33,753 nt of DNA from SAR116 cluster bacterium AG-325-I21. Lineage in GTDB: Bacteria > Pseudomonadota > Alphaproteobacteria > Puniceispirillales > Puniceispirillaceae. Positions 1 through 33,753 of the stretch are shown here, piece by piece; the first letter of the stretch is position 1, and each line of letters starts with the position of its first letter. The notes below the pieces were generated by a model. That model ran no database searches, was not told the DNA's origin, and saw only the letters and a program-made list of their open reading frames with translations. The position numbers and the translations under genes are program-made. The DNA is taken from NCBI GenBank assembly GCA_003282865.1, contig QBYK01000018.1, positions 1 to 33,753 on the forward strand, written 5' to 3'.

Positions 1-502
1 TGGCATTTTGGCTTGCAAGGCGCAGTGCATTCTTGTCACCGCCCAAGTTTAACAGCACGCGCATGTTTGCTACAAAAGATGTTGAGTCTGGATACAAAAG
101 GTCTGCACCGGCGGCGACATGTTCGAACTGTTCAAACATAGTTCTTGCCTTCGCTAAATTGCCGCCCTTAATATAATTTTGAACACCCATTGCTAGAGCT
201 TTTAACCGCATTTCCTGATCGATTAATTTGCCCGAGTCGCCAAGCATCATCTCACAGTTTTCGAACTTTTCGGCACTTGCCAGAAACCTTGATGCATCTG
301 CACCCGCTTCTTTATCAAGAGCAAAGGCGGTTTTACGACAATCATCATAATTTGCTTTAACCTGCATCGTCGTAAACCGCTCATAACGATAGTCGACGGC
401 GGCCGATGAATCTGACAATGTAACCGGCTGGCAGGCGGACAGGCTAGCCGGCACCAACAGCACCGCAAACGCGAGTTTCATTTTAGATTTCACATTTTTC
501 AT
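1..502 (-). CDS. Lipoprotein of unknown function, C-terminal end cut by the window edge
   Basis: An open frame runs on the minus strand from an ATG at 502 off the left edge, about 167 codons. The N-terminus is a lipoprotein signal: basic start, hydrophobic stretch, and a lipobox Leu-Ser-Ala-Cys with the Cys at residue 24. The mature part is soluble, mainly helical in appearance, with two further Cys (residues 55 and 83) and a segment (GGNLAKARTMFEQFEHV) that resembles a TPR-like helical repeat. The start at 502 is preferred because GGAG lies 8 nt upstream; an internal ATG at 481 lacks this. It follows the glycine-zipper gene by 37 nt in the same direction, so both probably share a transcript. 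Function is not recognised; envelope location is the only firm inference. Confidence 0.7.
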   Translation of the reverse strand, partial: MKNVKSKMKLAFAVLLVPASLSACQPVTLSDSSAAVDYRYERFTTMQVKANYDDCRKTAFALDKEAGADASRFLASAEKFENCEMMLGDSGKLIDQEMRLKALAMGVQNYIKGGNLAKARTMFEQFEHVAAGADLLYPDSTSFVANMRVLLNLGGDKNALRLASQNA

Positions 503-539
503 TTTGACTACTCCAGTTCATTAGAAAGAGGAAAATGGC

Positions 540-1010
540 CTAGCGAACAAAATAGATGTGTTCGCCAATACGGTATGGATGCTCGCTACGCATACTCATG
601 GTTCGACCACGATGCACGATAGAAACTTCATAGTGTGACAGTAAACGCGTCGTATAACGCTTCGGGCGCCAAACAGTGCGACACTTCTCTGATTGACGGT
701 GACGCGAATCCGCGACGCCAATCCCCACGATAGCCCCTAATGCACCAAAACCTGGTGCATCTGAAATCTCATTGCCAATAACTGAACCGATCAACGAGCC
801 CAGCACCACATCATGAACGCGCCGTTTGTTTAATTTGTATTCTGTATGGCACTCGGTCTTTGCGACTTGACGATGCTCTACACGGCTTTCATAAACTGGC
901 CGAACATCGATAACATGGCCAACATTGTTTCGTTTGTGCGCCATGACATTAGTTCCAAAGCCTAATGTAAAAATAATTGCAAGCAGAAGATTTTTTCGCA
1001 TATTGGTCAT
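540..1010 (-). CDS. Glycine zipper 2TM-domain envelope protein
   Basis: This is a 156-residue exported protein. Residues 1-24 form a Sec signal peptide with a likely cleavage after Val-Met-Ala. Residues 70-100 are the glycine zipper (GSLIGSVIGN, then GALGAIVGIG), a membrane-associating hairpin related to the Rickettsia 17-kDa antigen domain. The flanks match the usual layout of the family: a Val-rich strand with PVYE (37-41) before the zipper, one Cys on each side (C54 and C110) that could form a disulphide, and a C-terminal beta segment ending in PYRIGEHIYFVR. AAGGAAG lies just upstream of the first ATG and supports that start over the second at 1001. Such proteins are linked to outer-membrane or periplasmic structure, but the exact role is unknown. 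Confidence 0.75.
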   Translation of the reverse strand: MTNMRKNLLLAIIFTLGFGTNVMAHKRNNVGHVIDVRPVYESRVEHRQVAKTECHTEYKLNKRRVHDVVLGSLIGSVIGNEISDAPGFGALGAIVGIGVADSRHRQSEKCRTVWRPKRYTTRLLSHYEVSIVHRGRTMSMRSEHPYRIGEHIYFVR

Positions 1011-1447
1011 CAGAAACTTCCTTTCTGATAAAACAATGGAGACATCAGGTGGCTTTTTGTCATAAGAAAAAAATCAAGCTGGATAAAAGAGGAGCTCCGT
1101 AGTCTAGGTAGCAGGTTCTCGCGTACTGCAGCCCCCTTCCCTCGCAATAAATTCATTCTTACAAAGACCCATGCCAAAACCCTAAAAACAAATTATTAAC
1201 GACGAGGGTTTTGGCACCTTTCGTGGCAGAAACATTAGAATATTACTTAACTTTGACATCCATCCAAAATGTCTGAAGCTGAAGACAAGCTTGTGAAGCA
1301 ATTTTGTTTTCTTAATCTAAATTGAAGTACTTTTTGGGTTGGCTTCAATTTTGTGGCAGTGTTTCAAGTTACAAATGCAAAATTAAACCGTGTTAAACTA
1401 GAGCTAATACTTGTTAGTACTTCAGGATTATTTGGGAGCATTTTAAA
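1011..1447. other. Intergenic region between divergent genes, with a 12-bp inverted repeat
   Basis: This 437-bp non-coding stretch separates two divergent genes and must hold both promoters. Its one clear structure is a perfect 12-bp inverted repeat: TGCCAAAACCCT at 1172-1183 and AGGGTTTTGGCA at 1205-1216, with a 21-nt spacer. No T-run follows on either strand, so it is more likely a protein-binding site or a structured leader than a terminator. No convincing -35/-10 pair was found. Confidence 0.5.
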
Positions 1448-2332
1448 ATGGCGAAGATTGGTTTTATAGGGTTAGGAGCGATGGGGCTATGCATGGCCCG
1501 GAATTTACTTACCAGCGGTCATGAGGTAATTGGTTTTGATTTCTCAAAAGTGGCGATGGATGCTCATGTAAAAAATGGTGGTGATGTCGCGATTTCAGCA
1601 GCCGAAGCCTCGGCTGAAGCCAACTTTGCTATAGCAATGCTCCCGAATGGAGATTCAGTAAAGCAAGCTGTTTTTGGTCCAAGTGGCGTAGCCAAAAGTT
1701 TGCCACAGGATAGTTTATTTGTCGATATGTCAACCATTCATCCATTAGAGACAGATCAAATAAGACGAGACCTGCATGCACAGAATATTTCTATGGTTGA
1801 CGCGCCGGTTGGCCGAACGTCTGTTGAGGCAGAACTAGGAAAGTCATTGTTCATGATAGGTGCTGAAAAATGTGATTTTGAGGCCGTTCAGCCAATTCTG
1901 GCCTGCATGGGTGACACATTTATTGATTGTGGAGGACCTGGAACAGGCTCAAGAATGAAAATTGTCAACAACTTGATGACAACATCATTAAATGTTCTCA
2001 CTGCTCAAGTTTTAACCTTTTCAGAGGCGACTGGACTCGATCAGAATGTTGCCCTAGAGGTTATGGGAGGAACTGCAGCTGGTAGGGGTCACATGAGCAC
2101 AACCTACCCATCCAAAGTGCTGAAAGGTGATCTAGAACCCGCATTTATGATAGATCTTGCGAAAAAGGACCTAGATATTGCGATTAAATTTTCTGAAACG
2201 CTCGGTGTTCCAATTTCTTTGGCTATTCAAGCCGAAAAAATTTACACTGACGCGCAAGCGGATGGAAGGGGTAGGCAGGATTGGACTGCAATTTTTGACA
2301 TGCTTCAAAAGAAACAACATTCAAAATCATAA
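1448..2332 (+). CDS. Beta-hydroxyacid dehydrogenase, YihU-like (3-sulfolactaldehyde reductase type)
   Basis: This 294-residue NAD(P)-dependent enzyme belongs to the 3-hydroxyisobutyrate dehydrogenase superfamily. The Rossmann motif GFIGLGAMG is at residues 5-13, the substrate loop MSTIHPL at 94-100, and the catalytic Lys is K171 followed by N174-N175. The sequence aligns, as I remember it, without gaps through residue ~180 to E. coli YihU, the sulfolactaldehyde reductase of sulfoquinovose breakdown: both have VGRTS at 121-125 instead of the usual SGG, GGPG at 162-165, GTAAG at 208-212 and GRGRQDW at 273-279. R123 and N174, thought to hold the sulfonate in YihU, are present; S178 is Thr here. 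That points to a C3 sulfonate aldehyde, but no other sulfoglycolysis gene is nearby. GGGAG lies 9 nt before the ATG. Confidence 0.85.
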   Translation: MAKIGFIGLGAMGLCMARNLLTSGHEVIGFDFSKVAMDAHVKNGGDVAISAAEASAEANFAIAMLPNGDSVKQAVFGPSGVAKSLPQDSLFVDMSTIHPLETDQIRRDLHAQNISMVDAPVGRTSVEAELGKSLFMIGAEKCDFEAVQPILACMGDTFIDCGGPGTGSRMKIVNNLMTTSLNVLTAQVLTFSEATGLDQNVALEVMGGTAAGRGHMSTTYPSKVLKGDLEPAFMIDLAKKDLDIAIKFSETLGVPISLAIQAEKIYTDAQADGRGRQDWTAIFDMLQKKQHSKS

Positions 2333-2616
2333 ACGAGCTATAATTATACCCGCTATTTAAAGGAAAACCTTATTCCAACCTTCCTTTTTTGTCTGCCAAC
2401 GTCAATTTGTGATAACAGCGTGCCTTTGGAAGCCTAATTTTAATGTGGAGTAAAACTTTAACGACTCTTCAATTTTAATACTTTAACAAAAACTTAAATT
2501 TGTTGAGGATACTCTGTCTCTTAGTCATCTTCGTAATATTATCGGTCAGTTTGTTAGCAAAATGGGTATTTTTTTGTGCCCAGAACGTACCCAGTCTCAT
2601 ATCCGAGGTTAAATAC
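2333..2616. other. Convergent intergenic region with a weak terminator-like hairpin
   Basis: These 284 bp lie between two convergent genes. AAAGGAA (2359-2365) can pair with TTCCTTT (2381-2387), followed by three more T, which makes a weak rho-independent terminator for the upstream plus-strand reductase gene. The stem has only two G-C pairs and a 15-nt loop, so this is tentative. Nothing else is evident. Confidence 0.3.
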
Positions 2617-3378
2617 CTAGCTTTTCAGCTTGTATCCGGTTTTAAAAATCCAGAAAATTACAGATATACAAATTAAACTAAATACCAATGTTGCAAGAAA
2701 ACTATAAATTAAAGGAACGTCTGCAACGTCAAAAAAAGCCCATCTAAAAACAGAAATTAAATACATAACTGGATTAAAAAGTGTCACCGTTTGCCAAAAA
2801 CTTGGGAGCATTTCGATTGCGTAAAAGCTACCACCTAAAAAAACTAAAGGTGTAATTATTAACATAGGAACTAAATTTAATTGTTCAAAATTATTGGATA
2901 AGATGCCGATGATGAACCCCAGTAAACTGAAGGTAATACAATTTATAATCAAAAGGACAAGCATCCAAACTGGATGAGAAATGTTCAGCGGAACAAAAAG
3001 GAACGATGTCGCCAGTATGATCATTCCAATAATGAAGGATTTTGTTGCCGCAGCACCCACATATCCGATAGTGATCTCCAAAAATGAGACCGGTGCCGAC
3101 AAATGCTCATAAATTGTACCAAGAAATTTGGGAAAATAAATGCCAAAAGAGGCGTTTGCAACGCTTTGCATCAACACAGTGAGCATTATTAGCCCTGGAA
3201 CAATGAATGCGCTGTAATGAATATTATCAATTGTTTGAATGCCCGAGCCAATCGCAGCTCCAAAAACAATAAAATAGAGCACTGTCGATATCACAGGCGA
3301 AATTATACTCTGAACCAAGGTTCTAAAAGTACGTGCCATTTCAAATCGATATATTGCTGTTATTGCGTATAGATTCAA
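2617..3378 (-). CDS. ABC-2 type transporter permease, YadH-like
   Basis: This 253-residue inner-membrane protein has about six membrane segments and the ABC-2 signature region (PGLIMLTVLMQSVANASFG around residue 61-79, and the late motif PLVFLGGSFYAIEMLP followed by LFNPVMYLISVFRW). It resembles E. coli YadH along its whole length. The start codon is TTG, only 4 nt after the stop codon of the ATPase gene; the homology to YadH begins right at the N-terminus, so the TTG is preferred to an internal ATG at 3339. With the ATPase it would form an exporter of the DrrAB/YadGH type that moves a lipid-like or hydrophobic substrate outwards. The substrate is not shown by the sequence. Confidence 0.85.
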   Translation of the reverse strand: MNLYAITAIYRFEMARTFRTLVQSIISPVISTVLYFIVFGAAIGSGIQTIDNIHYSAFIVPGLIMLTVLMQSVANASFGIYFPKFLGTIYEHLSAPVSFLEITIGYVGAAATKSFIIGMIILATSFLFVPLNISHPVWMLVLLIINCITFSLLGFIIGILSNNFEQLNLVPMLIITPLVFLGGSFYAIEMLPSFWQTVTLFNPVMYLISVFRWAFFDVADVPLIYSFLATLVFSLICISVIFWIFKTGYKLKS

Positions 3379-3382
3379 TTGA

Positions 3383-4300
3383 CTATTTCCGAATTAAACT
3401 GACAAAAATATCCTCTAATGAACTTTGAGAGGTTTCTAGATCTTCAAGAACAAAGCCTGTATCCGCAATATCTCTCATTAACCTGGTTATTCCAGTTCTT
3501 GAGGCCTTAGTATCATAGACATACATGAGGCTCAGTCGATCTTTACTAATTACCAACTTATAATTCGATAGACTCCCGGGTATTTTCGTTATTGGTGATT
3601 TAAATTTGATCGTTAACTCTTTTTTGCTCATTCTCGTCATTAGCGCATCTTTATTTTCGACAAATATAACCTTTCCTTTGTCTATCAAAGCTACTCTATC
3701 TGCCATCATCTCAGCTTCTTCAATGTAGTGCGTTGTGAGAAGGATCGTCACACCATTACTCTTGAGCAAATCAACTAAATTCCACATGTCCCGACGCAAC
3801 TCAACATCGACCCCCGCTGTTGGCTCGTCCAGGAACAATATCTTAGGGTTGTGGCTCAAAGCTTTAGCTATCATTACACGCCGTTTCATTCCGCCGGACA
3901 GCTCTTTTATCATCTGGTTCCGTTTGTCCCAAAGTGACAGTTGCTGAAGGACATCCTCTAAAAATTTTCTATTTTCTGGATACCCAAAAAGCCCCCTCGT
4001 AAAACGAACAGTGTCATAAACTGTTTCGAATGGTTCTAACATGATTTCTTGGGGCACTAATCCAATTAACCTGCGGGTTTTGCGATATTCAGTAATCGTA
4101 TCGTAGCCGTCAACTTTTATTCTACCAGTATCGTGTGTAAGCAAACCACAAATTGTAGAAATTAGAGTCGTCTTTCCAGCACCATTTGGCCCCAGCAACG
4201 CGATGATTTCACCTTTGTTAACCTCCAAATTTACCTCGTCTAGAGCATTTGTTCTATCATCATAGGCTTTGCTTAAATTGGAAATGCTGATTATTGACAT
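3383..4300 (-). CDS. ABC transporter ATP-binding protein, YadG-like
   Basis: This 305-residue ATPase has every ABC motif: Walker A GPNGAGKT at 37-44, Q-loop Q84, signature LSGGM at 134-138, Walker B ILFLDE at 154-159, D-loop, and switch His H191. After about residue 220 comes a C-terminal extension of some 85 residues, as in DrrA/YadG-type export ATPases. The gene is followed after 4 nt by its permease, a normal coupled pair. It lies 96 nt downstream of the molybdopterin oxidoreductase gene in the same direction, so one transcript for all three is possible. Substrate unknown. Confidence 0.9.
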   Translation of the reverse strand: MSIISISNLSKAYDDRTNALDEVNLEVNKGEIIALLGPNGAGKTTLISTICGLLTHDTGRIKVDGYDTITEYRKTRRLIGLVPQEIMLEPFETVYDTVRFTRGLFGYPENRKFLEDVLQQLSLWDKRNQMIKELSGGMKRRVMIAKALSHNPKILFLDEPTAGVDVELRRDMWNLVDLLKSNGVTILLTTHYIEEAEMMADRVALIDKGKVIFVENKDALMTRMSKKELTIKFKSPITKIPGSLSNYKLVISKDRLSLMYVYDTKASRTGITRLMRDIADTGFVLEDLETSQSSLEDIFVSLIRK

Positions 4301-4396
4301 CTAAAACCCCGATGCTGAAATTGAATATCGACATGTTCGGAAAAGCTACCTTTACAGATTAGCTAGTGAACTCAGCCCTATACAGAGTGGGTTACT

Positions 4397-6496
4397 TTAG
4401 TTTGATGAGCCAATCGGTTCAATCCATACTTTGGTGTCATTGACAGTTATACCTTGTCCAATTCTGGATGGAGAGGAACTCACCAATGCGTTGACGGTGT
4501 TGCCACCAATATGACTCCGCCAAAATCCATGATAAATTGCCACAACGCCCCGAATTATATCATTTGTGACGTGTGCGACAGCACTCACCTCGCCAACACT
4601 ATTAAAGACTCGCAAACCTTGCCCCTGCTCAATGCCTAAATCTTTGGCATCGGAAGAATTAATAAAGAGTCTCTGAATTGAATTAGAGGCTCGCATAGAC
4701 TTGGAATTGGCATATCCAGAGTTCAAGAGGCTTCGATGTTTTGGTGATAAGAGCGTAAATGCCCCTGGCGGTGTTGCAACAGGTGCATATGAAGGTAATG
4801 GGTCGACTTTGTCATAAACCGTGTCGTCCATTACACATTGACGAAAAGCTGACAGCATTCGTCCACCTGACTTGCTCAATGAACTGACAAATTCAAACTT
4901 CCCCGAGGGCGTATGAAAATTACCATTCAGATGAGGTTTTCGTTTATCTGGATTACCAACATTTAACCTCGCATGGCCGTTTAAATTTAGTTTTTCCAAT
5001 GACACGCCAAGCATATTTGGATGTCTCCAATCCATTGAATTAACCAACAACTCAGAGTCAGTTTGGTATAATTCAGCGTCATCTAAGTCTAGTGCCTTTG
5101 ATAGCCGGCGGAAAAGTTCAGTATTTGACACGGCCTCACCAATTGGCTCTATCGCTTTTTGATTCAGCTGTAAATTAAAGTGCCCCCAGCTATACATAAG
5201 GTCATCTTGTTCTAATTGACTCGCAGCCGGCAAAATCAAGTCCGCAAAGTCACAAGTGTCAGTGTAAAATACCTCACTTACTATTGTAAAAAGATCGTCA
5301 TTACATAAATTGGCCAACAATTTTGTCTGATTGGCAGACGTTATGACTGGATTTGAGTTGTAAACGAACAGACAAGAAATGGGTTTGGTGGCATGTGGCT
5401 CAAGTGCCTCAGCTAAGTTAAATAAGTTTACCGCTCGACGTCCGGCTTCTGCAAACTCAGGCCTTGCGAGTTTTCTTCTGTTTATTGGGAAAGTGCCCTG
5501 AGGGTGTTGAAAAATACCACCACCTATATAGCGCCATGCCCCAATCAAAGCTGTTAGTGCCGCAATCGACCTAATTGCGTCACCACCGTTGGCATTCCTT
5601 TCCAGAGCTACGCCAGTACGGATAGCAACCACCTTTTCTGCTGAAATCAAGCGACCAACGCGCTCAATATCCGACTTTAAAACTCCCGTTATTTCGCTAG
5701 CAGTATCTGTATCATAAGTGTTAGCCCTCTCAGAAAACTCTGGAAAACCAATGGTATGACTTTCAAGATACTCGCTATCTGCCAGATCATTTTGAATGAT
5801 AAAATTTGCTATGCTGAGGGCCAAAACCACATCCGTCCCGGGCTTTGGTCGAAGGTGAATGTCTGCTTTTTTTGCAATCGAAGTCGTGATGGGGTCTATA
5901 ACCACCAATTTTGCTCCATTTTTGACCGCATCCAGAACAATGCGTCCGTGGTGTACCGAGGTAGAAAGTAAATTCATTCCCCAAATGACGATTAGCTGGG
6001 AATGCTTAAAACTCTCTGGATCAAGACCACCAGTTGGGCCAGCAACCATGCTGAATGCTTTTGATGCTGTGGAATTGCAAAATGTCCGCTCACCAATCGT
6101 AGCACCAATTTTATTAAAAAAGCGGTCCCCGCAATGCAGACCATTGAGAAGGCCTTGATGCCCGAGGTAACTATAAGGAAGGATACTTTCACTTCCATTC
6201 CTCTCAATTGCTTCAGTGAATTTATCACTAATAAGGTTTAACGCTTCTTCCCAAGTGACTCTCTCAAAACTGCTGGAACCCTTTTGGCCAACCCGCGCCA
6301 TCGGATACAAAATTCGATCCTTAGAATAAACACGTGCTAAATAATTGCTAACTTTCCCGCAAAGCGTCCCTCGAGTAAAAGTATGATCCGGGTTTCCTTG
6401 AATTGAAACAGCTTTGCCTGACTCAATTTTTGATAAAATGGCACAGTTGTCAGAACAATCGTGCTGACATGCACTAAAAAAAACATCGGCTTTCAT
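4397..6496 (-). CDS. Molybdopterin-dependent oxidoreductase with N-terminal [4Fe-4S] site (DMSO reductase superfamily)
   Basis: This 699-residue protein carries the iron-sulfur motif of the superfamily, C10-x3-C14-x3-C18-x27-C46, then a molybdopterin domain and a C-terminal dinucleotide-binding domain (about 585-695). The Mo ligand is probably C140 in GERTFCNSTA; S142 is an alternative. IWGMNLLSTS (171-180) and PGTDVVLALS (219-228) are typical cofactor-binding segments. There is no Tat signal peptide, so the enzyme is cytoplasmic. This branch is close to COG0243 oxidoreductases of unassigned substrate, distinct from Nap, Nar and formate dehydrogenases by its short length. No partner electron-transfer subunit is adjacent; only an ABC exporter follows. 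Substrate cannot be named. Confidence 0.85.
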   Translation of the reverse strand: MKADVFFSACQHDCSDNCAILSKIESGKAVSIQGNPDHTFTRGTLCGKVSNYLARVYSKDRILYPMARVGQKGSSSFERVTWEEALNLISDKFTEAIERNGSESILPYSYLGHQGLLNGLHCGDRFFNKIGATIGERTFCNSTASKAFSMVAGPTGGLDPESFKHSQLIVIWGMNLLSTSVHHGRIVLDAVKNGAKLVVIDPITTSIAKKADIHLRPKPGTDVVLALSIANFIIQNDLADSEYLESHTIGFPEFSERANTYDTDTASEITGVLKSDIERVGRLISAEKVVAIRTGVALERNANGGDAIRSIAALTALIGAWRYIGGGIFQHPQGTFPINRRKLARPEFAEAGRRAVNLFNLAEALEPHATKPISCLFVYNSNPVITSANQTKLLANLCNDDLFTIVSEVFYTDTCDFADLILPAASQLEQDDLMYSWGHFNLQLNQKAIEPIGEAVSNTELFRRLSKALDLDDAELYQTDSELLVNSMDWRHPNMLGVSLEKLNLNGHARLNVGNPDKRKPHLNGNFHTPSGKFEFVSSLSKSGGRMLSAFRQCVMDDTVYDKVDPLPSYAPVATPPGAFTLLSPKHRSLLNSGYANSKSMRASNSIQRLFINSSDAKDLGIEQGQGLRVFNSVGEVSAVAHVTNDIIRGVVAIYHGFWRSHIGGNTVNALVSSSPSRIGQGITVNDTKVWIEPIGSSN

Positions 6497-6843
6497 TGTG
6501 TCACCAAAATTAAGATCCTTTCATAATCGTACCACCGAGCTTGATTTCTACCAACCCATCACTGATACGTAAGCTGCACTGTATCGACCTCCATTAAATA
6601 GCACTCAATTAAGAATTAAAATAATGCCATTTTAAAATAGAAGATAAACGGAGCAACTCTGCAAAATTTTCGGATTACGGTGTCGGCAAAACATCAAACA
6701 ATCTCAAACAGAAGTGAAAACCAATACTATGAATCATAGTTTGACCGACGCTCACAATGGAAATTATATAAAGATTTAGAATATCTGAACAGTTCTGTGA
6801 TTATTTTCATAATTAATGTACCAACATTTTTAAACTGCCTTGT
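6497..6843. other. Upstream part of a divergent intergenic region
   Basis: AT-rich non-coding DNA upstream of both the molybdopterin oxidoreductase (minus) and the dioxygenase (plus). I see no open frame, RNA gene or repeat here; the recognisable signals are in the last 110 bp and are listed separately. The promoter of the oxidoreductase should lie here but was not identified. Confidence 0.4.
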
Positions 6844-6872
6844 TTAACAGAACGGATTGTTTAGGCTATAGT
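6844..6872 (+). promoter_or_regulatory. Sigma-70-like promoter of the dioxygenase gene
   Basis: TTAACA at 6844-6849 (5 of 6 to consensus) and TATAGT at 6867-6872 (5 of 6) are separated by exactly 17 nt. Transcription would begin near 6879, inside the inverted repeat at 6876-6910, and give a leader of about 70 nt before the ATG at 6951. Confidence 0.65.
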
Positions 6873-6875
6873 CTC

Positions 6876-6910
6876 TTAATGTGTCGCTGAGCTTATCCTG
6901 GACACATTAA
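6876..6910. promoter_or_regulatory. Perfect 10-bp inverted repeat at the predicted transcription start
   Basis: TTAATGTGTC (6876-6885) and GACACATTAA (6901-6910) are exact reverse complements with a 15-nt spacer, so the half-site centres are 25 bp apart. The repeat starts 4 bp after the -10 box and ends 40 bp before the ATG. A dimeric repressor bound here would block initiation; alternatively the transcript could fold into a 10-bp hairpin. No regulator gene is adjacent. Confidence 0.55.
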
Positions 6911-6950
6911 AAAGCTGGAATTGCCATTAAGGCTAAAGTGGAGCGTTTAA

Positions 6951-7970
6951 ATGGAACCTATTTTAGAAATTGAAACCAATCTATTACCGCCAGAACATAT
7001 ACCAACGGCACCCTTCGAGTTCCCAAAAGCATGGGTCCGTTCTACCATATCGAAAGATGATTACTTTTTTCAGTTTCCTGAGAAATGTTTAATCGAGTTA
7101 GAAAATTTAAACAAAGAGCTTCAAAGGAATTTTTTGCCAGCCCTGGTAACGCGGCCGGAAATGTATGAACTTGAAAACTGTAAATCCTTTATGAGAATGA
7201 TTAAGGAAGTTTTGGATAATGGTGTTGGCTTTGCCATCATGGAAAAACTACCCATTGAATCTGTGTCCCTCGAGGTGGCAACCACAATGCATTGGTTGTT
7301 AGGCAGCCTTCTTGGTAGACCCGTCGCCCAAAATTATAAAGATGGAAAGATGCTATATGAAGTGATGGATTTGACTGAGGGTAAAGGTAAAAATATGATT
7401 GGGGTGAGAGGATCTCACACTAACGCTGACTTGAGCTTTCATACTGATTGCAGCTCTAATATTTCCCCTCCGGATTACGTAGGCCTGATGTGCGTTAGGC
7501 CTGCATTAGAAGGTGGAGAGAGCCAACTCACTAACTGGTACGCAGTATATAACAAATTGCTCGAAAGCAGGCCGAATCTCTGTGCCAGAGGATTTAAACC
7601 TATACTTTTTGATAGACAGCTTGAGCATGCTGCTGATGATCCCCGTGTCTTGTCGAGACCACCTTTTGCTTTTGATGGAAACATAACCATGCGTTACAGT
7701 GAACGCCTCAACCGACAAGGTTATAAGATAGCAGAACAACCAATTGATCAGGATACTGAGGACATGCTTGCCGCTATTGACAACATCTTAAATGATCCTG
7801 AAATGCGCGTGGATTTAAACTTTCAATCAGGCCAAATTCAATGGATAAACAATGCATCAATCGGCCACAGGAGAACATCTTATGTTGATCATCCAGGCGA
7901 TCCATCACTGAGGCGGTGTCTTGTAAGAATGTGGCTCCGCGAGGAGGGGAAAATAAGCTATCTAGGGTAA
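6951..7970 (+). CDS. TauD/TfdA-like Fe(II)/2-oxoglutarate dioxygenase
   Basis: This 339-residue cytosolic enzyme has the facial triad of the family: H164-x-D166 in SFHTDCSSN and the distal H306 in IGHRRTSY, with R322 or R326 as the likely 2-oxoglutarate-binding arginine. The core GLMCVRPALEGGESQLTNW (178-196) is typical of larger TauD/TfdA members. It probably oxidises a C-H bond of a small organic acid, amine or sulfonate and releases succinate and CO2. It is about 50 residues longer than TauD, with an N-terminal extension. GGAG stands 7 nt before the ATG. The gene stands alone behind its own promoter and inverted repeat; the substrate is unknown. Confidence 0.8.
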   Translation: MEPILEIETNLLPPEHIPTAPFEFPKAWVRSTISKDDYFFQFPEKCLIELENLNKELQRNFLPALVTRPEMYELENCKSFMRMIKEVLDNGVGFAIMEKLPIESVSLEVATTMHWLLGSLLGRPVAQNYKDGKMLYEVMDLTEGKGKNMIGVRGSHTNADLSFHTDCSSNISPPDYVGLMCVRPALEGGESQLTNWYAVYNKLLESRPNLCARGFKPILFDRQLEHAADDPRVLSRPPFAFDGNITMRYSERLNRQGYKIAEQPIDQDTEDMLAAIDNILNDPEMRVDLNFQSGQIQWINNASIGHRRTSYVDHPGDPSLRRCLVRMWLREEGKISYLG

Positions 7971-8042
7971 TCCAACCCTTCAACCTGCTTAACTATTCCT
8001 CACTATCCTACTAAAGTTAATAAACTAATAACCATAGTGGAC

Positions 8043-8601
8043 ATGATGATCCTTACCCTACTAACCGCCAAATTTCTGACCTTATTCATTACAACCGCCC
8101 CAGGGTACGAATTAGTTGAAATCCAATTAATATAAAAGCTATATGAAAATCGTAGCTATTGCATTGACGTAAAAGTTTACAAAGAGCACGCAAAAAATTT
8201 ACAGAGGACTGCAAGGACATAGGTGTTATTCATACCAAGGCCAGCTCGGCGTTGAGCAACCCTTCAAAAAGGATCTTGTACAATTTGGGCGATTTTACAT
8301 GCCCGCCTTTGACGAATGTATGAAAGCGAAAAACCATAATGAGGGTGCAAGATTAACTTTGAAATACTGCAATAATAAAGCTATTTAAAAATTTGATTTT
8401 ACACCAGAAATTCAGATAAAAGTTTTGGAAGACATGATTTATGCGTAGCAATTTAATCAGGGAATTCCAGACGCGGTGGTGGTCAAACGTCACCTCATCT
8501 GATAAGAACTCGTCAACTCAAAAGTGGCGCTCGGTCAGATTTTAAATACACAGCTTGGAAAATCAAATAAACAGCTTAAAGGCATAAAAATAGTCCAATA
8601 A
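8043..8601 (+). pseudogene. Decayed gene for a small exported protein (unrecognised)
   Basis: The frame from ATG 8043 (or 8046) begins with a signal-like segment (MMILTLLTAKFLTLFITTAP), meets a TAA at 8133, and continues as protein-like sequence to a TAG at 8220. In the next frame, protein-like sequence runs from about 8221 (LGVEQPFKKDLVQFGRFYM, then FDECMKAKN) through in-frame stops at 8386, 8446, 8500 and 8503 to 8599, with stretches such as FDFTPEIQIKVLEDMIY and GIPDAVVVKRHLI between them. The amino-acid composition looks coding, but at least five stops and one frameshift break it. I recognise no family. Chance coding-like sequence is the alternative. Confidence 0.4.
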
Positions 8602-8622
8602 AGCTCTCCGTTTGGAATTGCA

Positions 8623-8924
8623 TTAAACAAAATTAAGGTTACCCCAAAAAACTTTGCTATTACCGCTGCCCCATTTTCGGAGATATATTTCAAATTTACT
8701 GTCAGCGATACGCTCCGGCGTCTGCATGTATGCAACAAAATATTCTTCACCTTTCCACCGCTGCCACAAATGAAAACATTTTTTGCCATTTTCTGATGTG
8801 GAAATCATCCACTCAGCGGAAATGAACCCTGGTTGTTTTTTGTAAGCGCAAACCTTAACTTTGAATTGCAAAGGTCAGATATATCGTTAGCGTGCTCCGC
8901 CTTGACTGGAAATTCTAAATACAT
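8623..8924 (-). pseudogene. Small monooxygenase-like (ABM-type) protein, broken by a one-base frameshift
   Basis: An ATG at 8924 opens MYLEFPVKAEHANDISDLCN and continues to about LRFALTK. The frame then moves by one, and the adjoining frame gives KKQPGFISAEWMIS, FHLWQRWKGEEYFVAYMQ and PERIADSKFEIYL to a stop at 8623. Joined, this makes a 100-residue protein with the ferredoxin-like ABM layout (first strand, helix, GFISAE strand, W-x-E helix, Q-x-P). The shift falls at a run of six A in the coding strand (six T at 8836-8841); seven would restore the frame. It is either a real lesion, a sequencing indel, or slippage on the A-run. Function of the intact form would be unknown. Confidence 0.55.
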
Positions 8925-9097
8925 TTGTTTTGCCAATTAAACATCCTGTAATTCGATTTAAGGGTTTAAAATAGATATTTCGTGGAGTATCTTTATAATC
9001 TAACTTAACGATAATTATACCAACAAAACGGTCAAAATGTTTAGAGAGCGATCATCATTTAACATAAGCGCTTTAGATGTTGCATTCATTACTAAAT

Positions 9098-9174
9098 GGT
9101 CCCATAGCTCAATTGGATAGAGCATCTGACTTCGAATCAGAAGGTTGGGCGTTCGAGTCGCTCTGGGACCGCCA
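9098..9174 (+). tRNA. tRNA-Arg (anticodon TCG)
   Basis: A full cloverleaf of 77 nt can be drawn. Acceptor stem GGTCCCA pairs with TGGGACC; D-stem GCTC with GAGC; anticodon stem TCTGA with TCAGA around loop CTTCGAA, which places TCG as anticodon; T-stem GGGCG with CGCTC around TTCGAGT (one G-U pair). The discriminator is G9171 and CCA is encoded at 9172-9174. It reads CGA codons. Confidence 0.97.
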
Positions 9175-9206
9175 TTTTAACATTTGTTTACAAGGCAAAA
9201 AACAAA

Positions 9207-9479
9207 TTGATCCACATTCTTATAGCTTTCAAATTCTTGATCTTTTCCCACTCCTCAGTCTCTGCCGAAATGACGGACTTGAGCCGATACAACTCCTTGA
9301 TAACCAGTACATTAGTTGAAGACGGGGCAGAATGCGAGATTGAGTCATTTTATTTAAGTGTGACGACAAAAATTAATTCAGTTTTTTTGGTCGAGTGTTC
9401 TAAAAGTTCCTATTTGAATGAGGTTGAGATAACCTGCAAACTTTCCCCTGCGGACCAGTGTGCAGTTACTCGGTACTAA
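9207..9479 (+). CDS. Putative small secreted protein with four cysteines
   Basis: The frame gives 90 residues from a TTG at 9207, which has AAGG about 11 nt upstream. Residues 1-20 look like a Sec signal (MIHILIAFKFLIFSHSSVSA, likely cut after Val-Ser-Ala). The mature part has four Cys (C43, C65, C77, C84), which fits two disulphides in a small periplasmic or secreted domain, and ends CAVTRY. It begins 33 nt after the tRNA-Arg and has no visible promoter of its own. I recognise no family. The rare start codon and isolation keep the confidence low; it could also be a remnant. Confidence 0.4.
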   Translation: MIHILIAFKFLIFSHSSVSAEMTDLSRYNSLITSTLVEDGAECEIESFYLSVTTKINSVFLVECSKSSYLNEVEITCKLSPADQCAVTRY

Positions 9480-9778
9480 TTTGTTTTAAACGCAAAATTA
9501 TGAAAAACCCAAAACACAAATTTAAAGACAATCCACAATGTATTTTCACACTAATGTTTGTGGGGCGTTTTGTACCTTTTTCATTGCGAGTCCAGATGAA
9601 TGGCACAGGCCTTTGCTACTAATAGTAGCTACAACAGTGTCAGGGTTAATTTCTTGCTTTTCAATAAAATTTATTAAAAAGTAAATACATATAATTGTGG
9701 ATAAAAATCAAAGTTGAATATCACCAAAATCTATCATAAATACTCCGCTCCAGACGCAAGCTATTTACGAAAAAAACT
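9480..9778. other. Intergenic region without clear features
   Basis: About 300 bp of AT-rich DNA between the convergent small secreted gene and the EamA gene. A short perfect hairpin GCTACT-AAT-AGTAGC lies at 9615-9629 without a following T-run on either strand. No gene was found; an apparent plus-strand frame at the right end is antisense to the transporter gene. Confidence 0.4.
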
Positions 9779-10675
9779 TTACAATCTAAGAGAGACCTTA
9801 CGTTTTGAAGATAGGACCACTAAGCTAGAAATCACAACCAATATGCACCCTAGTACCGAAGTAAAACTTATACTTTCATCAAAAAGAAAAACGCCAATAG
9901 CTAAACCAAAAACAATACGAGAATATCGAAACGGTGTTATCGCAGAAACCTCACCAATTCGCATCGCTGAAACAATCGCGCTGTATCCCACCACACCTAA
10001 CAAAACACCTAACATCAAGAATAAGCCGGTTTTAATATCAGGCCACAGAAATGGCTCATCAAAAAACAGTGTAAGAACAATGCCAGACATTGCAACAGAC
10101 AGGAACCCGTGCACACCCAAGGTAAAGATATTTAGTGATTTTGAAACGGCACGGCTTGCGAGGTCTCTACCTGCAAAACCCAACATTCCCAGCACTGCTA
10201 ATATTGAAAGTACGGAAAAATTATCTGCAGTCGGCTGAATTATTATTAAAACCCCAAGCAAACCGGTACCGACAGCTACCCACCTAAGCACACTCACTTT
10301 TTCTTTAAAAATAATCGTTGCACCAATTACAACCACGATCGGCGTTGCCTGCAAGATCATCGTAGAAGAAGCTAACGGGGTAAAAGCGAGTGCTAGTGAA
10401 TAAAACACCCTTCCAACTATCTCTGAAATAACTCGAAAATGCATTGGCCAAGTTAGAACGTCGGATATCCAAAGTTTTCTTTTGAGGATCAACGCTGTCA
10501 AAAAAAAAGAAACAGTTCCACCAATTCCGAGCAGGAATAATATTTGCCCTACCGGTAGCAAGCCCGAGACCGCTTTGATCACGCTATCCTCAAGAGCAAA
10601 TGCTGCCATTGAGAGTACCATAAGACAACTACCAACAAAGTTCTCTCTTTGAGACGAAGAGTTTCTGCGCGTCAC
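9779..10675 (-). CDS. EamA/DMT-family transporter
   Basis: This 298-residue inner-membrane protein has about ten hydrophobic helices in the two five-helix repeats of the drug/metabolite transporter superfamily. Typical family segments are SMAAFALEDSVIKAVSG near helix 1, PLASSTMILQATPIVVVIGA in the first repeat and GEVSAITPFRYSRIVFGLAIG in the second. The start is GTG at 10675, with AGGAGG 6 nt upstream. Members export or exchange metabolites such as amino acids; substrate cannot be told. It follows the small lipoprotein gene by 17 nt and is probably cotranscribed with it. Confidence 0.85.
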   Translation of the reverse strand: MTRRNSSSQRENFVGSCLMVLSMAAFALEDSVIKAVSGLLPVGQILFLLGIGGTVSFFLTALILKRKLWISDVLTWPMHFRVISEIVGRVFYSLALAFTPLASSTMILQATPIVVVIGATIIFKEKVSVLRWVAVGTGLLGVLIIIQPTADNFSVLSILAVLGMLGFAGRDLASRAVSKSLNIFTLGVHGFLSVAMSGIVLTLFFDEPFLWPDIKTGLFLMLGVLLGVVGYSAIVSAMRIGEVSAITPFRYSRIVFGLAIGVFLFDESISFTSVLGCILVVISSLVVLSSKRKVSLRL

Positions 10676-10692
10676 ATCAACCCTCCTATTTG

Positions 10693-10893
10693 TTATTTTT
10701 GCAGCACGCTACAAACCAGTTTTTGTCCGTCATGAGTGTCCATTGTTATTGAGGGCACATCTGGGTTGGCGGGGCGACAGGGTATTTTAACCCACTTGTA
10801 TCCCTGAGCTATCTGCTCCTTAACCGCTTTATTGTAAGCAGCATTACATCCCCCGAGTGAGAGAACCATAACTGCAAAAAAGAACTTTTTCAT
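10693..10893 (-). CDS. Small lipoprotein
   Basis: This 66-residue protein begins with a textbook lipoprotein signal: KK, a hydrophobic stretch and lipobox Leu-Gly-Gly-Cys with the lipidated C16. The 50-residue mature part contains two more Cys (C39 and C61), which could pair. A strong GGAG lies upstream of the ATG. It is the first gene of a likely two-gene unit with the EamA transporter 17 nt downstream. No function is recognised. Confidence 0.7.
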   Translation of the reverse strand: MKKFFFAVMVLSLGGCNAAYNKAVKEQIAQGYKWVKIPCRPANPDVPSITMDTHDGQKLVCSVLQK

Positions 10894-11425
10894 AAAATAC
10901 TCCGTAATTATTTGTCATAGTCGTCTCACATGTGTTTGTTATTATTTTGCTTAAAATGTGTTGGTAATAAGAAATGTAAATCAAAAGGATAAGCCGTAGT
11001 CGTTATCTATCCATTCAATGAATGTCAGATTAGCGATGCAAACCTACGGCCTTTTGCGCAGCAAAATCAACTAATAAGGGGCCAGAAAGCAACAAATAAT
11101 TCATAACTTCAATACACCAAAACAAAAGGTAAAACATTGCAGGCCATTAAATTCTGCACTCTCAAAACATCATAAACTCCGCAGCTTTTTTGCGGAGCTA
11201 CTTTTACATTTAAAACAAACCAAGATATCTTGAATAACTTAATGCCCTTCTCAAATAAAGCGCTCACTGATAGCATATTTTTTCTTACGTCAAAGATCAG
11301 CAAAGATTTAAGTAGCGCCTAAACGATAACTGAAAAAAATGGAATACTAATTAAGTGACTCTAAAAATACATGAATAAGGTGCCATAACAAATGGGATAA
11401 AAATAAGCACGGAAGGAAAAACCCA
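10894..11425. other. 532-bp intergenic region with inverted repeats; possible small RNA
   Basis: This gap between divergent genes has two structures. GCCGTAG (10993-10999) is the reverse complement of CTACGGC (11044-11050); between them CATTCA-A-TGAATG forms a second small hairpin. Further right is the terminator-like hairpin at 11177-11197. Together they could be a structured plus-strand RNA of about 220 nt, but I recognise no RNA family. A minus-strand frame at 11109-11303 was judged spurious. Confidence 0.35.
11177..11207. terminator. Terminator-like hairpin
   Basis: CTCCGCA (11177-11183) and TGCGGAG (11191-11197) form a perfect 7-bp, GC-rich stem with a T-rich 7-nt loop. On the plus strand CTACTTTT follows, so the U-tract is short and displaced. 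No annotated gene ends just before it on either strand, which is why a small RNA upstream is worth considering. Confidence 0.4.
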
Positions 11426-12334
11426 TTGTCTAGTAGAGATAACGAAGGCTTGTGGTCATGGAAGCAGTCTGAAAACAATAACCGGATGATTGCGGCTCAG
11501 AATGGCGAAAGCCTCGGGGGGCCTGGAGAAAACAACATTAAATTGGCCTATTTTGGAGGTTCATGCTTTCGATTAACCACGCCATCCGGTGTAACTTTAA
11601 TGATTGATCCTTGGCGAAACCCACCTTGGGGTAGTTGGGACTGGTATCTTTACGATTTTCCGTTTTGTGAGGTGGATTTAGGGTTGTCAACTCACGCACA
11701 TTTTGATCATGACAATCTTCATAGTTTACATGCCAGCGTTCTGCTTGATCGATTGATCGGACGTTTTGAGTTTGCTGACGTTAAAATAAATGGCTTTGCT
11801 GACAAGCACGTATCTGACTCAAAACACAATAAATATGATTGGGCTGGACTTACTCAAAAACTCACACCTATGGAGACAAAACCGCCAAATAATTGGCGCT
11901 CTTTTGATAATAGCATCCTGGTTATAGAGACCGCTAATATGCGTATTTTGCACTGGGGAGATAATAGGCCTAATCCACCAGAAGAAATTTGGAGTGCAAT
12001 TGGTGAGGTAGACATTGCATTGTTACCTATCGATGGATCAGAGCATGTCCTGAGTAATCAACAAATAGACTATGTGCGATCAAGGCTTAAGCCTCACATA
12101 ACAATCCCTCACCATTACTTCGTATGGAACATAACTCATCGCGCATCTTGTTTGTTGCCACCAGAGGCTTGGATGAAAAGCCAGCAGAATGCAAAATTCA
12201 CCGAGAAAGGGGAGATTACACTGCAAATTGAAGAGGTGAAAAGTCAAAAAAACTTGGCGCTATGTTTTGGAAATGAGGTCGCGTTTGTTCCAGAAGAGGA
12301 GCTAAAAAATAAGGAGAGAAAAGTTGGAGCGTAA
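11426..12334 (+). CDS. MBL-fold metal-dependent hydrolase, UlaG-like
   Basis: This 302-residue cytosolic protein has the metallo-beta-lactamase signature H90-A-H92-F-D94-H95, followed by H176-W-G-D179 and the late H229 in IPHHYF, so both zinc (or other metal) sites look complete. The first strands, KLAYFGGSCFRLTTPSG then LMIDPW (58-63), are characteristic of the UlaG-like branch, which opens lactones or cleaves phosphoesters. The start is TTG at 11426 with GGAAGG 9 nt upstream; the next ATG is residue 21 and is less well placed. It is the first gene of a same-direction group with TauD, the PuuD-like protein and the GFA protein. The substrate is not known. Confidence 0.8.
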   Translation: MSSRDNEGLWSWKQSENNNRMIAAQNGESLGGPGENNIKLAYFGGSCFRLTTPSGVTLMIDPWRNPPWGSWDWYLYDFPFCEVDLGLSTHAHFDHDNLHSLHASVLLDRLIGRFEFADVKINGFADKHVSDSKHNKYDWAGLTQKLTPMETKPPNNWRSFDNSILVIETANMRILHWGDNRPNPPEEIWSAIGEVDIALLPIDGSEHVLSNQQIDYVRSRLKPHITIPHHYFVWNITHRASCLLPPEAWMKSQQNAKFTEKGEITLQIEEVKSQKNLALCFGNEVAFVPEEELKNKERKVGA

Positions 12335-12408
12335 AACCAATCGAATATCGAAATAAGTAAGATTGTGAGTGAGAGTTATTACTTCAACAAGATCAAAGGG
12401 CACGAAAA

Positions 12409-13236
12409 ATGAAAACAAAATGTATTAATGGCGCACTTGGTGTAGAGGTATGTAATGTCGACCTCAATGTAATAAGTGATCAATTGAGATCAGACATTCA
12501 AAGCCTTTTCAATAAACATCTTGTTCTTTTATTCCGTGGTCAGAAATTAACACCAGAGTCGCAAATAGAGTTCTCTAAACTCTTCGGTTTGGTAAAATCT
12601 CATCCGCTAAAAACGCGCCGAAGTGTTGATGGGCACACCGAGGTTTTGATTCTCGAGAATCAACCAGGACGCCCCGGTGCTCCAAATGATTACTGGCACT
12701 CTGACATTTCCCACTCAGATGAACCGCCATCGGCAACTATTCTCCATTCACTGATCGTACCGGAAGGCCGGGGCGATACAATGTTGTGCAACATGGTACG
12801 CGCATATGATCAACTTTCAGACCATATGCGCACCGTGATTAAAGGACTTGAGGGCCTGCACAGTGGTATGGCAACGCTTGAGAGAAGCATTGCGGGCAAA
12901 TCTGACGCGAGGCCAATTGACCCCTCTGAAATCAAGCCTCCACGCGCGCATCCAATCGTACGTTCACCAGCGGGTACAAAACAAAAGGCAATTTTCGTCA
13001 ACCCACACTTCACTGTCGGAATCAAAGGACTGGACACTGAAGAAAGTAATTGGATCCTTGACCATCTCTATAAGATTGCCACCCAACCAGAAAATATTTA
13101 CCGTCACCAGTGGAGTGCTGGTGACGTTTTAGTTTGGGATAACCGTCGAACAATGCACTATGCTGTGAGAGATTACACAGAAGATATGCCAAGAAAACTT
13201 CATCGCTGTACTGCAAGTGGAGAAATTCCAGTTTAA
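12409..13236 (+). CDS. TauD/TfdA-family dioxygenase
   Basis: This 275-residue Fe(II)/2-oxoglutarate dioxygenase matches the length and layout of TauD. The triad is H97-x-D99 in YWHSDISH and H250 in RRTMHYAVRDY; R262 and R266 follow as 2-oxoglutarate ligands. Early segments (NKHLVLLFRGQKLTPESQ) are standard for the family. Possible substrates are taurine, other sulfonates, chlorophenoxy acids or quaternary amines; the sequence does not choose between them. No taurine transporter genes (tauABC) are nearby. It follows the MBL gene by 74 nt and precedes the amidotransferase by 74 nt, in the same direction. Confidence 0.85.
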   Translation: MKTKCINGALGVEVCNVDLNVISDQLRSDIQSLFNKHLVLLFRGQKLTPESQIEFSKLFGLVKSHPLKTRRSVDGHTEVLILENQPGRPGAPNDYWHSDISHSDEPPSATILHSLIVPEGRGDTMLCNMVRAYDQLSDHMRTVIKGLEGLHSGMATLERSIAGKSDARPIDPSEIKPPRAHPIVRSPAGTKQKAIFVNPHFTVGIKGLDTEESNWILDHLYKIATQPENIYRHQWSAGDVLVWDNRRTMHYAVRDYTEDMPRKLHRCTASGEIPV

Positions 13237-13310
13237 ACTTGACAAGAATTATAGCCTTTTTCCCTTCCCGGTAATATCGGGACAAACCCACGACGAATTG
13301 AGAACAAGCT

Positions 13311-14084
13311 ATGAAAATCAAACCAATTGTTGGAATAATTACTTCTGAAACTGTTGGTTTCAATGGCAGGCAGCTGTCTCATTCTACTGGAAAGCGTTAT
13401 GTCGATTCTGTCATGAATTTCTCAAAAGTTATCCCAATTCTAATTCCGGCCTGCATCGGAAAAAATGATCTTGGGACTTTACTTGCAACAATTGATGGAA
13501 TCGTTTTAACCGGAGGAAGGGCTAATATCGAACCACAACATTACGGCGGTGCAGAATTTCCAATCGATGAGCCTATTGACCCAGCTCGAGACAAAGTTGT
13601 TTTAGATATCATTCCTGAATGCTTAAAAAGAGAAATGCCCATTTTTGGAATTTGTAGGGGAATACAAGAAATCAATGTCGCCTGTGGAGGAACACTTTTC
13701 TACCGAGTGCATCACGAAAATGGTAAGAATGACCACCGGATGCCACAAAATGATGATGCCGCTCTAGAGGATATTTTTAAACCTAAACACGAAATAAGGT
13801 TTACAGAAAACAATCTTTTCACAACATTTTTAGAAAAAGATAGATTTACAGTTAATTCATTACACGGCCAGGGCATTGACAAATTGGGCGGAGGCCTAAC
13901 TATTGAAGCCTATTCAGAGGACGGCCTTGTTGAGGCCATAAGTGTCACAGATTACAAAGCATTCGGTGTCGGAGTGCAATGGCATGCTGAGTTTCATCCA
14001 GAAAAAGAAGAAAATGAACTGAACAAAATACTTTTTAAAAAATTTGGCGAGTCTTGTATGGCGTTTCATTCAGCAAGGCGGTAG
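13311..14084 (+). CDS. Class I glutamine amidotransferase, PuuD-like gamma-glutamyl amide hydrolase
   Basis: This 257-residue protein is of the peptidase C26 type. The nucleophile elbow FGICRG places C115, and H225 with E227 in QWHAEFHPE complete the triad; GGRANIEPQHYGG (68-80) and NSLHGQGID (182-190) are the expected substrate-loop segments. E. coli PuuD hydrolyses gamma-glutamyl-GABA in putrescine breakdown, and relatives act on other gamma-glutamylated amines. No gamma-glutamyl-amine ligase gene is in the window, so the substrate must come from elsewhere. Position behind a dioxygenase and ahead of a GFA protein suggests a role in the use of a nitrogenous compound. Confidence 0.85.
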   Translation: MKIKPIVGIITSETVGFNGRQLSHSTGKRYVDSVMNFSKVIPILIPACIGKNDLGTLLATIDGIVLTGGRANIEPQHYGGAEFPIDEPIDPARDKVVLDIIPECLKREMPIFGICRGIQEINVACGGTLFYRVHHENGKNDHRMPQNDDAALEDIFKPKHEIRFTENNLFTTFLEKDRFTVNSLHGQGIDKLGGGLTIEAYSEDGLVEAISVTDYKAFGVGVQWHAEFHPEKEENELNKILFKKFGESCMAFHSARR

Positions 14085-14214
14085 TGGTCAAAGACCAATA
14101 TCTCCAATCCCAAGAACCCCATAATAGAAAATCAAAAAATATGACACGTCAGTTTTTTTGCTGGCTTTCTATTTCACGATACCAACAGTTAATTTTACCA
14201 GTAGGAGATTTTTC

Positions 14215-14628
14215 ATGAAAACAAAGGGGCGTTGCTATTGCGGCATTATTAAGTACGAGGTTGAGGAACAAGCAGAAGCGTCTTTTCAATGCCACTGTAG
14301 AGAGTGTCAGTATATCACAGGGGGAAACCCAAATACTGTAATGGCCTTTCCAAAAGAGTCATTCACTTATGTTTCAGGAAAACCCAAAAAATTTACCCGA
14401 CAGGATATTGATGTAGCAGTAACACGGCACTTTTGTGAGAACTGTGGCACAGCAATTGGAACGGAAAGCCCTGCCCGCCCAAATTCGATGATTGTAAAGG
14501 TTGGCACTATGGATAACCCTTCTGCATTCATACCTCAGGCAGCAATATTTACTTGTGATGCTCAGCCTTTTCATAATCTGCCAGAGGGTATTCCTCTCTT
14601 CGAAAAAAGACCCAAAAAAAATGATTAA
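14215..14628 (+). CDS. GFA-domain protein (glutathione-dependent formaldehyde-activating-enzyme-like)
   Basis: This 137-residue protein carries the zinc-binding cysteines of the GFA/CENP-V fold: C7-x-C9, C26-x-C28-x2-C31 and C74-x2-C77. The start at 14215 is chosen because AGGAG stands 6-8 nt upstream and the family begins at KGRCYCG; the longer frame from 14158 adds 19 residues unlike the family. True Gfa catalyses formation of S-hydroxymethylglutathione, but most members have no proven activity. If the upstream dioxygenase removes an N- or O-methyl group as formaldehyde, a formaldehyde-handling role would make sense; that is inference only. Confidence 0.85.
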   Translation: MKTKGRCYCGIIKYEVEEQAEASFQCHCRECQYITGGNPNTVMAFPKESFTYVSGKPKKFTRQDIDVAVTRHFCENCGTAIGTESPARPNSMIVKVGTMDNPSAFIPQAAIFTCDAQPFHNLPEGIPLFEKRPKKND

Positions 14629-14649
14629 TTTACTGGATAGTTAAAAAGA

Positions 14650-15342
14650 TTAAAATTTTTCTACCCAAGGCCTTAATTCAATTTCCCAAGCCCATGCGCT
14701 TCGATTTTGACGATGAAAACTTAAGTAGGTCTTGGCAATTTCATCGGGATTTAGCAGATTCTGTTCACCAGTATCAGGACGTATCTCAGACGAAATTCCA
14801 CCATCAATCACAAAATGAGCGACATGAATGTTTTTGGGGTGCAACTCTCTCGCCAGAGACTGCGCGAGCCCTCGCAAACCAAACTTGCCCATTGCGAATA
14901 CTGACGAGTTGGCAAAGCCCTTAACACCCGCTGAAGCGCCTGTAAAAAATATACTTCCTGAGTTCTCTGAAACCATTCGAATAGCGGCTTGTTGAGCGAC
15001 TAAAAAAGCCCCAAAGCACGTTGTCTCAAGAGCGAGTTTTGTTTGCTGAGGATCAAGACTAGTGATATCCCCGCGAATCCTTTCAGAGGGATTGTAAACG
15101 ACGATTGAAGGACTACCAAATATCTCGTCAGTCTGAGCAAATAATCTTTTAACTTGATCAGCATCAGAGGAGTCGCATTGAACCAAATCACAACCAATTT
15201 GTTCCGAAAACCCCTTCAATTTTTTAATGTTTCGCGCAGCAAGTACGACGTCTATGTCGTTAATTCGAAAAAGCCTAGCAAGGGAAGCGCTTAAGCCATT
15301 TCCGGCACCAACAATAATACAGGTTTCAGTTTTTCGACGCAT
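14650..15342 (-). CDS. SDR-fold protein lacking the catalytic Tyr (SDR_c10-like)
   Basis: This 230-residue protein has the short-chain dehydrogenase fold. The nucleotide motif is incomplete (VGAGNGLSASLA, 11-22). S137 lies in FFTGASAGV and K153 is kept, but the Tyr of YxxxK is Phe (F149 in VFAMGKFGLRGLAQSLAREL). A known SDR subgroup (SDR_c10 in CDD, from memory) has just this Phe and an imperfect glycine motif, so the change is a family trait and not local damage. Activity is therefore uncertain. GGAG lies about 9 nt before the ATG. The gene is convergent with the GFA gene, 21 bp apart. Confidence 0.8.
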   Translation of the reverse strand: MRRKTETCIIVGAGNGLSASLARLFRINDIDVVLAARNIKKLKGFSEQIGCDLVQCDSSDADQVKRLFAQTDEIFGSPSIVVYNPSERIRGDITSLDPQQTKLALETTCFGAFLVAQQAAIRMVSENSGSIFFTGASAGVKGFANSSVFAMGKFGLRGLAQSLARELHPKNIHVAHFVIDGGISSEIRPDTGEQNLLNPDEIAKTYLSFHRQNRSAWAWEIELRPWVEKF

Positions 15343-15523
15343 AAAAAGAGGCTCCTGACCAACTTGCTATTATCTTAATCGATGGTTTCACGACTCAAAC
15401 TAACGTATTCGAACTATTGATTTCAATATAACACAGTGCTCCCAAAAAAAGTAAAGGCGGTTTAAAAGCGATCGTAAATAGACAATCCCAATCTAATTCA
15501 AAGCTGTTTTTCAAAAAAAACCT

Positions 15524-15575
15524 AAAAACAAAAAACGATGTTAAAACAACCTACATCCTTGGCTGCTTTAACATC
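15524..15575 (-). terminator. Rho-independent terminator of the aminotransferase gene
   Basis: Read on the minus strand, the arms at 15575-15561 and 15551-15537 form a 15-bp stem with two G-U pairs around a 9-nt loop, and the U-tract GTTTTTTGTTTTT follows at once (15536-15524). It lies 39 nt after the aminotransferase stop codon. This is the clearest terminator in the window. Confidence 0.88.
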
Positions 15576-15613
15576 GCAAGTAATCTGCTAAGCCTATTCG
15601 AAAAACCTTTACG

Positions 15614-16804
15614 CTACTCAGCAGCAATAGATAAGTTTTGACGTGAGTCCGTATAGGACTCTACAGCAGCACCGACACCGGATCCCGCCTGAAATGGGAT
15701 GCCTACATCGCGCAGTGCCATTTCAACGCCACCAAGTGCACGCAGAACCATGGTTTCGTTTAACCAGCCGAGATGACCGATACGAAATACCTTGCCAGCA
15801 ACCTTGCCTAAACCGCCTCCAAGAGAGACACCATAGTTGTGATAAGCAGCACTGATAACGTCGTTTGCATTGTGGGTTTCGGGCACAACAATAGCAGTCA
15901 CCGTATCTGAATGCCATTTTGGCGCCACTGCGCAGTTACGAAGGCCCCAAGCGTCAACAGCCGCGCGCACCCCGTTTGCTAAGCGGTTGTGGCGAGCTAC
16001 AACGTTTGGAAGGCCCTCATTATTCAAGAGATCTATCGACGCTCGCAATCCGCGCATCAAAGTCATTGCCGGCGTGTATGGGAAATAGCCATCATTATTC
16101 ATTTTCTTCATTTGGTGAAAATTGAAATAACCTGAAGACACACTAGACCCACAGCAATTATTTAAAGCTTTACTGCTTACCCCAACAATACACAGTCCAG
16201 TCGGGAGCATGAAGCCTTTCTGCGAACCAGAGACGATCACATCCACACCCCACTCATCCATCTTAAACTCAAGGCTACACACGGAGCTAACTCCGTCGAC
16301 AAAAAGAAACGCGGGGTGTCCCAATTCGTCCAAAATTCGGCGCACGCCAAGAACGTCGCTAGTAACCCCGGTTGCAGTCTCGTTATGGCAAACAAGTACT
16401 GCTTTGATCGAATGCGCCTTGTCACTGGACAGGATATCATGATATCGATCCAAAGGAACCCCTTCGCCCCACGGAACATCGCAATTGTGAACGACCATGT
16501 CATAGTCGCGGCACATATCGACCCATAGGCTTGAAAATTGACCAAATGATGATGTCAAAACCCCATCGCCGGGGGTCAAAATATTGCTAATCGCTGCTTC
16601 CCAGCCGCCTGTCCCCGAACCGGGAAACACTAAAATCTCACCTGTCTTGGTACGGAATATATCTTTCAGGTCGGAAAATAAAGGCTTCGTGAATTCTGGG
16701 ATGTCGGGAGCACGGTGATCCTCAAGTGGGATCTGCATCGCGCGCTGCACCTCGTTTGGCATATTCGTTGGACCAGGAATGGCCAGTGTTTTGTATCCAA
16801 TCAT
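15614..16804 (-). CDS. Class V aminotransferase, BhcA/serine-glyoxylate transaminase type
   Basis: This 396-residue PLP enzyme has PGPTNMP at 10-16, the cofactor Asp D170 in LFVDGVSS and the Schiff-base Lys K196 in SGSQKGFMLP. WGEGVP (112-117), CHNETATGV (139-147) and the C-terminal GKVFRIGHLG are characteristic of the serine-glyoxylate group and, as I recall, closest to BhcA, the L-aspartate:glyoxylate aminotransferase of the beta-hydroxyaspartate cycle. Either role makes glycine from glyoxylate. The partner genes bhcB, bhcC and bhcD are not adjacent, so the choice stays open. GGAGG precedes the ATG, a strong terminator follows, and an ScfR-type regulator is transcribed divergently. Confidence 0.85.
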   Translation of the reverse strand: MIGYKTLAIPGPTNMPNEVQRAMQIPLEDHRAPDIPEFTKPLFSDLKDIFRTKTGEILVFPGSGTGGWEAAISNILTPGDGVLTSSFGQFSSLWVDMCRDYDMVVHNCDVPWGEGVPLDRYHDILSSDKAHSIKAVLVCHNETATGVTSDVLGVRRILDELGHPAFLFVDGVSSVCSLEFKMDEWGVDVIVSGSQKGFMLPTGLCIVGVSSKALNNCCGSSVSSGYFNFHQMKKMNNDGYFPYTPAMTLMRGLRASIDLLNNEGLPNVVARHNRLANGVRAAVDAWGLRNCAVAPKWHSDTVTAIVVPETHNANDVISAAYHNYGVSLGGGLGKVAGKVFRIGHLGWLNETMVLRALGGVEMALRDVGIPFQAGSGVGAAVESYTDSRQNLSIAAE

Positions 16805-16888
16805 CGCTTCCTCCGTGTTAACGCTTTATTACATTCAACTAAATAAAAAAAAAATTCACGCAAAATAGGGTTTTTGTGTTTACTGTTT

Positions 16889-16924
16889 AATTAACATTGA
16901 CAATTTTTGTTAATTTGTTAATTT
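16889..16924. promoter_or_regulatory. Candidate operator: inverted and tandem GTTAATT repeats with an overlapping -35 box
   Basis: AATTAAC (16889-16895) is the reverse complement of GTTAATT (16909-16915), and GTTAATTT is repeated in tandem at 16909-16924. TTGACA at 16897-16902 lies between the arms and could be the -35 box of the regulator gene, although the -10 region is poor. The position between divergent aminotransferase and regulator genes suits an autoregulatory operator. Confidence 0.45.
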
Positions 16925-16971
16925 CTGTTCAACCATTTGTCAATGGCTTTATTGAAGTGGGTAGGGAATCA

Positions 16972-18378
16972 ATGCAAAAAACATTTATTGGAACCCAATT
17001 GCGTCAATTACGCCGTGAGCATGGGCAAACACAAGTTGAGATGGCACGAATATTGGGGGTCAGCGCGGCCTACATCAATCTTTTGGAAAAAAATCAGCGC
17101 AGCCTCTCCGTAGCAGTGTTGATGGGCCTAGCTGATCATTACAATGTGGACTGGCGAGATGTGGTGTTGGACAAAAGCGCAAACCTGCTTGCCGACCTGC
17201 GAAACTCAATCCAAGATCCTTTATTTGCTGCCAACCAGCCTGACATACAAGAATTACGTGCCGCGATTGATCATGCGCCGTCGTTGGTGCAAAATTTTTT
17301 AAAACTGCATCAAAGCCACCGCACAGCCATGGATAACATCATGAGGCTTGGCAGTGAGAGAATGCCTCAAGAACTGCTTACCTCATCACCCGAAACGATT
17401 ATTTACGATTTTTTTCGGGACCATTTTAATCATTTTGATGTTTTGGAGAGAGCGTCTGAAGCGTTGAGGAAAGAGGAGCCGTGTGAACCATATGAAATGC
17501 AAAATATCCTCAAAAAGCGCCTTTTTACCCGTCACGGCATAACAGTCAAAACAAAGCCCGTCGAAGAAATGAGCGAGTCCCTTCGAATATATGATGCTGA
17601 ACAAAAAATTATTCTGTTATCTGAAGCGCTTGATTATCAAAATCGTACATTCCAACTTGCGCACATTATATGTTTCGTTGAATTATCCAAAATCTTAGAA
17701 GACATCACTTCCAAAACCAACATTGACTCAAAACCCGCTATCAAACGTTGCCATGTGGAACTGGCCAATTATTTTGCAGCAGCTCTCCTGATGCCTTACG
17801 ATGCAATACATGCGATGGCAGAGCAAAGCGGCTATGACATCGATCGAATGGGTTCAGCCTTCGCGGTTTCATTTGAACAAGTCTGCCAACGTTTGACAAC
17901 TTTGCAAAGAGAGACAAAACGGGGCGTGCCATTTTTCTTTTTACGGGTCGATAAGGCTGGGAATGTGACCAAAAGATTCAACGCTACAAGTTTCAACATT
18001 GCTGAATATGGCGGATCTTGCCCCGTTTGGAATCTTCATACGGCTTTTCGAACTCCAGGAGTCATATTGCCACAATTCGTTGAATTACCTGATGGTGAGA
18101 AATTTTTTACACTTGCTCGCACAACCGAGCGCCCAGTGTACTCCATGCAAACCCAGGATCGACGTCTAGCCATTTCGTTAGGTTGCGAAATCAAACATGC
18201 CAGCAAAATGGTTTATACGACAACTTTTCAAAAACCAGCGAATGACACCTTTAGCAAGATTGGAATCAGTTGCCATTTATGCTCAAGGCACAATTGTTCA
18301 CAGCGAGCACATGATCCGTTGTTCACCGAATTAACCACTGATCCAACGCGGCGCGGTGTGACGCGTTATGAGAGTTAA
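16972..18378 (+). CDS. ScfR/RamB-family transcriptional regulator
   Basis: This 468-residue regulator has an XRE-type helix-turn-helix at about 6-60 (LRREHGQTQVEMARILGVS, then YINLLEKNQRSLS), a middle IrrE/M78-like domain with a degenerate metallopeptidase motif (FQLAHIICFVEL instead of HExxH), and a C-terminal domain ending in the signature GISCHLCSRHNCSQRAHDPL. This three-part layout defines the short-chain fatty acyl-CoA regulators (RamB, PccR, MccR), which sense acyl-CoA and control acetate, propionate or glyoxylate genes. The start at 16972 has AGGG 5 nt upstream; a longer frame from a TTG at 16897 overlaps the putative operator and is unlikely. Its divergent neighbour, a glyoxylate transaminase, is a probable target. 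Confidence 0.88.
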   Translation: MQKTFIGTQLRQLRREHGQTQVEMARILGVSAAYINLLEKNQRSLSVAVLMGLADHYNVDWRDVVLDKSANLLADLRNSIQDPLFAANQPDIQELRAAIDHAPSLVQNFLKLHQSHRTAMDNIMRLGSERMPQELLTSSPETIIYDFFRDHFNHFDVLERASEALRKEEPCEPYEMQNILKKRLFTRHGITVKTKPVEEMSESLRIYDAEQKIILLSEALDYQNRTFQLAHIICFVELSKILEDITSKTNIDSKPAIKRCHVELANYFAAALLMPYDAIHAMAEQSGYDIDRMGSAFAVSFEQVCQRLTTLQRETKRGVPFFFLRVDKAGNVTKRFNATSFNIAEYGGSCPVWNLHTAFRTPGVILPQFVELPDGEKFFTLARTTERPVYSMQTQDRRLAISLGCEIKHASKMVYTTTFQKPANDTFSKIGISCHLCSRHNCSQRAHDPLFTELTTDPTRRGVTRYES

Positions 18379-18585
18379 CCGGCAGACTAATTAACCCGAT
18401 GATCGAAAGCACAACAAATGCCTACAAAGAGTAACTCTTAAAAATTGAAACGTGCACGCCCTCACCCCTTTCTAAAACACTTTGGTTCTAAACCTTGTGT
18501 TTTGTGATGAAAAACATCTGATCGTGAAAGCGATCAAAATTGTGCTATTCTCCAGACAACGTTGGTAATGTTGGGATTGAGCGGT

Positions 18586-19692
18586 ATGATAGTTAGAGAA
18601 GTCCATCTGTACCATGTTTGCATGCCTTTGCTTGAACCATGGGTGACCGCTTATGGGTCACAGGACAATATTGAAAGCCTGTTTGTTAATCTGAAATTTG
18701 ACAACGGAGACGGATGGGGCGAATGCGCTCCCGCACCGCTACCACTGTATAATTCTGAATACACAAAGGGCGCTTTTGCTGCAGCGCATGATGTCTTTTC
18801 GGCACAGATTGTTGGTAAAGAAATATCATCAGCTGAGCAATTACAGTCCTTATTTGCAGAGTTCAAAGGTCATGAGTTCACCCGATCAGCCTTTGACGCA
18901 GCGTGGTGGGACGCGCACGCTCTTGCATGCACCAAACCCCTATGGTTACTTATTGGCGGTGTAAATCAAACAATTTCAGTTGGTGCGGATATCCCAGTTT
19001 TGTCCAGCACTTCCGCTCTAATTGACAGAATTTCTGAAGCCATTGATCAAGGTTTTCCAAGAGTTAAATTAAAATTTAATCGCAGTTGCACCGTTGAGAT
19101 GATTGAGCGAGTCCGTTCTAATTTTCCCAACCTCGTTATGCATATCGATTGCAACAGCGGGTTTACTCTCGACGATATTGAGATGTTTCGTGATCTCGAT
19201 CAACTAGAGCTAGAAATGATTGAACAGCCTCTCGCGTATGATGATCTTGTAAACCACGCCGCACTTCAAAAACAAATAACGACACCAATCTGTCTTGATG
19301 AGAGCGTCACCTCTTTAAGCCGTGCTGCCAAGGCAATAAGAATAAAGGCATGTCGATGGATCAATATTAAAACAAGTAGGGTTGGCGGACTCACTAATGC
19401 ACTAGCAATCCATGATTTGTGCAAAGATCAAGGCGTTCCAGTTTGGGTTGGTGGCATGCTCGAGTCCGCTGTTGGCCAGGGCCCATCCCTGGCATTGGCA
19501 ACCAAAGATAATGTTGGCTATCCCAGTGACATATTCCCCAGCAAGCGGTTTTTTGATGAAGATTTTTCAACCCCTGAAATTACTCTCTTGGAACAAGGGA
19601 AGATCGCTGCACCAGAAAGGCCTGGTTCAGGCTTCACTCCAAAATTAGATTTTTTACAAAAACACAGTATTGCCACTGCAAGAATCAAATGA
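18586..19692 (+). CDS. Enolase-superfamily enzyme, MenC/N-acylamino acid racemase type
   Basis: This 368-residue protein has the layout of o-succinylbenzoate synthase/N-succinylamino acid racemase: capping domain, then a TIM-like barrel with K161-x-K163 (VKLKF), metal ligands D188 (HIDCNSG), E213 (IEQPL) and D238 (CLDES), and the acid/base K262 in NIKTSRVGG. The start at 18586 is chosen because the family opens with a strand like MIVREVHLYHVCMPL and GGGA is upstream; earlier TTG and ATG codons at 18562 and 18568 add 2-8 residues without support. No men genes are nearby, so racemisation of an N-acylamino acid, or another enolase-type reaction, is more likely than menaquinone synthesis. A short GATCG-N6-CGATC repeat lies 50 bp upstream. 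Confidence 0.8.
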   Translation: MIVREVHLYHVCMPLLEPWVTAYGSQDNIESLFVNLKFDNGDGWGECAPAPLPLYNSEYTKGAFAAAHDVFSAQIVGKEISSAEQLQSLFAEFKGHEFTRSAFDAAWWDAHALACTKPLWLLIGGVNQTISVGADIPVLSSTSALIDRISEAIDQGFPRVKLKFNRSCTVEMIERVRSNFPNLVMHIDCNSGFTLDDIEMFRDLDQLELEMIEQPLAYDDLVNHAALQKQITTPICLDESVTSLSRAAKAIRIKACRWINIKTSRVGGLTNALAIHDLCKDQGVPVWVGGMLESAVGQGPSLALATKDNVGYPSDIFPSKRFFDEDFSTPEITLLEQGKIAAPERPGSGFTPKLDFLQKHSIATARIK

Positions 19693-19861
19693 GGGCCTTG
19701 AATAATGGAAGATTGCTAGCCATATCACGCAAAACATTCGCGCTTTCAGTTTTAACCAAAATCGTTTTGGCAAGCGCCCGGCATGGCATGGCACCCAGGA
19801 GCCATTAATCCTCTAAATACACCGTTTGACTTTCTCAGGGTGCAGGAGTAGGAGAAAAAGA

Positions 19862-20331
19862 ATACTTAACAAATCCCTTTTACGTATTCTGTGTTGTCTG
19901 ATTGTCACGATTTTCTCAGGCACCGCATCTGCAGCTGGTTCTAGTAATGATTACGGCACAACATCTAAAATGCCCCCCGTTACGTAAACGCGATCAAATT
20001 TATTGAAGAAGGTAAGTACCAACAGGCAATAAAATTGTTAAAGTTAGCATACAGCAAAAAAAACAAAGCTACTGATATTATAAATTTATTAGAATTTTCT
20101 CACCGAAAAACTGGAGGCTTGGAAAATGACAGGGCCTATTATCGTAAGGCCCTTAAAACAGACGGAAAGCACAAGGGCGTTCTCAAGTATCAGAGCGAAT
20201 TGTTCTTGATACTGGATAACCAGGCATCAGCAGAAGACAATCTGAGAAAGCTGGATAATATATGCTGGTTTGTTTGCTGTGATTTAGATGATCTACAGAA
20301 CTGCAATTTAAAATTTTTAAATCTTAATTGA
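19862..20331 (+). pseudogene. Exported TPR protein, broken by a frameshift and a lost start codon
   Basis: A well-placed GGAG is followed 7 nt later by ATA (19862), where an ATG would be expected, and then by a Sec signal peptide (LNKSLLRILCCLIVTIFSG, TASA). The frame runs through KMPP and stops at TAA 19983. One frame over, from 19981, comes clear TPR sequence: YVNAIKFIEEGKYQQAIKLL, then RAYYRKALKTDGKHKGVLKY and LDNICWFVCCDLDDLQNC to a TGA at 20329. The junction is a run of six C (19973-19978); a seventh would join the two halves exactly. The intact product would be a periplasmic TPR protein of about 155 residues. Confidence 0.7.
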
Positions 20332-20344
20332 CGAATTGAAAGCT

Positions 20345-20788
20345 ATGTATGCTGAAAATTATCCTCTAAACTATCTCTTCAATTGGGTCCTGATCGGTCT
20401 CTCTACTCTGCTTCTTTCGCTCTCCTCGAGTTCCGTATGGGCTGGTCAATGCACAGAACGAAAATGGCGAGAAGACTATCCTCGTGATCAAGAGTCTGGG
20501 CTGATTTGCGAACATCCAGCCTCACAAACAATTTTCTATATTTTTTCGGATGACAAGGGCTGCGCGTTCGAGCTTTATTATCGGAATGGACGTATTCTTG
20601 CCCAGTCATATGTTGTGACCAGATACATTGAGCATCTAGATTTTTCAGGCCTTCGCCTTGACCGCAAATCGCTGCAACTGAAAGATCGGCGTGAAACAAA
20701 GGCCAAATGCCGAGTTGCAACTGCCCAAACAATCATCAATGAATATAGTGAAAATGTTAACGCTCAGCTTAGCAACAATAGATTTTAA
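20345..20788 (+). CDS. Secreted protein of unknown function
   Basis: This 147-residue protein opens with a long but normal signal peptide (hydrophobic core IGLSTLLLSLSSSSVW, cut after Val-Trp-Ala). The mature part starts with GQC and contains four Cys in all, which suggests periplasmic disulphides, and a central segment IFYIFSDDKGCAFELYYRNG. The ATG at 20345 is preferred to a TTG at 20336. The gene begins 14 nt after the broken TPR gene, so the two were probably one operon. No family is recognised. Confidence 0.6.
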   Translation: MYAENYPLNYLFNWVLIGLSTLLLSLSSSSVWAGQCTERKWREDYPRDQESGLICEHPASQTIFYIFSDDKGCAFELYYRNGRILAQSYVVTRYIEHLDFSGLRLDRKSLQLKDRRETKAKCRVATAQTIINEYSENVNAQLSNNRF

Positions 20789-20846
20789 TAGAAATAACGC
20801 CCGCTCCGCCAACCCACCCTCACAACTGTTATTTGGATAGTTATAG

Positions 20847-21269
20847 ATGATCTCAATTGCTGTTATTATTCACGCCGCCATCATTGGCTTTATGGTTTTC
20901 TTTTCCGCTGTCGTTGCCCAATCGGTTTTCAAAACCTTGTCTCAGAAAGCCGCGGGGGCTTTCTTGCGGGTTTTGTTCCCCCGCATGTTCATCTTTGGCC
21001 TCATATTATCGCTCATGGCATCATCCGTCGCCGCCTATGCCGGTGCTGCGGAAATAGCCTTGTTATCCATTTTTATTTCAACAGGATTTGTCCTAAACGC
21101 CTTTGTGGTGACGCCAATAATAAATAAGCAGCGCGATGCAATGCTAAAAGGTGATGATAATGCTGAAAAAAAATTCAAACAATTTCATTTTGTTTCAGTT
21201 GCCATTTTTTTGGTTCAATTAATAGCCAGTTCATATATCGTCTTAACAAGCATGATACAGAGCATATAA
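20847..21269 (+). CDS. DUF4149-type membrane protein
   Basis: This 140-residue inner-membrane protein has four hydrophobic helices. The segment between helices 3 and 4 (FVVTPIINKQRDAMLKGDD, then AEKKFKQFHFVSV) is the typical DUF4149/TMEM205-like pattern of a Thr-Pro, an Arg-Asp pair and a His before the last helix. The function of the family is not known. It follows the secreted protein by 58 nt and is convergent with yaaA. Confidence 0.75.
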   Translation: MISIAVIIHAAIIGFMVFFSAVVAQSVFKTLSQKAAGAFLRVLFPRMFIFGLILSLMASSVAAYAGAAEIALLSIFISTGFVLNAFVVTPIINKQRDAMLKGDDNAEKKFKQFHFVSVAIFLVQLIASSYIVLTSMIQSI

Positions 21270-21309
21270 ACAAAGCACTCGTTGTGTTTTCACAGTTGAG
21301 GCAGAGAAA

Positions 21310-22068
21310 TTACGCTGCCCTTCGTGTAAATATCAGATTATCAGTGTCCGATAGTTCCGCCTGATAACAATAGCCGCCAGAACTAAAATCTTTTAAATCT
21401 TCACAGTCGGTCAGCTTATTTTGCATGACAAAACGAGCCATGGCACCGCGAGCCTTTTTTGCATAAAAACTGACAATTTTTGGCGTTCCGTTTTTATTTT
21501 CCATAAAAATTGGCGTGACAACCGGCATTTTTAAACTGGCGAGATCAACCGCACCAAAATATTCTTTGGATGCACAATTGACCAGAAAAGTCGATTTTGT
21601 TTCTTCTGCCTGTTTGTTCAGAGCGTTTGATAATGTTTTACCCCAATATTGATAAAGAGACCGTCCGCGCGTTGTTTCCAGCCTTGTTCCCATTTCCAGC
21701 CGGTATGGTTCAATCTCGTCAAGTGGGCGTAACACTCCATATAATCCAGACAGAATGCGTAGGTGATTTTGCGCCCACGCCATTTCCTCTGGCTCAAAAG
21801 TTGCGGCTTCCAGCCCCTGATAAGTATCACCTGCAAATGCGAGTGCCGCCGCTTTTTTTTCCTGTGAACCAAAACGAGCAAAACGATCAGCATTCAACTG
21901 CGCCAAATTCTGGCTGAGCCCCATCAACGATTTAAACTTATCAACACTCAGACCCCGCATAACACCTGCCAACTCCTGGGCATCCTGCCCAAAAAGGGGT
22001 TGCGTTGGTTCTATATTATCGACGGGCAGCATATTTAATTTCTTTGCAGGCGATACCACAACCAACAT
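21310..22068 (-). CDS. yaaA: Peroxide stress protein YaaA (UPF0246/DUF328)
   Basis: This 252-residue cytosolic protein matches YaaA over its full length and at the usual size. Recognisable segments are the N-terminal VVSPAKKLN (4-12), the central LSGLYGVLRPLDEIEPYRLEMGTRL motif in two parts (105-118 and 119-129), and the C-terminal VSFYAKKARGAMARF. YaaA lowers free iron and protects DNA and proteins during hydrogen peroxide stress in E. coli, where it is controlled by OxyR; it also binds DNA. GGGAG lies upstream of the ATG. I see no OxyR site. Confidence 0.93.
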   Translation of the reverse strand: MLVVVSPAKKLNMLPVDNIEPTQPLFGQDAQELAGVMRGLSVDKFKSLMGLSQNLAQLNADRFARFGSQEKKAAALAFAGDTYQGLEAATFEPEEMAWAQNHLRILSGLYGVLRPLDEIEPYRLEMGTRLETTRGRSLYQYWGKTLSNALNKQAEETKSTFLVNCASKEYFGAVDLASLKMPVVTPIFMENKNGTPKIVSFYAKKARGAMARFVMQNKLTDCEDLKDFSSGGYCYQAELSDTDNLIFTRRAA

Positions 22069-22284
22069 AATTCATCTCCCTTCATCACCGGGTCAACAAT
22101 CGACTTTCGGACCGACAGAATTTTCTGACCCAAACCTGATCGCTACTGCGTACCAAGATCAAATTAGGAATGTAGCATAAAAAATTTACAAAAAAAATTC
22201 CACGCATCATTCAGAATTAGGTCGGCTTTCTATCTAATGGATTAAACATCCGTATTGGACATTTTATGTGAGCAAGCACTATTT

Positions 22285-23433
22285 TCAAGACAAAGCGAGC
22301 GTTTTAATGATAGCGGGAATATTTTTCTTGAAGTTGAAAAAACCCTTTGTCGCGAATTGCCAGCAGAATAAATCTTGGTGCTGCTTAATGAAATTTAGAT
22401 CAATATTCCACACATCATTAGATCGATTTAAAAAATCTAAGTTTTCTCCAATAAACGGGTAACAAACATCGCACCCGGGCATTTTACCCAATACTTGTCG
22501 GGCTTCCCTGGCATCTAAAACTTCACATTGCGGGTACTTTTGAGCCGCTGATTTAATGAGATTTTGCTTGAACTGAGCAACACTGGGACTAATCGCAATT
22601 TGCCGAGAAGCGTTTGCAAGGCTCATGACGTATATCTTTTTGTAATTTTTTGTTTCATTTCTTTTCAACATGTTAAGATTTGAATCCATGATAAGCAGTG
22701 TTTCAAATTTCTGTTTCGTAGATATCTCATAATCAATTGGTTGGACCACATGAACCTTTTCATCAACCAATGGTAAAGCCCTTTCATTCAGCCTAGCGTT
22801 ATCAAAACGTCCGCCGGTAAATTTACTAATATTTTCAGCCCGAGCGAGATAACATTTTCCCATTGTCTGAATACCAGCAACCCACCGCCAACCAAGGGTA
22901 TTTGACGCAGCATCACCATCGAGCAGATGTTGAAGGAAAAACTGGGCGCCAGCTTGCCAAGGGAGTCCCAATGTAAAAATCCAGATACTTGCAAACCACA
23001 TTCTGGCATGGTTGTGCAAATAATTCGTATTGCGAAGCTCCTGTGCCCAGAAATCAAAGCATTCAATTCCAGTCTTACCATTAATGGCAGCCAGATAATT
23101 TTTATTATCTTTTTGGCTAATTAATTTATCCTGCTGGTCAAACGCTACAAAATCACTCCAAACCGTTGGCCTGTGTTCTAACCACCCCTTCCAGTAGACG
23201 CGCCAAAATACTTCTTGAATAAATTTTTCAGCCCTTTCATGCGTGCTGACACCCAGCGTTGCGCGCACAACGTCATATTCGTCAATCACCCGATGCGAGA
23301 TATATTTAGAGAGCAGAGAAACATTGTGGCGTTTATCTGGCCCAAAATCAAAATTACGAAGGCGAGAGTATTGTTTCAGATTTTGCGCTAAAAACCTGTT
23401 AAGTTCGACCTCAGAGTCTCTAAAAACATCCAT
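22285..23433 (-). CDS. Photolyase/cryptochrome-like FAD-binding protein with reversed domain order
   Basis: Residues 1-230 hold the helical FAD-binding core of the photolyase family: NVSLLSKYISHR (37-48), the region around LRNTNYLHNHARMWFASIW (133-151), the DGDAASNTLGWRW core (172-184) and YLARAENISKF (195-205). In normal photolyases an alpha/beta antenna domain of about 130 residues precedes this core; here it is missing from the N-terminus, while residues 242-382 look like an alpha/beta domain (ETLLIMDSN, KKIYVMSLA, CEVLDAREARQVLG). That suggests a permuted order. DNA repair or light sensing cannot be told apart. Start M1 at 23433 is chosen for GGAAG 4 nt upstream; an ATG at 23451 lacks a binding site. 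Confidence 0.8.
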   Translation of the reverse strand: MDVFRDSEVELNRFLAQNLKQYSRLRNFDFGPDKRHNVSLLSKYISHRVIDEYDVVRATLGVSTHERAEKFIQEVFWRVYWKGWLEHRPTVWSDFVAFDQQDKLISQKDNKNYLAAINGKTGIECFDFWAQELRNTNYLHNHARMWFASIWIFTLGLPWQAGAQFFLQHLLDGDAASNTLGWRWVAGIQTMGKCYLARAENISKFTGGRFDNARLNERALPLVDEKVHVVQPIDYEISTKQKFETLLIMDSNLNMLKRNETKNYKKIYVMSLANASRQIAISPSVAQFKQNLIKSAAQKYPQCEVLDAREARQVLGKMPGCDVCYPFIGENLDFLNRSNDVWNIDLNFIKQHQDLFCWQFATKGFFNFKKNIPAIIKTLALS

Positions 23434-23499
23434 TTCACTTCCATTAATCATTGAAAAATTTCAACTTAAGCCGCTTTGATTTTACTAATCCTTGTATAC

Positions 23500-24474
23500 C
23501 TAATTCTGCGGTTTGCCGGTCTCAGCAAGAATGCCCTCAACAAGGGTTTGCACGCGAAACGCCTCATTCATTGTCGCTAGCCTGTTTGGTTTCGATGCAA
23601 GGTGAAGCGACAGATCATCAAGCTGCGCTTTTAGGCCTGCTGCCCGCGGATCTTTCGGCGGCTCGCGCAAGGAAGTAAAATCCCCACCGTCACTAATCGA
23701 GTCCATATGAAAATTGCTAACACGGCGGCTGGTTTTCGTTCCTTTTACCGTAAATTCTTGTCGGTCAGGCTGAGCACCGCCAACCGTTGCCAGAATAGAC
23801 ACTTCCTGTTTCTTTTCCGATGCTAGCCGCGCCAGAACCGCGGTTTCACACAAAGACGAATCTTTGGGATAAGTGGTATGTGCCGATAAAAGGGAAAGCG
23901 GACCCAAAACACGTTCGCTAAAAAACAGGAAGTGGGAAATGACCTCCCGGGTCATGCCACCCTCGGCGCGAAATCGCAACCAATCGGCATCCCTTTGCCA
24001 AAGACGCGGCCAATCCGGATAAGTGACAACAATATCGACCCCAAGCAAGTCACCCATATCCCCCCTTTTTTTTGCAGCAAGTAAATCGGTCAATGCTATC
24101 CCTGATGCTTGGGTAAAATTCACTGCTACCGGAACATGAAAGGATTTGAGACGTCCCATCATTCTTGCGCTGTCGTCAATATTGACGCCAAACGGCTTCT
24201 CCAGAAACAAGGCTTTGCCCGCTGCGGCTGCCTCAAGAGCGTAGGGCTCGCGAACAGCTGGAGGACAAGCAAGGTAAACCAAGTCAGATTTGCTTATGGC
24301 GTCGCTTGCGCTATCCATAATGTATGATTTTGAGTCCAGTAGCTTTGCCCGTTGACATGCGGATTGATTCGGATCCCATAAATAATCTGGTTCAAAGTTG
24401 TTATGGCTCCTCATATGGGAAAGCATTCGGCGTCCCATTATGCCCAACCCAATTATTGCTACCTTGATCGCCAT
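23500..24474 (-). CDS. Gfo/Idh/MocA-family oxidoreductase
   Basis: This 324-residue NAD(P)-dependent enzyme has the N-terminal Rossmann motif GLGIMG (9-14) and the family signature E92-K93-P94 in LFLEKPFG, where the Lys is catalytic. The C-terminal alpha/beta domain has the expected RAEGGMTREVISHFLFF segment (168-184), with a His in the usual active-site position. Members oxidise or reduce sugars, inositols or related alcohols; the substrate is unknown. GAGGAG stands 5 nt before the ATG. It precedes the photolyase-like gene by about 66 nt in the same direction. Confidence 0.85.
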   Translation of the reverse strand: MAIKVAIIGLGIMGRRMLSHMRSHNNFEPDYLWDPNQSACQRAKLLDSKSYIMDSASDAISKSDLVYLACPPAVREPYALEAAAAGKALFLEKPFGVNIDDSARMMGRLKSFHVPVAVNFTQASGIALTDLLAAKKRGDMGDLLGVDIVVTYPDWPRLWQRDADWLRFRAEGGMTREVISHFLFFSERVLGPLSLLSAHTTYPKDSSLCETAVLARLASEKKQEVSILATVGGAQPDRQEFTVKGTKTSRRVSNFHMDSISDGGDFTSLREPPKDPRAAGLKAQLDDLSLHLASKPNRLATMNEAFRVQTLVEGILAETGKPQN

Positions 24475-24503
24475 GATTACTCCTCAATAAGCTGATGCTG
24501 GAC

Positions 24504-24532
24504 GCTCTCATCAAATCCATTTGTTTGAGAGC
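24504..24532. promoter_or_regulatory. Inverted repeat upstream of the Gfo/Idh/MocA gene
   Basis: GCTCTCA (24504-24510) and TGAGAGC (24526-24532) are exact reverse complements with a 15-nt spacer. They lie 30 bp before the oxidoreductase ATG in a divergent intergenic region, so an operator is possible. No T-run follows. Confidence 0.35.
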
Positions 24533-24686
24533 CCTTGGAAGCTTTGTGCTTGCTATTTTTCTTGCAATCTGAAAAAACTCCAACGCTCAAATAGTTATTT
24601 TTCAATCATTATAATATTGAAAAAGTGTTGCAACTTGCCAGTCATTTGGTTCCTTATCACTCAACCTTGTGAAGCAGGATTTATAA

Positions 24687-24890
24687 TTGTCAGAAAATTC
24701 TTATGATATACATGAAGTGATAGAGATGGCGCTTAGCGATCACACCAGCTTCCGAGATATTGAACGGCTTTATGGGTTGAGTGCCGATGATGTGAAACGG
24801 ATTATGCGCCAAAATCTCAAACGTGGAAGCTATGAGGCATGGCGACGGCGGGTACGAAAATTTGCAGATCGGCGCGAACATTACAAATAG
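24687..24890 (+). CDS. DUF2805/TIGR03643-family small protein
   Basis: This 67-residue basic protein matches the family pattern: an I/V-IEMAL-D-T-F--IE helix, GLS-D-V--IMR, and the C-terminal K--SYEAWRRRVR. The charge and predicted helices suggest nucleic-acid binding, perhaps a small helix-turn-helix, but no function is proven. The start is TTG, with AGGA 7 nt upstream. From memory, genes of this family often sit near photolyase/cryptochrome genes in marine bacteria, which agrees with the photolyase-like gene 1.3 kb away on the other strand. Confidence 0.75.
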   Translation: MSENSYDIHEVIEMALSDHTSFRDIERLYGLSADDVKRIMRQNLKRGSYEAWRRRVRKFADRREHYK

Positions 24891-24965
24891 CAAAACGAAC
24901 CTGGCAAGTGGTACACTCTGATATTCTGACCCATGATCTTATAACCGTTTATCCGCTTTCTTGAC

Positions 24966-25181
24966 TCAATCGAGCCGGCCATCTTTATAAGCAGACCATA
25001 ATTCATGCAGCATCTCTTCTGCCTCGTCATTTGACAAAAACTGGGGCTTTTCCTCAAAATTACTAAAAACCTTTCCAACAAATTCCTCAGCATTATTTGA
25101 CATTGGTAAAAACATTTCTGCCTTATGCAAGAAAATATGCAGATCAGTTGCCCACTTTTTTACTTCTTGATTTAGAATCAT
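24966..25181 (-). CDS. Small acidic protein of unknown function
   Basis: This 71-residue frame has a strong GGAGG 5 nt before its ATG, which is the main reason to accept it. The product is mostly helical in appearance and acidic in its second half (FEEKPQFLSNDEAEEMLHEL), without Cys, signal peptide or membrane segment. It lies downstream of the nitrile hydratase operon in the same direction, 150 nt after the accessory gene, and could be the last gene of that transcript. No family is recognised. Confidence 0.55.
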   Translation of the reverse strand: MILNQEVKKWATDLHIFLHKAEMFLPMSNNAEEFVGKVFSNFEEKPQFLSNDEAEEMLHELWSAYKDGRLD

Positions 25182-25330
25182 TAATTCCTCCAGAGTATCA
25201 CATGAGCCAGTTTTCGGCTTCGTATTCAGGAGCTTGTTTTATACAACAATCGGAGAAGAATGCTACCCTTTGCAACCCCTGCAAAAAACATGTTTAACAA
25301 CAGGCAGGGCAATCTACAAGTGTTCCCACC

Positions 25331-25672
25331 TCACAATTTTACAGGATGGCCATGCGGGGTCTGAATGTAAGCATCAATCCATTGCGCCTTTAGAGCGTCC
25401 AACGTTTCAGGATCAACAATCCCTTTTTCCTGCATTACCTCAATGAGAGTTTGCAACCAAATCAGATAATAATCTTCGCTGCCATCAAGTCCCTGCCGGC
25501 CATCATAAATAGCCATATTACTTCTCGCACCAGCCAGATTTTTGCCAAAGCGTCCTGACCATTCTGCCCAGCAAAAATGCCCCGCCTCGTTGAGATGCAC
25601 TGCAAGGGCAAATACTTCAGCATGCCACGGTGCGGCAAAAGCCTGCTCTGGTTCTCGCTCTGCACTTATCAT
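25331..25672 (-). CDS. Nitrile hydratase accessory protein
   Basis: This 113-residue protein resembles the N-terminal helical part of the nitrile hydratase beta subunit: FAAPWHAEVFALAVHLNEAG (12-31) and HFCWAEWSGRFG (32-43), then YYLIWLQTLIEVMQEKG. Accessory proteins of this kind deliver cobalt to, and help oxidise the ligands of, the alpha subunit by subunit exchange. The ATG overlaps the beta-subunit stop as ATGA, so the two are translationally coupled. The order alpha, beta, accessory is the usual one for cobalt enzymes. Confidence 0.88.
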   Translation of the reverse strand: MISAEREPEQAFAAPWHAEVFALAVHLNEAGHFCWAEWSGRFGKNLAGARSNMAIYDGRQGLDGSEDYYLIWLQTLIEVMQEKGIVDPETLDALKAQWIDAYIQTPHGHPVKL

Positions 25673-26349
25673 AGTACCGGCTCAAGATAGCTTTCCCAGC
25701 AATCAACAATGACACTGTCACCCCTCCCCCCGGTATGCGGCCACAACTCGATACTGGAAAACTCTACTGAATACAGAGGCTCGGGATGTTCGCCAAGAAA
25801 ATGCGCGTTGCTGTTTGGCAGGACATGATGCCCATGATGGAATAATATGCTTCCAGTTTTTCCAGCTGCATAATACGGTAATCTGGTGTGGCCTGGCTTC
25901 TGCAGCATCGTATCAGATGGCTGTTTGGTCTGCACAATTTGTCCCAACGAAAATGCGGGCTCGGCCGTCGCCGGGCGTGATGCTCGTGACCCCGTTGCCA
26001 GCATCGCTTGAACCTCGCTGGCTTTAAGTGCCTTTTTATATAGCGGTTGCTGCGGGCCGTCATAAGCACCGTTGGCAATTTCATCACGCGATATAAACCC
26101 GTTTGCTACAAAAAGATTGGTCAGAGCTGCCAGCCATTTTTCATAATAGGTAAACGATTGGTAATCACTCTTTGGCAGTGTTTCACGCCAGAACCGAGAT
26201 GTATCAATGCTCCATTTTCCCATTGCACCCCCGGCCACGGTAAGACCCAGAACGCGTTTATGCCATGGTTGATCGAAAATTGGATCGCCTGGCCTGTCAG
26301 GGGTGACTCGTCCTGCTGGATCTCCCCCAATATCGTGATATGACTTCAT
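25669..26349 (-). CDS. nthB: Nitrile hydratase subunit beta
   Basis: This 226-residue subunit begins MKSYHDIGG, the family's normal start, and has the helical part (WHKRVLGLTVAGGAMGKW, FTYYEKWLAALTNLF) followed by a C-terminal SH3-like barrel (HTRLPYYAAGKTGSIL, PLYSVEF, then ELWP). The start at 26349 is chosen because GGGGG lies just upstream; the open frame reaches 22 codons further but those residues are unlike the family. It pairs with the alpha subunit to hydrate nitriles to amides in the cytoplasm. It starts 46 nt after the alpha gene and overlaps the accessory gene by 4 bp. Confidence 0.93.
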   Translation of the reverse strand: MKSYHDIGGDPAGRVTPDRPGDPIFDQPWHKRVLGLTVAGGAMGKWSIDTSRFWRETLPKSDYQSFTYYEKWLAALTNLFVANGFISRDEIANGAYDGPQQPLYKKALKASEVQAMLATGSRASRPATAEPAFSLGQIVQTKQPSDTMLQKPGHTRLPYYAAGKTGSILFHHGHHVLPNSNAHFLGEHPEPLYSVEFSSIELWPHTGGRGDSVIVDCWESYLEPVL

Positions 26350-26395
26350 CGCTACCCCCTTTCTATCACTCGACGGGACGATTTGCGGTGGGGGC

Positions 26396-27001
26396 TTACG
26401 GCAAACCAGCACCAATCATTGAATTGCGACTCACCCAGCCCACCAGGTCGGCTTGATCAAGGCCGAAACTGGCTTTGGGCTGCATTGGCAGAACTAGATA
26501 ACGGATTTCTGCGGTTGAGTCCCAAACGCGGATCTTTTGGTCTTGCGGGATGATTATACCAAATTCTGACAATACTTCTCTCGGTTCACTCACAGCCCGG
26601 CTACGATAAGCATCAGATTTATACCATGCTGGCGGCACCCCAAGTACCGGCCATGGATAACAGCTACACAAGGTACAAACGACCAGATTGTGGCATGCGG
26701 GTGTGTTTTCTACCACAACAATATGCTCTCCCTGGCGCCCGCCAAACCCCATTTCAGCCAAAATGCCATCGGTATTATTTACCAGTTGTTTTTTAAATTC
26801 AGGGTCATTCCAAGCGCGTGCAATCAGGCTAGCCCCGATGTGCGGACCAATGTGATGCTCGTATTGATCAATGATTGCGTCAACGGCAGCCGGATCAACC
26901 AATCCTTTGCGGACCAATAATGTTTCAAGCGCCTTAACCCGCAATGCTGGCTCAGGGGGTAAAAGGGAGTGGGCGTGATCGTCGTGGTGATCGTGTGGCA
27001 T
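26396..27001 (-). CDS. nthA: Nitrile hydratase subunit alpha, cobalt type
   Basis: This 201-residue catalytic subunit contains the claw-setting motif V-C109-T-L-C112-S-C114-Y-P-W-P, in which the three Cys and backbone amides hold the metal and two Cys are oxidised. Thr after the first Cys marks the cobalt class; iron enzymes have Ser. The N-terminus is unusually His-rich (MPHDHHDDHAH), which could bind metal. It turns nitriles into amides. No amidase or nitrilase is adjacent to use the product, and no cobalt transporter either. No strong ribosome-binding site is seen before the ATG. The promoter must lie in the divergent region at 27002-27199. Confidence 0.93.
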   Translation of the reverse strand: MPHDHHDDHAHSLLPPEPALRVKALETLLVRKGLVDPAAVDAIIDQYEHHIGPHIGASLIARAWNDPEFKKQLVNNTDGILAEMGFGGRQGEHIVVVENTPACHNLVVCTLCSCYPWPVLGVPPAWYKSDAYRSRAVSEPREVLSEFGIIIPQDQKIRVWDSTAEIRYLVLPMQPKASFGLDQADLVGWVSRNSMIGAGLP

Positions 27002-27040
27002 TCAAAATTTTAGCATGAGAATTCCCAACAAGTCCAGAAA

Positions 27041-27098
27041 TGGCATATAAAAAGCTTTACATTTGGCAAATGTGGTAGAAATGGAACGCTTGGCATAT
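27041..27098. promoter_or_regulatory. Candidate operator: palindrome flanked by direct repeats
   Basis: ACATTTG-G-CAAATGT at 27059-27073 is a perfect 15-bp palindrome. TGGCATAT occurs at 27041-27048 and again at 27091-27098, one on each side, 50 bp apart. The set sits between the nitrile hydratase operon (start 27001, minus) and the SDR gene (start 27200, plus), so one regulator could control both. Confidence 0.5.
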
Positions 27099-27199
27099 CA
27101 GAGAAACGCTTTAGTATATGCAAGGATTATCTATTGACGACTGGTGGATCCATCAAAAATTTAAACCAATAAAGATTTTGCAAGATGCGAGGATAAATA

Positions 27200-27997
27200 A
27201 TGGAGACACGACTTGACGGACGCAATGCCGTAATCACTGGCGGCAGTGCCGGTATAGGCAAAGCTATTGCCAAGAGTTTTCTTACCTCTGGTGCTAATGT
27301 TTCCATTGTGGCACGGCGCAGCGAAGTTCTGATGGCAGCGAAGGCTGAAATTGAGGCCGAGGGTGCGACAACTGGCACAAGTGGTAAAGTTATTGCCCTA
27401 TCAGGTGACATTCGTAATTCTGAAGAATGCGAAAAAGTCATTGCCAAAACACAAGCCGCATTTGGCCATGTTGATGTCTTGGTCAATAATGCTGGGACAT
27501 CCCAGCGTGGTGATTTTCTCGAAGTAAGCGACGAGATATGGCAAGACGACCTGGATTTAAAACTCTTTTCAGCGGTGCGTTTATGCCGCCTTGTTATCCC
27601 GGGCATGCGGTCACGCAAATGGGGCCGGATTATCAATGTTCTGAACCTGGGAGCAAAAGTGCCTAATGGTGGGGGCGCGCCAACTGCCGTAAGCCGTGCT
27701 GCTGGCATGGCACTTACCAAGGTCCTTGCCAAGGAAAATGCAGGCTTCAACATCCTTGTCAACGGGCTGCTTGTTGGTCGAATTAGAAGTGAGCAGTGGG
27801 AGCGTCGTCACGCAGCTGACACGCGGGGCCTTAGCCTCGAAGAATGGTACGAGGATGCTGCCAAACAGCTTAACATAGATCGTTTTGGTACAGCCGAAGA
27901 GTTCGCTAATATGGCTACATTTCTGGCATCAGATGCCGGATCCTATATTAACGGTACAGCTATCAATGTTGATGGTGGCAGTTGCCCAGTTGTGTAA
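27200..27997 (+). CDS. SDR-family protein with non-canonical active site
   Basis: This 265-residue protein has a complete cofactor motif GGSAGIG (14-20) and NNAG (96-99), so it should bind NAD(P). The catalytic set is altered: the Ser position is Leu/Asn (L148-N149 in INVLNLG), Tyr is Thr (T162) and Lys is Arg (R166) in PTAVSRAAGMALTKVLA. The SRAAG pattern recurs in a known branch annotated as 3-oxoacyl-ACP-reductase-like (BKR_like SDR), which also departs from the normal tetrad, so this is a family trait. Reaction unknown. GAGG precedes the ATG. It is divergent from the nitrile hydratase operon. Confidence 0.82.
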   Translation: METRLDGRNAVITGGSAGIGKAIAKSFLTSGANVSIVARRSEVLMAAKAEIEAEGATTGTSGKVIALSGDIRNSEECEKVIAKTQAAFGHVDVLVNNAGTSQRGDFLEVSDEIWQDDLDLKLFSAVRLCRLVIPGMRSRKWGRIINVLNLGAKVPNGGGAPTAVSRAAGMALTKVLAKENAGFNILVNGLLVGRIRSEQWERRHAADTRGLSLEEWYEDAAKQLNIDRFGTAEEFANMATFLASDAGSYINGTAINVDGGSCPVV

Positions 27998-28011
27998 CCA
28001 ATCGCAAATTG

Positions 28012-28899
28012 CTAGGGCTTGGGAGTGGCGGCCACTTGGTGTATCTGTTCACGGTGGAGCGCATAGATACCCATTCCAACAACTATGACGGTGCCAAAAA
28101 TAGTAGTCATATCAGGCAAATCGCCAAATAACAAAAACCCAAACAGGATTGCCCAAATCATACCGGTATAACGGAATGGCGCGACAAAACTAATCTCACC
28201 ATTACGCATCGCCATTACCGCAAAAAGATGCCCGCCAGTAATGGCAATTCCTGCCAGCGTGATGGTGCCGTACATGCCACTCGTCATTGGTGTCCAACCT
28301 GTCGCAACAGACATACCGCCTCCAAAAAGCAAAACTGGAACCGCCGAAATAAGCGCGACAAATAATGATGGTACTGATGGGTCGAGGCGGCGAGTAATAG
28401 CATCACGAAGTGTAATAAAACCAACAGCAATTAACGCGAGGACCGAGAATTGATTAAACCCCTCGCCGCCTGGCCTGATGATGATCAGCACGCCAACAAA
28501 CCCAATTAAAATTGCACTCCAACGCCGCCAGCCAACTTTCTCGCCAAAAAAGATCGCTGCAAACATTGTCACGGTGAGCGGTAACGACTGGAGGATTGCT
28601 GTAACATTGGCGAGTGGCATTTTGGATAAAGCCGTCAGAAAGGCCATTGTTGCGCCAAGTTCGGAAAATGCCCGCACCAAAACAAGCTTCCAATTACGCC
28701 GATCAATACGGATAAAAAGGCTTTTTCGCGCATGAGCGATGGCAAATAACAATGGAACTGACACTAGGCCACGTAAAAAGATACCCTGTTCAATAGAAAT
28801 GGCTTGAAACAGATATTTCATCAGCGCATCGTTGCTAACAAACGAGAACAGGCTAACCGTCATCAAGATGGCACCAAATATATTATCAGATAATTTCAA
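28012..28899 (-). CDS. EamA/DMT-family transporter
   Basis: This 295-residue inner-membrane protein has about ten helices in two EamA repeats; PLANVTAILQSLPLTVTMFA and GEISFVAPFRYTGMIWAILF are the paired repeat motifs. It is a different subgroup from the EamA protein at 9779-10675, although both keep the APFRY-type motif. The start is TTG at 28899 with GAGG about 12 nt upstream; the homology begins within a few residues of it. It ends 14 bp from the convergent SDR gene. Substrate unknown. Confidence 0.85.
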   Translation of the reverse strand: MKLSDNIFGAILMTVSLFSFVSNDALMKYLFQAISIEQGIFLRGLVSVPLLFAIAHARKSLFIRIDRRNWKLVLVRAFSELGATMAFLTALSKMPLANVTAILQSLPLTVTMFAAIFFGEKVGWRRWSAILIGFVGVLIIIRPGGEGFNQFSVLALIAVGFITLRDAITRRLDPSVPSLFVALISAVPVLLFGGGMSVATGWTPMTSGMYGTITLAGIAITGGHLFAVMAMRNGEISFVAPFRYTGMIWAILFGFLLFGDLPDMTTIFGTVIVVGMGIYALHREQIHQVAATPKP

Positions 28900-29163
28900 A
28901 ATCTATTTTTACCTCAACCTCCGCAAGCCTCTTGCTTATGCGCCGAAGCCAGCGATAAAACAATATTTAAACAGCTGAGAATCAACAACTAATTTATCCC
29001 CGCATGATAGGAGGCGAATTCATTATTGCTATGAGTGCAAAAGTTCTTTACCCGCAGTCATCTGCAAATAGCTGAAAAAAGCAACTATCTCTAACGCATG
29101 TCACTAAAAAAAGAGTTTTCTAGTAGGCGACCAGGTTTCAATAGGATCGATAAGAGAGCAGCT

Positions 29164-30084
29164 ATGTCAATTCGCCCTGTTAAAATGTCCAGCACAGCCC
29201 GCCCTGCAATGGAGGGGGCTGGCGTTCACTTGCACCGGGTTTTCGGCTTCGGTGATACCAGTTCCTTTGATCCGTTTTTAATGATGGATGATTTTCGCAA
29301 TGATGATCCGCAGCAATATCAAAACGGGTTCCCATGGCACCCTCATCGCGGTATTGAGACAATTACCTACGTTTTAAAAGGTACTGTTGACCATGGCGAC
29401 AGCCTCGGCAATGTCGGCACGCTTGGTGACGGTGATGTACAATGGATGACAGCCGGCTCAGGCATCATCCATCAGGAAATGCCAAAAGGTGATAAAGATG
29501 GCGCAATGCACGGATTTCAGCTTTGGGCAAATTTGCCATCATCCCAGAAAATGACGACACCTCGTTACCAAGACATTAAATCGCAGGAAATTTCTGAGTT
29601 ACTTGATGATGATGGTAGCCACATTCGTATTATCGCTGGTGAGTACCGCGGTTATAACGGTCCAGTTGATGGAATCGCTGCAGAACCACAATATTTGGAT
29701 ATCACCCTTCCCCCGCACTGTTTTAAAAGGTTTCCTTTCGATACCAGGCGTCAGGGTTTCGCCTATATTTTTGAGGGCAGCGCGCGCTTTAAAGATGCCT
29801 CTGATCCATTTGGAATAAAGGTTGAAAAGGAGTTCGATGGAAAAGAATTGGAAATTCGTGATTTATCAGGCAACCGCACGTTAATTGTCTTCGATCATGG
29901 GGATGAAGTTGCAGTAACCTCAGGCGATCAGGGTGTAAGGTTTCTTCTGATATCTGGTGCTCCACTTCGTGAACCAGTTGCCTGGCACGGGCCGATTGTG
30001 ATGAACACACAAGCCGAGTTACAAACAGCAATGCGCGAATTAAATAACGGAACATTTATCAAAACTGGTGCTGCTGGATGGTAA
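29164..30084 (+). CDS. Pirin-family protein
   Basis: This 306-residue bicupin protein has the pirin metal site in the N-terminal domain: H59 and H61 in PWHPHRGIETITYV, H103 and E105 in GIIHQEMP. SFDPFLMMDDF (35-45) and MHGFQLWANLP are further pirin signatures. The start at 29164 matches the family opening MSIRPVK; a frame from 29098 adds 22 residues without a ribosome-binding site. Some bacterial pirins have quercetin 2,3-dioxygenase activity and others modulate pyruvate dehydrogenase; this one cannot be assigned. It is 27 nt ahead of a VOC gene and likely cotranscribed. Confidence 0.9.
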   Translation: MSIRPVKMSSTARPAMEGAGVHLHRVFGFGDTSSFDPFLMMDDFRNDDPQQYQNGFPWHPHRGIETITYVLKGTVDHGDSLGNVGTLGDGDVQWMTAGSGIIHQEMPKGDKDGAMHGFQLWANLPSSQKMTTPRYQDIKSQEISELLDDDGSHIRIIAGEYRGYNGPVDGIAAEPQYLDITLPPHCFKRFPFDTRRQGFAYIFEGSARFKDASDPFGIKVEKEFDGKELEIRDLSGNRTLIVFDHGDEVAVTSGDQGVRFLLISGAPLREPVAWHGPIVMNTQAELQTAMRELNNGTFIKTGAAGW

Positions 30085-30111
30085 GGAAAAGCAATAGATT
30101 AGGTATGTTAA

Positions 30112-30687
30112 ATGCGTAAAATTCAATCTCAAGGCCTTCATCATGTCACCTTGAATGGCGCTGACCGGCAAACCTCAATTGATTTCTGGGAAGGTCTACT
30201 TGGAATGCCCTTCATTTTTGAGCAGCCAAACCTAGATAGCCCACAAGAGGCCCATCTTTATTTTGATCCGGGCGATGGGCGGTTGATCACTGTGTTCTGC
30301 GATGAATCGCGACCTAAAAAAATGCAACGCTTGGCTCAGGATCCGGGCCAAGTTCACCATCTTGCGTTTTCGATATCTCAGGTAAGTTTCTGGCAAGCTG
30401 TGGACCGGCTCGATGAACGCAAAATACAGCATTCTGGGCCAAAAGATCGCGGCTTTATGGATTCTATTTATTTCCGTGACCCGCTTGGTCTACTGATTGA
30501 ACTCGCATCCTATCGATTTGATCCGCCTACTGGAAGTACGCATTCAAATGTGCTCAAAGTGGCTCATATCTTGAGGATAAAAGCGGGCGCGGCAGCCATT
30601 GAAGCCTGCCATGTTGCCGACGCGATTGAAAAGATTACTCATGAGAGCGTGCAATCACTATCTGATAAAAGTTTACCCCAGAATTAG
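30112..30687 (+). CDS. VOC-family (glyoxalase/extradiol dioxygenase-like) protein
   Basis: This 191-residue protein has one pair of VOC modules, with likely metal ligands H11 (GLHHVTL), H82 or H83 (VHHLAF) and E130 (LIELASY). FYW-rich segments such as TSIDFWEGLLGMPF (21-34) and FRDPLGLLIEL (121-131) are typical of the ring-cleavage branch (PcpA-like) and of fosfomycin-resistance-like folds. The C-terminal 50 residues are an unassigned extension. Coupling to a pirin gene, which can also be a dioxygenase, hints at oxidation of an aromatic or quinone-like compound; this is inference. Confidence 0.8.
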   Translation: MRKIQSQGLHHVTLNGADRQTSIDFWEGLLGMPFIFEQPNLDSPQEAHLYFDPGDGRLITVFCDESRPKKMQRLAQDPGQVHHLAFSISQVSFWQAVDRLDERKIQHSGPKDRGFMDSIYFRDPLGLLIELASYRFDPPTGSTHSNVLKVAHILRIKAGAAAIEACHVADAIEKITHESVQSLSDKSLPQN

Positions 30688-30785
30688 CATGTGCTCAGCC
30701 GATCAGACGGGCAATCATTCGGCTATTACAGCGAACAGAGGTTTCCATAGCAGCACCATTGCTATCTTTAGAATTATTTTGGATA

Positions 30786-32135
30786 TTATTTGGGCTGTTT
30801 TATTTGTTCGTCAGTTGTTCTTTTAGCCTTGATGGCTTTTGTAAATTGTCGCCCCGTGCGCAGCACATTTGACCCCATTTTTATATGCAACCGATCAACC
30901 GCCGCCTCCAAGCGATTACGTCTATTGTCCTCGCCTCCATCAAGATCAAACAAGCGCGCCTCATATGCTTCACCTAAATGATTAACTCCTATTCCCAACA
31001 ATCTAAATTTATTATTATTTCCTACTTCATTTATCAAGAGATCACGGCCAATATCAAACAATTGGTATGCCTTATCAATCCGGCTTGGCAGGGACCGGCT
31101 TCGGGTTATCACACGGTGATTTGCCCGCTTCAATTTCAAAGTCACAGTTCCACCTGCAATGCCTTTGGCTTTCAGACGCGATGACAGTTTAAGGCATAAG
31201 GCCTCCAATTCGGCTTCCAATGATTTAAGATCTGACAGATCTTGCGAAAAAGTAGTCTCGTTCGAAACAGATTTTGCCTCCCGGTCAGCAACCACTGGCC
31301 TTGGGTCATTGCCTTTTGCCAAATTCATCACCATCATGGTTTGGCTCCCAAGGACCGTCGAGATTCTTTTCACCTTCCCTTTTGCAAGATCAGCACAGGT
31401 AAAAACACCAATTCTGTTTAGCCGCATAACTGCCGATTGGCCAATACCATACAAAACCGATATCGGCTGCGGGGCAAGCCATGCCTCGGCTTCAGTCGAG
31501 CCTATGACGAAAAAACCATCTGGCTTGTCACGGTCAGATGCCATTTTTGCCAAAGATTTAGTACTACTTAAACCAATCGAAACTGTAATACCGATGTCAC
31601 GCTTGATATCTTGCTGTAGGCGGTGCAATGCTTCCGCCGGGGTGGCCCTATGCAGTTTTTGCGTTCCCGCAAGATCAAGGAAAGCCTCATCAATCGAAAG
31701 CGGCTGTACGAGCGGGGTTAGCGAAAGCATTTTTTCGCGCACTTGCTGCCCAATTTCGACATAATGCGCCATTCGCGGTCGAATAACCACAGCATCAGGG
31801 CATTTTTTCAGAGCCTGCCAGGCTGGCATTGCAGATCGCACACCAAACTGGCGAGCAATGTAGCATGCCGCTGCAACAACCCCTCGATCACCACCGCCTA
31901 CGATCACAGGCTTACTGGCAAGGTCTGGGTTGTCTCGCTTCTCGATCGACGCATAAAAAGCATCACAATCTACATGTGCGATGGTGAGAGAAAACAAATC
32001 TGGATGAGCACGTATATTAAAAGAATGACAAGACGGGCATGTATCTATCCGAGTTAAGCTGCCCACATGCCCTGTTGCGCCGCAATCACGACACAGCATG
32101 GCATATGAGGCCGCAGCTTCCTGAGTGCCTACCAT
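30786..32135 (-). CDS. dinB: DNA polymerase IV (DinB), with N-terminal zinc finger
   Basis: This 449-residue Y-family polymerase has the metal-binding Asp in HVDCDAFYASIE (54-65) and the catalytic S147-I-D149-E150 motif, followed by thumb and little-finger domains. It copies past damaged bases at the cost of fidelity. The first 45 residues add a CxxC-x14-CxxC zinc-ribbon (C15, C18, C33, C36) not present in E. coli DinB but seen in alphaproteobacterial forms. No LexA box was recognised upstream. It lies 71 nt downstream of the flavin oxidoreductase gene in the same direction and may be cotranscribed with it. Confidence 0.93.
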   Translation of the reverse strand: MVGTQEAAASYAMLCRDCGATGHVGSLTRIDTCPSCHSFNIRAHPDLFSLTIAHVDCDAFYASIEKRDNPDLASKPVIVGGGDRGVVAAACYIARQFGVRSAMPAWQALKKCPDAVVIRPRMAHYVEIGQQVREKMLSLTPLVQPLSIDEAFLDLAGTQKLHRATPAEALHRLQQDIKRDIGITVSIGLSSTKSLAKMASDRDKPDGFFVIGSTEAEAWLAPQPISVLYGIGQSAVMRLNRIGVFTCADLAKGKVKRISTVLGSQTMMVMNLAKGNDPRPVVADREAKSVSNETTFSQDLSDLKSLEAELEALCLKLSSRLKAKGIAGGTVTLKLKRANHRVITRSRSLPSRIDKAYQLFDIGRDLLINEVGNNNKFRLLGIGVNHLGEAYEARLFDLDGGEDNRRNRLEAAVDRLHIKMGSNVLRTGRQFTKAIKAKRTTDEQIKQPK

Positions 32136-32206
32136 TATGCCAGCATCTCCCTTTTTTCACGTCTCATCAGATTTGGAATGCAGCAAGTTAACCGTTTCAA
32201 TGGCAA

Positions 32207-33277
32207 CTAGTCAAAACTCATCGCCCGCCCATATTGATCTGGCACCGATGATGCGCTCCTCAGCGCCTTTGCCGCACGCCATGTCCAATGCGGATCACGT
32301 AGAAATTCGCGTGCAAGAGCGACAAGATCTGCCTGCCCAGTTCGAATAATTGTTTCGGCCTGCATCGGGTCGGTGATCATGCCAACCGCAATAACCGGCA
32401 TCGTTACTTGATCACGGATTTTCTTTGCTAAATCAGTTTGGTAACCATATCCAAGTTCAATTTTTTGGGCTAATGAATTACCTCCACTGGAAACGTGGAT
32501 TGCCGCACAGTCTGCCGCATCAAGCGCTTTTGCAAATTTTATTGTCTGGTCAATATCCCAGCCACCCTCAACCCAATCGGTAGCTGAAACCCTCACAAGA
32601 ATTGGCATGTCAGAAGGAACTACCGCCTTGACAGCATCAAATATTTCTAGTGGGTATCGCATGCGATTTTCTAAGGAGCCACCATATTTGTCGGTGCGCT
32701 TGTTACTGATTGGGGACAAAAACTGATGCAATAGGTAACCATGCGCACCGTGTATTTCTATCGCTTCAATTCCCATTCGAACAGCACGCTGCGCTGCATT
32801 AACAAATGCTTGTTTAACGCGAGCCAAGCCATCGTCCTCAAGAGCTTTAGGGGTATGCCAGCCATCATTAAAGGCGATTGCAGATGGTGCACAGGTTTGC
32901 CAAGCATCACTTTTTAAGGCGTTACCACCTTCCCATGGCCGTTCGGTTGAGGCCTTGCGACCTGCATGGCCAAGCTGGATACCAATTTTGCTATCACCAA
33001 CGGATTTGCAAAAAGAGATCACACGCTTCATGGCAGCTTCATTCTCATCCGAATAAAGCCCACAGCATCCATGGGTAATCCGCCCAACAGCCTCTACACC
33101 CGTTGCTTCAATAATAATGAGCCCCGGCCCGGCCATCGCAAATTGGCCAAGATGCGCCACATGCCAATCACTCATCGTTCCTTCATTAGCCGAATATTGA
33201 CACATAGGCGCCACAACAACACGGTTGGCTAGCGCAAGGCCTGAAAGTTCAATTGGGGTAAATAGACGACTAGACAT
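32207..33277 (-). CDS. NADH:flavin oxidoreductase, old yellow enzyme (YqjM/NamA type)
   Basis: This 356-residue FMN enzyme is a TIM barrel of the OYE family. APMCQYSA places C26, the redox-tuning Cys of the YqjM class; H176 and H179 in IEIHGAHGYLLHQFLSP are the substrate-binding His pair with Y181; GHAGRKAS (103-110) and the C-terminal VALAREFLRDPHW are phosphate and FMN contacts. Such enzymes reduce activated C=C bonds of enones and nitro compounds and often respond to electrophile stress. GGGAG precedes the ATG by about 10 nt. Confidence 0.92.
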   Translation of the reverse strand: MSSRLFTPIELSGLALANRVVVAPMCQYSANEGTMSDWHVAHLGQFAMAGPGLIIIEATGVEAVGRITHGCCGLYSDENEAAMKRVISFCKSVGDSKIGIQLGHAGRKASTERPWEGGNALKSDAWQTCAPSAIAFNDGWHTPKALEDDGLARVKQAFVNAAQRAVRMGIEAIEIHGAHGYLLHQFLSPISNKRTDKYGGSLENRMRYPLEIFDAVKAVVPSDMPILVRVSATDWVEGGWDIDQTIKFAKALDAADCAAIHVSSGGNSLAQKIELGYGYQTDLAKKIRDQVTMPVIAVGMITDPMQAETIIRTGQADLVALAREFLRDPHWTWRAAKALRSASSVPDQYGRAMSFD

Positions 33278-33518
33278 AAATTTTTTACTCCCTGCAGTAA
33301 AACATTGAAAACGTTGTCAACCGTATGAAAACAAAATCGCGCTAGCAAGACCACAATTGGCCAGCAAAAAAAATGAACTTCACCGCGCAAAAAGTTAATG
33401 GCAAGGGTATTGTAACTAGATTGACACATTTTTCCAATAAATCTGCTAACCTATTCGTGCATTTGCAGCCCGCGTGCATTCATTTGAGGAAAAACATAGC
33501 GATATAAAGCTCAAAGAC
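33278..33518. other. Intergenic region without clear features
   Basis: About 240 bp between the flavin oxidoreductase start and the 3' end of the broken spermidine synthase gene. A plus-strand TTGACA at 33421-33426 has no good -10 box at the right distance and no gene to serve. Nothing else was seen. Confidence 0.35.
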
Positions 33519-33753
33519 TTACGGCAAAAGCTTTTCGATGTAACGCGGCAAGCTAGATGCAGCTTTATGCACATCTGGCGTGTAATAGGCAAGATCAAGT
33601 CTCGCAGCCGTTAGCCGTTTGCGCAGCATATCAACCGACACATTACGCGGCGCGGGTGACAGGGTCCCCTAGCATATGTCGGGATGCAAACGGTGTAACA
33701 TCCCCAATCTACAAAAAGCTGTTTAAACGCGTGCATTGTGCCCTGCAATTAAT
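33519..33753 (-). pseudogene. speE: Broken 3' end of a spermidine synthase gene, cut by the window edge
   Basis: Two adjoining minus-strand frames give consecutive pieces of the SpeE C-terminus. From 33736 comes MHAFKQLFVDWGCYTVCIPT followed by YARG, which matches the Phe-x-x-x-Tyr-x-x-x-x-Pro-Thr-Tyr segment. One frame over comes LSPAPRNVSVDMLRKRL, then DLAYYTPDVHKAASSLPRYI and EKLLP before TAA at 33519; the YY-P-H-A-LP block is the normal end of the family. The stretch between Pro-Thr-Tyr and YY is about nine residues shorter than in E. coli SpeE and lacks the Phe-Ala-Trp part, so a small deletion probably caused the shift. A TAA also interrupts the first frame just upstream. Confidence 0.55.

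Follow-up and report, generated by a model that had tools for sequence, protein, structure and literature searches.

The window (the whole 33,753-nucleotide stretch analysed, from contig QBYK01000018.1 of SAR116 cluster bacterium AG-325-I21) carries on its minus strand an ORF of 388 codons, counted from the first ATG, whose product has a photolyase-like FAD domain first and an alpha/beta domain second (Table 1). The first-pass annotation had drawn this gene from 22285 to 23433. Position 23433 is an in-frame Met, residue 7 of the 388-aa ORF, and either it or the first ATG may be the true start; counted from the first ATG, the ORF spans 22285-23451. The gene for the peroxide stress protein YaaA lies downstream on the same strand. 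No gene neighbourhood common to all loci of the family was found; photolyase neighbours recur in some of them. Elsewhere in the window, three minus-strand ORFs at 25331-27001 resemble nitrile hydratase subunits (the metal motif VCTLCSCYPW lies in 26396-27001), and 30786-32135 encodes a Y-family DNA polymerase (IMS/IMS_C) with a short, zinc-finger-like N-terminal Cys motif (CRDCG...CPSC).

Table 1. Features of the inverted photolyase gene, its neighbours and its FAD-first relatives (positions are those of the window unless a locus is named).
Feature	Position	Strand	Basis
FAD-first (inverted-order) photolyase, complete gene, 388 aa, predicted NewPHL type	22285..23451	-	ORF; FAD_binding_7 E 4.9e-21; 80 homologous loci
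N-terminal helical FAD / DNA-lesion domain, residues 9-235	22747..23427	-	AF2 helices 9-211; VIA-align Z 13-16
KFIQEVFWRVYWKGW, residues 76-90, CPD pocket E80 and W83 (= E. coli E274, W277)	23182..23226	-	ungapped phmmer alignment to 1dnp
Core FAD/catalytic motif, residues 146-190	22882..23016	-	alignment to 1dnp; residues listed in the text invariant 48/48
Inter-domain linker, about residues 236-245	22717..22746	-	no helix or strand in the model between 211 and 251
C-terminal alpha/beta domain, residues 246-388, probable relocated photolyase alpha/beta domain ("Z-domain" of NewPHL/Phr7)	22288..22716	-	AF2, VIA-align, transitive profiles
Tail motif, residues 360-379 (D360...G370-F-F372...I378-P379)	22315..22374	-	conservation counts
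Neighbours: YaaA downstream, Gfo/Idh/MocA oxidoreductase upstream	21310-22068 and 23500-24474	same as photolyase gene	
Split FAD + alpha/beta gene pairs, SPL/Phr4-like	L141 708-2914; L142 1471-2603; L143 1447-3317; L144 1461-2682		
Deinococcus plasmid fused FAD-first photolyases, 456-472 aa	L152 1875-3242; L153 1845-3215; L154 1896-3311		

The photolyase-like FAD core that was first noticed in the translation is borne out by Pfam: FAD_binding_7, the sole Pfam family found in the protein, matches residues 77-209 with 75.5 bits against a cut-off of 27 (E 4.9e-21), far beyond chance, the match ending at profile position 133 of 203. The NCBIfam photolyase models match the FAD half alone and fall far under their cut-offs (the Cry-DASH model TIGR02765 gives 54 bits against 317), and a sequence comparison with solved structures comes closest with class III and class I photolyases, likewise over the FAD half only. 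A full-length AlphaFold2 model (48 family members as alignment; mean pLDDT 93.5, pTM 0.92) runs the helical FAD part from approximately residue 9, not approximately 35 as had been proposed, to approximately 211-235, and VIA-align matches its residues 1-231 to the FAD domains of photolyases at Z 13-16. The strand/helix alternation read from the C-terminal sequence is present in the model as five strands alternating with helices over residues 251-386.

Active-site residues were mapped by ungapped phmmer alignment to E. coli photolyase (1dnp), and only class I FAD and CPD residues mappable there were counted. All of these but the distal tryptophan (E274, W277, N341, R344, M345, W359, D372, D374, N378, W382 and W384) are invariant in 48 of 48 homologues. 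The first two are E80 and W83 here; the core motif holds N147, R150, M151, W165 (W359), D178, D180, N184 (N378, which adjoins flavin N5), W188 (W382) and W190 (W384). The FAD residues Y28, R32, S45, S48, D178, D180 and N184 are conserved across the family. Two members of the class I Trp triad W306-W359-W382 are kept, as W165 and W188. An equivalent of the distal W306 is absent (at residue 112 this protein has S, and the family chiefly D, N, S or E), and the third electron donor must therefore differ; the conserved W135, W152, W157 and Y144 are candidates. The family has no four-Cys set of the Fe-S type, C131 alone being near-invariant (45/48).

Textbook photolyases place the antenna-type alpha/beta domain at the N-terminus and the helical FAD domain after it. 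The SAR116 chain begins with the FAD domain, and PF00875 has no match anywhere in it. The search for homologues with the same order, which the first-pass annotation had called for, returned it in abundance: a genome scan left 80 homologous loci, from SAR116, SAR86, Pelagibacterales, Rhodobacteraceae and others, and the full FAD-first order is complete in 77 of them, the exceptions being one contig-truncated ORF, one interrupted ORF and one with a late-starting model match. The closest of the 80 is in a SAR116 single-cell genome (93%), and full-length matches occur in 16 of 190 sampled genomes of the class. In the FAD-domain tree the family forms its own clade (support 99/98); the placement of the FeS-BCPs in that tree, on a very long branch, was left unused. 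No relative was found on viral contigs. In RefSeq such proteins go by the label "FAD-binding domain-containing protein". Raw sequence thus confirms a natural swap in the order of the two photolyase domains, one shared widely among marine bacteria.

The class is already known. It was published in 2020 as NewPHL, and the SAR116 protein is read, on matching descriptions and taxa, as an ordinary member of it. The closest known systems are NewPHL itself (Emmerich et al. 2020, NAR 48:12845; D. shibae A8LJA9, M. mesophilicum M7YZC8) and Prochlorococcus Phr7. According to Haney et al. 2022 (PMC9426592), Phr7 consists of an N-terminal FAD domain and a C-terminal Z-domain, is without Fe-S cysteines and lies nearest to the reversed-order Phr4/Phr6; the same paper credits Emmerich et al. 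2020 with identifying the Phr7-type proteins of D. shibae and M. mesophilicum as CPD photolyases acting on single-stranded DNA. A 2026 paper (PMC13274461) describes NewPHLs as single-strand CPD photolyases of inverted domain topology. The SAR116 protein has the same N-terminal FAD domain, the same atypical, short photolyase (Z) domain in second place, no Fe-S cysteines, and an alphaproteobacterial and marine spread; Rhodobacterales, sphingomonad and Rhodospirillaceae homologues sit in its family, and these are groups of the published NewPHLs. In the features compared, the SAR116-type copy shows no difference from them.

Phr4/Phr5 and Phr6 (PMC9426592) and SPL (Xu et al. 2021) also have the FAD domain first and the alpha/beta domain second, in a separate gene or fused, but Fe-S cysteines are present in many of them and their alpha/beta domain is easier to recognise, whereas the SAR116 protein lacks such cysteines and its second domain has diverged. 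The cysteine set in question, which follows the FAD motif in only some SPLs (CxxCP...CP in L141 and L143), is absent from the SAR116 protein's family. Class I CPD photolyases (E. coli PhrB, 1dnp; Anacystis, 1owl) share the FAD core, the CPD pocket, N378/D372/D374 and two of three triad Trp, but their domain order is the reverse, the distal Trp is absent from the SAR116 protein and it has no recognisable antenna motif. The FeS-BCP or prokaryotic (6-4) photolyases (PhrB, 4dja) contribute, in their N-terminal alpha/beta domain, the best-ranked structural match of the C-terminal domain; they too differ in domain order, the SAR116 protein has no Fe-S cluster, and its FAD core is nearer class I, whose members score 51-99 bits with the family profile against -1 to 21 for FeS-BCP.

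The C-terminal domain is the harder half to place. Modelled alone, the last 151 residues reach a pLDDT of 92. No Pfam family recurs above noise among 48 C-terminal domains, a PDB profile search with the domain finds no relative, and the corresponding search with the whole family matches FAD domains only, so that no solved structure was found for this half of the protein. In VIA-align the top row for the lone domain is the N-terminal domain of PhrB (4dja; Z 7.6, 136 residues, rmsd 3.8 Å), and the N-terminal domain of CryB is the second top-ranked photolyase (Z 7.3); both alignments run in sequential order, with the same strand order, over the whole domain. Can2 (Z 6.8), UspE (Z 6.4) and other HUP-like and Rossmann folds trail at 6-6.8, and this ranking alone is not decisive, because PhrB leads Can2 by less than one Z unit and UspE by 1.2. 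The structural comparison proposed in the first-pass annotation does put photolyase N-terminal domains on top, by a small margin over similar folds. Foldseek alone puts CoaD (phosphopantetheine adenylyltransferase) first, with E about 1e-3.

Sequence supplies a further, transitive link. Compared directly, profile against profile, the C-terminal domain does not match class I antenna domains, and against FeS-BCP domains it gives a weak colinear match (13%, E 0.002). An apparent HMM match between this region and the antenna domain of a class I photolyase (L145) scored below zero and was discarded. FAD-first relatives span the gap. In the four alphaproteobacterial loci that make up the split-pair sample (L141-L144), the FAD core stands alone and is followed directly, on the same strand, by an ORF of ~140 aa that overlaps the end of the FAD ORF (4/4). 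The profile built from these downstream ORFs (A3) hits the alpha/beta domains of class I photolyases at 94.7% (E 6e-8, 129 columns). SPLs reportedly lack a photolyase alpha/beta domain; because such an ORF overlaps the FAD ORF end in all four loci, they may be two-subunit enzymes, by analogy with what has been proposed for cyanobacterial phr4/phr5. Three Deinococcus plasmid proteins (L152-L154) have the two parts fused, with a FAD core at ~98-218 and an alpha/beta domain at ~300-434, on which A3 scores 69-76 bits; PF00875 matches two of the three at E 7e-4 to 1e-3, below Pfam's own cut-off. With their Fe-S-type cysteines and recognisable C-terminal alpha/beta domain these proteins are Phr6-like. 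An unannotated ORF on a Persicobacter (Bacteroidota) plasmid (L156 1857-3069) encodes a FAD core and, after it, a short domain of alpha/beta-like character, and is perhaps an intermediate between Phr6 and NewPHL.

A bridge profile was built from the alpha/beta domains of eight of these FAD-first relatives: four from split pairs, three from Deinococcus and one from Persicobacter. In hhalign it matches class I antenna domains at 96.6% (E 5e-10, 141 columns) and the family's C-terminal domain at 70-89% (E 4e-5 to 2e-6, 108-127 columns), the latter match being colinear from strand 1 towards the tail. Leave-one-out profiles keep the colinear match at 35-91%; removal of pairs or triples weakens it to 12-59%. 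Reversed-alignment controls fail, scoring 10-12, and comparison (unrelated) families score at most 23.7 against 34-41 for the bridge match, one artefactual cluster aside: the neighbour cluster L005|5 (SDR) gave a score of 131 against each query, over 11-35 columns, and was ignored as an alignment artefact.

The C-terminal domain could still be an unrelated HUP/Rossmann-type domain (CoaD-, Usp- or CARF-like) that was fused to a photolyase FAD core and resembles an antenna domain in no deeper sense; the Foldseek rows for CoaD, the proximity of Can2 to PhrB and the failed direct profile comparison would all suit it. It is nonetheless improbable, since PhrB and CryB come first in VIA-align, in order and over the whole domain, the FAD-first relatives provide a sequence bridge to antenna domains, and the related split SPL pairs have the photolyase alpha/beta domain directly downstream. 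The colinear bridge and the structural rank together argue that the domain moved as a whole, and there is good but not overwhelming support for a relocated photolyase alpha/beta domain of unchanged internal order. The moved antenna-type domain postulated from the translation gains support from this profile chain and from the top structural rows; the natural circular permutation postulated with it holds for the order of the domains and not within the domain, where the strands keep their order. The transitive link, which joins the poorly conserved NewPHL C-terminal domain to the classical antenna domain, is what this analysis adds, together with a testable scheme for the origin of the reversed order: a FAD and alpha/beta gene pair, later fused, then reduced.

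With high confidence, then, the gene is read as a NewPHL-type photolyase, its N-terminal domain a predicted FAD-binding catalytic domain and its C-terminal domain homologous to the N-terminal domain of ordinary photolyases. It most likely encodes a blue-light CPD photolyase for single-stranded DNA in which the C-terminal domain covers the flavin site. FAD binding, CPD repair, single-strand preference and the sealing role we infer for the SAR116 protein from conserved residues and from the published NewPHLs, and the mechanism is drawn from the same two sources. Photoreduction of the flavin would run through W188, W165 and a non-canonical third donor; the pocket of E80, W83, N147, R150, M151 and W190 would receive a CPD flipped out of single-stranded DNA; blue-light-excited FADH- would donate an electron to the dimer, which would split and return it. 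Most likely the moved alpha/beta domain uses its conserved tail to pack against the FAD half and closes the flavin site, an antenna function not being its (main) role.

That tail, with the consensus RxxDxxCWPxAxKGFFxFKxxIP, is the most conserved stretch of the C-terminal domain (D360, G370 and F372 are invariant, I378 and P379 at least 90% conserved), and possibly contacts the FAD half. The domain is homologous to antenna-binding domains and might have kept an antenna function, with a bound second chromophore that feeds energy to the FAD. This is unlikely: beyond the tail and a few positions the domain is poorly conserved, just three of its columns being invariant across 48 sequences, which is not the pattern of a ligand pocket that selection preserves, and a packing or lid role fits such tail-focused conservation better; in the original description of NewPHL, the C-terminal domain is reported to seal the FAD site. 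There is a slim chance that the relocated domain still has a binding site, unlike the known antenna pockets, for a light-harvesting or some other ligand, in which case the move of the domain would have made a new energy-transfer geometry, beyond a lid. That the protein is a signalling, cryptochrome-like flavoprotein is very improbable, for although the distal triad Trp is missing (residue 112 unconserved) and the genome has other photolyases, the CPD-pocket residues E80, W83, N147, R150, M151 and W190 are invariant in 48/48, and published members of the matching class repair CPDs (PMC9426592, PMC13274461).

Photorepair genes other than that of the NewPHL-type photolyase are present in the same genome. 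On contig C7 (L122 23-3012) a class I photolyase gene overlaps a downstream FeS-BCP gene by 4 bases, and the two apparently form a photorepair operon. Contig C30 (L002 1372-2937) carries a third photolyase/cryptochrome-like gene, of 521 aa, which scores 191 of the 317 bits of the DASH cut-off; up to nine loci have, close to the inverted photolyase gene, relatives that apparently belong to this family.
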